From the NCBI RefSeq assembly GCF_004346265.1, contig NZ_SMAP01000001.1, forward strand, positions 186,001 through 250,000: a stretch of 64,000 nt of DNA. The letters run 5' to 3'. The notes below the pieces were generated by a model. The model was not told the DNA's origin and ran no database searches. It saw only the letters and a program-made list of their open reading frames with translations. The translations under genes and the position numbers were made by a program. Origin of the DNA: Thermomonas haemolytica (lineage in GTDB: Bacteria > Pseudomonadota > Gammaproteobacteria > Xanthomonadales > Xanthomonadaceae). Below, one piece after another: positions 1 to 64,000 of the stretch (position 1 is the stretch's first letter; each line of letters opens with the position of its first letter).

Positions 1-1216
1 CGGCGCCGCCGTCGCGCTGGCCACCGGCGTGGTCGGCTGGCACGACGTGGGCACGGTATGGGCCATCGTGTGGGACGCCACCTTCACCTTCGTCGCGCTG
101 ATCGTGATCTCCCTGATCCTGGACGAAGCCGGCTTCTTCGCGTGGGCGGCCCTGCACATCGCGCGCTGGGGCGGCGGCGATCCGCGCCGCCTGTTCCCGC
201 TGACCGTGCTGCTGGGCGCGGCGATCTCCGCCGTCTTCGCGAACGACGGCGCCGCCCTGCTGCTGACGCCGATCGTGCTGGCCATCCTGCTGCGGCTGCG
301 GTTCCCGCCCGCGGGCGCGCTGGCCTTCACCGTCGCCTGCGGCTTCATCGCCGACACCGCCAGCCTGCCGCTGGTGGTGTCGAACCTGGTGAACATCGTG
401 ACCGCCAACTACTTCGGGATCGCGTTCGACCGCTACGCGCTGGTGATGGTGCCGGTCAACCTGGTCTCGGTGGCCGCGACCCTGCTGGTGCTCTGGCTGT
501 GGTTCCACCGCGACCTGCCGGCCGCCTACCGGGTCGAGGACCTGGAATCCCCGCGCAGCGCCATCCGCGATGTCGCCGTGTTCCGCGCCGCCTTCCCGCT
601 GCTGGCGCTGCTGCTGCTGGCGTATTTCGTGACCGGCCCGCGCGGGGTCCCCACCGCCCTGGTCACCGGGGCCGCGGCGCTGTCGCTCATGGCCATCGCC
701 GGCCGCTGGGCCACGGGCGGACGCGGCGCCAGCGTGCAGCTGGTCAAGGTCCTGCGCGGGGCGCCCTGGCAAATCGTGCTGTTCTCCCTCGGCATGTACC
801 TGGTTGTCTATGGCCTGGGCCATGCGTGGCTCACGCGCGAGGCCACCGCCATCCTCGACCGCCTCGCCGGATACGGCCCGCTGGCGGCGACGGTGGGCAC
901 CGGATTTGCCGTGGCCGGCCTGGCCTCGGTGATGAACAACATGCCGGCCACGCTGGTAGGCGCGCTCGCCATCGACGCCGCCCACGTGCCGGCACTCACG
1001 CGGGAGCTGATGGTCTACGCCAACATCATCGGCAACGACCTCGGGCCCAAGTTCACCCCGATCGGCTCGCTCGCCACCCTGCTTTGGCTGCACGTGCTCG
1101 CCGGCAAGGGCCAACGGATCACCTGGGGCCAGTACATGAAGGTCGGCCTGGCGCTGACTCCCCCCGTCCTGCTCGCGACCCTGCTCGCGCTCTGGCTCTG
1201 GCTGCAGGTGGTGTAA
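1..1216 (+). CDS. arsB: ArsB-type arsenite efflux transporter (3' part)
   Basis: C-terminal ~400 residues of an inner-membrane ArsB-family transporter, which exports arsenite/antimonite. The frame is open from base 2, so the true start lies to the left of the window. Visible features are many hydrophobic helices, an early segment with WDATFTFVALIVISLILDEA characteristic of ArsB, and the NDGAALLLTPIV and MNNMPATL segments typical of the family's two half-barrels. The stop is TAA at 1214-1216. No other ars gene (arsC, arsR) is visible, so operon context is unknown. The gene converges on the reverse transcriptase gene. Base composition is high-GC like the rest of the chromosome, unlike that next gene. 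Confidence 0.9.
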   Translation, partial: GAAVALATGVVGWHDVGTVWAIVWDATFTFVALIVISLILDEAGFFAWAALHIARWGGGDPRRLFPLTVLLGAAISAVFANDGAALLLTPIVLAILLRLRFPPAGALAFTVACGFIADTASLPLVVSNLVNIVTANYFGIAFDRYALVMVPVNLVSVAATLLVLWLWFHRDLPAAYRVEDLESPRSAIRDVAVFRAAFPLLALLLLAYFVTGPRGVPTALVTGAAALSLMAIAGRWATGGRGASVQLVKVLRGAPWQIVLFSLGMYLVVYGLGHAWLTREATAILDRLAGYGPLAATVGTGFAVAGLASVMNNMPATLVGALAIDAAHVPALTRELMVYANIIGNDLGPKFTPIGSLATLLWLHVLAGKGQRITWGQYMKVGLALTPPVLLATLLALWLWLQVV

Positions 1217-1547
1217 GCCCGGATCGCACCGGGGCGAGGGGCAACGCCCTGAGCCAAGCAAGGGTGGTCTTCAAGACTGCGACTCTGAGGCGATCATGCC
1301 TGTGGACGGCACGACGGCAGACCGAACGAGTGTTGGGCGCAAACCGCGTGGGCCGCGCAAGTGGCTAGATCCCGAAGGGTGACGGAGGCGATGGTGCCGC
1401 CTCAATCAAACAAACACACCGGGAGTCGGTGGCAGGCAATGACGCAACGTGCAGGCCCGGTCAGCGGGAGGCTCTTCTTCGTTCACTTGACCGGAGGCGG
1501 CGAAATGGTGACCCCGTTTTTCGTTTTTCCACACCTTTCCTCCTCGC
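1217..1547. other. 331-bp gap between arsB and the RT-nitrilase gene
   Basis: No convincing gene. The left two thirds look like host chromosome; toward the right the sequence becomes T-rich around 1516-1540 as it approaches the foreign gene. A small inverted repeat GAGGCG (1385-1390) / CGCCTC (1398-1403) is present. No tRNA, no clear terminator and no transposase remnant is seen. It is the 3' flank of the reverse transcriptase gene and the only sizeable non-coding DNA next to it, so it is the first place to look for a linked non-coding RNA or an integration boundary. Confidence 0.5.
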
Positions 1548-4500
1548 TTAAGCGGGTGATCTTCGTCTGCGCGGCGACACATTAAACCCCTCAGGAACCG
1601 GCTTGAATGGATCATTATCGCGAGGCCATTTTTTTGCGCGAGACTGAAAGCTACGGAGCGAGTTCACATCGATATCAACAACAACGACATAGTCGTCGCC
1701 ACCGCCGCGCACGCGACACAAATCCCGACGATATGCATCTTTCATCGGCGCTCGCACGCGACTGTCTCCATACGACCTATTATTCACAAGCGCAACGTAT
1801 GCATGCACATCCAGCGCAGCGGACTCGACTAAGGCCCCAAATGTTTCGAGGTCCCGATTCCAAGAAAGCACAAACAAAGAATCGACTTCCCCTTGAAAAC
1901 GTTGTCGATAGGAGATGCTCTGCAGTTCTGAACAGACCAGTACGCCAAAAGAGAAGCCCTTGTGATCATAGACTGGCTTCTCAGGAGGCTGCTCGTCCCA
2001 CTCCTGTCCGTATTTGACGTAAAGCTCCTCTTCTTCGGAAGGAGCCGGCAAGCACTTCCGCTGACGAATCTCCACCGTGGACGGATAGCCCAGACGATCG
2101 TCAGAAAGCATTAGAAGCGCCTCACTATAGATGCGACCACCCGAGACTCGCGCGTAGTCAAGACCAGCTATAAGGCTAATCCCTGCATCTCTTAAGCGCC
2201 CACTAATACTTGAAATCCAACGTTCTGGAAGTGACACCTCTGGCAACAAGACATGGGTTGGACGGGGGACCAACTTAAGACACTGATTGATGAGTCGCAC
2301 CAGTCTCCGGTATCGCGCCGGACTAAGGTCGCTTACCCCTCCGGCGCAGGAAGACCACGATGCATTCGTGGTTAGAAGGCTGGTAATGCCTAGCCGCACT
2401 GGCGACTTACTTGGCTTGCCTACAGTCCATACTCTTGACTTCGAATCCACTTGCTCAGCGCTGTTCCCCGTCAAACTCTCGAGCTCAACTGCGTCGTCGA
2501 TAAGCTTGGGCTTCACCCACACGCCCCGCACTGCGCGGACATATTTCGCCCATAGCGTCGCGCCGGATTCTTCTCCGCTCCCAAAAATACACTGGGGCAC
2601 AAAGAGAGCAATCTCTTGAGCGGAGTAAGGTCGAGTGGCAAAGACATATGGATATAACGACTCTTGGGTGCCAGTTTCATCCTGACGAAGACGAAGCCTG
2701 CCTCCACTCTTAGAGACAATAAGAAAATTGGTCAGGTCGGCAACGCCGTCATAACAGCTAACAATGCCGATCTCCGCCTCTTCGACCTTCCGAACTTCTT
2801 CCGAATAGCGTCGAACGTGATCCTTGTATGCAACCTTAGCCCAATCGTGTTCCCTTAGGTCACGAACTATCGAGAAGAGCTGCGAAACATCCAACGAAAG
2901 CCCGATTTCCTCAAAAAGAGCACGCGCTGATCTACTAAGACGAACGGGCGCCTTATCCTTCCACCTGTACGACCTTAGAACCGCTTCTTCTGCTGCCTCG
3001 GCAATACCACGTACAACCGATTTCCACGCTTCAGGTCTCGCGGCTTCAGACCGGTAGCCGTTCACCTTTAAGTATCTAATCTCGCCCTTCTCCGCTGCCT
3101 CCATTAATCGACCAATGGAATCGAACGACGTTCTCACTAATGCAAGCGCGTCGTCCCAATCCTCTAGCGCGACGGCCAGCGATATAAGTCGAGGAAGATA
3201 GTCTGCATGATCCAAGAACCTATCACTTCGCAGAATGTGATTCCGTGCAAACTGATAGAACTTCGAGCGCTCCTCACGCCAGTCCTCTGGCCTCAAGTCG
3301 TGCGCGACCGTTTCAGCATTCCGCAACTGTAAAGACCACCCCAAGCGACGAACTGAAAGGCCATCAGCTCGCCTTAGCGTATCCGCCTCATCCCCAACGG
3401 CTCCTGCGGCGGACAACACCTGAGCAGCTGTTGATTCTTCGAGCATGGAGAGATCTGGCATTAGCCTGCGCTCGCTCGAAACGCTGCGTATTTCCTTCTC
3501 AATGCTTTCCAATAGATCCAAGCCACCTTGGCCGCACAAAAAAAACACTTTGCGCTTCCCGTCTTGGAATGCCAAGCGCGAGCCAGCTTGGTAATCCTCG
3601 CCAAGCACAACATCCCAACCTTCATCGCCCGATTTCTTGATCAGGCCCTCTGACCGCTTCACCAAGAGATCCATTAGTCCAGCGGAATTGATATCACCCG
3701 GGTCCTTTAGCACCAACAGAACATCATCCACATACCGACCGTAATACACGGGAGACAGCTGTCGCTCAACAAAATCATCCCACTTTGCCAACAGACAGTT
3801 GGCGATTAGGCGAGTTGCCGACAACCCAATTGGCAACCCTCCGACCAATTGCGAACCATCCTCTGCTTTCGCGTATACCCCCAACTCTTGAGTCGCCTGA
3901 ACTGACCACTGAGACAAGAAACCCGAAAAATCGCGCGTGAATGCAGTCTCAAATTCGTTCAAATCCACACCGATAGCTTTCTGGAAGCCATCGAGCGCGA
4001 GAAAGCTCGGATCGATCGTGTGGTAGTAGTTCTTGAAATCCAAAGAAACCGCGATTAGCGCTTCACCTTTCTGCAACCCATTCTTAAGTGCATTGAGGCC
4101 GTTGTCTCTCCAGCTCTTGTAGGGCGAAAAATAAGGTTGGAACGAACCAAGCGCCCCTAGGTGATACTCCCCCACTTCACCACCAAGAGACCTTGCCTTC
4201 CCATACCTTCTCAGTCGGGAACCATAAGCGCTAGGCCTAAGCCGCTCGTCAAAGAGATGACCAACTAGGTTGATCCACAGCGCCGACAAGACGTGAAGCT
4301 CAACAGAAAAAACGCCGACAAGGCGGAATTCTGGCGTCAGCTCCTCAGAATCCAATAGGTATCGGAAGGCGCGGTTTGGATCAGAAAAATATGCATGACT
4401 TTCTCTCCATCCATCTCGTCGCTTCCGCGCTAGCTTTTTAGGAACTAATCGATGACCGCCAAAATTTCGCGCCAAGGCATCCGAAAGCCTACCGCTTTGC

Positions 4501-4676
4501 AACTCACCCAGGAGATCCCGTAGGTTTTTCGAAAGCGCTTTCTCATAAGAAACAAATTCCTGAGATACGTGCAACGATCGATCGAAATAGGAATCCGCCT
4601 TAGCCTTTCGATAGGCGTAGACAAGATCTCTCATTTCGAGTTCTTGCCAAGACTTAATCCGACGCACTTCTTCCAT
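1548..4676 (-). CDS. Defence-associated reverse transcriptase fused to nitrilase domain (DRT1/UG1 type)
   Basis: 1042-residue protein. Residues ~70-400 are a reverse transcriptase: motif A LDFKNYYHT with Asp213, the motif B-like GLPIGLSATRLIAN at 280-293, and catalytic YVDD at 315-318. Residues ~400-755 are a mainly helical middle region I do not recognise. Residues ~760-1010 are a nitrilase/carbon-nitrogen hydrolase fold with the family triad in order: Glu813 (LLPEVS), Lys874 (RQRKCLPAP) and Cys915 (GVLVCSEL), plus ALVNNRSYGDSR near the end. This architecture defines UG1/DRT1 reverse transcriptases, single-gene anti-phage systems; nitrilase substrate and DNA product are unknown to me. ATG at 4676 is chosen because GGGAGGGGG precedes it; an in-frame TTG at 4691 is possible. 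The ORF is visibly AT-richer than both neighbours, indicating horizontal acquisition. It is not a group II intron or retron: no maturase domain or msr/msd-like structure is seen. Confidence 0.9.
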   Translation of the reverse strand: MEEVRRIKSWQELEMRDLVYAYRKAKADSYFDRSLHVSQEFVSYEKALSKNLRDLLGELQSGRLSDALARNFGGHRLVPKKLARKRRDGWRESHAYFSDPNRAFRYLLDSEELTPEFRLVGVFSVELHVLSALWINLVGHLFDERLRPSAYGSRLRRYGKARSLGGEVGEYHLGALGSFQPYFSPYKSWRDNGLNALKNGLQKGEALIAVSLDFKNYYHTIDPSFLALDGFQKAIGVDLNEFETAFTRDFSGFLSQWSVQATQELGVYAKAEDGSQLVGGLPIGLSATRLIANCLLAKWDDFVERQLSPVYYGRYVDDVLLVLKDPGDINSAGLMDLLVKRSEGLIKKSGDEGWDVVLGEDYQAGSRLAFQDGKRKVFFLCGQGGLDLLESIEKEIRSVSSERRLMPDLSMLEESTAAQVLSAAGAVGDEADTLRRADGLSVRRLGWSLQLRNAETVAHDLRPEDWREERSKFYQFARNHILRSDRFLDHADYLPRLISLAVALEDWDDALALVRTSFDSIGRLMEAAEKGEIRYLKVNGYRSEAARPEAWKSVVRGIAEAAEEAVLRSYRWKDKAPVRLSRSARALFEEIGLSLDVSQLFSIVRDLREHDWAKVAYKDHVRRYSEEVRKVEEAEIGIVSCYDGVADLTNFLIVSKSGGRLRLRQDETGTQESLYPYVFATRPYSAQEIALFVPQCIFGSGEESGATLWAKYVRAVRGVWVKPKLIDDAVELESLTGNSAEQVDSKSRVWTVGKPSKSPVRLGITSLLTTNASWSSCAGGVSDLSPARYRRLVRLINQCLKLVPRPTHVLLPEVSLPERWISSISGRLRDAGISLIAGLDYARVSGGRIYSEALLMLSDDRLGYPSTVEIRQRKCLPAPSEEEELYVKYGQEWDEQPPEKPVYDHKGFSFGVLVCSELQSISYRQRFQGEVDSLFVLSWNRDLETFGALVESAALDVHAYVALVNNRSYGDSRVRAPMKDAYRRDLCRVRGGGDDYVVVVDIDVNSLRSFQSRAKKWPRDNDPFKPVPEGFNVSPRRRRSPA

Positions 4677-4693
4677 ACCCCCTCCCGTCAACT

Positions 4694-4719
4694 AGAAAGA
4701 AAACCCGCCAATAGGCGGG
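4694..4719 (-). terminator. Rho-independent terminator of the mutase gene
   Basis: On the minus strand, CCCGCC-TATT-GGCGGG is followed by TTTTCTTTCT. It lies 24 bp past the mutase stop codon and its U-tract ends only 17 bp before the reverse transcriptase ATG, so the RT gene sits directly behind a terminator. Confidence 0.85.
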
Positions 4720-4742
4720 CTCTTCTATTCGTGCGCGGAGCA

Positions 4743-7700
4743 TCACATATTCCGCCTGTACTCCCCACCCACCTCATACAACGCATGGCTGATCTGCCCC
4801 AGCGAATGCGTCTTCACCGCCTCCATCAGCGATTCAAACACATTCCGCCGCTCCCGGGCGGTCGCCTGCAATGACTTGAGCCCCTCGGTCGCATAGCCGT
4901 TGCGGTTGCCCTGGTACCCCGCCACGTTCGCGATCTGCTGCGCCTTCTCTTCTTCCGTGGAGCGGATCAGCTCGATCTCGGTGACGATGTCGCCGCCGTG
5001 TTCCTTGGGCAGGAAGGTGTTGACGCCCACCAGCGGCAGGCTGCCGTCGTGCTTCTTGTGTTCGTAGTACAGGCTTTCTTCCTGGATCTTGCCGCGCTGG
5101 TACATGGTGTCCATGGCGCCCAGCACACCGCCGCGCTCGCTGATGGCCTCGAACTCCTTGTAGACGGCCTCTTCCACGAGGTCGGTGAGCTTGTCCACGA
5201 TGAAGCTGCCCTGCCACGGGTTCTCGCAGAAGTTCAGCCCCAGCTCCTTGTTGATGATCATCTGGATGGCCACGGCGCGGCGCACGGACTCTTCCGTGGG
5301 CGTGGTGATGGCTTCGTCGTAGGCGTTGGTGTGCAGGCTGTTGCAGTTGTCGAACAGCGCGTACAGCGCCTGCAGCGTGGTGCGGATGTCGTTGAACTGG
5401 ATCTCCTGCGCGTGCAATGAGCGCCCGCTGGTCTGGATGTGGTACTTCATCATCTGGCTGCGCGGGCTGGCGCCGTAGCGCTCGCGCATGGCGCGGGCCC
5501 AGATGCGGCGGGCCACGCGGCCGATGACGGTGTACTCCGGGTCCATGCCATTGCTGAAGAAGAAGCTCAGGTTGGGCGCGAAGTCGTCGATCTTCATCCC
5601 ACGCGCCAGGTAGTACTCCACGATGGTGAAGCCATTGGACAACGTGAAGGCGAGCTGGCTGATCGGGTTCGCCCCGGCCTCGGCGATGTGGTAGCCGGAG
5701 ATGGACACCGAGTAGAAATTGCGGACGGCGTGGTCCACGAAGTACTGCTGGATGTCGCCCATCATGCGCAGGGCGAACTCGGTGCTGAAGATGCAGGTGT
5801 TCTGCGCCTGGTCTTCTTTGAGGATGTCGGCCTGCACGGTGCCGCGCACGGTGCGCAACGTCTCGGCCTTGATCTTGGCGTACGTCTCGGCATCCACCAG
5901 CTGGTCGCCGGTGACGCCGAGCAGGGCCAGCCCCAGGCCGTCGTTGCCTTCCGGCAGCGGGCCTTCGTAGCGCGGGCGCGGCTTGTTCTCGAACAGGGCG
6001 TCGATCTTCTTCTGCGCCTCGGCCCAGCGCGCCGGATCGGCCTTCAGGTATTTCTCCACCTGCTGGTCGATGGCGGTGTTCATGAACATCGCCAGGATGA
6101 TCGGCGCCGGGCCGTTGATGGTCATCGACACGCTGGTGGTGGGCGCGCACAGGTCGAAGCCGGAGTACAGCTTCTTCATGTCGTCCAGCGTGGGCACGTT
6201 GACGCCGGAGTTGCCGATCTTGCCGTAGATGTCCGGGCGCGGCGCCGGGTCTTCGCCGTACAGGGTCACGCTGTCGAAAGCGGTGGACAGGCGCGCGGCC
6301 GGCTGGCCCAGGCTGAGGTAGTGGAAGCGGCGGTTGGTGCGCTCCGGCGTGCCCTCGCCCGCGAACATGCGGATGGGGTCCTCGCCGGTGCGGCGGTAGG
6401 GGTACACGCCGCCGGTGTAGGGGTAGTAGCCCGGCAGGTTTTCCTTCTGCAGGAAGGTGAGCAGCTCGCCCCAGGCCTTGTAGGTGGGCGCGGCGATCTT
6501 GGGGATCTGCTGGTGGCTGAGCGACTCGCGGTAGTTCTCTACCCGGATGGTCTTGTCGCGCACCTGGTATTCGTTCACCGGCTCGGTGATGGACTTCAGG
6601 CGCGCCGGCCAGTCGCGCAGCAGCTTCAGCGCTTCGGAATCCAGCGACTGGATGGCGTCGTTGTAGCGCTGGCGCAGGGTCTTCAGGCTGCGGTCGTCGC
6701 CCTCGGTGAGGGCTTCGGCCGGGTACAGGTCCAACGCCTTGGGCAGCAACGGATCGCCCAGCTCCTTCAGCGCGTCCCACAGCGACTGCGCGCGGTCGGC
6801 GATCTCCGCCTGCGATTCGATGCGGGCATTGATCTGGCGGCCCTGCTCGGCGATCTCCGCGAGGTAGCGGACGCGGTTGCCGGGGATGAGGACGGTGGCG
6901 CGCGGCTCCTTGAGGGTGGTGTCGATGTGCGGCGTCCACTTGCCCGCATCTAGCGCCAGCTCCTCGCGCAGCAGGCGGCAGAGATTTACGAACATCCAGT
7001 TCAGGCCGGGGTCGTTGAATTGGCTGGCGATCGTCGGATAGACCGGGACGTCCTCGTCCTTCAGGTCGAACTTCACGCGGTTGCGCTTCCACTGCTTGCG
7101 CACGTCGCGCAGGGCGTCCTCGGCCCCGCGCTTGTCGAACTTGTTGAGCACCACCAGTTCGGCGTAGTCCAGCATGTCGATCTTCTCGAGCTGGCTGGGC
7201 GCGCCGAAGTCGGAGGTCATCACGTACATCGGGAAATCGACCAGGTCCACGATTTCCGAATCGCTCTGGCCGATGCCGGCGGTTTCCACGATCACCAGGT
7301 CATAGCCCAGCGATTTCAGGAACGCGATGCAGTCCTTCAGCACCACGTTGGTGGCGGCGTGCTGGCGGCGGGTGGCCATCGAGCGCATGAACACGCGCGG
7401 GCTGCGCAGGCTGTTCATGCGGATGCGGTCGCCCAGCAGCGCGCCGCCGGTGCGGCGGCGGGTGGGATCGACGCTGATCACCGCGATGTGCATGTCGGGG
7501 AACTGCGCCAGGAAGCGGTTCAGCAGCTCGTCGGTGACCGACGACTTGCCGGCGCCGCCGGTGCCGGTGATGCCCACCACCGGGGTCTTGTGGCCGGCCA
7601 GCTGCCAGTGCTTGCGCAGGCGCGCCAGCTCGGCCTCGGGCACCGCCGATTCCTCGATCGCCGAGAGCATGCGGCCGATGTCGATCTCGTCCTCGAACGC

Positions 7701-8183
7701 CACCTGGTGCGGCATCTCGGCCGGCAGGCGCGCGGCCTCGGCGCGCTTGACCACGTCCTCGATCATCGCCACCAGCCCCATGTGCATGCCGTCGTTGGGG
7801 TGATAGATGCGCTCCACCCCATAGGCCTGCAGCTCGCGGATTTCCTCCGGCGTGATGGTGCCGCCGCCGCCGGCGAACACGCGGATGTGCGCGGCGTTGC
7901 GCGCCTTCAGCATGTCCACCATGTACTTCAGGTATTCGACGTGGCCGCCCTGGTAGGACGACAGCGCGATGGCGTCGGCGTCTTCCTGCAACGCCGCGCG
8001 CACCACGTCTTCCACGCTGCGGTTGTGGCCGAGGTGGATGACCTCCGCGCCCTGCGCCTGGATCAGCCGGCGCATGATGTTGATGGCGGCATCGTGGCCG
8101 TCGAACAGGCTGGCGGCGGTGACGAAGCGCAGCGGCGTGGCATCAGTCTGCTGCGCGGGAATCTGGGTGGCGGGGGTGCTCAT
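4743..8183 (-). CDS. icmF: Fused isobutyryl-CoA mutase (IcmF)
   Basis: 1146 aa, full length for the fused mutase. It is an adenosylcobalamin enzyme that interconverts isobutyryl-CoA and n-butyryl-CoA, with its own G-protein chaperone built in. Domain order: B12-binding domain (~15-150) with DGHD at 28-31, the cobalamin-ligating His being His30; MeaI-type GTPase (~200-400) with P-loop [11 protein letters not shown] at 204-214; large acyl-CoA mutase barrel (~560-1130). The fused order separates it from methylmalonyl-CoA mutase, whose chaperone is a separate protein. The start chosen is the ATG at 8183 (MSTPATQ); an in-frame ATG at 8192 is an alternative. It diverges from the ChaN-like gene and ends at a strong terminator. 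A role in branched-chain acyl-CoA metabolism fits the leucine-degradation genes nearby. Confidence 0.92.
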
Positions 8184-8270
8184 GGGGGGCATCCACGGAT
8201 CGATGAATGGCAATCTGTGGATTGTAGCGCGCAGGGTTAGCATGGGCCGTCTTCCAACCGGTCTTCCGCC

Positions 8271-9095
8271 ATGCGCCTGCGCACGTTGCTGCTGCCGCTG
8301 CCCCTGCTCGCCCTCCTCGCCACCGGCGCCTGCCGGCACGTGCCGCCGGCCACTGCCGACACGCCGCGCATCCTGCTGCTGGGCGAGGTGCACGACAGCG
8401 CCGCCGGCCACGCCGCGCGCGCGGCGCTGCTGCGCAAGGAACTGGAAGCGGGCTGGCGGCCGGCGATCGCGATGGAGCAGTTCGACACCGATGCGCAGCC
8501 CGCGCTGGACGCGGCCATGCGCGAATGCGCCGATGCTGCGTGCGTGATCGCGCGTGCAGCGCCGGCCAAGGCCGGATGGACCTGGGCTTACTACGAACCG
8601 GTGATCGCGCTGGCGCTGCAATACAAACTGCCGCTGTACGCCGCCAACCTCTCCCGCGGCGATGCGGCGAAGGTGGTGGAGGACGGCTTCGCCGCCGCGC
8701 TGCCGGCGGGGCTCATCGCGCGCTACCGGCTGGATGCGCTGCCCGCGGATGTGCTGGCCGCGCAGGAAACTGAAGTGCGCGACAGCCACTGCGGCGCGCT
8801 GCCGGAGAGTCTGGTGGCGCCGATGGCGAAGGCGCAGATCGCGCGCGACGTGGTGATGGCGGAGACCCTGCGCACGCATGCCGCCGATGGCATCGTGCTC
8901 ATCGCCGGCAATGGCCACGTGCGCCGGGACATCGCGGTGCCGTTCTGGCTGCGCCAGCAGGGGCTGCCGGCCCGCGCGGTGGGCTTCCTGGAGCCGACGT
9001 CGAACGCGACCGCATTCGACGCCGTGGAGCGCATCCCGGCGACCACCCGGCCCGACCCGTGCGCGGGCTTCAAAGCGCCGAAGAGCCCCGGCTGA
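8271..9095 (+). CDS. ChaN-family (haem-binding type) lipoprotein
   Basis: 274 aa with signal peptide [21 protein letters not shown]; the lipobox ATGAC predicts lipidation at Cys21. The domain has [14 protein letters not shown] near the N-terminus, AMEQFDTD, and [17 protein letters not shown] near the C-terminus, as in ChaN/DUF399 proteins. Campylobacter ChaN binds a pair of haems and has been linked to iron uptake; that function is inherited from the family, not shown here. It diverges from icmF across a ~90-bp gap with no recognisable Fur box. A short CGCGGG/CCCGCG inverted repeat at 9104-9124 follows the stop. Confidence 0.8.
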
Positions 9096-9260
9096 ATGGG
9101 GGACGCGGGAGCCATACCCCCGCGTATGCAGGCCCGGCCTGGAGGAATGGCCTAAAATGCGCGGCTGCGACGGGCGGCTTGCCCCTGCCGCAGCCCACAT
9201 TCCCGTTTCCTCCCAACTGCCAGCGGTTCCGCTGCGTGCGGCGCCGGCCGGAGCTTTGCA

Positions 9261-10355
<1,095 letters not shown>

Positions 10356-10361
<6 letters not shown>

Positions 10362-10382
10362 TCGGGCGTTGCCCGATCAATT
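10356..10382 (+). terminator. Perfect 12-bp hairpin at the leucine dehydrogenase stop
   Basis: AATTGATCGGGC-GTT-GCCCGATCAATT, a perfect 12-bp stem that includes the stop codon. No T-run follows, so it may act as an mRNA 3' stabiliser or a weak terminator. Confidence 0.6.
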
Positions 10383-10462
10383 CTGGATTGGCTTCCATAA
10401 CCCCGCCGCTGTCGCAGCGCCCCCTTGACTCGAGGGGGCCTGGCAAACCGAGCTTCTTCGAC

Positions 10463-10489
10463 GAAACGCCCGGCAAGCCGGGCGTTTTC
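10463..10489. terminator. Terminator hairpin between leucine dehydrogenase and isovaleryl-CoA dehydrogenase genes
   Basis: GAAACGCCCGGC-AA-GCCGGGCGTTTTC, a near-perfect stem ending in TTTTC on the plus strand. It separates transcription of the dehydrogenase gene from the next unit. Confidence 0.75.
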
Positions 10490-10507
10490 GTTGGCAACGC
10501 CGGCACA

Positions 10508-10527
10508 GTCGGGGTCCCGACTACAAT
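10508..10527 (+). promoter_or_regulatory. Candidate operator plus -10 box for isovaleryl-CoA dehydrogenase gene
   Basis: GTCGGG-GT-CCCGAC, a perfect inverted repeat at 10508-10521, runs directly into TACAAT at 10522-10527, 50 bp before the ATG. The abutting position suggests repressor control. No good -35 is seen, and the repeat does not resemble the LiuR site I know of. Confidence 0.4.
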
Positions 10528-10576
10528 TGCGGCATACCGCGCGCATCGCGCGCTTTCGACATCCACGAGGAATCCC

Positions 10577-11734
10577 ATGCGTCCATTCCCCCTCGGTGAC
10601 GACATCGACGCCCTGCGCGAAGCGGTCCGCCGCTTCGCCGATACCGAAATCGCCCCGCGCGCCGCGCAGGTGGATGCAGACAACTGGTTCCCGCAGGACC
10701 TGTGGCCGAAGCTGGGCGAAATGGGCCTGCTGGGCCTGACCATCCCCGCCGAGTTCGGCGGCAGCGAGATGGGCTATCTGGCCCACCTGGTGGCGATGGA
10801 GGAGATCAGCCGCGCCTCCGGATCGGTCGGCCTGAGCTACGGCGCGCACTCCAACCTGTGCGTGAGCAACCTCTACGCCAACGGTAATGCCGCGCAACGC
10901 GCCAAGTACCTGCCCAAGCTGTGCAGCGGCGAGTGGAAGGGCGCGCTGGCGATGAGCGAGCCCGGTGCCGGTTCCGACGTGGTCGGCTCGATGGCTTGCC
11001 GCGCCGAGCTCAAGGGCGACGTGTGGGTGGCCAACGGCAACAAGATGTGGATCACCAACGGCCCCGAGGCCGACGTGCTGATCGTGTACATGCGCACCGC
11101 CAGCCGCGAGCTGGGCAGCAAGTGCATGACCGCCTTCATCGTCGAGAAGGGCATGAAGGGCTTTTCCACCGCGCAGAAGCTGGACAAGCTGGGCATGCGC
11201 GGCAGCAACACCTGCGAGCTGGTGTTCGAGAACTGCGAGATCCCGCAGGAGAACGTGCTGGGCGAGGTCAACAACGGCGTGAAGGTGCTGATGAGCGGCC
11301 TGAACACCGAGCGCCTGGTGCTGTCCGGCGGCCCCATCGGGCTGATGCAGGCGGCGCTGGACATCGCCCTGCCCTACGTGCGCGAACGCCGCCAGTTCGG
11401 CCAGCCGATCGGCACCTTCGAGCTGATGCAGGCCAAGATCGCCGACATGTACACCGCGCTGCAGTCCAGCCGCGCCTTCGCCTACCAGGTGGCGCGCGAC
11501 TACGATGCCGGCCACAAGAGCCGGATCGACGCCGCGGCCTGCCTGCTGCACGCCAGCGAAGCGGCGGTGCAGGTGGCGCTGGAGGCCATCCAGTCGCTGG
11601 GCGGCAACGGCTACATCAACGAATATCCGACCGGGCGCATCCTGCGCGATGCCAAGCTGTACGCCATCGGCGCCGGCACCAACGAGATCCGCCGCATGCT
11701 GATCGGCCGCGAACTGTTCGCCGGCAACCACTGA
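10577..11734 (+). CDS. liuA: Isovaleryl-CoA dehydrogenase
   Basis: 385 aa acyl-CoA dehydrogenase, FAD enzyme of leucine breakdown converting isovaleryl-CoA to 3-methylcrotonyl-CoA and passing electrons to ETF. It has the N-terminal helical domain, [11 protein letters not shown] at 125-135, [11 protein letters not shown] at 158-168, and the isovaleryl-type catalytic Glu245 in [12 protein letters not shown]; in most other acyl-CoA dehydrogenases the base lies near the C-terminus instead. [14 protein letters not shown] and [14 protein letters not shown] close the protein. ATG 10577 follows GAGGAATCCC. Unlike the usual liuRABCDE operon it stands alone; its partners are at 22.8 kb and 55-59 kb. 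Confidence 0.93.
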
Positions 11735-11763
11735 CGGCCACGACGACCCCGGTAGTACCCCGC

Positions 11764-11788
11764 GAAGCCCGCCCTTCCGGCGGGCTTC
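11764..11788 (+). terminator. Terminator of isovaleryl-CoA dehydrogenase gene
   Basis: GAAGCCCGCC-CTTCC-GGCGGGCTTC stem followed by GTGCTTCC, 30 bp after the stop codon. Confidence 0.7.
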
Positions 11789-11990
11789 GTGCTTCCTGCA
11801 TCGGCCCGGCGACCACGGCCGGCACCCCAATCGCCATTCCGATCCCCATCCCGATGGGTGGCCAGATCATGACCAATCTTTCATCCACGGTGCATGCGCG
11901 ATTAACCGGCGCGGGCGGATGCTGAACACGTGGAACCGCCGCCGGCATGGCCGGGCCCCACGCCCCCCACAGATACCGATGGAGAACGCC

Positions 11991-12515
11991 ATGAAGACCC
12001 GTCTTGCCCCGATCACCCACACCCTGCTGCTGGGCACCCTGGTGCTGGCCAGCGCCTCGGCCCTGGCCACCCAGCCCACGCCGCAGCAGGCCACGCAGAA
12101 GAAGGCCAGCGCCGAAAAGACCGTCGCCCGCCAGGCCGAGGCCGCGGCCGCCGCCAATGCCGTGGCCGCCGACATGAACGCCGCCGCCGCCGGCAACGAC
12201 ATGGCCGCCGCCGACCGCGAAGCCAACCGCGCGGTGAAGGACGCGCGCATGGCCAAGCATGCCAAGGTCGCGCATGTGCGCCACGCCGATCGCCGCAAGG
12301 AAGCCGCCAACGCGATGGCCGCCGATCTCAATGCCACCGCGGCGGGCGTGCGCATGGCCGCGGCCACGCGCGAAGCCGACCGCGCCGCCGGCGACATGCT
12401 GCTGGCAGCGGAGGCCAAGCAGGGCTACGTGCAGACCGCGCAGACCGCGTTCACCACGCCCGACGGCCAGCAGGTGACGGTGCGTTCGATCATCCCGATC
12501 GCCGGCAAGAACTGA
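11991..12515 (+). CDS. Exported alanine-rich protein of unknown function
   Basis: 174 aa from ATG 11991, chosen because GGAG lies 7 bp upstream and a signal peptide follows directly (MKTRLAPITHTLLLGTLVLA, predicted cleavage after SALA). The mature protein is Ala-rich and charged, with two loose internal copies of an AxxMAADxNAAAAGxxMAAAxREAxRA pattern (~55-80 and ~98-128), consistent with amphipathic helices; it ends in TTPDGQQVTVRSIIPIAGKN. No family is recognised. A longer frame upstream lacks a ribosome site. It converges on the autotransporter gene. Confidence 0.65.
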   Translation: MKTRLAPITHTLLLGTLVLASASALATQPTPQQATQKKASAEKTVARQAEAAAAANAVAADMNAAAAGNDMAAADREANRAVKDARMAKHAKVAHVRHADRRKEAANAMAADLNATAAGVRMAAATREADRAAGDMLLAAEAKQGYVQTAQTAFTTPDGQQVTVRSIIPIAGKN

Positions 12516-12526
12516 CCGGCAACCCC

Positions 12527-12565
12527 TGCCCGTCCGTGGCGCGCCTGTCGCGCGATGGACGGGCA
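12527..12565. terminator. Bidirectional hairpin between convergent genes
   Basis: TGCCCGTCC (12527-12535) pairs with GGACGGGCA (12557-12565) around a GC-rich loop, between the Ala-rich protein gene and the autotransporter gene. No T-run. Confidence 0.5.
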
Positions 12566-12596
12566 AGGCGGAGCCGTCGCCTCAAAACACAAACCT

Positions 12597-15509
12597 TCAG
12601 AACCGGTAGCCGGCCTGCAGTTGGGCCATGCCGGTCTGGCGCAGGCCGTCGTCGCGGCGGCCGAGGTCGAAGCGCAGCAGGCCGTGGCGGCCGAACTGGG
12701 CGCCCAGCCCCAGGCCGAACTGGCGCGCCCGAGGCGACAGCGCCATGCCCTGCAGCGGCGCCCACTGCTCCAGCCCGGTGAAGCTGGCATCGAAGGCGGT
12801 GCCGGCACTCGCCAGCGTGCGCCGCCATTCCATCCATGCATCCAGCGTCCACTGCACGTCGCCGCTGCGCCAGCCGCGCTCGGCGCGCAGGCCGGCCGCG
12901 CCCTGCCAGCGGCGGCTGTCCCAGGCGCGCGCCTGCAGGCCGAAACCGGTGGCGCCGGCTTCCGCGAACCCGTCGTTGGCCACCCGCACGTAATCGCCGG
13001 CCAGGTACGGGCGCAAGGTCAGCGGACCGGCCTGCAGCCGGCGGGCCAGTTCTAACGACAGCCCGAGGTAGCCGCCGGACAGGCGGCTGCCAACGTGGTC
13101 CTGCAGCCCGCCCAGCAGCAGACTGCGCTGCATCTGGCGCTGGACGCTGCCGCTGGCCAGAGACGCCTGCGCCTGCCACGGCCCGCGCCAGGCCGCCGCG
13201 TACAGCTGCACCTCGCGCTGCACGCCGAAACTGCGGTCGCCCAGCGCGCCCAGCCAGCTCGCCTGCTGCTGGCGATCGATCGCCAGGCCCAGCAGCGCCG
13301 AGTCGCCCAGCCGCCAATCGTGGCCGACCAGCTCGCCGCGGGTGTCCAGCGTCACCGCGTCGAACCCGGCCTGCGCCAGCTGGCCACCGCCGGCCAGGTC
13401 GCGATACCAGCCACCGGCCTGCGCCGGCCGTTCCATCAGCGCATCCAGCCGCTGGCCGAGCGCATGCTGGCTGGCCGCGATACCCTCGAGCATCAGCGCC
13501 AGCGAGGCGCCGTGCAACTGGCCGGACAGGCTGCGCAGCGACAGTGAGGCCTGCCCGGCGCTGGCCGTCTGCTGGAACGCCCCGGCCGCGTCGATGAAGG
13601 CCGCGCCAATGCCACCCGGCGCGATCCCGCCGAGCTGGGCGTCGATCGCCTGCATCGCCGATTCCACGCGCACGGCGCTGGGAACGGCCACGCCGGTCAA
13701 GCCCAGCGCCGCCACCGCCTTGCTGACGTCGATCCGGTTGATGTTGAGGAACACGTGGGTGGGGTCGTAGCCCAGACTGGCGTCGAGGAACACGTTCGGC
13801 GCCGCCTTCAGGCTGGAGAAGGTGCCGCTGACGCCGCCGTTGGCGCTCAGCAGGGTCTCCTTGGCGCTGGTGGTGTAGCCCGTTTTCACGCCGAGGATGG
13901 ACATCGTCCCAGCCAGGCTGGCGCTGCCAGAGACCAGCAAGGGGCTGCCCAGCCATACGCCCAGATTGCCGCTGGATGCCTGCTGGAAGTTGCCGGCGAT
14001 GGTGGCCGGATTACTGGCCCCCACCAGGAACCGGCCGCTGTTGGCGACATTGCCGCCGAACGCCCCGCTGGCCCACACGGTGGCGCCATCGGCCACCGCG
14101 AGATTGCCGCGCAGGCCCTTGCGCACGTCCAGCCCGCCGGCATCGACGCGGGTATCGCCGGTGAAGCGGCCGGCTTCGGCCAGGGTCAGGATGCCGCTGC
14201 CGCCCTTGATCAAGCCGCCGCTGCCGACGATCTCGTTGCGCCAGACCGAGTTGCCGGAGAACGCCACGCTGAAATCGCCCCAGGCGAAATTGCTGGGCCC
14301 CATCGCCGCCTTGGTGACATCCAGCAGGCCCCAGCCGAACACCGGGTCCACCCCGGGCGCGCCGAGGTCCTTGGCCCCGCCCAGGAGCAGCTGCCGCACC
14401 TGGTCGTTGCTCAGATACGGAAAGGCCGACCACACCACCGCCGCCGCGCCTGCGACCTGCGGCGCCGCGAACGAGGTGCCGCCGCCCTGGTACAGCGCAT
14501 AGCTGGCATCGCCGACCTTGGCCTGCGGGTCGATGAAGACCACGTTGCCCGGCGCCACCAGGCAGTAGTTCATCGCGCTGCCGCACTGCTGCGAATACGA
14601 GGTGAGCTGGGTCGGATTGTTTGGGTCCAGCGCGCCCACGGTGAGCCAACCCTTTTCCAGCAAGGGATCATTGGCCAGGGTCGGCAGGCGGGCGTTGTCG
14701 GACGGCTCGCCGGCATAGCGCGGATCGCCGCCGCTGTTGCCGTTGGCGAACACGATGATGCCGCCGCGGTTGACCACGAAATCGCGCCAGGCGTTGGCCA
14801 GCTCCGTCGTCAGCGCCGGGTCGTTCCAGTACAGCCCGCCCCAGGAATTGTTGATGATCTTCGCGCCGGCATTCGCCAGCTCGGCATTGATGGCCTGGAA
14901 GAAATCGCCGTAGCCCTCGCCGGCGTGGATCTCGTTGCCGGCGCCGGAGCCATCGTCCACCGGCGGCGCATCGCTGATGATGCGCGAGGACACGATGTTC
15001 GCGCCCTGCGCCACCCCGCCGCCCCAGCTGCCGATGCCCTTGCCTGCGGCCATCTCCGCGACCACCGTGCCGTGCCCGACGACGTCGTCCACGCTGGTGT
15101 TGTTGGTGGCCGGATCGACGTGGATGAAGCTGGCCGTCACCCGCCCGGCCAGCGCCGGGTTCTGCCGGTTCACCCCGGTATCGACCAGTCCGATGGTGAC
15201 GCCCTGCCCTTTCAGCCCCGCGCCCAGTGCGCCGGCGGCATTCGTCAGCACCAGATGCTGGCTGTACTGCGGCAGGCTGGCCGGCCCGGCCAGGGTGGGA
15301 ATGGCCGGCGGGTTCACCACCAGGCTGCTGTCGTTGGCCACGGTCGGGGTGAAGCCGATGCCGCCACCGGGCGTGGTGGGCGGCGACGGCGGCGGCGAGG
15401 ACCGCACCCCTCCGCCACCGCCGCCACAGGCGGCCAGCAGCAGCGCGATGGCGCAAGGCAGGAGCGCCGCCAGCGGACGGCGCGCAGGAAGGGTCTGGAT
15501 GATCGGCAT
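12597..15509 (-). CDS. Subtilisin-like serine protease autotransporter
   Basis: 970 aa. N-terminal signal with lipobox-like LLLAAC (Cys28) then a Gly run; S8 subtilase domain ~75-390 with the triad Asp110 (GLVDTGV), His146 (VVGHGTVVAEM) and Ser346 (GGGTSFAAPQVAGAA); a beta-helical/Gly-rich passenger ~390-690; and a C-terminal autotransporter beta-barrel (~700-970) ending in QAGYRF with the terminal Phe typical of outer-membrane proteins. The family (SphB1/AspA-like) is translocated across the outer membrane and cleaves surface or extracellular proteins. Start at 15509 is preferred because GGGGAG lies 8 bp upstream; ATG 15515 would leave too short a spacing. Substrate unknown. It diverges from the thiolase gene. 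Confidence 0.88.
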   Translation of the reverse strand: MPIIQTLPARRPLAALLPCAIALLLAACGGGGGGVRSSPPPSPPTTPGGGIGFTPTVANDSSLVVNPPAIPTLAGPASLPQYSQHLVLTNAAGALGAGLKGQGVTIGLVDTGVNRQNPALAGRVTASFIHVDPATNNTSVDDVVGHGTVVAEMAAGKGIGSWGGGVAQGANIVSSRIISDAPPVDDGSGAGNEIHAGEGYGDFFQAINAELANAGAKIINNSWGGLYWNDPALTTELANAWRDFVVNRGGIIVFANGNSGGDPRYAGEPSDNARLPTLANDPLLEKGWLTVGALDPNNPTQLTSYSQQCGSAMNYCLVAPGNVVFIDPQAKVGDASYALYQGGGTSFAAPQVAGAAAVVWSAFPYLSNDQVRQLLLGGAKDLGAPGVDPVFGWGLLDVTKAAMGPSNFAWGDFSVAFSGNSVWRNEIVGSGGLIKGGSGILTLAEAGRFTGDTRVDAGGLDVRKGLRGNLAVADGATVWASGAFGGNVANSGRFLVGASNPATIAGNFQQASSGNLGVWLGSPLLVSGSASLAGTMSILGVKTGYTTSAKETLLSANGGVSGTFSSLKAAPNVFLDASLGYDPTHVFLNINRIDVSKAVAALGLTGVAVPSAVRVESAMQAIDAQLGGIAPGGIGAAFIDAAGAFQQTASAGQASLSLRSLSGQLHGASLALMLEGIAASQHALGQRLDALMERPAQAGGWYRDLAGGGQLAQAGFDAVTLDTRGELVGHDWRLGDSALLGLAIDRQQQASWLGALGDRSFGVQREVQLYAAAWRGPWQAQASLASGSVQRQMQRSLLLGGLQDHVGSRLSGGYLGLSLELARRLQAGPLTLRPYLAGDYVRVANDGFAEAGATGFGLQARAWDSRRWQGAAGLRAERGWRSGDVQWTLDAWMEWRRTLASAGTAFDASFTGLEQWAPLQGMALSPRARQFGLGLGAQFGRHGLLRFDLGRRDDGLRQTGMAQLQAGYRF

Positions 15510-15690
15510 GTGCATGGCTCCCCGGAGGCCGGCACCGCCCATGGTGCCGCGCATCCGCCGCCAATGTTGTAAGCCGAGGGCCCCGGCGGGCGCAACGCCA
15601 GCACCATGCGGCAACGCAGCATGCGAACGCGATTCGCGCCATAATCGGGGTTTCCCGGCCCCCACGGCCACACGCATCCCGGAGCTTCCC

Positions 15691-16866
15691 ATGCGCGACG
15701 TCGTCATCGTCGGTGCCAAGCGCACCGCCATCGGTTCCTTCCTCGGCCAGTTCACCGGCACCCCCACCCCGGCGCTGGGCAGCGCCGCCATCGCCGCCGC
15801 ACTGGCGCAGTCCGGCCTGCCGGCGGACAAGGTGGATGAAGTGATCATGGGCTGCGTGCTGCCGGCCGGCCTCGGCCAGGCCCCGGCGCGCCAGGCCTCG
15901 CGCATGGCCGGCATCCCGGATGCCGCCGGCTGCACCACCGTCAACAAGGTCTGCGGCTCCGGCATGAAGGCGGTGATGCTGGCGCACGACATCATCCGGG
16001 CCGGCTCCGCGCAGGCGGTGGTGGCCGGCGGCATGGAGTCGATGACCAACGCCCCGCACCTGCTCAACGGCTCGCGCACCGGCATCCGCTACGGCAGCGC
16101 CGAGTTCCTCGACCACATGGCCTACGACGGCCTGACCAACCCCTACGACGGCAAGGCGATGGGCGTGTTCGGCGACATGGCCTGCGGCAAGTACGGTTAC
16201 GACCGCGCGACCATCGACGCCTACTCCGCGGAAAGCGCGCGCCGCGCGCAGGCCGCGCAGGCCAGCGGCGCGTTCGACGCCGAGATCGCGCCGGTGACGG
16301 TCAAGACCCGCAAGGGCGAGGCCGTCATCAGCAAGGACGAAGAGCCGGGCAAGATCGATCCGGCCAAGATCCCCGACCTGCGCCCGGCGTTCGGCAAGGA
16401 CGGCGTGCTGACCGCCGCCTCGTCCTCCAAGATCTCCGACGGCGCGGCCGCGCTGGTGGTGATGTCGGCCGAGGCCGCGGCCGCCGCGGGCGCCAAGCCG
16501 CTGGCCCGCATCGTCGCCCACGCCACCCACGCGCAGGCGCCGGAGTGGTTCACCACCGCCCCGGTGGCCGCGATCAAGAACGTGCTGGACAAGGCCGGCT
16601 GGAGCGTGGGCGACGTGGACCTGTTCGAGGTCAACGAAGCCTTCGCCTGCGTGGCGATGGCGCCGATGACCGACCTCGGCATCCCGCACGACAAGCTGAA
16701 CGTCAACGGCGGCGCGCTGGCGCTGGGCCATCCGATCGGCGCCTCCGGCGCGCGCCTGCTGGTGACCCTGGTGCACGCCCTGCAGGCGCGCGGGGGCAAG
16801 CGCGGTGTCGCCTCGCTGTGCATCGGCGGCGGCGAAGCCACCGCGGTGGCGATCGAACTGGCGTGA
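15691..16866 (+). CDS. atoB: Acetyl-CoA C-acetyltransferase (thiolase)
   Basis: 391 aa, the standard length of a biosynthetic/degradative thiolase II. It joins or cleaves acetoacetyl-CoA. Catalytic residues are all present at expected places: Cys88 (NKVCGSGMKA), His347 (GHPIGASG), Cys377 (SLCIGGGEA). ATG 15691 begins MRDVVIVGAKRTAIGSF. It can take acetoacetyl-CoA from leucine degradation or ketone bodies; other 3-ketoacyl substrates cannot be excluded. Confidence 0.92.
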   Translation: MRDVVIVGAKRTAIGSFLGQFTGTPTPALGSAAIAAALAQSGLPADKVDEVIMGCVLPAGLGQAPARQASRMAGIPDAAGCTTVNKVCGSGMKAVMLAHDIIRAGSAQAVVAGGMESMTNAPHLLNGSRTGIRYGSAEFLDHMAYDGLTNPYDGKAMGVFGDMACGKYGYDRATIDAYSAESARRAQAAQASGAFDAEIAPVTVKTRKGEAVISKDEEPGKIDPAKIPDLRPAFGKDGVLTAASSSKISDGAAALVVMSAEAAAAAGAKPLARIVAHATHAQAPEWFTTAPVAAIKNVLDKAGWSVGDVDLFEVNEAFACVAMAPMTDLGIPHDKLNVNGGALALGHPIGASGARLLVTLVHALQARGGKRGVASLCIGGGEATAVAIELA

Positions 16867-16914
16867 CCAGCGCCGCGCGGAGAACGGCTGAACGGGAAAT
16901 TTTCGGTCAACCGC

Positions 16915-16942
16915 TTGACACGCGACACCAGCACGTCATCAT
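16915..16942 (+). promoter_or_regulatory. Candidate sigma-70 promoter for Ala-rich lipoprotein
   Basis: Perfect -35 TTGACA (16915-16920), 16-bp spacer and CATCAT as the best -10 (16937-16942), 52 bp before the lipoprotein ATG. The -10 is weak. Confidence 0.45.
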
Positions 16943-16994
16943 GGTAGGGCACGCGATTCTTGCGTTGCCCAATTTCAGACGAGGAAACCGCATC

Positions 16995-17294
16995 ATGTCG
17001 ATCAACAAGATCCTGCTGGCGATGGCGCTGGGCCTGGCCCTGACTGCCTGCAGCAAGTCCGAGCCCGCCGCCGATGCCGCTGCCGCCGGCAACGAAGCAC
17101 CGGCCGCCGAGCAGGCTGCTGCCGACAACGCCGCCGCCCAGGCGGCCGACGCCACTGCCGAAGCCCCGGCTGCCGACGCGGCTGCCCCGGCGACGGAAGC
17201 GGCCCCGGCCGACGCTGCCGCTACCCCGGCGGACGCCCAGAAAGCGGCCGACGAGGCGGAGAAGGCTGCGACCTCGGCGGAAGCCAAGAAGTAA
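16995..17294 (+). CDS. Small Ala-rich lipoprotein (copy 1 of 3)
   Basis: 99 aa. Signal MSINKILLAMALGLALTAC with lipobox LTAC, lipidation at Cys19, then ~80 residues made almost entirely of Ala with Glu, Asp, Pro and Thr, ending EKAATSAEAKK. The mature part is low-complexity and acidic; no catalytic domain. GAGGAAACC gives a ribosome site before ATG 16995. It is followed by its own terminator and by a second lipoprotein of the same design; a third is at 25537. A cell-envelope role is inferred only from the lipid anchor and the family name is not known to me. Confidence 0.75.
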   Translation: MSINKILLAMALGLALTACSKSEPAADAAAAGNEAPAAEQAAADNAAAQAADATAEAPAADAAAPATEAAPADAAATPADAQKAADEAEKAATSAEAKK

Positions 17295-17342
17295 TCCGAC
17301 GGCGGAGCGATCTACCGGCGTATTGCTGCTAGAATTCGGAAA

Positions 17343-17368
17343 GGCCGTCGGTGTCCCGACGGCTTTTT
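17343..17368 (+). terminator. Terminator of lipoprotein copy 1
   Basis: GCCGTCGG-TGTC-CCGACGGC followed by TTTTT. Confidence 0.85.
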
Positions 17369-17502
17369 CGTGCCCCGGGCGACCGGGAAAGACGTAAGTC
17401 AGTGAACGACCCACCGGTGCAAGCCGGTACGCTAAGCGCACTGGCGTTGCCTGAAGTTCCACCCTTAAAGCTGTTCCATCAGTCAACCCTCTGGAGATTT
17501 CC

Positions 17503-17784
17503 ATGAACAACAAGCTTTTCGTGCTCCTCGCCGCTGGCGTCCTGGCCCTGTCGGCCTGCAAGAAGGAAGAGGCTGCTCCGGCCGCCGACGCCGCTGCCCC
17601 GGCCGCCGAGGCCCCGGCTGCTCCGGCCGCCGACGCCGCCGCTGCCCCGGCCGCTGAGGCCCCGGCTGCCGACGCCGCTGCCGCTCCGGCCGCCGACGCC
17701 GCCGCTGCTCCGGCTGCCGACGCCGCTGCCGCTCCGGCCGCCGACGCCGCTGCCGCTCCGGCCGCCGAGGGCGAGAAGAAGTAA
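17503..17784 (+). CDS. Small Ala/Pro-rich lipoprotein with 8-residue repeats (copy 2 of 3)
   Basis: 93 aa. Signal MNNKLFVLLAAGVLALSAC (lipobox LSAC, Cys19), then KKEEAAPAAD and a periodic run of PAADAAAA units starting at residues 41, 54, 62, 70 and 78, ending PAAEGEKK. Ala/Pro tracts of this type are extended and may span the periplasm. CTGGAG precedes ATG 17503. The gene lies between two strong terminators and is monocistronic. A leader of ~130 bp upstream contains ACCGG/CCGGT self-complementarity but no recognisable riboswitch. Confidence 0.75.
   Translation: MNNKLFVLLAAGVLALSACKKEEAAPAADAAAPAAEAPAAPAADAAAAPAAEAPAADAAAAPAADAAAAPAADAAAAPAADAAAAPAAEGEKK
17662..17769 (+). repeat. 24-bp tandem repeats inside lipoprotein copy 2
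   Basis: About four and a half in-frame 24-bp units encoding PAADAAAA, differing mostly at synonymous positions. Such arrays can change copy number by slippage or recombination without breaking the frame. Confidence 0.7.
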
Positions 17785-17810
17785 TCTTCTTCTCCCAGCG
17801 TTCGATGCGA

Positions 17811-17841
17811 ACAGGGCCCGCTTCGGCGGGCCCTGTTTTTT
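17811..17841 (+). terminator. Strong terminator of lipoprotein copy 2
   Basis: CAGGGCCCGC-TTCG-GCGGGCCCTG stem then six T residues: a UUCG-tetraloop terminator. Confidence 0.93.
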
Positions 17842-17882
17842 GCGCATGCAGGACAACAACACGAAGCGACGGCACGCGCGCG

Positions 17883-17908
17883 AAAAAAACCCCGCGCGAG
17901 GCGGGGTT
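17883..17908 (-). terminator. Terminator of the cold-shock gene
   Basis: On the minus strand a stem AACCCCGCC...GCGGGGTT is followed by a run of T residues (A-run at 17883-17889), 24 bp past the csp stop codon. Confidence 0.85.
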
Positions 17909-17931
17909 CGGAATGCGGCGAGGGGCTTGGA

Positions 17932-18135
17932 TCAGGCCGGCTTGACGCCTGCCGCCTGCGCGCCCTTCGGGCCCTGCTGGACTTCGTAGCTGACGCGCTG
18001 GCCTTCCTGCAGGCTGCGGAAGCCCTTGGCGTCGATCGCGGAGAAATGCACGAACACGTCGGCGCTGCCGTCCTCGGGGGCGATGAAGCCGAAGCCCTTG
18101 GCGTCGTTGAACCACTTCACGGTGCCGTACTGCAT
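17932..18135 (-). CDS. cspA: Cold-shock domain protein
   Basis: 67 aa single cold-shock domain, an OB-fold RNA/ssDNA-binding chaperone. RNP1 KGFGFI at 13-18 and RNP2 VFVHF at 27-31 are intact; [18 protein letters not shown] is the standard N-terminus. AGAGGT lies upstream of ATG 18135. Which paralogue of the family this is, and whether it is cold-induced, cannot be read from the sequence. Confidence 0.95.
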
Positions 18136-18268
18136 GATGCGAAGACCTCTTGCGGATGCGGGTGGTGATGGAACCGGATGGTGGGGGCGTACCGCCTTGC
18201 GGCGGCACCGCGCGAGTATGCCCGAACCGACTGCCCGCGCAAGCCGCGCGCGCACCTCGAGATTGCCC

Positions 18269-19018
18269 TCACTCCACCAGCAGCGAACGCAGCAGCGGCG
18301 GCACCCCGGCCATCGCCGCCGCCACGTTGTCCAGCACGTCCTGCAGGGTGATCACCTCGTCCACGTCCGGCCCAGCCCCGGCGGCCCAGTTGGCGACGAT
18401 CGCCAGGCAGGCGTAGTCCAGCCCCAACTCGCGCGCCAGCCCGGCCTCCGGCATCCCGGTCATGCCCACCAGGTCGCAGCCGTCACGGCGCATCCGCGCG
18501 ATCTCGGCGCGGGTTTCCAAGCGCGGGCCCTGGGTCGCGCCGTAGCAGCCGCCATCCACCACCGCCACCCCGGCGCGCGCCGCCGCGGCCAGCACCTGCT
18601 GCCGCAGCGCAGGAGTGTAGGGATCGCCGAAATCCACGTGCAGCACCTCGCTGCCCGGCTCCTCGCAGAACGTGGAGATGCGGCCCCAGGTGTAGTCGAT
18701 GAGCTGGTCCGGGCACGCCAGCACGCGCGGGCCGTAGGCTTCGGTGATGCCGCCGACGGTATTCAGGGCCAGCACCCGCTGCGCGCCCAGCGCCTTCAGC
18801 GCGGCGAGGTTGGCGCGGTAGTTGATGCGGTGCGGCGGCAGCGAGTGGCCTTCGCCGTGGCGGGCCAGGAAGGCCACCCGCCGGCCCGCATACAGCCCCA
18901 CCCGCACCGGGCCCGAAGGCGCGCCGTAGGGCGTCACCGGCTGGTGGGTTTCGACGCCGGCCAGTTCGCCCAGTGCGTACACGCCGGTACCGCCGATCAC
19001 CGCGAGTTCGATGGTCAT
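18269..19018 (-). CDS. mtiP: S-methyl-5'-thioinosine / methylthioadenosine phosphorylase
   Basis: 249 aa purine-nucleoside phosphorylase of the MTAP/MTIP family: it splits a 5'-methylthio-nucleoside into base and methylthioribose-1-phosphate during salvage of the polyamine by-product. GGTGVYAL at 9-16 (phosphate loop), [38 protein letters not shown] and [15 protein letters not shown] are family signatures. The short length and gene neighbourhood resemble the Pseudomonas thioinosine-specific enzyme, and the hypoxanthine product would feed the adjacent phosphoribosyltransferase. Adenosine versus inosine preference is inferred, not proven. Confidence 0.85.
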
Positions 19019-19100
19019 CGTTTACTCCGTATTCGTCGCAGGCAGACGCACGCACCGGCCGCGCTTCGCCGGACACGCCGTGAATACATCCATGTAGGCT

Positions 19101-19126
19101 TCTCGGCGGCATCCATGCCGCCGAGA
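19101..19126. repeat. Perfect hairpin in the hpt-mtiP gap
   Basis: TCTCGGCGGCAT-CC-ATGCCGCCGAGA, a 12-bp inverted repeat in the 151-bp gap between hypoxanthine phosphoribosyltransferase and thioinosine phosphorylase genes. No T-run. It could stabilise the upstream mRNA or be part of a dispersed intergenic repeat. Confidence 0.55.
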
Positions 19127-19169
19127 GTCCGTCCAAGCGCAGCCGGCACGCACGTCTGCCATCGCAATT

Positions 19170-19730
19170 TCAATGATCCCCCAGCGCATAGATCGCCGGC
19201 AGGTTGCGCCCCTGCTCGTGGAAGTCCATGCCGTAGCCGAACACGTAGGCATCGGGCACCCGCACGCCCACGTGGTCGGCGGCGATGCCTTCCACGCAGC
19301 GGTCGTGCATCTTCTCGGCCAGGACCGCCACCCGCACCTCGACCGCGCCCTGGTCCTCGCACCACTGCTTGACCGCCAGCAGGGTGTGGCCCTCGTCGAG
19401 GATGTCGTCGGCCAGCAGCACCTTGCGCCCCTGCATCGGCGTCGCCGGCCGGTGCAGCCAGGCCAGGCCAGAGCCGCTGGTCTGGCCGCGGTAGCGGGTC
19501 GCGTGCAGGTAATCGAACTCGAGGTCGAGGCCGCGCTCGCCCAATGCGAACGCCAGCTGCGCCGCGAACGGCAGCCCGCCGTTCATCACCGTGAGGTACA
19601 GCGGCACCTCGCCGTCGGCGTAGGCGGCGCGGATCTCGCCGGCCATGCGCACGATGGCGGCTTCCAGCGCCGCGCGATCGAACAGCCGATGGGCGGAGGC
19701 CAGCGCCTCGGCCAGGGTTGGTACCGTCAT
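19170..19730 (-). CDS. hpt: Hypoxanthine-guanine phosphoribosyltransferase
   Basis: 186 aa type-I phosphoribosyltransferase that turns hypoxanthine/guanine plus PRPP into IMP/GMP. The PRPP loop VLLADDILDEGHTL (two acidic residues then DEGHT) is intact; YLTVMNGGLPFAAQL is the N-terminal pyrophosphate-binding loop, and YVFGYGMDFHEQGRNLPAIYAL is typical of the xanthomonad enzymes. The start ATG 19730 overlaps the nagZ stop by 4 bp, so the two are translationally coupled. Purine salvage context is shared with the downstream phosphorylase. Confidence 0.9.
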   Translation of the reverse strand: MTVPTLAEALASAHRLFDRAALEAAIVRMAGEIRAAYADGEVPLYLTVMNGGLPFAAQLAFALGERGLDLEFDYLHATRYRGQTSGSGLAWLHRPATPMQGRKVLLADDILDEGHTLLAVKQWCEDQGAVEVRVAVLAEKMHDRCVEGIAADHVGVRVPDAYVFGYGMDFHEQGRNLPAIYALGDH

Positions 19731-20794
19731 GCCACGTCTCCCGAATGCACCGCGCCCGACAGGACGCCCGTCTCCAATGCCGGCGCCTGCAGCGCGTGCA
19801 GGCGCGCCTGCGCCTCGCCGCGACGCGCCTGCGCCAGCAAGCCATCCCAACCCAACGCGCCGCGCCCGATCAGCGCGGCCAACGCCAGCGTATTCCCGCG
19901 CCGCCCTTCCAGCGCCGCCAGCGCCACCTCGGCCTGCTGCGGCTGGCAGACCAGCGCCACGTCGCAGCCGGCGTCCAGGTGGGCGTGGATGCGCGCCGGC
20001 AGGTCGCCCGCGGCGTCGGCGGCGGCCATGCCGAGGTCGTCGGAGAACACCACCCCGCGGAAGCCCAGGCCGCCGGCGGACACCTCGCCGCGCAGCACGT
20101 CCCCGATCCAGCGCGGCGCGCATCCGGCCGGCTGCGGCGCCACCTGCGGATACACCACGTGCGCCATCATCACCGCATCGGCGCCGGCCGCGATACCGGC
20201 GGCGAACGGCACCAGGTCGTGCGCGCGCAGTTCCTCCAGCGAGCGCGGATCGACCGCCGCGTCGAAGTGGGTGTCCTCCTGCACCGAGCCGTGCCCGGGA
20301 AAATGCTTGAGGGTGGCGGCCATGCCGGCTTCGTGCATACCGGCGACATACTCGCGCGCGAAAGCGGCCACGACCTGTGGATCGGCAGCAAACGCGCGGT
20401 CACCGATCGCGCGGTTGCCGCGCGCCAGGTCCACGACCGGGGCGAAGCTGAGGTCGATCCCGCTGGCGCGCAGTTCGCTGGCCATCAGCCAGGCATGCTC
20501 GCGCGCCAACGCCAGCGCGGCCTCGGGATCGCGCCGGTACAGCGCCTCGAACCCGTGCAGGGCCGGCAGCGCGCTGTAGCCCTCGCGGAAACGCTGCACG
20601 CGTCCGCCTTCCTGGTCCACGCACACCAGCAGCGGTCGCGGCGCGGCCTCGCGGATCGCCTGCGCCAGCTCCGTCACCTGCGCGCGCGAGGCGAAATTGC
20701 GGGAAAACAGGGTCACCCCGGCGCAGGCCTCGTGCGCCAGCAGGTCGCGTTCGCGCGCGGTGAGCGTATGCCCGGCGATGCCGATCAGGAGCAT
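19727..20794 (-). CDS. nagZ: Beta-N-acetylhexosaminidase NagZ (GH3)
   Basis: 355 aa cytoplasmic glycosidase that removes GlcNAc from 1,6-anhydro-MurNAc peptides during peptidoglycan recycling. GH3 signatures: [13 protein letters not shown] (~57-69), and KHFPGHG followed by DTHFD (~165-180), which carries the catalytic Asp-His dyad; [10 protein letters not shown] holds the nucleophile Asp. No signal peptide. It overlaps the CYTH gene upstream by 10 bp and the phosphoribosyltransferase downstream by 4 bp, making a three-gene transcription unit. Confidence 0.93.
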
Positions 20795-21321
20795 GTCGCC
20801 ACCTCCTGCAGATCCAATGCACGCCGCTCGTCCTCGCGCCACTGCGAGTACGGCCGCGCGGCCAGCGCCAGATTGTAGTAGCGCTGCGCATGGGTCGCCT
20901 CGGCGCCGGCCCAGTCCGGCTTGGCCAGCGGTGCATCCTCCGCCTCCAGCTCGACCTCGGCCACCACCAGCCCGGCGTTTTCGCCGAGGAATTCATCCAC
21001 CTCCCACAGCCGCCCGGCGTACTCGACGTAGTGGCGGTTCTTCTCGACCAGGCCGCCGACGCACAGCGCCAGCAGCGCACGCGCATCCGCGACCGGGATC
21101 GGGTAGTCGAACTCCTGCCGGCGCGGGCCGGCCTCGCGCGACTTGATGTTGAGGAAGGCGGCGTCGCCCTCGATGCGCACCCGCACCGAGGCCTGCATCG
21201 CGCCCGACTCCACCTGCGCCAAGTCGTTGAGGTAGCCCTGCGCCATCGGCACCACCTTGTGCGCGGCGGCGCGCCAGGCGTCGCTGCAGACCAGAAACTT
21301 GCGTTCGATCTCGATGCCCAT
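20785..21321 (-). CDS. CYTH-domain protein (triphosphate tunnel enzyme)
   Basis: 178 aa single CYTH domain. It carries the diagnostic ExExK motif (EIERK, residues 4-8) and alternating acidic/basic strands ([30 protein letters not shown]) that line the metal-triphosphate tunnel. Family members are inorganic tripolyphosphatases, thiamine-triphosphatases or class-IV adenylate cyclases; bacterial single-domain versions are most often tripolyphosphatases. ATG 21321 gives MGIEIERK, the canonical start. It is the first gene of the block with nagZ. Confidence 0.88.
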
Positions 21322-21390
21322 CAAAAAAAATCCTCGCATCCGTTTGCACGCAGCGCGTGGCGATGCGCTGCAGGGGTGTTACATCCACAT

Positions 21391-22734
21391 TCAATCGCGG
21401 CGCGGCGGGTCGAACACCGCGATCGACTCGACATGCGCGGTGTGCGGGAACATATCCATCACCCCGGCCGCGCGCAGGCTCCAGCCGGCCTCGTTGACCA
21501 GGTAGCCGGCATCGCGCGCCAGCGAGCCCGGATGGCAGCTGACATACACGATGCGCTTGAGGCCCTTCAGCGGCAGCTGGCGCAGCACCTCGATCGCGCC
21601 GGCGCGCGCCGGGTCCAGCAGCAGCTTGTCGAAGCCGGCCTTCAGCCACGGCTGGCCGACGAGGTCCTGGGCCAGGTCGGCGACGAAGAATTGCAACGTG
21701 TGCAGGCCGTTGCGCGCGGCGTTGGCGCGCGCGCGCGCCACCAGCCCGGCATCGCCCTCGACCCCGACCACCGCGCCGTCGCCGGCCATCCGCGCCAGCG
21801 GCAGGGTGAAGTTGCCCAGCCCGCAGAACAGGTCCAGCACGCGCTCGCCGGGCTGCACCTCCAGCAGCTCCAGCGCACGCGCGATCATCGCCTCGTTCAG
21901 ACGCGCATTGACCTGGATGAAGTCCAGCGGGCGGAACTGCAGGGTGACGTCCCACTGCGGCAGGCGGAACGCAAGGTCGGCATCCGCACCCAGCGGATGC
22001 ACCGAATCCACCCCGCCCGGTTGCAGGTAGATCACGAACCCATGTTCCTGCCCGAACCCGGCCAGACGCTCGCGGTCGGCCGCGGACAGCGGCTGCAGGT
22101 GGCGGAACACCAGCGCGGTGGCGGCATCGCCGGCGATGAACTCGATCTGCGGGATGTCACGGCGCGCATCCAGCCCGTCCACCAGCGCGCCCAGCGCCTG
22201 CAGTTTGAAGCCCAGCTGCGGCACCACGACATGGCATTCGGACAGATCGGCCACGAAGCGCGGGTCCTGCTCGCGGAAGCCGACCAGGGTCTTGTCCTTC
22301 TTCTCCACCCGGCGCACCGAGAACCGCCCCTTGCGGCGATAGCCCCAGGCCCCGGCGCGCAACGGCGGCAGCACGGCGGCCGGCGCCACGTGGCCGATCC
22401 GCTGCAGGTTGTCCAGCAGCACCTGCTGCTTGTAGGCGATCTGGCGGTCCTCGGCCAGGTGCTGCAGCACGCAGCCGCCGCAGGTGCCGAAGTGCGGGCA
22501 GCGCGGCGGCACCCGGTCGGCGGAAGGCTGCAGCACCTCCAGCGTGCGCGCCTCGTCGAAATGGCGCGAGCGCGCGGTCTGCTGCACGCTCACCGTCTCG
22601 CCCGGCAGCGCACCGGACACGAACACGGTCTTGCCGGCCTGCGCATGGCCGTCCGGCCAGCGCGCCACGCCGCGGCCGTCGTGGCTGAGGTCGAGGATGG
22701 AGAGGGTCTTGGGGGATGGGTCGAGGCGGGCCAA
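21391..22734 (-). CDS. rlmD: 23S rRNA (uracil-1939-C5)-methyltransferase RlmD
   Basis: 447 aa if started at the TTG at 22734, which follows AGGA and begins MARLDPSP as expected for xanthomonad RlmD; no ATG fits. An N-terminal TRAM domain precedes an Fe-S cluster site (Cys79, Cys85, Cys88 in [11 protein letters not shown]), then an SAM-dependent methyltransferase domain with [15 protein letters not shown] and the catalytic Cys in [11 protein letters not shown]. It modifies ribosomal RNA. It diverges from the methylcrotonyl-CoA carboxylase gene. The TTG start is the main uncertainty. Confidence 0.88.
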
Positions 22735-22848
22735 GGCAAGCGCTGTCCTGCGGATGGCCTGCCATTGTCGCAGACCCGGCACGGGCCCGGCGCGGGCTGC
22801 CCCGACGCAGGCGGTATCCTTGTCGCTTTCCCGCCACCCGCACGCCCC

Positions 22849-24459
22849 ATGCCCGCGCTGACCTCGCAAATCGACCCCCGCTCGCAGGACTTCCAGGACA
22901 ACGCCGCCTTCCACCGCGCACTGGTGGCCGAACTCGAGCGCCGGCTGGCGCGCGCGGCCGACGGCGGCGGCGAGAAGGCGCGGGCCAAGCACACCGAGCG
23001 CGGCAAGCTGCTCCCGCGCGAGCGCATCGACGCCCTGCTCGACCCCGGCGCGCCGTTCCTGGAGATCGCGCCGCTGGCTGCCGAGGGCATGTACGAGGAC
23101 GCCGCGCCGGCCGCCGGCATGGTCTGCGGCATCGGCCGGGTGATGGGCCAGGAAGTGGTGATCGTCGCCAACGACGCCACCGTGAAGGGCGGCACCTACT
23201 TCCCGATGACGGTCAAGAAGCACCTGCGCGCACAGGAGATCGCGCGCGAGAACCGCCTGCCCTGCATCTATCTGGTGGATTCCGGCGGCGCCTTCCTGCC
23301 GCTGCAGGACGAGGTGTTCCCGGACAAGGAACACTTCGGGCGGATCTTCTACAACCAGGCGCGGATGAGCGCGGAGAACATCCCGCAGATCGCGGTGGTG
23401 ATGGGCAGCTGCACCGCCGGCGGCGCCTACGTGCCGGCGATGTGCGACGAATCGGTGATCGTCAAGGAACAGGGCACCATCTTCCTCGGCGGCCCGCCGC
23501 TGGTGAAGGCCGCCACCGGCGAGGTGGTGGACGCCGAGACCCTGGGCGGCGCCGAGGTGCACACCAGCATTTCAGGGGTCGCCGACCATTTCGCCGAGGA
23601 CGACCGCCATGCGCTGCAGATCGCGCGCAGCATCGTCGGTGCGCTCAACCGCAAAAAGACCGTGCCGGTGGCGACCCAGCCGGCGCGCGAGCCGCTGTAT
23701 CCGGCCGAGGAGCTGTACGGGATCGTGCCCAAGGACGCGCGCCGGCCGTTCGACATCCGCGAGGTGATCGCGCGCATCGTCGATGGCAGCGAGCTGCAAG
23801 AGTTCAAGGCGCGCTACGGCAAGACCCTGGTGACCGGCTTCGCCCACCTGCACGGCTATCCGGTCGGCATCGTCGCCAACAACGGCATCCTGTTCCCGGA
23901 AAGCGCGCTCAAGGGCGCGCATTTCATCGAGCTGTGCAACCAGCGCGGCATCCCGCTGGTGTTCCTGCAGAACATCACCGGCTTCATGGTCGGCAAGAAG
24001 TACGAGCAGGCCGGCATAGCGAAGGACGGCGCCAAGATGGTGACCGCAGTGGCCTGCAGCCACGTGCCCAAGTTCACCGTGGTGATCGGCGGCAGCTTCG
24101 GCGCCGGCAACTACGCGATGTGCGGCCGCGCCTACGGCGCCCGTTTCCTGTGGATGTGGCCGAACGCGCGCATCAGCGTGATGGGCGGCGAGCAGGCCGC
24201 CAGCGTGCTGGCCACCGTGAAACGCGACGGCATCGAAGCACGCGGCGGGGTGTGGACGCCCGAGGAGGAGGAGGCGTTCAAGGCACCGATCCGCCAGCAG
24301 TACGAGGACCAGGGCAACCCCTACTACGCCACCGCGCGGCTGTGGGACGACGGCATCATCGACCCGGCCGACACCCGCCGCGTGCTGGGACTGGGCCTGT
24401 CGGCGGCGCTCAATGCACCAATCGAGGACCGCACCCGGTTCGGCGTGTTCCGCATGTGA
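22849..24459 (+). CDS. liuB: Methylcrotonyl-CoA carboxylase, carboxyltransferase (beta) subunit
   Basis: 536 aa, normal length. It transfers CO2 from biotin to 3-methylcrotonyl-CoA in leucine degradation. It contains [19 protein letters not shown] and the [14 protein letters not shown] oxyanion segment in the N-half, and [24 protein letters not shown] plus [16 protein letters not shown] in the C-half, all characteristic of the MCC rather than propionyl-CoA subtype. The biotin-carrying alpha subunit is not adjacent but 33 kb away at 56364, an unusual separation. ATG 22849. Confidence 0.93.
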
Positions 24460-24565
24460 TGCGCATCGCATTCACGCGCTGTGCTGACGCGCCGCGCCCA
24501 TTCATGCCGCAAACCGTCGCCTCGGAGTGATAGCCTCGGCATTTCCTCCCGTGGAGAGCCTGCCC

Positions 24566-25048
24566 ATGGCCATCTGGAAAGATCCCGCTCCGGCGTCCAA
24601 GCCCGAACCCGCCCGCTTCGATCCGCCGACCCACCTGCCCGATCTGGCCGCCGCGCAGGCCGCGCCGATGCGCGCGGTGGAAACGCCCGCGCGCGAATCG
24701 GTGATCGCCGCCGATTTGTCGATCGAAGGCAAGATCGAAGGCGCCGGCCACGTCCGCATCGCCGGCAAGTTCAAGGGCGACGTCAAGGTGCAAGGCAACC
24801 TGGCGATCGACCAGGGCGCCAAGGTGTCCGGTAGCGTCACCGCCGGCAAGGTGACCCTGGCGGGCGAGCTGGACGGCAACATCACCTCGGCCCAACACGT
24901 GGAGCTGCTGGCCAGCGGCGCACTCAACGGCGACCTCAAGGCCGGCTCGCTCACCGTCGCCGCCGGCAGCCGCATCCGCGGCCACGTCGAATGCGGCTGG
25001 GAGAAGGACGCCAAGGCCGCGAAACCGGAGCCCGGCGCCGCCGCATGA
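24566..25048 (+). CDS. Bactofilin
   Basis: 160 aa. A disordered Pro-rich N-terminus (1-40) is followed by a right-handed beta-helix bactofilin core (~45-140): ESVIAADLSIEGKIEGAGHVRIAGKFKGDV with the repeating G-x-hydrophobic pattern, then SGSVTAGKVTLAGELDGNI. Bactofilins self-assemble into filaments that scaffold cell shape or wall enzymes. GTGGAG precedes ATG 24566. The last codons overlap the next gene by 4 bp, coupling the two. Confidence 0.9.
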   Translation: MAIWKDPAPASKPEPARFDPPTHLPDLAAAQAAPMRAVETPARESVIAADLSIEGKIEGAGHVRIAGKFKGDVKVQGNLAIDQGAKVSGSVTAGKVTLAGELDGNITSAQHVELLASGALNGDLKAGSLTVAAGSRIRGHVECGWEKDAKAAKPEPGAAA

Positions 25049-25398
25049 GCGCCGTCCGCCCGGGCGAGGCAGGCGCCACCCGCGCCTGCCCGCACTGCAA
25101 GGCCACCATCCTGGAAAGCTCGGCGGTCTGCCCGGCCTGCCGCGGCCACCTGCGGTTCGATGCCGCCGCCACCGATGCGGCGCAGCGCTTCGTGCCGCTG
25201 CACGTGGAAGGCACCTTGCGCGGCGACGACCACGGCAGTTTCGAATACACGATGGTGGTGGTGATCCGCAACGAACGCGGCGAGGAAGTCGGCCGCCACG
25301 TGGCCGGCGTGGGCGCGGTCTTCCCCGGCGAGGCGCGCAGTTTCAGCGTATCGGTGGAAGCGGTTCCGGTGCCGGCGGGCAAGCGTCGGCGGCACTGA
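25045..25398 (+). CDS. Zinc-ribbon protein linked to bactofilin
   Basis: 117 aa. Two Cys pairs, CPHCK (15-19) and CPACR (~29-33), form a zinc ribbon at the N-terminus; the rest (~45-110) reads as a beta-sandwich-like domain (FEYTMVVVIRNERGEEVGRHVAGVGAVFPGEARSF). No signal peptide. Function not recognised. Starts at ATG 25045 inside the bactofilin stop codon region (ATGA), so co-expression with the bactofilin is likely. Confidence 0.75.
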   Translation: MSAVRPGEAGATRACPHCKATILESSAVCPACRGHLRFDAAATDAAQRFVPLHVEGTLRGDDHGSFEYTMVVVIRNERGEEVGRHVAGVGAVFPGEARSFSVSVEAVPVPAGKRRRH

Positions 25399-25536
25399 GC
25401 CGCTCCATTTCCCGCAACCTTTTTTTCACATCGCGCCGCGTACATTCAAGCTGCCGCTTTCGCGGCCACCGGCTCGCGGCTGCTGCCTGCAGCCAGCCCG
25501 CCGCAGTGCAACTTCACACACTCAGGAGTCCATGAG

Positions 25537-25920
25537 ATGACCACGAAGCTGTATGTCGCCCTGGTGGCTGCCACGCTGGCACTGACCGCCTGCAAGAACG
25601 ACACCCCGGCTGCGCAGGATGCAGCCGCCGATGCCAACGCGGCGATGCACGATGCGGCCGACGCCACCAAGGCCGCCGCCGATGCCACTGCGAAAGCTGC
25701 CGACAAGGCGATGGATGCCACCGCCGCGGCCACTGGCGAGGCTGCCGGCGAGGCCAGCAATGCCATGCACGATGCAGCCGACTCCACCAAGGCCGCCGCC
25801 GACGAGGCTGCCGCCAAGGCCGCCGACGCCACCGCGGATGCCGCGCAGGCCACTGCGGACGCCGCCCAGAAGATGGCGGACAAGGCCAAGGCCGCGGCCG
25901 ACCAGGCCAAGAAGAACTGA
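25537..25920 (+). CDS. Ala-rich lipoprotein with coiled-coil-like repeats (copy 3 of 3)
   Basis: 127 aa. Signal MTTKLYVALVAATLALTAC (lipobox LTAC, Cys19). Mature part is Ala-, Asp- and Lys-rich with two related segments, NAAMHDAADATKAAADATAK and NAMHDAADSTKAAADEAAAK, then AADATADAAQATADAAQKMA; the heptad-like spacing suggests a helical rod as in Lpp-like envelope proteins. It differs from the Pro-rich copies at 16995 and 17503 by lacking prolines in the rod. CTCAGGAG precedes ATG 25537. Own terminator downstream. Confidence 0.78.
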   Translation: MTTKLYVALVAATLALTACKNDTPAAQDAAADANAAMHDAADATKAAADATAKAADKAMDATAAATGEAAGEASNAMHDAADSTKAAADEAAAKAADATADAAQATADAAQKMADKAKAAADQAKKN

Positions 25921-25946
25921 CCAGGCCGGTTGTCGCTGCATGACCC

Positions 25947-25979
25947 CACGAGGCCCGCTTTGCGGGCCTCGTGCTTTTT
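25947..25979 (+). terminator. Terminator of lipoprotein copy 3
   Basis: CACGAGGCCCGC-TTT-GCGGGCCTCGTG then CTTTTT. Confidence 0.93.
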
Positions 25980-25992
25980 GGCGATCACCGGA

Positions 25993-26029
25993 TAAAAACA
26001 ACCCCCGCCGGTGTTGACCGACGGGGGTG
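25993..26029 (-). terminator. Terminator of the TonB receptor gene
   Basis: On the minus strand ACCCCCGTCGGT...ACCGGCGGGGGT is followed by TGTTTTTATC, 27 bp after the receptor stop. Confidence 0.85.
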
Positions 26030-26056
26030 GCGTGCCCCAGGGACGCCAGAGTGCGA

Positions 26057-28837
26057 TCAGAACTTGTAGCTGGCCCCCAGCAGCAGGGTGCGGCCCCACT
26101 TGATGTATTCCAGCGGACGGTCCTTGCTGCCGGCGTAGGTGCGGTAGGCCGCATCGCCCAGGTTGTTGGCCTGCAGCAGCAGGCTCAGCCCGTTGAAGCG
26201 GCTGCCCTCGCCGAAGGTGTAGCTGACCTGCGCATCGGTGATGTTCTCGCCGACCACGTAGCGCAGCGTGCGGTTGCCGTCGAAGTTGCCGATCTCGCCG
26301 ATGAAGTCCGAACGGCGGCGGTTGTTGATGCGGAACTCGAAGCCGTTGCGCTCGTAGTAGGCGGTCAGGTTGTAGACCTGCTTGGACAGGCCCGGCAGGC
26401 TGATCGGGCCGCTGCCGACGCTGCTGCTGCTCTCCGGATCGAGGATCTTGATGCTGCTGTCGGTGAAGCTGGCGCTGGCGATCACGCCGAACCCGCGCAG
26501 GCTGTCGCCGAACACCATGTCGAGCGGCATCGACGCCGTCAGCTCGATGCCCTGCAGCTTGCCACCCTTGCCGTTGAACGGCGCCGACATGGTGCCGGTG
26601 GTCTGCACCGGCACGGTCATCCCCGGCGGCGGCACCCAGCCCTGCAGCAGGGAGGTGAAGTCATAGCCATCGCGGGTCTGGGTATAGATGTAGCTGGTCA
26701 GCTGCTTGTAGAAGTAGGCGGCGGCGATGTAGGCCTTGTTGCCGAAGTACTTCTCCCACGAGATGTCGAACGCGTTGGCGCGCCACGGATCCAGCAGCGG
26801 GTTGCCACCGCCGGCGCCGGGCTTGCCGGTGGCGGTATCCACGCCGAACTCCACCGAGGCGCGCAGCTGGTCCACACGCGCACGCGCCACCTGGCGGGCC
26901 AGGGCCACGCGCAGGGTCTGGTCGTCCGCCAGCGAGAACGCCAGATTCAGGCTGGGCAGCACGTCGGTGTAGGTCTTGCCGTTCTGATAGGGACGGATTT
27001 CCTGGCCCGCGGGCTGCGAGCTGTCCCACACGCGCGAACGCGAGGACTGGTCGGTGTGCTGGATCTGCACGCCGACGTTGCCGCGTACCGGCACCGAGCC
27101 CCACATGGTGTCGATGTTGCCCTGCACGAAGGCCGTGCTGATCTTCTCCAGCACGGTCCAGGCCTTCGGGATCAGGTACGGCGCCGAGGAATCGCTGGGA
27201 TTGAAGGTCATGTAGCGGGCCACGGCGCCCGGCACGTTCCACGACGGGATCAAGCCGACCCCGGCGAAGCCCAGGTCCACCAGCCCGTACTGCAGGTCGG
27301 AGGCAATCGGGGTGACGCCCTGGGCCCCGAGCAGAATGCTGCCCTCGGGCTGGGTCTTGTCCTTGCTGCGGTCGGCGTAGTTCACGCCCACGTCGATCCC
27401 GGAGAACACGGTCTCCATCGCGCGCGGGGCCGGCAGCGAGGCCACCAGGCGGCCGCTCTTGAGCTCGTCCAGCACCTTCGGCACCTTGCCGTAGCCGGAG
27501 CCGTAGATGGTGTTGGCCAGGTAGAGATTGGCCGGGTTGGAGTAATCACGCCCCGGATGCAGCTGCGAGAAGCCGTCCGAGGTGAAGGCCAGCTGCACCG
27601 AATCCAGCTGCGGCGCCGGCAGCAGCTGGGTGTTGTTCTCCAGGTTCAGCTCGTCGCGCTTGGCGCGCGACCAGCTGGCATCGGCGGTCAGCTTGATGCC
27701 GTTGCCGAAGAAGAACTCGTTGCGCCAACCGGCCGCATCGATCTTGTCCTTGCGGTCGTTGTACATGCCACGCACCAGCGGATAGACGTTCTGCGCGGTG
27801 CCGCCGGTGAAGGTGCCGTTGCTGTTGATCTGCGCGTTGACCACGTTCAGGCGGCCATAGCCGCCGTTGTAGTCACCGATGTGCACCTCGAACTGGTTGG
27901 CGGTGTTCTCCTGGTGCGACTGCGAGTGGAACACGTCGAGGGTGCTGGTCCAGGCGTCGGACGGACGGAACTCCAGGGTCGCCATCACGCCATCGCGCTT
28001 GGTGTAGCCGGTGCGGCGCAGCGCCTTGATGCCATCGGAGTAGTAGGTGCCGGCGGGCACGCCCGGGCGCCAGTTGTCGCCGATCGCCTGCCACGGCTCG
28101 TAAAGGCCGACCTGGTTCTCCTGGATCGGCGTGTCGGAATGCGAATAGCCGATCACGAAGCCGAAGGTGCGGTCGGCGGACTGGCCGATGTAACTGGCGT
28201 TGAAGCGGTTGCCGGTGGCGCCCTGGTTGGCGGCCGAGCCGAGCGAATTGCGCTGCCAGCGGCCGCTGATGGCGGCCACCGGCTTGTCATAGTCCAGCGG
28301 GCGCACGGTGCGCATGTCGATGGTGCCCGACAGGCCCTGCCCCACCAGCGAGGCATCCGGGGTCTTGTACACGGTGACGCCGGCCATCAGCTCGGACGGG
28401 TACTGGTCGAACTCGACGCTGCGGTTGTCGCCGGTGCTGACCATCTCGCGGCCGTTCAGCAGCGTGGTGGCGAAGTCGGGCGACAGGCCGCGCACGCTGA
28501 TCACCTGCGCGCGGCCGGCCACGCGCTGCGCGGCCAGGCCCGGCAGGCGGGCGATGGATTCGGCGATGCTGACGTCGGGCAGCTTGCCGATGTCCTCCGC
28601 CGACACCGCCTCGACGATCGAGGTGGCGTCCTTCTTGATGTCGATGGCGCGCTCGATGCCGCCGCGGATGCCGGTCACCACCACCGCATCCAGGTTCTTG
28701 GCGTCGTCCTTTTCCTTCTTCGCCTTGGCCGGCGCGTCCTGCTTGGTCGCCGCCTCCTGCGCCTGTGCCTGCACCGCCAACATCAGCGCGGCCGAAGCCA
28801 GCGCCACGCTCAACAGATTCCGCTTCAACTGCACCAT
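26057..28837 (-). CDS. TonB-dependent receptor (maltodextrin locus)
   Basis: 926 aa outer-membrane receptor. Signal peptide ends AVQAQA (~26); a Lys/Ala-rich linker; TonB box LDAVVVTG (~49-56); plug domain ~60-180 with LLNGREMVSTGDNRSVEFDQYPSEL; then a 22-strand barrel ending LLLGASYKF with terminal Phe. The plug-linker style (RGGIERAIDIKKDATSIVEAVSAEDIGKLPD) is that of the sugar-specific receptors of Xanthomonas and Caulobacter. Its position beside two alpha-glucosidases, an amylase, an MFS permease and a LacI regulator implies that it imports maltodextrins through the outer membrane. First gene of the locus; candidate operator lies 128 bp upstream of its start. Confidence 0.9.
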   Translation of the reverse strand: MVQLKRNLLSVALASAALMLAVQAQAQEAATKQDAPAKAKKEKDDAKNLDAVVVTGIRGGIERAIDIKKDATSIVEAVSAEDIGKLPDVSIAESIARLPGLAAQRVAGRAQVISVRGLSPDFATTLLNGREMVSTGDNRSVEFDQYPSELMAGVTVYKTPDASLVGQGLSGTIDMRTVRPLDYDKPVAAISGRWQRNSLGSAANQGATGNRFNASYIGQSADRTFGFVIGYSHSDTPIQENQVGLYEPWQAIGDNWRPGVPAGTYYSDGIKALRRTGYTKRDGVMATLEFRPSDAWTSTLDVFHSQSHQENTANQFEVHIGDYNGGYGRLNVVNAQINSNGTFTGGTAQNVYPLVRGMYNDRKDKIDAAGWRNEFFFGNGIKLTADASWSRAKRDELNLENNTQLLPAPQLDSVQLAFTSDGFSQLHPGRDYSNPANLYLANTIYGSGYGKVPKVLDELKSGRLVASLPAPRAMETVFSGIDVGVNYADRSKDKTQPEGSILLGAQGVTPIASDLQYGLVDLGFAGVGLIPSWNVPGAVARYMTFNPSDSSAPYLIPKAWTVLEKISTAFVQGNIDTMWGSVPVRGNVGVQIQHTDQSSRSRVWDSSQPAGQEIRPYQNGKTYTDVLPSLNLAFSLADDQTLRVALARQVARARVDQLRASVEFGVDTATGKPGAGGGNPLLDPWRANAFDISWEKYFGNKAYIAAAYFYKQLTSYIYTQTRDGYDFTSLLQGWVPPPGMTVPVQTTGTMSAPFNGKGGKLQGIELTASMPLDMVFGDSLRGFGVIASASFTDSSIKILDPESSSSVGSGPISLPGLSKQVYNLTAYYERNGFEFRINNRRRSDFIGEIGNFDGNRTLRYVVGENITDAQVSYTFGEGSRFNGLSLLLQANNLGDAAYRTYAGSKDRPLEYIKWGRTLLLGASYKF

Positions 28838-29123
28838 GGTCCCCTCCAGGAATGGTTTTGTGAGGTCCGGGCGATCTGCGCCGCCCGCGGTTTCATGCCT
28901 GTATCACGCGTGAATGCATGAACGCTGCGATGGTGTGGCAGCGCCCGCGCAAACGAAAGCGCCTGCATACGTATTCATGGCCGGCTGCAACGCAAATCAC
29001 GCAACCCCTTGCTCACGCGGGATTTCTCCCGGCACGGCGGGAGCCATGAATGCGAACCGGGCGCATTTCCGGGGCGCCGCGACAGGGGCCGGCCCGATGC
29101 CGGCGCAGGCGGCGCGCGACGGG
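28838..29123. promoter_or_regulatory. 286-bp regulatory gap upstream of the TonB receptor gene
   Basis: No gene. It contains the palindrome TCACGCGTGA at 28904-28913 and the LacI-like site at 28965-28976. Receptor transcription (leftward) must start here. The right part is the 3' flank of the GH97 gene; no classical terminator was found. Confidence 0.5.
28965..28976 (-). promoter_or_regulatory. Candidate LacI-family operator for the TonB receptor gene
   Basis: GAATACGTATGC on the minus strand, with the perfect core ATACGTAT centred on CG as in LacI-family operators. The same nine bases TGAATACGT recur in the second maltodextrin promoter at 32934-32942. Confidence 0.55.
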
Positions 29124-31244
29124 TCAGCCGTCCAGCGGCACCAGCCGGATCGCCGCGCCACCGCCAGCGGCCAGCCACAGCGAGAGCACGTCGCCGCGGG
29201 CGACCGTCTTTTCCTCGCGCACGAAGCGGAAGCGCGCCGGTCCCCGCCAGTCCGCGCCCTCGCCGTCGCGGTAGATCTCCGCGCGGTAGCGCTTGCCGGG
29301 ATCGAGGAACTCCAACGCCAGCGCCAGCGTGCGCGGGTGGCGGTCGTTCATCGCGCCCACGAACCACAGCGGCGCGCCGCGCTGCTTGCGCGCGATGGCG
29401 ACGTACTCGCCCACCTCGCCGGCCAGCACCCGGCTCTCGTCCCAGTCCACCGCCACGTCCTTGATGAACTGGAACGCCTGCGGGTGCTCGGCGTAGTGCT
29501 CGGGCAGGTCGGCCACCATCTGGATCGGGCTGTAGATGCCGACGTACAGCGCCAGCTGGCGCGCCAGCGTGCTCTGGATCTCCTGGCCGTCGCGGCCGGT
29601 CAGACTGACGATGCCGGGGGTGTAGTCCATCGGCCCGGCCAGCAGGCGGGTGAACACCAGGGTCACCTCGTGCTCGGGCGGGTTCGGCGGGTGGCCCCAG
29701 GCGTTGTATTCCATGCCGCGCGCGCCCTCGCGCGCGACCCAGTTCGGATAGGTGCGGCGCAGGCCGGTGTCCTTGATCGGCTCGTGCGCGTCGATGGCCA
29801 CGTGGTGGCGGGCGGCATCACGCACCACCCGCAGGTGGTGGTTGCTCATCCACTGCCCTTCGTGCCATTCGCGCAGGATGGGGCCGCCTGGCGTGTCCTG
29901 GCGCTCGATCTGGCCGGCATCGCAGACATAGCCGGTCTTCACCACCTCGACCCCCAACTGCCGGAACAGGGTGAACGCGCTGTCCATCTGGCGCTCGTAG
30001 TGGCTCACCGCGCAGGCGGTCTCGTGGTGCCCGATCAGGTGCACGCCGCGCGCTGCGGCATACGCGGCCAGGCCCGTGAGGTCGTAATCGGGCGTGGGCT
30101 TGCGGAAGTCGAAGTTCCAGCCGTTGGCGAACCAGTCGCCATCCCAGCCCAGGTTCCAGCCTTCTACCAGCACGCCGCGAAAGCCGTTGGCGGCGGCGAA
30201 GTCGATCATGCGGCGGGTGTTTTCGGTGGTCGCGCCGTGCTCCTGGCCGGTCGCCCAGCTCTGCTGGTTCAGGTGCAGCGACCACCACACGCCGACATAT
30301 TTCGAGGGCTTGAACCAGCTGACCTCCCCGAGCTTGTTCGGCTCGTTGAGGTTGAGGGTCAGGTTGGATTCCACCAGCCCGCCGGCGCGCTCGCTGATAG
30401 TGATGGTGCGCCAGGGCGTGGCGAATGGCGTTGCGCGCACCACCGGCGCCGGGCTGCCTGGAGTCAGCATCACGCGCAGCTGACCATCGCCGCCGCGGGC
30501 CAGGTTCATGCCGGCATAGTCCACCAGCGCGGCCTCGTGGATGCTCAGGTGCAGGCCGTCATCGGTGCGCAGGGTCAGCGGGGTCTGCGCCAGGCCCACC
30601 TCGGCCAGCGAGGTCCTGCGGTAGAGATACTCGGCGCGGTTCCATTCCAGCGCCGGAATCCACCACGCCGTGGCCGGGCGCGCGATCGCGAACTCGGTCA
30701 GCTCCTGCACGATCTGCGCCTGCTCCAGCGCGGGCTGGCGCGGCACCTCATAGCGGAAGCCGACGCCATCGTCGAACACCCGGAACACCACGTCGAAGCG
30801 GCGGTGGTCGCCGTCCTTCTCGACGAAATGCGCGCGCAGCTCGTTGTGGTGGTCGCGCACGTAGCGGCGCTCGCCCCAGGGCTGCTCCCAGGTGGTGTCC
30901 GCGCGGGTGTTGGCCTGTCCGTCCAGGCGCAGGTTGCGCAGCAGCTGGCGGCCATTGCGGAAGATGAAGCCCAGCCGCGAATCGTTGATCACCGGCTTGC
31001 CGTCGCGCAGCACGCGGTAGGCCAGCCGGCCCTCGCCATTGAGGTCCAGCTGCACCTCGATGCGGCCGTCGGGCGAGGCCACGCGGGCCACGGTCTCGGC
31101 CTGCGCCAGCGGCGACAGCAGCAACGCCGCCAGCAGCCAGCCCACGCAAGCCTTGGACGCACCGCGCCGCTGCAGGCATCCACGCAGGGAGGGTCGCGGA
31201 TTTCCATCGCCACGGCGATGGCAGGGATGGGCGGCCATCGGCAT
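29124..31244 (-). CDS. Alpha-glucosidase, glycoside hydrolase family 97
   Basis: 706 aa. N-terminal ~50 residues include a hydrophobic signal (WLLAALLLSPLAQA). Then a beta-sandwich (~50-300) and a catalytic barrel containing KYVGVWWSLHLNQQSWATG, GFRGVLVEGWNLGWDGDWF, GVHLIGHHETACAVSHYERQM, VVKTGYVCDAGQI, and LAGPMDYTPGIVSLTGRDG, all GH97 hallmarks. GH97 enzymes release glucose from the non-reducing end of alpha-linked oligosaccharides, with calcium. It is periplasmic by prediction. The ATG at 31244 overlaps the GH13 stop (TGATG), so it is translated after it. The unusually long signal region leaves the exact start uncertain. Confidence 0.9.
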   Translation of the reverse strand: MPMAAHPCHRRGDGNPRPSLRGCLQRRGASKACVGWLLAALLLSPLAQAETVARVASPDGRIEVQLDLNGEGRLAYRVLRDGKPVINDSRLGFIFRNGRQLLRNLRLDGQANTRADTTWEQPWGERRYVRDHHNELRAHFVEKDGDHRRFDVVFRVFDDGVGFRYEVPRQPALEQAQIVQELTEFAIARPATAWWIPALEWNRAEYLYRRTSLAEVGLAQTPLTLRTDDGLHLSIHEAALVDYAGMNLARGGDGQLRVMLTPGSPAPVVRATPFATPWRTITISERAGGLVESNLTLNLNEPNKLGEVSWFKPSKYVGVWWSLHLNQQSWATGQEHGATTENTRRMIDFAAANGFRGVLVEGWNLGWDGDWFANGWNFDFRKPTPDYDLTGLAAYAAARGVHLIGHHETACAVSHYERQMDSAFTLFRQLGVEVVKTGYVCDAGQIERQDTPGGPILREWHEGQWMSNHHLRVVRDAARHHVAIDAHEPIKDTGLRRTYPNWVAREGARGMEYNAWGHPPNPPEHEVTLVFTRLLAGPMDYTPGIVSLTGRDGQEIQSTLARQLALYVGIYSPIQMVADLPEHYAEHPQAFQFIKDVAVDWDESRVLAGEVGEYVAIARKQRGAPLWFVGAMNDRHPRTLALALEFLDPGKRYRAEIYRDGEGADWRGPARFRFVREEKTVARGDVLSLWLAAGGGAAIRLVPLDG

Positions 31245-32863
31245 CACTCCAACATGGCGAACGCAGCGCCGCGCGGCGGCAGGTGCAGGGTGCCGTCCTG
31301 CAAGTGGCCCGCCTCCGGGCCGGGAACCGCAAGCAGCGCGCCGGCGGCGAACGCCGGCCACGCCACCGGCGCGGGCGACAGGTTGAACACCGCCAGCAGG
31401 CGCTGGCCGGCGTGCTCGCGCACGAACGCCAGCAGCGGCGGCGGCGCATCGAGGAAGCGGATGCCGCCTTCCACCAGCGCCGGCTGCCCGCGGCGCCAGC
31501 GCAGGAAGGCGCGGGTGGCGTGCAGCACCGAGCGCGGGTCCTGCTCCTGCGCGGCCACGCTGCGCGCGCGGTGGGCCTCGGGGATCGGCAGCCACGGCGT
31601 GCCGCTGGTGAAGCCGGCCTCCGCGCTTGCGTCCCACGGCATCGGCGTGCGGCAGCCGTCGCGACCCTTGAAGTTCGGCCAGAACGTCTTGCCGTACGGG
31701 TCCTGCAGCGCCTCGAACGGCACCTCGGCCTCCGGCAGGCCCAGTTCCTCGCCCTGGTACAGGCAGACGCTGCCGCGCAGACAGCACACCAGCGCCACCA
31801 GCTGCCGCGCCAGCGCGTCGTCGCCGGCTTCCGGCGCGCCGCTGCCCCAGCGCGTCACCGCGCGCTGCACGTCGTGGTTGGAGATCGCCCAGCACGGCCA
31901 GTCAGCGCCCAGCTTCGCTTCCAGCGCCTCCACCGTGGACCGGATGTAGGCCGGGCTGGCGTCCTCGGTCAGCAACTCGAAGCTGTAGCCCATGTGCAGG
32001 CGGCCGGGCGCGCAGTACTCGGCCATGGTCGCCAGCGAATCCTCGGAGGAAATCTCGCCCAACGCACCCACGTCCGGGTAGCGGTCCATCAGCGCGCGTA
32101 GATCGTGCAGGAAGCCGAGGTTCTCCGGCTGGGTGTTGTTGTACCAGTGGTACTGGAAGGCGTACGGGTTGTCGGGGCTGAAGCCGCGCCCGGTGCGCAG
32201 TTCCACCGGCTTGGGCGGGTTGTCGCGCAGCTGGGCGTCGTGGAAGCAGAAATTGATCGCGTCCAGGCGCAGGCCGTCCACCCCACGGTCGAGCCAGAAC
32301 TTCACGTTGTCCAGCTGCGCCGCGCGCACCTGCGGGTTGTGGAAGTTGAGGTCCGGCTGCGAAGGCAGGAAGTTGTGCAGGTAGTACTGGCCGCGTCGCG
32401 GTTCCCACTGCCAGGCCACGCCGCCGAAGATCGACAGCCAATTGTTCGGCGGGCTGCCATCCGGTCTGGCATCGGCCCATACGAACCAGTCGGCCTTCGG
32501 GTTGTCGCGGCTCTGGCGGCTTTCCTGGAACCAGGCGTGGCGGTCGGAGCAGTGGCTCAGGACCTGGTCGATCATCACCTTCAGGCCCAGCGCGTGGGCC
32601 TTGGCGAGCACGCGGTCGAAATCGGCCAGGGTGCCGAACAGCGGATCGACGTCGCGGTAATCGGCGATGTCGTAGCCGAAGTCGGCCATCGGCGAGGTGA
32701 AGAACGGCGAGATCCAGATCGCATCCACGCCGAGGCTGGCGATGTAGTCCAGGCGCGCCAACAGCCCGGGCAGATCGCCCACGCCGTCGCCATCGCTATC
32801 GAGGTAGCTGCGCGGATACACCTGGTAGATCACCGCGCCGCGCCACCAATTGCCTGCTGCCAT
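31244..32863 (-). CDS. Alpha-glucosidase, glycoside hydrolase family 13
   Basis: 539 aa GH13 alpha-glucosidase (oligo-1,6-glucosidase/amylosucrase-like subgroup). Nucleophile Asp201 (GLRLDAINF), acid/base Glu270 (ALGEIS) and transition-state Asp331 (ISNHDVQR) are present; VLSHCSDRHAWF is the first conserved region. No signal peptide, so cytoplasmic. It hydrolyses imported maltose/malto-oligosaccharides. ATG 32863 begins MAAGNWWRGAVIYQVYPRSY. First gene of the leftward transcript, shared with GH97. Confidence 0.92.
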   Translation of the reverse strand: MAAGNWWRGAVIYQVYPRSYLDSDGDGVGDLPGLLARLDYIASLGVDAIWISPFFTSPMADFGYDIADYRDVDPLFGTLADFDRVLAKAHALGLKVMIDQVLSHCSDRHAWFQESRQSRDNPKADWFVWADARPDGSPPNNWLSIFGGVAWQWEPRRGQYYLHNFLPSQPDLNFHNPQVRAAQLDNVKFWLDRGVDGLRLDAINFCFHDAQLRDNPPKPVELRTGRGFSPDNPYAFQYHWYNNTQPENLGFLHDLRALMDRYPDVGALGEISSEDSLATMAEYCAPGRLHMGYSFELLTEDASPAYIRSTVEALEAKLGADWPCWAISNHDVQRAVTRWGSGAPEAGDDALARQLVALVCCLRGSVCLYQGEELGLPEAEVPFEALQDPYGKTFWPNFKGRDGCRTPMPWDASAEAGFTSGTPWLPIPEAHRARSVAAQEQDPRSVLHATRAFLRWRRGQPALVEGGIRFLDAPPPLLAFVREHAGQRLLAVFNLSPAPVAWPAFAAGALLAVPGPEAGHLQDGTLHLPPRGAAFAMLE

Positions 32864-32934
32864 CCCTGCGTCCCCGCTGTCGTCGTCCCGGACTATGCCG
32901 CCTCGGCCGCGCGCTTGCGGCCCCCGGCCGGCGT

Positions 32935-32946
32935 GAATACGTTTAC
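32935..32946. promoter_or_regulatory. Candidate LacI-family operator in the GH13/permease divergent promoter
   Basis: GAATACGTTTAC centred on CG, in the 166-bp gap between the divergent GH13 (minus) and MFS permease (plus) genes, so one site could control both. Shares TGAATACGT with the site at 28965-28976. No other copy was noticed near the LacI gene itself. Confidence 0.55.
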
Positions 32947-33029
32947 AGGCCTGCCACCCCGGCGCCTGCGCTATATGTACGCGGCTGCCGCGCACGGGTG
33001 GCAACGACGCTACCGCCACCGGGGACGCC

Positions 33030-34520
33030 ATGCACGCAGCGATCGCAAAGGACAAACCGCAGCTCTCGTTCTGGCAGATCTGGAACATGTGCTTCGGCTT
33101 CCTCGGCATCCAGTTCGGGTTCGCGCTGCAGAACGCCAACGTCAGCCGTATCTTCCAGACCCTGGGCGCGGACATGGATGCGCTGCCGGGGTTGTGGATC
33201 GCCGCGCCGCTGACGGGGCTGCTGGTGCAGCCGGTGATCGGCTACCTCTCCGACCGCACCTGGACCGGCCTCGGCCGCCGCCGCCCCTATTTCCTCGCCG
33301 GCGCCCTGCTCGCCTCGCTGGCGCTGGTGTTCATGCCGGCGTCGCCGACCCTGTGGGTGGCCGCCGGCCTGCTGTGGGTGCTGGATGCCTCGATCAACGT
33401 GTCGATGGAACCCTTCCGCGCCTTCGTCGGCGATCAGTTGCCGATGTCGCAGCGCGCCCAGGGCTATGCGATGCAGAGCTTCTTCATCGGCATCGGCTCG
33501 GTGGTCGCCAGCCTGCTGCCGTGGCTGCTGGAAAAAGCCGGGGTGGCGAACACCGCCGGCCCCGGCCAGGTGCCGGACACCGTGCGCTACGCCTTCTATG
33601 CCGGCGCGGTGGTACTGGTCGGGGCGATCCTGTGGACGGTGTTGCGCACCCGCGAATACCCACCCGAGCAGCTGCACGCGTTCGACCAGGCGCCGCCGCT
33701 GGACCGCGCGCCGCTGGATCGCGCGCGCGCCACCCGCTTCGGCCTGCTGTGGCTGGCGATCGGCGCGCTGGGCCTGGCCGGCGTGGCCTGGCAGGGGCTG
33801 CCGCGCGAGCTGTACCTGCTGGGCGCGCTGCTGGCCGCCTACGGCGTGGCGCTGCTGGCGCTCACCGTGGTGGGCCGCGACAACGGCTTCGCCCAGGTGA
33901 TGGGCGACATCTACGCGATGCCGCTGGCGATGCGGCGGCTGGCGGTGGTGCAGTTCTTCTCGTGGTTCGCGCTGTTCGCGATGTGGATCTACACCACCGC
34001 GGCGGTGACCCGGGTGTACTACGGCACCGCCGACACCGCCTCCGCCGCCTACAACAGCGGCGCCAACTGGGTGGGCGTGCTGTTCGCCGCGTACAACGGC
34101 TTCGCCGCGCTGGCGGCGATCGCGATCCCGTGGATGGCACGCCGCTTCGGCCTGCGCGGCAGCCACCTGGTGAACGTGGTGCTGGGCGGGATCGGACTGG
34201 CCTCGATCCCGTTCCTGCCCAACGAGAACTGGCTGGCGCTGTCGATGGTCGGGGTGGGCATCGCCTGGGCCTCGATCCTGTCGCTGCCCTACGCGCTTCT
34301 GTCCGACAGCGTGCCCGCCGCCAAGATGGGCGTGTACATGGGCATCTTCAATTTCTTCATCGTGATTCCCCAACTGGTGGCGGTGGCCACGCTGGGCTAC
34401 CTGCTCAAGCACCTGTTCGCGGACGACCCCGCGAAGATGCTGGTGCTGGGCGGCGCCAGCCTGGTCGTGGCCGGGCTGTGCGTGCTGCGCGTGCCCGAGC
34501 CGTCCGCCCACCGCGCCTGA
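33030..34520 (+). CDS. MFS maltodextrin/sugar permease
   Basis: 496 aa, 12 transmembrane segments, of the GPH/SUT-like glycoside transporters. Motif DRTWTGLGRRRPYF after helix 2, and GVYMGIFNFFIVIPQLVA in the C-half are typical of the sucrose/maltose permease branch. A hydrophilic central loop (EYPPEQLHAFDQAPPLDRAPLDRARATR) separates the halves. It would carry maltodextrin or maltose across the inner membrane after periplasmic release. ATG 33030; the downstream amylase gene starts 8 bp after its stop, forming an operon. Confidence 0.9.
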   Translation: MHAAIAKDKPQLSFWQIWNMCFGFLGIQFGFALQNANVSRIFQTLGADMDALPGLWIAAPLTGLLVQPVIGYLSDRTWTGLGRRRPYFLAGALLASLALVFMPASPTLWVAAGLLWVLDASINVSMEPFRAFVGDQLPMSQRAQGYAMQSFFIGIGSVVASLLPWLLEKAGVANTAGPGQVPDTVRYAFYAGAVVLVGAILWTVLRTREYPPEQLHAFDQAPPLDRAPLDRARATRFGLLWLAIGALGLAGVAWQGLPRELYLLGALLAAYGVALLALTVVGRDNGFAQVMGDIYAMPLAMRRLAVVQFFSWFALFAMWIYTTAAVTRVYYGTADTASAAYNSGANWVGVLFAAYNGFAALAAIAIPWMARRFGLRGSHLVNVVLGGIGLASIPFLPNENWLALSMVGVGIAWASILSLPYALLSDSVPAAKMGVYMGIFNFFIVIPQLVAVATLGYLLKHLFADDPAKMLVLGGASLVVAGLCVLRVPEPSAHRA

Positions 34521-34528
34521 GGCCGCCC

Positions 34529-36307
34529 ATGCACCCGACCCGCACCCTGCTCGCCGCCGCCCTGCTGGCTGCCACCACCGCCTGCGCCGGCACCCCGGCC
34601 CGCCCCGCGCCGCCGGCGCAGCCGAACGTGCAGGTGGAAGAACAGGCGAAAGGACAGGCGACGCCGGCGGCGGATTACTACGGCACGCTGGAGCCGTTCG
34701 CGCGCGAGGCGGTGTACTTCGTGATGACCGACCGCTTCGTCAATGGCGATCCCGGCAACGACCACCGCGACCAGGGCGGCAAGTACCGCACCTTCGACAT
34801 CCCGCTGCCGCCGTGCAACGGGGTGTCCGGCAACATCGGCTACCTCGGCGGCGACTTCAAGGGCCTGGCCGAGCACCTGGACTACATCCGCGGCATGGGC
34901 TTCACCGCGGTCTGGATCACCCCGATCGTGGACAACCCCGACCAGCACTTCACCGGCGGGCAGGCCCCGACCTGCGGCGGCATCCTCGCCGACCACGGCA
35001 AGGCCGGCTACCACGGCTACTGGGGCGTGGACTTCTACAAGGTGGACGAACACCTGCCCAGCCCCGGCATGGACTTCAAGGACCTGGCCGCGGCGATGCA
35101 TGCCAAGGACCTGAAGCTGGTGCTGGACATCGTGGCCAACCACGGCTCGCCGGCCTGGGGCATGGCCTTCGACCAGCCCAAGTTCGGCAAGGTGTACGAC
35201 CGCAATGGACGCCTCATCGCCGACCACCAGAACCTGCCGCCGCAGAAGCTCGATCCGGCGCACAACCCGCTGCACCGCTTCTACAACACGCGCGGCCCGG
35301 TGGACGGCGCGCAGGGGTCGATCTTCGACGGCAATCTCGCCCAGCTTTCGGACTTCAACGAGAACAACCCTGAGGTGCTCGACTACCTGGCCGGCGCCTA
35401 CGCGCAGTGGATCGAACAGGGCGCGGACGCCTTCCGCATCGACACCATCGCGTGGATGCCCGACAGCTTCTGGCAGAAGTTCACCCGCCGCATCCGCGCC
35501 AGGCACCCGGGTTTCTTCATGTTCGGCGAGGACTTCAACTACGACGCCAACGCCATCGCCCACCACACCCTGCCCGGCCACGGCCAGACCAGCGTGCTGG
35601 ACTTCCCGATGAAGCAGGCGATGGAGGAGGTCTTCGGCCGCCAGCAGGCCGGGTTCGAACGGCTTATCCCGGCGCTGCACCTGACCGGCGGGCCGTACGC
35701 CAATCCCTACGAGCTGGCCATCTTCTACGACAACCACGACATGCCGCGGCTGGACGCCAGCGACGCCGGCTTCATCGACGCCCACAACTGGCTGTTCACC
35801 GCGCGCGGCATCCCGGTGGTCTATTACGGCTCGGAGATGGGCTTCATGCGCGGGCGCCCGGAGCACGGCGGCAACCGCAACTACTTCGGGGTGGAAGGCA
35901 TCCGCGCCGCGCAGGCCAGCCCGATCTTTGCTGCGCTTACCCGCATCGCCCACGTGCGCAAGGCCTCGCCGGCCCTGCAGCGCGGGCTGCAGCTGGACCT
36001 CGAACTGGCCGGCACCCGCGCCGCGTTCTACCGCGTGTACCAGCACGCCGGCCAGCACCAGATCGCGCTGGTGCTGCTGAACAAGGGCGAGGCGCCGGAG
36101 CGCTTCCGCATCGACCGCCTGCTGCAGCCCGGCCACTGGGTCTCCGCGCTGGACGGCAGCACGCGCGATGTCGCCGCCGGCGAGGCGCTGGAGGCCGAGG
36201 TCCCGGCGCACGGCGTGCAGGTGTTCCTGCTGGATGCGCCGGCCACGCAACCGGACCTGGTGGCCGCGCTGCAAACCGCGATGGCCGGCGCGCGCAGGGC
36301 GCGCTGA
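34529..36307 (+). CDS. Alpha-amylase-family lipoprotein (GH13)
   Basis: 592 aa. Signal MHPTRTLLAAALLAATTAC with lipobox TTAC (Cys19) predicts an outer-membrane or periplasmic lipoprotein. GH13 catalytic residues: Asp305 (AFRIDTIAW), Glu334 (MFGEDFNY), Asp404 (FYDNHDMPRL); LDIVANHGSPAW is the first conserved region. Sequence resembles cyclomaltodextrinase/alpha-amylase, acting on starch or cyclodextrins to give maltodextrins. Co-transcribed with the permease (8-bp gap). Confidence 0.9.
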   Translation: MHPTRTLLAAALLAATTACAGTPARPAPPAQPNVQVEEQAKGQATPAADYYGTLEPFAREAVYFVMTDRFVNGDPGNDHRDQGGKYRTFDIPLPPCNGVSGNIGYLGGDFKGLAEHLDYIRGMGFTAVWITPIVDNPDQHFTGGQAPTCGGILADHGKAGYHGYWGVDFYKVDEHLPSPGMDFKDLAAAMHAKDLKLVLDIVANHGSPAWGMAFDQPKFGKVYDRNGRLIADHQNLPPQKLDPAHNPLHRFYNTRGPVDGAQGSIFDGNLAQLSDFNENNPEVLDYLAGAYAQWIEQGADAFRIDTIAWMPDSFWQKFTRRIRARHPGFFMFGEDFNYDANAIAHHTLPGHGQTSVLDFPMKQAMEEVFGRQQAGFERLIPALHLTGGPYANPYELAIFYDNHDMPRLDASDAGFIDAHNWLFTARGIPVVYYGSEMGFMRGRPEHGGNRNYFGVEGIRAAQASPIFAALTRIAHVRKASPALQRGLQLDLELAGTRAAFYRVYQHAGQHQIALVLLNKGEAPERFRIDRLLQPGHWVSALDGSTRDVAAGEALEAEVPAHGVQVFLLDAPATQPDLVAALQTAMAGARRAR

Positions 36308-36310
36308 GGT

Positions 36311-37357
36311 TCAGCCGCCGCTGGAGGCGCGGACTTCGAGGGTCGGTGCCAGCATCACGCTGCGCACCGGCTGATCGCGCACCTGCCGCAGCAGCGTCTC
36401 CACCAGCAGCTCGCCGGCGCGCGAGGTGTCCTGCACCACCGTGGTCAGCGGCGGGTCCGCGAAGCGCGCCATCGGGGTGCCGTCGAAACCGACCACCGCC
36501 ACGTCCTGCGGCACCCGCAAGCCGGCCTCTTTCAGCGCATGCAGCGCGCCGATCGCGATCAGGTCGCTGGCCGCGAAGATCGCGTCGAACGGTTTATCAC
36601 GCGCCAGCAGGTTGCACGTGGCGGCATAGCCGGCTTCCTCGGTGCTGTCGGCATCCACCTGCAACTCGCGCAGCATGCCCAGCCCGGCCTCGCGCAGGGC
36701 CGCGTCGCAGCCCTGGTAGCGGGCGAAGAATTCCGGGAACCGCGAGGAGGCATCGCCGAGGAAGGCGATCCGCCGATGTCCGCGTTCGAGGAGGTGCCGG
36801 CCCGCCAACGCGCCGCCGGCATGGTTGTCGCAACCGATCGAGATCCCCGGCTGGCCGGGCTGCACCTGGCCCCAGCGCACGAAGTGGGTGCCCTGCTCCA
36901 CCAGTTTTTCCAGCTTGCTCTCGTAGGCCAGGTAGTCGCCGTAGCCGAGCAGGATCAACCCGTCGGCCTTCATGCTGTCCTCGTAATCGGCGTGCCAGTC
37001 GTCCGAGAGCTGCTGGAACGACACCAGCAGGTCGTGCCCGTGGCGCGCGCAGGCGCGGGTGATCGAGCCCAGCATCGACAGGAAGAACGGGTTGATGTGG
37101 GAATCGTCGGGCGTCGGATCTTCGAACAGCAGCAGCGCCAGGGTGCCGGCGCGCTGGGTGCGCAGGCTGGAGGCGTGGCGATCCACCTTGTAGTTCAGCT
37201 CGCGCACCGCCTGTTCCACCCGGCGCCGGGTCTCGGCGTTCACCAGCGGGCTGCCGGCCAGCACGCGCGAGACGGTGGCCTGCGAGACCCCGGCCCGGTG
37301 CGCGATGTCCAGCGATGTCACACGGGTCTTCTTGCGGGGTCGGCGCGGCTCGGTCAT
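36311..37357 (-). CDS. LacI-family transcriptional regulator
   Basis: 348 aa. N-terminal HTH TSLDIAHRAGVSQATVSRVLAGSPLVNAETRRRVEQAVRELNY (hinge helix follows), then a periplasmic-binding-protein-like sensor ending TTVVQDTSRAGELLVETLLRQ. Its stop lies 3 bp beyond the amylase stop on the opposite strand. It is the obvious repressor of the adjacent maltodextrin genes; the inferred inducer is maltose or maltodextrin. Regulation assignment is by context only. Confidence 0.9.
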   Translation of the reverse strand: MTEPRRPRKKTRVTSLDIAHRAGVSQATVSRVLAGSPLVNAETRRRVEQAVRELNYKVDRHASSLRTQRAGTLALLLFEDPTPDDSHINPFFLSMLGSITRACARHGHDLLVSFQQLSDDWHADYEDSMKADGLILLGYGDYLAYESKLEKLVEQGTHFVRWGQVQPGQPGISIGCDNHAGGALAGRHLLERGHRRIAFLGDASSRFPEFFARYQGCDAALREAGLGMLRELQVDADSTEEAGYAATCNLLARDKPFDAIFAASDLIAIGALHALKEAGLRVPQDVAVVGFDGTPMARFADPPLTTVVQDTSRAGELLVETLLRQVRDQPVRSVMLAPTLEVRASSGG

Positions 37358-37484
37358 CCCCGGAGTTTAACCAATGCCGCCCCCGCGCCCCGCTGGCCGC
37401 CCCCGCCGCACGGCGGCGTTGGCCTGCAGGCGGCGAAGCCTATTGCCCGAACGCATGCGCGGGCTTCGCCCTTCCAGTCAACCA

Positions 37485-39798
<2,314 letters not shown>

Positions 39799-39818
39799 CC
39801 TCCCCCCGCAGGCAGCCT

Positions 39819-39848
39819 TGGCAACGGCCGCGCAAGCGGCCGTTGCCA
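39819..39848. terminator. katG terminator hairpin
   Basis: TGGCAACGGCCGC-GCAA-GCGGCCGTTGCCA, a perfect 13-bp stem with GCAA tetraloop 20 bp past the stop codon; no T-run follows. Confidence 0.75.
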
Positions 39849-39993
39849 TGTGTGCGCCTCGCAGCGCGCCGCGCGCCCTGCTCGGCCGCGGCAGGGCCTG
39901 TGTCAGCCCCGGCCCGATTGCGATTGCATCTGTATCCGTACTTTCATCCGGATAACGCGCATTCCCGTCCGCGGAAGTGCGCCACCCGCCCAA

Positions 39994-41175
39994 TCACTCC
40001 ACGGACGCGGACGCGACCGCCAGCGACTGCGCAAGGTCGTCCCACAGGTCCTCGACGTCCTCGATGCCCACCGACAACCGCAGCAGGCCGGGGGTGATGC
40101 CGGTGGCCGCCTTCACCGCGTCGTCCACCATGCGGTGGGTCAGGCCGGCCGGATGCTGGATCAGGGTGTCCACCGAACCAAGGCTGACCGCCGGCGTCAT
40201 CACCTTCACCGCCGCCATCACGGCCGCCGCCGCGGCGTGGCCGCCGTGCAGCTCGAACGCCATCAGGCAGCCGGGGCCGCGCATCTGGCGGCCCACCAGC
40301 TGCGCACCGTGCGCACCCGCCAGGCCCGGATAGAACACCCGCGCCACCGCCGGATGCTGCTGGAGGCGCTGCGCCAGCACCTGCGCGTTCGCCTGCGCCG
40401 CCTCCACCCGCAGCTTCAGGGTCGGCAGCCCGCGATGCAGCAGGTAGGCGGCCAGCGGATGCAGCAACGCGCCGGTGGCCGCGCGCACGGTGCGCAGCGG
40501 CGCCGCATGCGCCTCGTCGCAGCAGACGACCCCGGCGATCACGTCGCCATGGCCGCCGAGGAACTTGGTCGCGCTGTGCAGCACGTAGGCGGCGCCGAAC
40601 TCGGCCGGGCGCTGCAGCACCGGGGTGGCGAAGGTGGAATCCACCAGCACCGGCACCTCGCCGGCCGCCGCCGCCACCGCGCGGATGTCCACCAGCTGCA
40701 GGGTCGGGTTGGCCGGGGTTTCGATCACCACCAGCGCGGTGTCGGCGCGGCGCCTGGCGGCGATCTCGTCGGCCTGCACGAACTCCGCCTCGAGCCCGCA
40801 CATGCCGCTGGCCAGCAGGTGGTCGGAGGTGCCGTACAGCGGTCGCACCACCAGCACGTGCTTGCCGTGCTGCGCGCGCGCCAGCAGCACCGCGGTCATC
40901 GCGGCCATGCCGGAGGCGTAGGCGACGCAGGCCTCGGTGCCCTCCAGCGCGGCGATCGCGGCCTCGGCGCGGGCCACGGTGGGGTTGTGCAGGCGCGCGT
41001 AGATCGGGTTGGCGGCCGTGGCGCCGCCGCCCACCAGCGCGTCGAAGCTGGCGCTGCCCACTGCGAGGTCGGCGATCGGATAGGTGGTGGACAGGTCCAG
41101 CGGCGGGGCGTGCACGCACAGCGCGCCGAAGTCGTCGCGGCCGGCGTGGACGGCGGTGGTCTGGAAACGGTGCAT
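39994..41175 (-). CDS. PLP-dependent trans-sulfuration enzyme, methionine gamma-lyase-like
   Basis: 393 aa of the Cys/Met-metabolism PLP family. Schiff-base Lys204 lies in SATKFLGGHGD; the PLP-phosphate loop is ASGMAAMTA (88-96). Family members are methionine gamma-lyase, cystathionine gamma-lyase or gamma-synthase. The gene diverges from an Lrp regulator, as mdeA diverges from mdeR in Pseudomonas, suggesting methionine gamma-lyase. Against strict assignment, the residue after YG at position 116 is Thr (YGTS) whereas classical methionine gamma-lyases have Cys. Start ATG 41175. Specificity is therefore open. Confidence 0.8.
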   Translation of the reverse strand: MHRFQTTAVHAGRDDFGALCVHAPPLDLSTTYPIADLAVGSASFDALVGGGATAANPIYARLHNPTVARAEAAIAALEGTEACVAYASGMAAMTAVLLARAQHGKHVLVVRPLYGTSDHLLASGMCGLEAEFVQADEIAARRRADTALVVIETPANPTLQLVDIRAVAAAAGEVPVLVDSTFATPVLQRPAEFGAAYVLHSATKFLGGHGDVIAGVVCCDEAHAAPLRTVRAATGALLHPLAAYLLHRGLPTLKLRVEAAQANAQVLAQRLQQHPAVARVFYPGLAGAHGAQLVGRQMRGPGCLMAFELHGGHAAAAAVMAAVKVMTPAVSLGSVDTLIQHPAGLTHRMVDDAVKAATGITPGLLRLSVGIEDVEDLWDDLAQSLAVASASVE

Positions 41176-41271
41176 GACGGCCTCTCGTGCGGTGGAATGC
41201 CGCTATCCTAGAAGCTGCTTCGGCTTTGATTTCCAATGCCGAATGATATTTCGATTTTCCGGGGAACCTGC

Positions 41272-41739
41272 ATGCTCGACCGAATCGACTACGCCCTGCT
41301 GCGGCTGCTGCGGAAGAATGCGCGCCTGCCGAACAAGGATCTCGCGGAAAAGACCGGGATCGCGCCGTCCACCGCGCTGGAACGGGTGCGGCGGATGCGC
41401 GAGGCGCGGATCCTGCTGGGCTACCACGCCGAGATCGCGCCCGAGGCCATCGGCATCGGCTTGCAGGCGATGGTGTCGGTGCGGCTGGCGCGCCACTCGC
41501 GGGCGCTGGTGGACGGCTTCCACCGCCACCTGCTGGGCCTGCCGGAAGTGCTGGCCTGCTACCACGTGGCCGGCGCGGACGATTTCCTTGCCCATGTCGG
41601 CGTGCGCGACAGCGAGCACCTGCGCCAGTTCACCCTGGCCGCCTTCACCGAGCGCGAGGAAGTGGCGCACATCGAGACCCGGCTGATCTTCGAGTTCCAG
41701 CGCAACGTGGACCTGCCGCCGCAGCCGGGCGCGGACTGA
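41272..41739 (+). CDS. Lrp/AsnC-family regulator
   Basis: 155 aa. HTH ~5-60 (LDRIDYALLRLLRKNARLPNKDLAEKTGIAPSTALERVRRM), then an AsnC/RAM ligand domain (~70-150). Start at ATG 41272 is preferred because GGGGAACC lies 7 bp upstream; an earlier ATG at 41236 lacks such a site. Divergent from the PLP lyase across ~96 bp; likely its activator or repressor responding to an amino acid such as methionine. Confidence 0.9.
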   Translation: MLDRIDYALLRLLRKNARLPNKDLAEKTGIAPSTALERVRRMREARILLGYHAEIAPEAIGIGLQAMVSVRLARHSRALVDGFHRHLLGLPEVLACYHVAGADDFLAHVGVRDSEHLRQFTLAAFTEREEVAHIETRLIFEFQRNVDLPPQPGAD

Positions 41740-41740
41740 T

Positions 41741-42475
41741 CTACTGGAACAGGCGGTAGGTGCGGGTGGAGACTTCGCTCATCCAGCGGTAGTAGCTGAC
41801 GCGCCAGCGCCGGCCCACGTTCGGTTCCCACGGGTCGTACACCATCAACGTGGTGCCGCGGCCGCTGGGGTCGTTGTCGCCGCGCACGCCCACCACCAGG
41901 GTCATGTGTCCTGGGCTGCCCTGGTAGCCGCTGGGGATGCGCTTCAGGTAGCCGCCCGCGTTCCACAGGGTGTCCACCATCACCGGCCCCTGCCGCACCA
42001 TCGCGGCGAAGGCCTGCGGGGTCCACGACGCCGGGGGATAGAAGCGCAGGCCGTGCGCGCGCGCGTAGCGCTCGGTCAGCGGCAGCCAGTTGGCGAGGTC
42101 GGAGGCGTTGTGCAGGCCGCCCGCGTCGTCCCACATATCGGACGGCGTGGCCGCCTTGACCGCGGCCACGCTGCTGCGCTTGAGCATCGCGGTGGAGGCC
42201 GCCCAGCAGGTGGTATTGGTCGGCTGCGGGATGAACGGCCGCAGGTGCTGCACCGCCGGATAGGCCTCGGCATCGAACAGCGCGTTCTGGGTGCAGGGGC
42301 CGGCCTCGCCGTCCACCACCAGCCAGGCCTGGTCCTGGTAGCGGCGCACCGCCTCCTGCGTGCGCGGGCCGTAGCTGCCGTCCGCGCGCAGGCTGCAGCC
42401 GGGCAGCTTGCGATTCAGCGCCTCCTGCAGGCGCCGCACCTCGGGCCCGCTGGACCCGTTCCTGAGCACCGTCAT
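41741..42475 (-). CDS. Peptidoglycan-binding, papain-like cysteine protease
   Basis: 244 aa. N-terminal PG_binding_1 domain (~8-68: GSSGPEVRRLQEALNRKL...GSYGPRTQEAVRRYQ) is followed by a papain-like C70-type domain with Cys90 (NTTCWAAS), His190 (SPGHMTLVVG) and a candidate Asp214 (YDPWEP). No signal peptide or membrane anchor, so export, if any, must be by another route. GGAGAGGCAG precedes ATG 42475. It converges on the Lrp gene with a 1-bp gap. Could be a secreted or injected peptidase; target unknown. Confidence 0.75.
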   Translation of the reverse strand: MTVLRNGSSGPEVRRLQEALNRKLPGCSLRADGSYGPRTQEAVRRYQDQAWLVVDGEAGPCTQNALFDAEAYPAVQHLRPFIPQPTNTTCWAASTAMLKRSSVAAVKAATPSDMWDDAGGLHNASDLANWLPLTERYARAHGLRFYPPASWTPQAFAAMVRQGPVMVDTLWNAGGYLKRIPSGYQGSPGHMTLVVGVRGDNDPSGRGTTLMVYDPWEPNVGRRWRVSYYRWMSEVSTRTYRLFQ

Positions 42476-42549
42476 CTGCCTCTCCAGCAAACACCTTGCG
42501 ATGCCGGGCAGGATGCGGACCCGCGGGCGCCATCGCTATTCCCGAAACG

Positions 42550-42579
42550 GCCTATGCGCCCCCTGCGTTCGGCATAGGC
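42550..42579. repeat. 8-bp inverted repeat downstream of Hsp15 gene
   Basis: GCCTATGC (42550-42557) / GCATAGGC (42572-42579), 14-nt loop, between the protease and Hsp15 genes. Could be a weak transcription end; no T-run. Confidence 0.35.
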
Positions 42580-42649
42580 GCGGGTCGCGAGTCGTGGAGT
42601 TCGGGGCGTGGAACGTGGGGCGTGAGCGCGCGGCAACCGCGGGCGCGGG

Positions 42650-43054
42650 CTACAGCGCGTCGATATCGCCCAGCGCGCGGATCAGGCGGCGGGCGCGCTT
42701 GTCCGGCTTGGTTTCGGGCGGCTGAAAGCCGGCGCGCTCGGCCGCACGCTGCGCGCGTGCATGCGCGCGCGCCTGCCGCGACGCCTCGGATTCGCGGTAC
42801 AGGGCTTGGGCGACGCTGGCCGGACCGCGCGCATCGCTGAGCGCCAGCACTTCGATCTCGAAGCGCTCCTCCGCGCGCTGCACCACCAGCGCATCGCCCA
42901 CCCGCACGCCACGCGCGGGCTTGGCGCGTTGCCCGCCGACCTCGACCTTGCCGGTCTCGATGGCGTGCTTGGCCAGCGCGCGGGTCTTGAAGAAGCGCGC
43001 GGCCCACAGCCACAGGTCGAGGCGGACGCTGGCGATATCGTCGGGGGTCTGCAT
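42650..43054 (-). CDS. hslR: Hsp15-type S4 RNA-binding protein
   Basis: 134 aa. S4 domain at ~8-70 (VRLDLWLWAARFFKTRALAKHAIETGKVEVGGQRAKPARGVRVGD), then a basic C-terminal tail. Hsp15 binds free 50S subunits carrying peptidyl-tRNA after premature dissociation. ATG 43054. Downstream of rplS with an 82-bp gap. Confidence 0.88.
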   Translation of the reverse strand: MQTPDDIASVRLDLWLWAARFFKTRALAKHAIETGKVEVGGQRAKPARGVRVGDALVVQRAEERFEIEVLALSDARGPASVAQALYRESEASRQARAHARAQRAAERAGFQPPETKPDKRARRLIRALGDIDAL

Positions 43055-43136
43055 GTAGGGCGTCCTGCGCACCGGAAACGCAGACGGCCACCCGAGGGTG
43101 GCCGTCGCGGGGCGTCGCGAGGGTCGCGAAAGCGCC

Positions 43137-43553
43137 TTACTCGGCGGCGGCGGCAGCAGCAGCGGCCGCGGCGGCCTTGGCCTTGGCGTTGCCGGCCAGG
43201 TCTTCCTTGATGCGCGCCTTCTTGCCTTCCAGGCCACGCAGGTAGTACAGCTTGCTGGCGCGCACGGCGCCGCGGCGCTTCACTTCCACCGAGTCGATCG
43301 AGGCACTGTGGGTCTGGAACACGCGCTCGACCCCGTAGCCGTGGGAAATCTTGCGCACGGTGAACGCGGAGTTCAGGCCGGCGTTCTTCTTGGCGATCAC
43401 CACGCCCTCGTACGCCTGCACGCGCTCGCGGTTGCCTTCCTTCACCTTGACGTTGACGACGACGGTGTCGCCGGGGCCGAACTCCGGCAGCTTGCGCGCC
43501 ACCTGGGCGGCTTCGAAGTCCTGGACGAGGGCGTGGATCGAGGGCTTGTTCAT
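43137..43553 (-). CDS. rplS: 50S ribosomal protein L19
   Basis: 138 aa. Core L19 sequence at 1-115 ([31 protein letters not shown] ... [27 protein letters not shown]) then an unusual Ala-rich tail (about 13 Ala in the last 15 residues). L19 lies at the 30S-50S interface. ATG 43553. It has its own TATAAT promoter in the gap from trmD, in addition to possible read-through from the rpsP operon. Confidence 0.97.
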
Positions 43554-43691
43554 GGGATCAACCTGTTGAATGTGTTGCGTGCAACGGCACGCGCCTGTTG
43601 GAGTCGTTGTTGCGCGAGTGCACGTGGACCCGCGTCATGGCACTGGTGTAGCGGATGAATCTGGAACAACCGGGCGCAGGCCCAGCCGCGC

Positions 43692-43721
43692 ATTATAGCG
43701 GGAAATTCCGTTGCGTGTCGC
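43692..43721 (-). promoter_or_regulatory. Internal promoter of rplS
   Basis: Minus strand: -35 GCGACA (43721-43716), 18-bp spacer, perfect -10 TATAAT (43697-43692), ~140 bp before the rplS ATG. The long leader could hold autoregulatory RNA structure. Confidence 0.65.
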
Positions 43722-43750
43722 GCGCTTGCACGCCCCGGGACGCGAACGGC

Positions 43751-44524
43751 TCAGGCGTCCCCATCCGGCGGCTCGCCGGCCGCCGCCAGCCACTGCACCC
43801 GGAATGCCTCCAGCAGGGCGCGGTCGGCCTGCGACAGCGCGGCCTCGTCCAGCAGGTCGGGGCGGCGCAGCCAGGTCCGGCCCAGCGATTGCTGCCGGCG
43901 CCAGCGCGCGATTTCAGCATGGTTGCCCGACAGCAGCACCTCCGGCACCCGGCCCAGTGGATGTTCCACCGGGCGGGTGTAATGCGGGCAGTCCAGCAGC
44001 CCATCGCCCTCGAAACTGTCCTGGGCCGCGGATTCGGCATCGCCCAGCGTGCCGTCCAGCAACCGGGCCACCGCATCGACCACCACCGCCGCGCCCAGCT
44101 CGCCACCCGAAAGCACGTAGTCGCCGATCGACAACTCCTCGTCCACCTCGGCCTGCAGCAGGCGCTCGTCCACGCCTTCGTAGCGGCCGCACAGCAGCAC
44201 CAGCCGCGGCAGCGCCGCCAGTTCGCGCACCTTGCGCTGGTCGAGGCGCCGCCCCTGCGGGCTCAGGTACACCACCCGCGCCGGCGCAGGGTCGGCAGCC
44301 CGCGCAGCCGTGATCGCCGCACGCAGCGGGTCGATCAGCATCACCATGCCCGGGCCGCCGCCGAACGGGCGGTCGTCCACCCGGCGGTAGTTGCCCTCGG
44401 CGAAGTCCCGCGGGTTCCAGCCGTGGATCGCCAGCAGCCCGCGCTCGCCGGCGCGTCCGACCACGCCATGGGCCGCGAGCTGGGCGACGAACTCCGGGAA
44501 CAGGCTGATGATGTCGAAGCGCAT
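43751..44524 (-). CDS. trmD: tRNA (guanine-37-N1)-methyltransferase TrmD
   Basis: 257 aa SPOUT methyltransferase that makes m1G37 to prevent frameshifting. [28 protein letters not shown] and [14 protein letters not shown] form the trefoil-knot SAM site and dimer interface. ATG 44524, 12 bp after the rimM stop. C-terminal domain ends [12 protein letters not shown]. Standard position in rpsP-rimM-trmD-rplS. Confidence 0.97.
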
Positions 44525-44536
44525 GCCTGCGGGCGC

Positions 44537-45106
44537 CTAGAAGTCCGGGTCCCAGTCCACCACCACCAGGCCGGAGGCGAAATCGACGCTGCGGATGAAG
44601 TCGGGCTGGACGAACGGGATCATGCGATCGCGTTCGCCCTGCGCCACCAGCACATGGTTGGCGCCGTTGTCGAACAGATAGGCCACGCGCCCGAAGTCCA
44701 CGCCCTCGACGTTGGCCACGCGCAGGCCCTCCAGGTCCACCCAGTAATACTCGCCGGGGGCCGGCGGCGGCAGCGCGCTGCGCGGCACCAGCACCTCGGT
44801 CCCGCGCAGGGCCTCGGCGGCATCGCGGTCGGCGACCCCCGGCAAGGTGGCGATCAGGCCCTTGCCGCCGGCGCGCACTTTCGCGCCTTCGCACAGGCGC
44901 TCGCCACCGCGCCCATCGCGCAGGGTCCAAGGCTGGTAGCGCGCGATCGCGCGGGCGGGCTCGGTATAGCTCTCCAGCTTGACTTCGCCACGCACGCCGA
45001 ACGCACCGTGCAACCGACCCACGGCGATCATCCGCTGGCCAGCCGACGGTGCGTTCATTTCGGCATCCAGTCCGGCGGCACCCGCGGGCGCCATGCCGGA
45101 GCGCAT
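44537..45106 (-). CDS. rimM: Ribosome maturation factor RimM
   Basis: 189 aa if started at ATG 45106, which has AGGCGG upstream and lies 5 bp after the rpsP stop. A shorter start at ATG 45058 (174 aa, MNAPSAGQRM) matches typical xanthomonad length and is equally possible. It contains the RimM domain (AVGRLHGAFGVRGEVKLESYTEP) and a PRC barrel (EYYWVDLEGLRVANVEGVDFGRVAYLFDNGANHVLVA). It helps 30S assembly around S19. Confidence 0.92.
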   Translation of the reverse strand: MRSGMAPAGAAGLDAEMNAPSAGQRMIAVGRLHGAFGVRGEVKLESYTEPARAIARYQPWTLRDGRGGERLCEGAKVRAGGKGLIATLPGVADRDAAEALRGTEVLVPRSALPPPAPGEYYWVDLEGLRVANVEGVDFGRVAYLFDNGANHVLVAQGERDRMIPFVQPDFIRSVDFASGLVVVDWDPDF

Positions 45107-45111
45107 CCGGA

Positions 45112-45360
45112 TCAGGCCGCCTTGGCGGCGGTCTTGTACAGGTCGGCGACCTTGTCGCTCATCTGGGCGCCATTGTCCACCCAGAACTTCATGCGCTCGA
45201 GGTTCAGCTCGACGCGCTTTTCCTGGCCCTGCGCCACCGGGTTGTAGAAACCCAGGCGCTCGATGTTGCGGCCGTCGCGGGCGCTGCGGCTGTCGGTGAC
45301 GATGATGTGGTAGAAGGGACGCTTCTTCGCGCCGCCGCGGGTGAGACGGATCTTGACCAT
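45112..45360 (-). CDS. rpsP: 30S ribosomal protein S16
   Basis: 82 aa, full length: [42 protein letters not shown]16 is a 16S rRNA-binding protein of the 30S body. First gene of the rpsP-rimM-trmD(-rplS) operon; promoter at 45409-45437. Confidence 0.97.
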
Positions 45361-45408
45361 GATGTTTCCAGTGTTGCCCAGCGGCCGGGATGGCCGGGTA
45401 AGCGGGCA

Positions 45409-45437
45409 AGTATAGCGGCCTTTCGACGTCGAACCAA
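45409..45437 (-). promoter_or_regulatory. rpsP operon promoter
   Basis: Minus strand: -35 TTGGTT (45437-45432), 17-bp spacer, -10 TATACT (45414-45409), ~50 bp before the rpsP ATG. A 12-bp perfect palindrome TTCGACGTCGAA (45422-45433) overlaps the -35/spacer. Confidence 0.75.
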
Positions 45438-45470
45438 GCCTCGGGAGGGCGCTCACACCCCCGCGAGGCT
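45437..45470 (-). terminator. Hairpin after fabB
   Basis: AGCCTCG (minus 45470-45464) pairs with CGAGGCT (45443-45437), the stem reaching into the fabB stop codon. No T-run. Confidence 0.5.
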
Positions 45471-46678
45471 CAGGCGCGTGCGAACACCAGCGCGGCGTTG
45501 GTGCCGCCGAAGCCGAAGCTGTTGGACATCACCACGTCCAGGCGCGCGTCGCGGCTCTCGCGCACGATCGGGAAGCCCTCCGCCTGCGGGTCCAGCACGT
45601 CGATGTTGGCGGAGCCGGCGATGAAGCCGTCGCGCAGCATCAGCAGGCTGTAGATCGCCTCGTGCACGCTGGCCGCGCCCAGCGAATGCCCGCTCAGCGC
45701 CTTGGTGGACGACAGCGGCGGCATGGCATCGCCGAAGGCCTCGCGTACCGCCTTCAGCTCGACGATGTCGCCCAGCGGGGTCGAGGTGCCGTGGGTATTG
45801 AGGTAATCCACCGGGCGCCGCACGCCCGCCAGCGCCATCTGCATGCAGCGCACCGCGCCCTCGCCGCTCGGCGCGACCATGTCGGCGCCGTCGCTGGTGA
45901 CGCCGTAGCCCACCAGCTCCGCATGGATGCGCGCACCGCGCGCGACCGCGTGGTCCCAGTCCTCCAGCACCAGCATGCCGCCACCGCTGCCGATCACGAA
46001 GCCGTCGCGGCCGGCGTCGTACGGGCGCGAGGCGCGTTCGGGCGTATCGTTGTAGCCGGTGGACAGCGCGCCCATGGCGTCGAACATCACCGTCATCGTC
46101 CAGTCCAGGTCCTCGCCGCCGCCGGCGAACACGACGTCCTGCGCGCCGTGGCGGATCAGGTCCGCGGCCGCGCCGATGCAGTGCGCGGAGGTCGCGCAGG
46201 CGGCGCTGATCGAATAGCTGACGCCCTTGATGTGGAAGGCGGTGGCCAGGTTGGCCGAGACCGTGGAGCACATCGTGCGCGGCACCATGTACGGACCGAC
46301 CTTGCGCGCGCCGCGACTGCGGGCGATGTCGGCGGTCTCCACCTGCCAGCGGCTGGAGCCGCCGCCGGAGCCGGCGATCAGCCCGGTGCGCGGATGGCTG
46401 ACCTGCGCCTCGTCCAGGCCGGCATCGGCGATCGCATCGCGCAGCGCCAGGTAGCTGTAGGCGGCGGCATCGCTCATGAAGCGCTTGAGCTTGCGGTCGA
46501 TGGCGGCCTCGAGGTCGAGCTGGACCGCGCCGCCGACCTGGCTGCGCAGGCCGCGTTCGACCGCATCGGGCAAGGTGCGGATGCCGGAAATCCCCTCGCG
46601 CAGCGCGCGCGAGACGGTATCGAGGTCATTGCCGAGGCAGGACGTGATGCCCATTCCGGTGATCGCGACGCGACGCAT
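45470..46678 (-). CDS. fabB: 3-oxoacyl-ACP synthase I FabB
   Basis: 402 aa beta-ketoacyl-ACP synthase, elongates unsaturated fatty acids after FabA. Active-site Cys in [13 protein letters not shown], His in [11 protein letters not shown] and His in [21 protein letters not shown] 46678 ([18 protein letters not shown]). The fabA stop is 1 bp upstream of its start: the classic fabA-fabB pair. Confidence 0.95.
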
Positions 46679-46679
46679 G

Positions 46680-47195
46680 TCAAAGGCTTTCCGTGGAGGT
46701 GAACAGGCCGACCCGCAGGTCCTTGGCGGTGTAGATCTCGCGCCCATCCACCAGCGTGCGCGCATCCGCCTGCGCCACCACCAACTTGCGGTTGATGACG
46801 CGGCTGATGTCGATCTCGTAGCTCACCACCTTCGCGGTGGGCAGCACCTGGCCGCTGAACTTGACCTCGCCGCAGCCCAGCGCGCGGCCACGGCCGGGCG
46901 CGCCCAGCCAGGTCAGGTAGAAGCCGACCAGCTGCCACATCGCATCCAAACCCAGGCAGCCCGGCATCACCGGATCGCCGAGGAAATGGCACTGGAAGAA
47001 CCAGAGGTCCGGGCGGATATCCAGTTCGGCGCGGACGAAGCCCTTGCCATGCGCGCCGCCGTGGTCGTTGATCTCGACGATGCGGTCGAACATCAGCATC
47101 GGGTCGGCCGGCAGGCGGGCCAGGCTGTTGGGGAACAACTCGCCACGCGCGCTGGCCAGCAGCTGCTCGCGGGTGAAGGAAGACGCGCGGGTCAT
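46680..47195 (-). CDS. fabA: 3-hydroxydecanoyl-ACP dehydratase/isomerase FabA
   Basis: 171 aa hot-dog dehydratase; makes the cis-3-decenoyl branch for unsaturated fatty acids. Active-site region [25 protein letters not shown] contains the catalytic His and Asp. ATG 47195 chosen; an in-frame TTG twelve bases upstream has no advantage. First gene of the fabA-fabB operon, behind a promoter with a palindrome overlapping its -35. Confidence 0.95.
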
Positions 47196-47222
47196 GGACT
47201 GGCCCAAGGGGAAAGGGTTTCG

Positions 47223-47259
47223 ATTCTAAACACCGCCCCGCGACATACCTAGACGTATG
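47223..47259 (-). promoter_or_regulatory. fabAB promoter with palindromic operator
   Basis: Minus strand: -10 TAGAAT (47228-47223); the -35 region (about 47251-47246) is weak and covered by the inverted repeat CATAC-N6-GTATG (47244-47259), a plausible binding site for a fatty-acid regulator. Confidence 0.45.
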
Positions 47260-47394
47260 CGGCCGCGCACGCCGGGCGCCTGAAGCGGCATCGAGGCCGG
47301 CCGCGACCCCGGCGGCGGCCGGCACTGAAATCGTGTGCACCGCAATCCCGACGGCGAAGCGTATTAAGCTCGGGAAAACCCAAGCCTGGAACCG

Positions 47395-48870
47395 ATGTCC
47401 GTGACGCCTGCCACGCACGCTTCGCTGTTGACCATATTCGGCGCCACCGGCGACCTGGCACAGCGCATGCTGCTGCCCTCGCTGTACAGCCTGCAGGCCG
47501 AACGCCTGCTGCCGGAGGGCATGCGCATCCTCGGCACCGCGCGCAGCGAGCTGGACCGCGAGGGCTTCGCGCAGCTGGTGGCCGACAGCATCCAGCAGCG
47601 CATCCCCGCGCACGAGCGCAGCGAGGAGGCCCTGCGCGGGCTGCTGGAGCGCCTGGACTACCTGCCCGCCAGCGCCGACGACGACGCCTCGATGGCAGCG
47701 CTGGCCGCGCGCGTGCAGGCGCTGCGCGCGGGCGACGTGCTCTACCACATGAGCACCGCGCCGAAGTTCTACGGCCCCGCCTGCCAGGCGCTGGCCGCGC
47801 ATGGCGCCGCCGGCCCCGGCACCCGGGTGATGCTGGAAAAGCCGATCGGCAAGGACCTGGCCAGCGCGATCGCGATCAACGACGCGGTGGCGCGTGCGTT
47901 CGATGAAGAGCGGGTTTACCGGGTCGATCATTACCTTGGCAAGGAAGGCGTGCAGAACCTGATCGCGCTGCGCTTCGGCAACGCACTGTTCGAGCCGCTG
48001 TGGAACGCACGCCACGTCGAGCAGGTGCAGATCACGGTCGCCGAGACAGTGGGCGTGGAGGGCCGCGGCGATTACTACGATGACGCCGGCGCGCTGCGCG
48101 ACATGCTGCAGAACCATCTGCTGCAGCTGCTGTGCCTGGTCGCGATGGAGCCGCCGGCGCGGTTCGACCCGACCGCGGTGCGCAACGAGAAAATCAAGGT
48201 GCTGCGCTCGCTGCGCGCGATCGACGCCAGCAACGTCGCCACCGAATCGGTGGCCGGCCAGTACACCGCCGGCGCGATCGACGGCGCCGCGGTGCCCGGC
48301 TACGTGGAGGAGTTGGGCCGCCCCAGCCGCACCGAGACCTTCGTGGCGCTGCGCGCGCACGTGGACAACTGGCGCTGGTCCGGGGTGCCGTTCTACCTGC
48401 GCACCGGCAAGCGCCTGCCCGCGCGCAGCACCGAGATCTACCTGCAGTTCCGCAAGGTGCCGTATTCGATCTTCGGCGGCGCCGCGGCGGCCGACATGCG
48501 CCCGAACGGGCTGCTGATCAAGCTGCAGCCGGAGGAGCGCATCGAGCTGGACCTGATGAGCAAGACCCCGGGCCTGGACCGGCACGGCCTGCGCCTGTCG
48601 CAGGTGGCGCTGGACCTGGACTTCCACCAGGAATTTTCCAGCGCGCGCCGGCGCATCGCCTACGAGCGCCTTTATCTGGATGCGATCGAGGGCAACGGCA
48701 CTCTGTTCGTGCGCCGCGACGAGACCGAGGCCGCCTGGCAATGGGTGGACGCGATCGCCGCCGGCTGGCGCGATGCCGGCATGCTGCCGCGCCCCTACCC
48801 CGCCGGCACCTGGGGGCCGGGCGCCGCGATCTCGCTGGTGGACCGCCTGGGCCACGGCTGGCGCGAATGA
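47395..48870 (+). CDS. zwf: Glucose-6-phosphate dehydrogenase
   Basis: 491 aa. NADP-binding GATGDLAQRMLLPSLY at ~16-31, catalytic motif RVYRVDHYLGKEGVQNL, and C-half beta-sheet with WRWSGVPFYLRTGKRLP. First step of the Entner-Doudoroff route (glucose-6-P to 6-phosphogluconolactone). ATG 47395; overlaps the pgl start by 4 bp. First gene of zwf-pgl-edd-glk-eda. No HexR-like operator was recognised upstream. Confidence 0.97.
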   Translation: MSVTPATHASLLTIFGATGDLAQRMLLPSLYSLQAERLLPEGMRILGTARSELDREGFAQLVADSIQQRIPAHERSEEALRGLLERLDYLPASADDDASMAALAARVQALRAGDVLYHMSTAPKFYGPACQALAAHGAAGPGTRVMLEKPIGKDLASAIAINDAVARAFDEERVYRVDHYLGKEGVQNLIALRFGNALFEPLWNARHVEQVQITVAETVGVEGRGDYYDDAGALRDMLQNHLLQLLCLVAMEPPARFDPTAVRNEKIKVLRSLRAIDASNVATESVAGQYTAGAIDGAAVPGYVEELGRPSRTETFVALRAHVDNWRWSGVPFYLRTGKRLPARSTEIYLQFRKVPYSIFGGAAAADMRPNGLLIKLQPEERIELDLMSKTPGLDRHGLRLSQVALDLDFHQEFSSARRRIAYERLYLDAIEGNGTLFVRRDETEAAWQWVDAIAAGWRDAGMLPRPYPAGTWGPGAAISLVDRLGHGWRE

Positions 48871-49628
48871 GCAGGCGCGCGGCGATGGCAGGCAGCGAGC
48901 ACCTCTATCCCGACACCCCCGCGCTGGTCGCCGGGGTCGCCGCCGCGTTCACGCAGGCCTGCCGCGATGCCATCGCCAGATGCGGCCACGCCTGGCTGGC
49001 GCTGGCCGGCGGGCGCACGCCGCTGCCGGTGTACGCGCAGCTGGCGCAGGCCCTGCGCGATGCACGGATCGATGCCGTGCCCACCGACGAGCGCTGCGTC
49101 CCGCACGACCACCCAGCCTGCAACCTGCGCCACCTGCGCGCGGCTTTTGGCAGCGAGGCTCCCGCTTTTGCCCGTCATTCCCGCGTAGGCGGGAATGACG
49201 AACCAAGGAATATCGTGGCGCATCCGCTCACCGCCGCCAATGGCGGCATCGACGCCTCGCTGGCGCAGGCGCGCGCGCTGCTCGCCGCGCGTCCGCAACC
49301 GTTCGATGCGGTGCTGCTCGGAATGGGCGCGGACGGCCATATCGCCTCGCTGTTCCCGGGCGCGGCCAACCTGGCCGAGGGCCTGGCGCTGGACAGCGGC
49401 GTGGATGCCATCGCCACCCTGCCCGACCCGCTGCCGCCGGAGGCACCGTTCGCGCGCATCAGCCTGACCCTGCCGCGCCTGCTGCGCGCACGCAGCGTGC
49501 ACCTGGTCGTGACTGGCCACGCCAAGCGCGCGGTGCTGGAGCAGGCCCGCCGCGATCCGCAGGCACCCTTCCCGGTCACCGCGCTGCTGCATGCCGGCGC
49601 GCCGGTTCACGTTCACTGGAGCCCCTGA
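48867..49628 (+). CDS. pgl: 6-phosphogluconolactonase with inserted palindromic unit
   Basis: 253 aa DevB-type lactonase. [16 protein letters not shown] (~47-62), [19 protein letters not shown] (~74-92) and [21 protein letters not shown] are family motifs; catalytic His is in GADGHIAS. Between them, residues ~101-113 ([13 protein letters not shown]) are encoded by a palindromic repeat that has landed in frame and lengthens the protein slightly. Overlaps zwf by 4 bp and edd by 1 bp. Second enzyme of the pathway. Confidence 0.92.
49173..49200 (+). repeat. Intragenic palindromic repeat in pgl
   Basis: CGTCATTCCCGC-GTAG-GCGGGAATGACG, a perfect 12-bp stem. It has the form of the CGTCATTCCCGCG..GCGGGAAT palindromes scattered between genes in xanthomonad and many other proteobacterial genomes, here inside a coding region. 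Confidence 0.85.
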
Positions 49629-51457
49629 TGAGCCTCCCACTGCACCCCGTCGTCGAGCGCGTCACCGCCCGCATCGCCGAGCGCAGCCGCGCCACCCGCG
49701 CCGACTACCTGGCGCGGATGGACGCCGCGCGCATCCAGGGCCCGTACCGCCACAAGCTCTCGTGCGGCAACCTCGCGCACGCCTTCGCGGCGGCCGGCGA
49801 GGACAAGCTGGCCCTGCGCGCCGGCCGCGGCGGCAACATCGGCATCGTCACCGCCTACAACGACATGCTCAGCGCGCACCAGCCGATGGAGCACTACCCG
49901 GCGCTGATCCGGATGGCCGCGCGCAACGCCGGCGGCAGCGCGCAGGTAGCGGGCGGCGTGCCGGCAATGTGCGACGGCGTCACCCAGGGCCGCGCCGGGA
50001 TGGAGCTGTCGCTGTTCTCGCGCGACGTGATCGCGATGGCCACCGCGGTGGCGCTGTCGCACGACACCTTCGACGCCGTGCTGTGCCTGGGCGTGTGCGA
50101 CAAGATCGTGCCGGGCCTGCTCATCGGCGCATTGAGCTTTGGCCACCTGCCGGTGATCTTCGTGCCGGCAGGCCCCATGCCCTCGGGCATCCCCAACAAG
50201 CAGAAGGCCGAGGTCCGCCAGCGCTATGCGCTCGGCCAGGCCAGCCGCGAGGAGCTGCTGGAGGCCGAGGCCGCCTCCTACCACGCGCCCGGCACCTGCA
50301 CCTTCTACGGCACCGCCAATTCCAACCAGATGCTGATGGAAGTGATGGGCCTGCACCTGCCGGGCAGCGCCTTCGTGCCGCCGAACACGCCGCTGCGCGA
50401 TGCGCTGACCGTGGCCGCCGCCGAGCAGGCGCTGCGCATCACCGCGCTGGGCGGGGACTATCGCCCGCTGGCGCGCACCATCGACGAGAAGGCGATCGTC
50501 AACGCGATGGTCGGGCTGGCCGCGACCGGCGGCTCCACCAACCACACCCTGCATCTGGTCGCCATCGCCCGCGCCGCAGGCATCCGGATCGACTGGGACG
50601 ATTTCGACGAGCTCGCGCGCGCCACCCCACTACTGGCGCGCATCTATCCGAACGGCGCCGCCGATGTGAACCAGTTCGAAGCTGCCGGCGGCCTGGGCTT
50701 CGTGATCACGCAATTGCTGGACGCCGGCCTGCTGCACGAAGACATCGCCTGCGTGCACGGCGGCAGCCTGCGTCGGCAGGCGATGCAGCCGTATCTGGAC
50801 GATCTGGCCCTGTGCTGGCGCGACCCGCCGGCGACCTCGGGGAATACCGACATCGTGCGCCCGGTGGCCGCGCCGTTCGATACCGAAGGCGGGCTGCTCC
50901 GGCTGCAGGGCAATCTCGGTCGGGCGGTGGTGAAGATTTCCGCCGTGGCCCCGGAATTCCGCCGCATCCAGGCGCCCGCGCGGCTCTTCGACTCCCAGGA
51001 CGCCCTGCTGGCGGCGTTCCAGGCCGGCACCCTGGAAGGCGATTTCGTCGCGGTGGTGCGCGGCCAAGGGCCGCGGGCCAATGGCATGCCCGAGCTGCAC
51101 AAGCTGATGCCCACCCTGGCGGCGCTGCAGGACCGCGGCCAGCGCGTCGCGCTGCTGACCGACGGCCGCCTGTCCGGCGCCTCGGGCAAGGTGCTGGCGG
51201 CACTCCACCTCACGCCCGAGGCCGCCGCCGGCGGGCCGCTGGCGAAGCTGCGCGATGGCGACCCCGTGCGCATCGACGCCGAGGCCGGAACCGTGGACGC
51301 GCTGGTCGATGCCGCCGATTGGGAGGCACGCACGCCGGCCGCGCTGGCGCTGGACGGCAACCGCAGCGGCATCGGCCGCGAGCTGTTCGGGCTGATGCGC
51401 GGCCACGTCGGCCCCGCCGAGGAAGGCGCCTGCAGCCTGTTCGGGCACCCGGCATGA
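49628..51457 (+). CDS. edd: 6-phosphogluconate dehydratase
   Basis: 609 aa IlvD/Edd-family Fe-S enzyme that makes KDPG. Cluster cysteines lie in MCDGVTQG (~119-126), [11 protein letters not shown] and [31 protein letters not shown] and [10 protein letters not shown] are Edd hallmarks. ATG 49628 overlaps the pgl stop (TGATG). Entner-Doudoroff core step. Confidence 0.97.
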
Positions 51458-52464
51458 GCACCTCCACGCTGGCGCTGGTGGGCGACATCGGCGGCACCAA
51501 TGCGCGCTTCGCGCTGGTGGACCTGGCGGCACCGAGCATCGAGCTGCACGCCTCGAAGTCGCTGCCGAACGCCGAATTCGCCAGCCTGCAGCACGCCATC
51601 GAGCACTACCTGGCCGAGGTGCGGGAAACCCCGGCGCGCGCCGCGCTGGCGGTGGCCTGCCCGGTGGGCAGCGACGAGATCCGGCTGACCAACCGCGCCT
51701 GGTCGTTCTCGCGCTCCGAGCTGCAGCGCACGCTGGGGCTGGCCGAGCTGCGCATGCTCAACGATTTCGGCGCGGTGGCCTGGGCCGTGCCGGCGCTGGC
51801 CGAGGAGCACCTGGTGACCCTGCACGGTGACCCGCAGGCGCCGCTGCAGGGGCCGGTGAGCGTACTCGGCCCCGGCACCGGGCTGGGCGTGGCGCTGCTG
51901 GTGGGTGATCCAGATCGCGGCTGGCAGGTGGTGGAAACCGAGGGCGGCCACGTCGGTTTCGCCCCGATCGGCGACGAGGAACGCGCAATCGCCGCGTGGC
52001 TGACCGCCCAGCACGGCCGCACCTCCACCGAGCGCCTGCTGTGCGGCAAGGGCCTGTCCGAGATCGACCTGGTGCTGCGCGGTGCGGCGGTGCCGCCGGC
52101 GGCCACCCTGCTGCCCGGCGAGAGCAGCCTGCGCCGCCCGACCCTGCGCGAACCGGCGGAGATCGTGGCGGCCGCGCTGGACGGCCACGACCAGGCCGCG
52201 CGGCGCGCGCTGGCGCGGTTCTGCGCGGTGCTCGGCAGCGTGGCCGGGGACTGCGCGCTGATCCACGGCGCGCGCCGGGTGGTGATCGCCGGCGGCATCG
52301 TGCCGCGCTTTTTGCCGTTCCTGCGCAGCAGCGCCTTCCGCGAACGCTTCCTCGCCAAGGGCCGCATGGCCACCCTGCTGGAAGCGGTGCCGATCCAGAT
52401 CATCACCCATCCCCATCCCGGGCTGCTCGGCGCCGCCTGCGCCCTGCGCGCCGGGCCCGCCTGA
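51454..52464 (+). CDS. glk: Glucokinase
   Basis: 336 aa ROK-independent bacterial glucokinase. Phosphate-binding [13 protein letters not shown] at 10-22, [26 protein letters not shown] and [11 protein letters not shown] are diagnostic. It phosphorylates glucose delivered by the maltodextrin enzymes, feeding zwf. Start ATG 51454 overlaps edd stop by 4 bp. Confidence 0.95.
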
Positions 52465-52479
52465 CGCAAGGAGCCACGG

Positions 52480-53127
52480 ATGCTCGACACCGCCCGCCAC
52501 AACGCCCTGGTCGATGCCGTGTTCGCACGCGCGCCGGTGATCCCGGTGATCACCCTGCAGCGGCTGGAGGATGCCCTGCCGCTGGGCCGCGCGCTGGTGG
52601 AGAACGGCCTGCCGGTGCTGGAAATCACCCTGCGCACGGCATGCGCGCTGGATGCCATCGCCCTGCTCGCGCGCGAACTTCCTGAGGCCTGCGTGGGCGC
52701 CGGCACGGTGCTGGAGGCCGCCGGCCTGCGCCGCGCGCGCGATGCCGGCGCCGCCTTCGCGATCTCGCCCGGCGCCACCGACGCGCTGTATGCCGCGGCG
52801 CAGGCCAGCGACATCCCGCTGATCCCGGGCATCGCCACCGCCAGCGAGCTGATGCGCGGGCTGGAGCACGGCTGGCAGCGCTTCAAGTTCTTCCCGGCCG
52901 AGGCCAGCGGCGGCGTGGCCGCGCTCAAGGGCCTGGCCGGGCCACTGCCGATGGCGCGCTTCTGCCCCACCGGCGGGATCGACGCCGCCAAGGCACCGGC
53001 CTACCTGGCGCTGCCGAACGTGGCCTGCGTGGGCGGGTCGTGGATGCTGCCGGAGGAGGCACTGCGCGCGGGCGACTGGGCGCGCATCGGCGAGCTCGCG
53101 CGCGCCGCCGCCGCCCTGCGCGGCTGA
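52480..53127 (+). CDS. eda: KDPG/KHG aldolase
   Basis: 215 aa class-I aldolase that splits KDPG to pyruvate and glyceraldehyde-3-phosphate. [33 protein letters not shown] at ~19-51 (catalytic Glu in LEITLRT), GAGTVLEA, and the Schiff-base Lys in [17 protein letters not shown] precedes ATG 52480. Last gene of the operon. Confidence 0.97.
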
Positions 53128-53140
53128 GCCGCAGGCGCGC

Positions 53141-53374
53141 TCAGCCGCAGCCGTCGCAGCCGCCGCAATCCTTGCCGCCGCCCTGCACCGACGGCGCGAT
53201 CCGGCGCGCCAGGGCGCGCATCCACGCCGGCCGTCCGGCGCGCGCCAGCGGCAGCGCCAGTGCGATCCGCAGGCGGCGGGTGGCGTTCGGGAACTGCTTG
53301 CGCATGACCACCGCCACGCTGACCAGCACCGCCAGCGCCACCAGCAGGTACTGCAGCCATAGCGGAATCATCAT
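53141..53374 (-). CDS. FeoB-associated small Cys-rich membrane protein
   Basis: 77 aa. One transmembrane helix (~4-24, [20 protein letters not shown]), a basic middle and a C-terminal Cys cluster CGGCDGCG. Its ATG overlaps the FeoB stop by 4 bp (ATGA). Such small partners (DUF6587/FeoB-associated Cys-rich types) accompany FeoB in many bacteria and may chaperone Fe2+ or regulate FeoB, acting in the place of FeoC. Exact role unknown. Confidence 0.75.
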
Positions 53375-55224
53375 CCCCCTGCTCCCAACACCAATGTGAT
53401 GCGGTAAGTAAGCAGCGAGGCCAGATAAGCCAGCGCGAACAGATAGCCGGCGGCGAACCCGGTCTGCTTCCAGGAATGGGTCTCGCGGCGAATCGTCACC
53501 AGCGTGGACAGGCACTGCGGCGCATAGATGTACCAGACCAGCAGCGACAGCGCGGTGGCCAGCGGCCACTGCGCCTGGATCACCGGGGCCAGCGCCTGCG
53601 CGGCGGCATCGTCGCTGGCCGCCGACAGCGCGTACACGGTGGCCAGCGAGGACACCACCACCTCGCGCGCGGCCAGCCCGGGGATCAGCGCGATGCAGAT
53701 CTGCCAGTTGAACCCGATCGGCGCAAACACCGCGGTCATGGCCTGCCCGATGCGGCCGGCGAAACTGTAGTTGATGGCCGGGTCGGTGGCACCGGCCGGC
53801 GCGCCCGGAAAGCTGAGCAGGAACCACAGCAGGATGGTCAGCGCAAGGATGATCCCGCCGACCCGCTTGAGGAAGATCATCGCGCGCTCCCACAGCCCGA
53901 TCAGCAGGTCGCGTGGGTGCGGCACCCGATACGAGGGCAGCTCCATCAGCAGCGGGTGCTCGCTCTGGTCGCGCCGCCACTTCTTCATGGTCCAAGCCAC
54001 CGCCAGCGCACTGAGGATGCCGGCCAGATATAGCCCGAACAGTACCAGCCCCTGCTGGTTGAACGGGCCGACCGCGCGCCGCGGCACGAAGGCGCCGATC
54101 AGCAGGGTATAGATGGGCAAGCGCGCCGAGCAGGTCATCAGCGGCGCCACCAGGATGGTGGCGAGGCGGTCGCGCGGGTCCTGGATGCTGCGGGTGGACA
54201 TGATCCCCGGCACCGCGCAGGCGAAGCTGGACAGCAGCGGGATGAAGCTGCGCCCGGACAGCCCGGCGGCGGCCATGCCGCGGTCGAGCAGGAACGCCGC
54301 GCGCGGCAGATAGCCGGATTCCTCCAGCGCGAGGATGAACAGGAACAGCACCAGGATCTGCGGCAGGAACACGACCACCCCGCCGGTGCCGGCGATCACG
54401 CCGTCCACCAGCAGGCTGCGCAGCGGCCCGTCCGCCATCGCGCCGGCCACCCAGTCGCCCACCCAGCGGGTGGCCGCCTCGATCCCGTCCATCATCGGCG
54501 TCGCCCAGGCATACACCGCCTGGAACACCAGGAACATCACCAGCGCCAGCGCCAGCAGCCCGAGCACCGGGTGCAGCAGCCAGCGGTCGAGCGCGTCGTC
54601 GATCGCCGCGGTGCGGCGCGGCATGCGCACCGCCAGCGCCAGCAGCCGGCGCACCTCGGCGTGCAGGGCCGCTTCGTCCACTGGGGCCTTCGCCTGCGGT
54701 GCCGGCGGGGGCGGCGCATCCAGCAGCTTAAGCAGCGCGTGCGCACCGTCGCGGCGCACCGCCACGGTCTCCACCACGGGCACGCCCAGCTCGCGCTGCA
54801 GTGTGGGCACGTCGATCATGATCCCGCGGCGCCGGGCCACGTCGCTCATGTTCAGCGCCACCAGCATCGGCCGCCCCAGCGCGCGCAGTTCCAGCACGAA
54901 GCGCAGGTGCAGGCGCAGGTTGGTGGCGTCCACCACGCACACCAGCAGGTCCGGCGCCGGCTCGCCCGGGTAGAAGCCGCGGATCAGGTCGCGGGTCACC
55001 GCCTCGTCCAGGCTGGCGGCATGCAGGCTGTAGGCACCGGGCAGGTCGAGCACGGCGAAGCGCTGGCCGGAAGGTGCGGTCAGCCAGCCTTCCTTGCGCT
55101 CGACGGTGACGCCGGCGTAGTTGGCCACCTTCTGGCGACTGCCGGTCAGCAGATTGAACAGCGCGGTCTTGCCGCAGTTGGGATTACCCACCAGGGCGAT
55201 GCGCGGGAGTGCGGCCTGGCTCAT
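53371..55224 (-). CDS. feoB: Ferrous iron transporter FeoB
   Basis: 617 aa. N-terminal G domain with G1 GNPNCGKT at 13-20, G3 DLPGAYSL, G4 NMSD; then a polytopic membrane part with the gate motifs FACAVPGIMSTRSI and GLAAREVVVSS, whose Cys is conserved in FeoB. Imports Fe2+ at the inner membrane. Shorter than E. coli FeoB (~770 aa), with a compact C-terminal region as in xanthomonads. ATG 55224 overlaps feoA by 4 bp. Confidence 0.95.
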   Translation of the reverse strand: MSQAALPRIALVGNPNCGKTALFNLLTGSRQKVANYAGVTVERKEGWLTAPSGQRFAVLDLPGAYSLHAASLDEAVTRDLIRGFYPGEPAPDLLVCVVDATNLRLHLRFVLELRALGRPMLVALNMSDVARRRGIMIDVPTLQRELGVPVVETVAVRRDGAHALLKLLDAPPPPAPQAKAPVDEAALHAEVRRLLALAVRMPRRTAAIDDALDRWLLHPVLGLLALALVMFLVFQAVYAWATPMMDGIEAATRWVGDWVAGAMADGPLRSLLVDGVIAGTGGVVVFLPQILVLFLFILALEESGYLPRAAFLLDRGMAAAGLSGRSFIPLLSSFACAVPGIMSTRSIQDPRDRLATILVAPLMTCSARLPIYTLLIGAFVPRRAVGPFNQQGLVLFGLYLAGILSALAVAWTMKKWRRDQSEHPLLMELPSYRVPHPRDLLIGLWERAMIFLKRVGGIILALTILLWFLLSFPGAPAGATDPAINYSFAGRIGQAMTAVFAPIGFNWQICIALIPGLAAREVVVSSLATVYALSAASDDAAAQALAPVIQAQWPLATALSLLVWYIYAPQCLSTLVTIRRETHSWKQTGFAAGYLFALAYLASLLTYRITLVLGAGG

Positions 55225-55490
55225 GCCCCGCCCCGTGCCGCGTCTTCGACCGCATCACCGCTGCGCAGCGTCACCCGCTCGGCTTCGATCCGGCGCAGCG
55301 CGAAGCGGGTGAAGCCCACTTGCACCAACAGCGGTTCGGCGCCCAGCGGCCCGGCGGCCACCACCTCCACCGGCTCGCCGGACACGAACCCCAGCTCGCG
55401 CAGGCGACGCGCCACCGGATCATTGGGCAGGCGGTCCTGCACCGCATCGACGACAGCGGGTTGCCGCCGCGGGAGTTCGGTCAACAGCAT
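55221..55490 (-). CDS. feoA: Ferrous iron transport protein FeoA
   Basis: 89 aa SH3-like FeoA domain: ARRLRELGFVSGEPVEVVAAGPLGAEPLLVQVGFTRFALRRIEAERV. Small cytosolic partner of FeoB. ATG 55490. First gene of feoA-feoB-cysteine-rich protein; Fur-like box upstream. Confidence 0.93.
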   Translation of the reverse strand: MLLTELPRRQPAVVDAVQDRLPNDPVARRLRELGFVSGEPVEVVAAGPLGAEPLLVQVGFTRFALRRIEAERVTLRSGDAVEDAARGGA

Positions 55491-55508
55491 GGGGGTGCTG
55501 ACAAATGG

Positions 55509-55524
55509 GAATTGTTCTCAATTC
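55509..55524 (-). promoter_or_regulatory. Fur-box-like palindrome upstream of feoA
   Basis: GAATTG-TTCT-CAATTC, a perfect inverted repeat 18 bp before the feoA ATG, in an AT-rich patch, resembling xanthomonad Fur boxes (xxAATNNTTCTCATTxx). Iron-repressed feo transcription is expected. Confidence 0.6.
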
Positions 55525-55569
55525 TAGCACCGCCGCCAGTGGCTATCATGTACGGCTGGCAACTTCCGC

Positions 55570-56363
55570 ATGGACCCCCGCATGAGCAATGCCCTGCAGC
55601 TCCGCCGCGACGGCCCGGTGGCCCGCCTGTGCCTGGCCCGCGGGCAGGTGCGCAACGCCTTCGATGCCGCGCTGATCACGGAGCTGACCGAGGCCCTGCA
55701 GGCGCTGGCGGCCGACCCCGGCGTGCGCGTGGTGGTGCTGGAAGGCGAAGGCCCCGCGTTCTCGGCCGGCGCCGACCTGAACTGGATGCGCGCCATGGCC
55801 GCCGCCAGCGAGGAGGAGAACCGCAAGGACGCGCTCGCCCTCGCCCGCCTGATGCGCACCCTGGATGAGCTACCCAAGCCCACCCTCGCGCGCGTCCACG
55901 GCGATGCCTACGGCGGCGGCGTGGGCCTGATCGCCTGCTGCGACATCGCCATCGGCGTGCCGGAAGCGAAATTCGGCCTGACCGAGAGCAAGCTCGGCCT
56001 GCTGCCGGCGGTGATCTCGCCCTATGTCATCGCCGCGATCGGCGCGCGCCAGGCGCGGCGCTACTTCGCCAGCGCGGAAATTTTCGATGCCGCCGAGGCG
56101 CTGCGGCTCGGCCTGCTGCACCAGCTGGTGCCTGCCGAGGCGCTGGACGCGGCCGTGCAGCGCCAGATCGACCTGCTGCTGAAGGCCGCCCCGCTGGCCA
56201 GCGCCGCCGCCAAGCACCTGGTGCGCGCCGTCACCGCCGCGACCGACCGCGACCGTCTGGACGCCGACAACGCCGCCCTGATCGCCCGCCTGCGGGTGTC
56301 GCCGGAAGGCCAGGAAGGCATCAGCGCCTTCCTCGAAAAACGCCCGCCGCACTGGATGCCACG

Positions 56364-56367
<4 letters not shown>
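55570..56367 (+). CDS. liuC: Methylglutaconyl-CoA hydratase (enoyl-CoA hydratase family)
   Basis: 265 aa crotonase fold. Oxyanion loops FSAGADLNWMRAMA (~64-77) and ARVHGDAYGGGVGLIACCDIAI; catalytic Glu in the TESKLGLLPAV stretch. The subtype assignment comes from its place in front of liuD and liuE; it hydrates 3-methylglutaconyl-CoA to HMG-CoA. Start ATG 55570, with ATG 55582 as an alternative. Overlaps liuD by 4 bp. Confidence 0.88.
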
Positions 56368-58361
<1,994 letters not shown>

Positions 58362-58365
58362 TCCC

Positions 58366-59262
58366 ATGCCCATGCCATCCTGCGTCCGTATCGTCGAAGT
58401 CGGCCCACGCGACGGGCTGCAGAACGAGAAGACCGACATCGGCACCGCGCACAAGATCGCGCTGATCGACCGCCTCTCGCAGACCGGCCTGCGCAGCATC
58501 GAGGCCACCGCCTTCGTCAGCCCGAAGTGGGTGCCGCAGATGGCCGATGCCGCCGAGGTGCTGGCCGGGATCACCCGCGCGCCCGGGGTGTCCTACCCGG
58601 TGCTGGTGCCGAACCTGCAAGGCTACGAGCGCGCGCGTGCCGCCGGCGCGCAGGAGGTGGCGGTGTTCACCGCGGCCTCCGAGGCGTTCAACCGCAGGAA
58701 CACCAACGCCGGGATCGAGGAATCCCTGCAGCGCTTCCAGCCTGTGCTGGAACGCGCCCGCACCGACGGGGTGCGCGTGCGCGGCTATGTCTCCACCGTG
58801 CTCGGCTGCCCCTACCAGGGCGAGGTGCCGCTGGCCGACGTGGTGCGCGTGGCGCGTTCGCTGCATGCGATGGGCTGCTATGAGATCTCGCTGGGCGACA
58901 CCATCGGCGTGGGCACCCCGGCCAAGGCGCGGGCGATGCTGCGCGCGGTCGCCGCCGAGGTGCCGATGGCCGCGCTGGCGATCCATTTCCACGACACCTA
59001 CGGGCAGGCGCTGGCCAACGTGCTGGCCTGCCTGGAGGAAGGCGTGGCGGTGGTGGACAGCGCGGTGGCCGGCGCCGGCGGCTGCCCGTACGCGAAGGGC
59101 GCCAGCGGCAATCTGGCCAGCGAGGACCTGGTGTACATGCTGCACGGGCTGGGCATCGAAACCGGCGTGGACCTGCCGCAGCTGGCCGCGACCGGGCGCT
59201 GGCTGGCCGGCCTGCTCGGGCGTGAGACCGGCAGCAAGGCGGGGCGGGCGCTGTCCGCGTGA
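58366..59262 (+). CDS. liuE: Hydroxymethylglutaryl-CoA lyase
   Basis: 298 aa TIM-barrel HMG-CoA lyase. [49 protein letters not shown] and the catalytic Cys loop [19 protein letters not shown]. It yields acetoacetate and acetyl-CoA, the last leucine-degradation step. GGAGGAGTG precedes ATG 58366. Overlaps the GGDEF-EAL start. Confidence 0.95.
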
Positions 59263-61820
59263 GCCGCGACGCGCCCCGCGCCGATCCGGACGCGCCGCTG
59301 GCGCGGCTGGCGCAGGCGCTGGCGGCGCTGGAGCAGGCCGCCGCCGGACTCGCCGTGGAGCCACCGCTGCGGCCGCTGCTGGACGCGCTGGACCACGCGC
59401 TGCGCGATGTGCGCCAGGGCGCCGCGCGCGAGCACGGCATGTACCGCGCGCTGTTCGATGCGGTGCCCGACCCGGTCAGCATCATCGGCCGTGACGGTGT
59501 GGTGCTGGACGTGAACCAGGCCAGCCTGCGCGCCTACGGCCGCCCGCGCGCGGAGATCGTCGGCCGCCCGATCGAGCTGCTCAACCCCGACCTGCCGCCG
59601 GGCCACATGGGGCCAGTGCTGGAAGCGCTGGACCGCGGCGAGACCTACGTGGTGCAGGCCACCAACATGCGTGCCGATGGCAGCCGCTTCCCGGTGGAAG
59701 TGCATTCGGCCAATCTCGACTTCGACGGCCGCCGCGCGATCGTGGCGGTGGCGCGCGACCTCAGCGCGCGGCGCGAGGCGGAAGCGCGCTATTTCAGCCT
59801 GATCGAACACATCGACCAGGCCCTGACCGTGCAGGACGGCGATGGCCGCATCCACTACATGAACGCCGCCGCGATGCGCCTGTACGGGCTGGACGCCGAG
59901 GCCGAGGACGCGCGCAGCCCCGCCGCGGACGACGACTGGCTGGTGCTGGACGTGCACGGCCGGCGCCTGCCCGATGCCGAGGACCCGCCCGCGCGCGCCC
60001 TGCGCAGCGGCCACACGGTGGCCGGCGAGGTGATCGGGCTGTACCGGCGCAGTCGCCGGCAGCTGCTGTGGCTGGCGATGACCGCGGTGCCGCAGTTCGC
60101 CCCCGGCGCCGACCGCGCTGACCGCGTGCTGGTGCTGGCCAGCGACATCACCGCCCTGCAGCGCGACACCACCCTGTTCCAGCGCGTGCAGGAACTGGCG
60201 ATGATCGGCGGCTGGCAGTGGGACCGCGCCAGCGGCGCGCTGTACCTGACCGGCGAGGCCCGGCGCATCCTCGGCGCGGCGCGCGCGCCGGACTCGATGC
60301 CGGCGGTGCTGGCCTGCCTGCTGCCGGAGGACGCGGCGCGGCTGCAGCGGACCCTGGACAGCATCCGCGACGGCACCGGCTTCGAACTGGAGCTGGAAGG
60401 CCGCCAGCACGACGGCAGCCCGTTCTGGGTGCGCATGATCGGCGAGCCCGACCCGCACGACCCCGCGCATGCGCGCATCAGCGGCACCCTGCAGGACATC
60501 ACCGAGCGCCGACGCGCGGAGGAAGCGCTGCGCACCCAGGCCCAGACCGACGCCCTGACCGGGCTGCTCAACCGCAACGCGATCCTCGCGCAGATCGAGC
60601 ACCGGCTGCGCGCGCCAGACGGCCCCGACCTCGGCCTGCTCTACATCGACCTCGACCGCTTCAAGATCGTCAACGACATGCAGGGCCACGATGCCGGCGA
60701 CCTCCTGCTGGTGGAGGCCGCGCAGCGCATCCGCGCCGCGGTCGGCGACGAGGGGCGGATCGCCCGCTTCGGCGGCGACGAGTTCCTGGTGATCTGCAGG
60801 ACGACGGACGACCCCACCCGTTCGGAGCGCCTCGCGCGGCAGGTGCAGCAGGCCTTCCAGGCCCCGTTCCGGCTGGGCAAGGACGAGTTCACCGTCACCA
60901 CCAGCATCGGCATCGCGCACGCACCGCAGGACGGCGACACCCCGCGCCGGCTGATCCAGAGCGCGGACGTGGCGATGTACGACAGCAAGCACCGCCGGCG
61001 CGACGGCTTCCAGGCGTTCTCGCCGCAGCTGGCGCAGCGCCAGCACCAGCGCCTGCAGATCGAAACCCAGCTGCGGCGGGCGCTCGACAACGGCGAATTC
61101 CACCTCGTGTACCAGCCGCAGGTGGACCTGCGCAGCGGGCGCATCCTCTCCGCCGAGGCGCTGCTGCGCTGGAACAGCCCGACGCTGGGCGCGCTGCCGC
61201 CGGATCGCTTCATCGCGCTGGCCGAGAGCACCGGCGAGATCGCGCGGATCGACCACTGGGTGCTGCGCGAAGCCACCGCCCAGCTGCGCCGCTGGCAGGA
61301 CGCGGGGCTGGCGATCGGCCGGATAGCGGTGAACGTGTCCTACCACCAGTTCATCGGCGAGGACCTGGCGCGCGGCGTCGAGCAGGCGCTGCAGGCCAAC
61401 GGCCTGCCCGGGCACGCGCTCGAGCTGGAGCTGACCGAGCGCGTGCTGGTGGAGGATTCGCACGATGCCCTGCGCATCCTCGAGGGCCTGCGCGCGCTCG
61501 GCGTGCTGCTGTCGATCGACGATTTCGGCGAGGGCTACAGCGCGCTCAACTATCTGCGCCGGCTGCCGATCCATGCGCTCAAGCTCAGCCACGGCTTCCT
61601 CAAGGGCGTGCCGCGCAATGCCTCCGATGTGGCGATCTGCCAGACCGTGCTTGGGATCGCCCGCTCGCTCGGACTTGGCACCGTCGCCGAGGGCGTGGAA
61701 AGCGAGGCCCAGCGCGATTTCCTGCTGCGCCAGGGGGTGACCCTCGGCCAGGGCTTCCTGTTCGCGCCCGGCCTGCCGCCGGGCGAATTCGCCCGCCGCC
61801 TGGCGACCCAATCCACCTGA
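59259..61820 (+). CDS. PAS-GGDEF-EAL cyclic-di-GMP protein
   Basis: 853 aa, cytoplasmic (no TM). Three PAS domains (~60-180, 185-305, 310-425), GGDEF domain with GGDEF at 505-509, and EAL domain with EAL at 633-635 (SAEALLRWN). GGDEF and its A-site are intact, so cyclase activity is likely. EAL residues [20 protein letters not shown] and AEGVES are present, but LKIDRSF is replaced by LKLSHGF, so phosphodiesterase competence is uncertain. GTG start at 59259 overlaps the liuE stop (GTGA), an odd pairing with leucine degradation. Signal for the PAS domains unknown. Confidence 0.92.
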
Positions 61821-61839
61821 CCCACCTCCACCGACCCGC

Positions 61840-62190
61840 ATGCAAGACACCGTTTCGATCCGCCCGATCCAGCCCGGCGACGACGCCGCGATGGCCGCGG
61901 TCATCCGCACCGTGATGCCCGAATTCGGCGCCGTGGGCAGCGGGTTTGCCATCAATGATCCCGAAGTGGACTGGATGAGCCGCGCCTACGCCGCGCCGCG
62001 GCACGCCTATTTCGTGCTCGAACGCGACGGCCGGGTGCTGGGCGGCGCCGGGGTGGCGCCACTAGCCGGCGGCGATCCCGATACCTGCGAGCTGCGCAAG
62101 ATGTATTTCCTGCCCGAGGCCCGCGGGCTGGGCGCCGGCGCGGCGATGATGGAGCGCTGCCTCACGGCTGTAATCGCGCACCTGATTTGA
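61840..62190 (+). pseudogene. GNAT acetyltransferase gene, 3' end lost
   Basis: The frame gives 116 aa; GNAT proteins are usually ~155-165 aa. It has the N-terminal fold and the acetyl-CoA loop ELRKMYFLPEARGLGAGAAMMERCL, then homology stops at about 62163-62168 and the frame ends TAVIAHLI. The break coincides with the putative element end at 62169. The missing final strands (substrate and acetyl-CoA binding) should lie on the far side of the element. Confidence 0.8.
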
Positions 62191-62220
62191 GACAGTTTTT
62201 CACCTGATTTGAGACAGTTT
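62179..62220. repeat. Tandem 20-bp repeats (22-bp period) at the element end
   Basis: Two identical copies of CACCTGATTTGAGACAGTTT at 62179-62198 and 62201-62220. An inverted repeat TTTCACCTG / CAGGTGAAA (62198-62206, 62221-62229) overlaps the second copy. They are the likely transposase-binding sites of the element. Confidence 0.75.
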
Positions 62221-62231
62221 CAGGTGAAACA

Positions 62232-62792
62232 TTAGGTGTAGTAGAAGATCACGCGCCCGCTGCCACCCGCATTTCCCGACATGAACCGGGCGCCGCCGGC
62301 ACCGCCGGCGCCGGCACTGTACCCGCTCCATCCCACGATGGCCGCGCCGCCGGCACCGCCTTCGAGGCCGACGGGAAACCCGCCGGCGTTCGAATACACG
62401 TTTGCCACGTTCCCGCCTGACGGCGACGCAGCAGCCGACATGGTGGTGATCGTCGCCGTCCCGCTGGCGACTGTGCTGGTACCGCCAGCGCTGCCAACGC
62501 CGGCAGGGTACGTCCCACCGGCGCCGCCTGTCCCAACGGTATACACCAGGGTCTGGCCACCGGCAATCGAGTACACGGACTCGCAGTAGCTGCCGCTATC
62601 GCCGCCCTCGCCGCTGAGGATGCCATCGCCGGCGTTTCCGCCGTTGCCACCCGCCCAGACGCAGATGCGCACCTGACTGCAGCCGATGGGCGCGGTCTCG
62701 GTGACGCCGGTGCCGCTGGTATAGTCGCGCAGGATCGGACTGAACGGCGCGCCGGTCTCGACGGCGCATGCCAGCATCTGCTGCATGGTCAT
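62232..62792 (-). CDS. Phage tail-associated glycine-rich protein
   Basis: 186 aa. Short N-terminal part (MTMQQMLACAVETGAPFSP) then a Gly/Ser-rich segment (~45-180) with GGAGG, GGNGGNAG and GSAGG clusters, as in phage adhesin tips and glycine-rich tail caps. No catalytic motif. Its start overlaps the tail-fibre stop (TGATG), so it is coupled to it. Probably attached to or assisting the tail fibre. Confidence 0.7.
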   Translation of the reverse strand: MTMQQMLACAVETGAPFSPILRDYTSGTGVTETAPIGCSQVRICVWAGGNGGNAGDGILSGEGGDSGSYCESVYSIAGGQTLVYTVGTGGAGGTYPAGVGSAGGTSTVASGTATITTMSAAASPSGGNVANVYSNAGGFPVGLEGGAGGAAIVGWSGYSAGAGGAGGARFMSGNAGGSGRVIFYYT

Positions 62793-63613
62793 CAGCTCAC
62801 CCCCGTGCCGCTGATGACCCAGCTATCCGTGCCTTCCTTGAGCAGCGTGGCCATGCCCCAGACCGCCAGCGTGGCATTGGCATCGGTACCGCTGCCGGCC
62901 TTGCGCAGGGCGACGCCACTGCCCCGTGCGATGGTCACTGCGCCGGTGGCATTCGCATTGCGCAAGGTGATCATGGTGCCGACCGGGAACGCCACGCTGC
63001 TGTTCGGCGGGATCGTCCACGTATAGGCGGTGGTGTCGTTCTTGAGCACGCACTTTCCGCGGTCGGCCAGCACCAGCGTGTAGTTGGCGTTCTGCGTGTT
63101 GATCGTCAGGTCGCGGACGTGCCCGGCGCTGTCGGCCAGTGCCCCGGTGAAGGTCTTGTTTCCAGCGATCAACTGGTCGCCGGTCGTGCCTACGGCGTCC
63201 GTGATGCCGTAGCCGGCCAGCGTCGTGGGGTTCGTCCCGGCAGTCACCCGGCCTTTCGCATCCACGGTGACGCTGCGGTAGGTGCCGGCAGTGACGCCGC
63301 TTGCGGCGAGGGTCGCGGCGGCGCTGGCATTGCCAGACCCATCGAAGCTCACCGACCACGACAGGTCGCCTGTCGCGGCGATGGTACGTGCGGTGGAAAG
63401 CTGCGATGCCTTGAGGAGGGCGGCCACCCAGGCGCTGCCTGAGTAGCTCTCGAGCACCCCCGCATTCAGGCGGTAGGCACCGGCCGGGACATTGGTATGC
63501 GTGCCTGAGGTGGCGGGGTCAAGCCAGCGCAGTGCGGCCGTGATGTTCGCAGTCAGCGTAGACTGCCAGCTGGTGTAGGTGTCGGTCAGTAGCGGCTTGG
63601 AAAAATCGGCCAT
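62792..63613 (-). CDS. Phage tail fibre-like protein
   Basis: 273 aa, rich in Thr, Ala, Ser and Gly with fibre-type repeats (YRSVTVDAKGRVTAGTNPTTLAGYGITDAV, a segment shared by many tail fibres) and no enzyme motif. It would determine host binding. ATG 63613, 1 bp from the stop of the upstream tail gene; minus-strand tail operon. Confidence 0.75.
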   Translation of the reverse strand: MADFSKPLLTDTYTSWQSTLTANITAALRWLDPATSGTHTNVPAGAYRLNAGVLESYSGSAWVAALLKASQLSTARTIAATGDLSWSVSFDGSGNASAAATLAASGVTAGTYRSVTVDAKGRVTAGTNPTTLAGYGITDAVGTTGDQLIAGNKTFTGALADSAGHVRDLTINTQNANYTLVLADRGKCVLKNDTTAYTWTIPPNSSVAFPVGTMITLRNANATGAVTIARGSGVALRKAGSGTDANATLAVWGMATLLKEGTDSWVISGTGVS

Positions 63614-63614
63614 G

Positions 63615-64000
63615 TCAGTAGCCTCGCGCAGTCCAGGAGAAGCTGCCGGTTGTCTTGGCCCCGGCAGTGGTATAGAGGTAGACCCGGAACCCGGTGGGGT
63701 TGGGCACGTCGGAGAAGTCCACCACGGGGATCAGCGGAGTCGCCCCTTCCGGCTGTACCAGTGGGGTATCGGCATCGATGAAGGTCACATTGAATGGAAC
63801 CCAAACGCCATTTACGGCGTCCGTGACGGTGCCACGGCCGGAATCGGTGCGCAGCTTGTTCGCCAGCTTGATCGAAAGGCCATTGACCTGCACGAGGTCG
63901 GTCGCCGCACCAGAGACGCTGAGGGTCACCCGGATGTAGCGGGCATTGACGACCAGCGCCTGCACTGCGCCAGCCGGCGCCGCCGTCCATGGGCCCGTGG
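63615..64000 (-). CDS. Phage tail protein, 3' part
   Basis: C-terminal ~128 residues of a protein that continues beyond the right edge (frame open at 64000). Contains YIRVTLSVSGAATDLVQVNGLSIKL and ends YLYTTAGAKTTGSFSWTARGY, resembling the C-terminus of host-specificity/tail-tip proteins of lambdoid and Mu-like phages. Identity provisional because most of the protein is missing. Confidence 0.6.
   Translation of the reverse strand, partial: TGPWTAAPAGAVQALVVNARYIRVTLSVSGAATDLVQVNGLSIKLANKLRTDSGRGTVTDAVNGVWVPFNVTFIDADTPLVQPEGATPLIPVVDFSDVPNPTGFRVYLYTTAGAKTTGSFSWTARGY

What the first reader, a model, noticed from the sequence alone, without database searches (positions are those of the whole stretch)
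1548..4676. RT-nitrilase fusion: a DRT1/UG1-type anti-phage reverse transcriptase with all active sites intact
Seen: an RT core with YVDD at 315-318 and a C-terminal nitrilase domain whose Glu813, Lys874 and Cys915 are conserved, in one 1042-aa protein. Known: this architecture is UG1, described as the single-gene defence system DRT1; how RT and nitrilase cooperate is, to my knowledge, not settled. Inference: this gene is a functional, recently acquired defence gene. Residues ~400-755 form an unrecognised domain that may be the functional link.
Basis: partly seen in the sequence, partly recalled or inferred. Interest (0 to 1): 0.92.

Follow-up and report, generated by a model that had tools for sequence, protein, structure and literature searches.

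The report
UG5 reverse transcriptase-nitrilase phage-defence gene

Summary
In detail: window 1548-4676 (-) encodes an intact 1042-aa protein; YVDD and E813, K874, E881, C915 are identical in 73 of 73 relatives. The label does not: it matches PADLOC RT_UG5-nitrilase full length (934 bits) and DRT1/UG1 only at 79 and 33 bits. UG5 RT-nitrilase plus a one-TM partner already stops phages (Rousset 2022), and RT-nitrilase cooperation is largely explained for DRT1 (Neville 2026: template-free DNA primed on Ser402 controls a nitrilase). Residues ~400-755 are a helical-repeat domain, as in AbiA and DRT1. Inferred here from sequence: Ser401 is the only invariant Ser/Thr, persists in UG5-small, lies within about five residues of DRT1 Ser402, and is the predicted primer; the C-terminal K-x-x-P tail matches DRT1's essential lid. 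Of 80 genomic relatives, 17 lie in BREX operons (about a dozen between two PglX halves) and 15 in type I R-M operons. The window copy lacks the TM partner and sits in a variable slot after icmF where congeners carry Septu, NACHT, kinase and other defence-like genes. 'Recently acquired' is only partly supported. Verdict: new member of a known kind, with a sharp testable prediction.

The parts
1548..4676 (-). UG5 RT-nitrilase gene, 1042 aa, ATG start
3528..4676 (-). reverse transcriptase domain (residues 1-383)
   Evidence: AF2 model; PADLOC RT models; Pfam RVT_1 weak, below cut-off
4038..4040 (-). RT motif A Asp213
   Evidence: invariant 73/73
3723..3734 (-). RT motif YVDD (315-318)
   Evidence: both Asp invariant 73/73
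3474..3476 (-). Ser401, predicted DNA-priming residue (motif S-E-x-R)
   Evidence: only Ser/Thr invariant in 73 sequences; kept in UG5-small L093 and in L092; near DRT1 Ser402. Prediction, not shown
2442..3527 (-). helical-repeat domain (residues 384-745), with a flexible loop at about 405-435
   Evidence: nearly all-helical AF2 models; AbiA 8oz7 match; generic helical-repeat hits
1551..2441 (-). nitrilase/amidase domain (residues 746-1042)
2238..2240 (-). nitrilase Glu813
   Evidence: invariant 73/73
2055..2057 (-). nitrilase Lys874
   Evidence: invariant 73/73
2034..2036 (-). nitrilase Glu881, second conserved Glu
   Evidence: invariant 73/73
1932..1934 (-). nitrilase nucleophile Cys915
   Evidence: invariant 73/73; aligned to DRT1 ICYDATD (C1116)
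1584..1604 (-). C-terminal tail KPVPEGF (1025-1031), counterpart of the DRT1 active-site lid
   Evidence: K1025 and P1028 invariant 73/73; aligned to DRT1 tail K-T-x-P-A-G
4700..4723 (-). terminator-like hairpin between icmF and the RT gene
   Evidence: z -2.3; L010 has a hairpin there too

Best explanation
A stand-alone UG5 RT-nitrilase (UG5-large) anti-phage gene that works like DRT1. Step 1 (inferred; shown for DRT1 and for proteins called DRT5S and DRT5L): the RT makes DNA without a template, primed on the protein itself; here I predict the primer is Ser401. Step 2 (inferred): the DNA adduct drives oligomer assembly, and the flexible 405-435 loop and the helical-repeat domain carry or contact the DNA. 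Step 3 (inferred): the C-terminal KPVPEGF tail lies over a neighbour's nitrilase site and holds it dormant. Step 4 (inferred): phage infection releases the nitrilase (C915, K874, E813, E881), which destroys or makes a small molecule and stops the infected cell. Shown here: family identity, intact active sites, domain order, lack of room for an upstream ncRNA, and a defence-type genomic context.
For: UG5-nitrilase HMM 934 bits full length. Both active sites invariant in 73 relatives. AF2 pTM 0.92 with RT, helical repeat and nitrilase; Foldseek to nitrilases and to AbiA. A UG5 RT-nitrilase was validated against phages (PMC9122126). DRT1 mechanism, and template-free protein-primed synthesis by DRT5S/L (PMC13275509). 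Ser401 is the only invariant Ser/Thr, is kept in UG5-small and in L092, and lies 83 residues after the second catalytic Asp against 77 in DRT1. K1025 and P1028 are invariant and align with the DRT1 lid, where K1219A abolishes defence. No Rfam hit; only 66 nt between the icmF stop and the RT start. Of 80 genomic homologues, 17 lie in BREX and 15 in co-directional type I R-M operons. The same slot in congeners holds other defence-like genes.
Against: No experiment on this protein. The paper states that DRT1 Ser402 is not conserved in other class 3 DRTs, and the profile alignment leaves the register uncertain by up to about five residues. That DRT5L means UG5-large is my reading; the paper does not say UG5. 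The validated UG5 system has a TM partner that this locus lacks. Filament formation and tail swapping cannot be tested from a monomer model.
Confidence: 0.6

Rival explanations
1. A true DRT1/UG1 system.
For: Same RT plus nitrilase order; weak DRT1 HMM matches; nitrilase parts are homologous.
Against: 934 bits to UG5 against 79 and 33 to DRT1; true DRT1s show the reverse; 1042 aa against 1225-1294; no Drt1b TM gene next to it, although that gene follows the three annotated DRT1 loci checked.
Confidence: 0.02
2. The nitrilase is not the killer: it makes or removes a small signal, and the effector is a membrane protein (as in UG5 + 1TM and DRT1 + Drt1b), here lost or encoded elsewhere, so the window copy may be incomplete.
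For: The validated UG5 system has a TM partner (PMC9122126), and L092 has a 229-aa ORF overlapping it by 4 nt. Four UG5 homologues have a co-directional small ORF downstream that clusters with a Drt1b/RTasTM-type protein (L029, L036, L084, L091), and L090 one on the opposite strand. DRT1 has Drt1b.
Against: DRT1 expressed in E. coli MG1655 needs both RT and nitrilase activity for protection, and the paper describes it as a single-gene system. Most UG5 loci examined, including L010 at the same site, have no such neighbour.
Confidence: 0.17
3. An RNA-templated DRT that uses a linked ncRNA, like DRT2, DRT9 or DRT10.
For: Many DRTs use ncRNAs (PMC12632851, PMC12596737).
Against: 66-nt upstream gap, largely a terminator-like hairpin; IS110-related remnant downstream; no Rfam hit; the flank conservation inspected downstream of group B was coding. 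DRT5S/L made DNA without added template and with RNase A.
Confidence: 0.06
4. A broken or non-functional passenger, kept by chance in a variable slot.
For: Absent from 24 congeners; sits in a variable slot beside an IS110-related remnant.
Against: Intact ORF; every family-invariant residue kept; a 74%-identical copy persists at the same locus in another species, at about 69% DNA identity, without losing frame or catalytic residues.
Confidence: 0.07

Closest known systems
UG5 RT-nitrilase + 1TM of E. coli P4-like satellites (Rousset et al. 2022, PMC9122126); PADLOC PDLC02995/PDLC03780
   Same: UG5 RT with C-terminal nitrilase, same domain order, both active sites, equivalent of Ser401 and the C-terminal K-x-x-P tail (judged on L092, which matches PDLC02995 over its whole length)
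   Different: About 23% identity to L092; the window copy has no adjacent TM gene and is not in a satellite
DRT1 (UG1), cryo-EM 9YFD (Neville et al. 2026, PMC13275509)
   Same: RT, helical repeat, nitrilase; nitrilase domains clearly homologous (hhalign 99%); C-terminal lid motif; conserved Ser shortly after the RT core
   Different: Different RT clade, about 190 aa shorter, no Drt1b partner; priming and filaments untested
UG5-small with separate nitrilase (L093; PADLOC PDLC03781)
   Same: Homologous RT and helical-repeat part; Ser401 equivalent and adjoining nitrilase gene
   Different: Nitrilase is a separate ORF rather than fused
AbiA (8oz7) and class 1 Abi RTs
   Same: RT followed by a helical-repeat domain
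   Different: No nitrilase; low sequence identity (12%)

Membership tests
UG5-nitrilase (UG5-large) | best full-length match to UG5-nitrilase profile | tested here: met
   934 bits, residues 3-1041
UG5-nitrilase (UG5-large) | YVDD RT active site | tested here: met
   315-318, both Asp invariant 73/73
UG5-nitrilase (UG5-large) | C-terminal nitrilase with Glu-Lys-Cys (and second Glu) intact | tested here: met
   E813, K874, E881, C915 invariant
UG5-nitrilase (UG5-large) | adjacent TM partner of the validated E. coli system | tested here: not met
   no TM gene beside the window copy; also absent beside most UG5 relatives examined, so not a required trait of the RT family
UG5-nitrilase (UG5-large) | anti-phage activity | not testable with these tools
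   needs plaque assay; a relative was active
DRT1 (UG1) | best match to DRT1 profile over full length | tested here: not met
   79 and 33 bits, partial, against 934 to UG5; DRT1 control 2706
DRT1 (UG1) | Drt1b/RTasTM gene alongside | tested here: not met
   present at L237, L238, L240; absent in window
DRT1 (UG1) | priming Ser402 in the loop after the RT core | tested here: inconclusive
   invariant Ser401 within about 5 residues of the aligned position; register uncertain
DRT1 (UG1) | C-terminal lid with essential Lys1219 and Ala1223 | tested here: inconclusive
   Lys kept (K1025, 73/73) and Pro kept; Ala replaced by Glu or Asp in most
[quoted passage not shown]
   biochemistry needed
class 2 DRT (ncRNA-templated) | conserved linked ncRNA | tested here: not met
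   no Rfam match, 66-nt gap upstream, no non-coding conservation found

The most novel reading that the evidence does not exclude
UG5 RT-nitrilases are plug-in effectors: a Ser401-primed, template-free DNA tag on the protein sets and senses the state of a nitrilase killer, and the same module has been inserted repeatedly into methylation-based defences (between the two halves of PglX in BREX, behind type I R-M genes) or, as here, stands alone without a membrane partner in a defence hotspot after icmF.
Probability: 0.3. Interest if true: 0.65.

Novelty: new member of a known kind. Interest (0 to 1): 0.42.

Why it matters
The gene itself is a further member of a validated family. The comparison gives a one-residue test (S401A) of whether UG5 enzymes start DNA on a serine as DRT1 does, and a second (K1025A) of whether the nitrilase is held shut by the same tail. 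It also shows UG5 genes recurrently built into BREX and type I R-M operons, which I did not find described in the papers that could be searched.

Tried and rejected
UG1/DRT1 label: rejected by HMM scores in both directions. Linked ncRNA: Rfam scan empty. Upstream and downstream blastn among homologues found much conservation in group B flanks; on inspection the downstream part is coding, the C-terminal half of PglX, not RNA. Phage and viral copies of this protein: none in 50,697 phage records and none close in IMG/VR; two more distant UG5 copies (L090, L091) and more remote L092/L093 were found. UG5-small or DRT1 in whole-genome samples: none rang, which shows nothing without a positive control. 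Folding 383-752 alone gave only generic helical-repeat hits, none at E <= 0.001. Searching viral predicted structures gave generic RTs and one CN-hydrolase. Papers on RT inside BREX: none found, but the 2022 UG/Abi survey itself did not turn up in the library, so the BREX link may already be known.

Full report
OBSERVATION. The ORF at 1548-4676 (-) reads 1042 aa without a stop. In an alignment of 73 sequences (relatives 29-74% identical to the query) D213, D317, D318, E813, K874, E881 and C915 never vary. AlphaFold2 with 71 sequences gives mean pLDDT 89.2 and pTM 0.92. The gene has 52% GC against 68% in its flanks. By Pfam RVT_1 it is the only RT detected in the genome.

FAMILY. PADLOC's UG5-nitrilase profile matches residues 3-1041 with 934 bits; DRT1 profiles give 79 and 33 bits over fragments. 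A real DRT1 (L241) shows the mirror image, 2706 bits to DRT1 and 130 to UG5. So it is UG5-large, not UG1/DRT1. Pfam sees only a sub-threshold RVT_1, and NCBIfam has no fitting model. The family was validated: Rousset et al. 2022 found a UG5 RT-nitrilase with a one-TM partner in E. coli P4-like satellites that blocks phage, and noted its likeness to DRT1 but different clade (PMC9122126). Locus L092, which matches PADLOC PDLC02995 at 2254 bits, looks like that type: a tyrosine-recombinase-like ORF in front and a 229-aa ORF overlapping the RT-nitrilase by 4 nt behind.

MIDDLE REGION. Residues ~384-745 are nearly all helix. In the full model Foldseek aligns AbiA (RT plus helical repeat) over 723-791 columns; alone, the region gives only weak generic helical-repeat hits. 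DRT1's structure also has an alpha-helical repeat domain besides RT and nitrilase (PMC13275509). It is a recognised type of domain.

MECHANISM. Neville et al. 2026 show that DRT1 makes template-free DNA primed on Ser402, that the adducts drive tetramer and filament assembly, that the swapped C-terminal tail closes the nitrilase site, and that RT and C1116 are both needed; DRT5S and DRT5L also make protein-linked DNA without template. I read DRT5S/L as UG5-small/large because they are called class 3; the paper text does not use 'UG5'. Three sequence tests fit the same logic here. (a) Ser401 is the only Ser or Thr invariant in 73 sequences, in the motif S-E-x-R; its equivalent is also present in L092 (SSAFRFLP, E402 lost) and in UG5-small L093 (GSDFLLLP, E402 and R404 lost). 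It lies 83 residues after the catalytic Asp pair (80-99 in the family) against 77 in DRT1, at the end of a helix before a low-confidence loop (405-435), while DRT1 residues 382-478 with Ser402 were unresolved. Profile alignment of the RT regions puts the two serines within about five residues; the paper says Ser402 is not conserved in other class 3 DRTs, so this is a prediction, about 55% likely in my view. (b) The C-terminal tail KPVPEGF aligns with DRT1 K-T-x-P-A-G; K1025 and P1028 are invariant, and DRT1 K1219A loses defence. (c) There is no room for an upstream ncRNA: 66 nt to the icmF stop with a terminator-like hairpin, an IS110-related remnant downstream, no Rfam match.

DEFENCE CONTEXT. 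Among 80 loci from genomes, 17 UG5 genes lie in BREX operons and 15 in co-directional type I R-M operons; in the 65 with enough flank it is 27. PADLOC confirms PglX, PglZ, BrxC, BrxL, HsdM/S and HsdR for cluster representatives. In about a dozen BREX loci PglX is split and the RT gene lies between its two halves; the downstream half starts at reference residue 592-605 and is usually within a few bases of, or overlapping, the RT gene. The gene tree is at odds with host taxonomy, and the BREX and R-M labels cluster but need 8 and 7 changes (quick method, with a long-branch warning).

THE WINDOW LOCUS. The gene follows icmF (fused B12-dependent acyl-CoA mutase, named from its sequence). In 17 congeners examined the same slot holds mostly unrelated cargo, in 11 a nearest gene with GC3 of 0.6 or less: Septu PtuAB (L215), a DitA homologue (L221), a PDC-S60 metallophosphatase-STAND protein (L225), a NACHT protein (L218), UvrD-like helicases (L214 and its relative in L216), kinases (L219, L223) and an MqsA antitoxin (L224). 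This looks like a defence hotspot and supports both function and horizontal arrival. But L010 (Lysobacter prati) has a homologue at the same place, RT DNA 69% and icmF 86% identical, so 'recent' is not established: either old residence with losses elsewhere, or repeated capture.

VERDICT. Observation confirmed; defence role very likely; family label corrected; the supposed open question is largely answered in DRT1. What is left is a precise prediction (Ser401, K1025) and a genomic pattern (BREX and R-M embedding) worth following. Confidence: family 0.97, defence role 0.88, DRT1-like mechanism 0.6, Ser401 as primer 0.55.

Noticed in passing
L040, L043, L050, L051, L052, L054, L059, L062, L063, L065, L068, L076, L087: In BREX operons PglX is split in two and the UG5 RT-nitrilase gene lies between the halves, often overlapping the second half by 1-4 nt. 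Looks like a composite BREX-RT system; in several (such as L052, L068, L087) another gene also lies between the first half and the RT gene, and for L063 only the downstream half is on the contig.
   Followed up: partly
L011, L015, L017, L023, L026, L029, L030, L034, L036, L048, L049, L055, L072, L075, L089: UG5 RT-nitrilase genes downstream of type I R-M genes on the same strand.
   Followed up: partly
window 1548-4743 and the matching slot in L211-L227: The 3' end of icmF is a variable slot in this genus with different defence-like cargo in many species.
   Followed up: partly
window 1251-1520: Remnant 82-86% identical to sequence found twice in a congener (G008), one copy next to an IS110-family transposase (L211); further partial copies in other contigs and genomes.
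   Followed up: partly
L029, L036, L084, L090, L091: UG5 loci with a neighbouring small ORF that clusters with a Drt1b/RTasTM match (the HMM was run on the L091 protein), the TM partner known from DRT1.
   Followed up: partly
L003 7974-11180; L245 9001-12210: UG5 RT-nitrilase WP_000222103.1, annotated as hypothetical, at 99% or higher identity in 253 of 5426 complete E. coli genomes; in the two copies read it is beside AbiEi/AbiEii, and in L245 near a tRNA-Thr with an ash gene and an integrase remnant.
   Followed up: partly
L093 5956-8848: UG5-small RT followed by a separate nitrilase ORF on a viral-collection contig.
   Followed up: partly
window 29-1213: ArsB-type arsenite/citrate-family transporter on the other side of the RT gene.
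   Followed up: no
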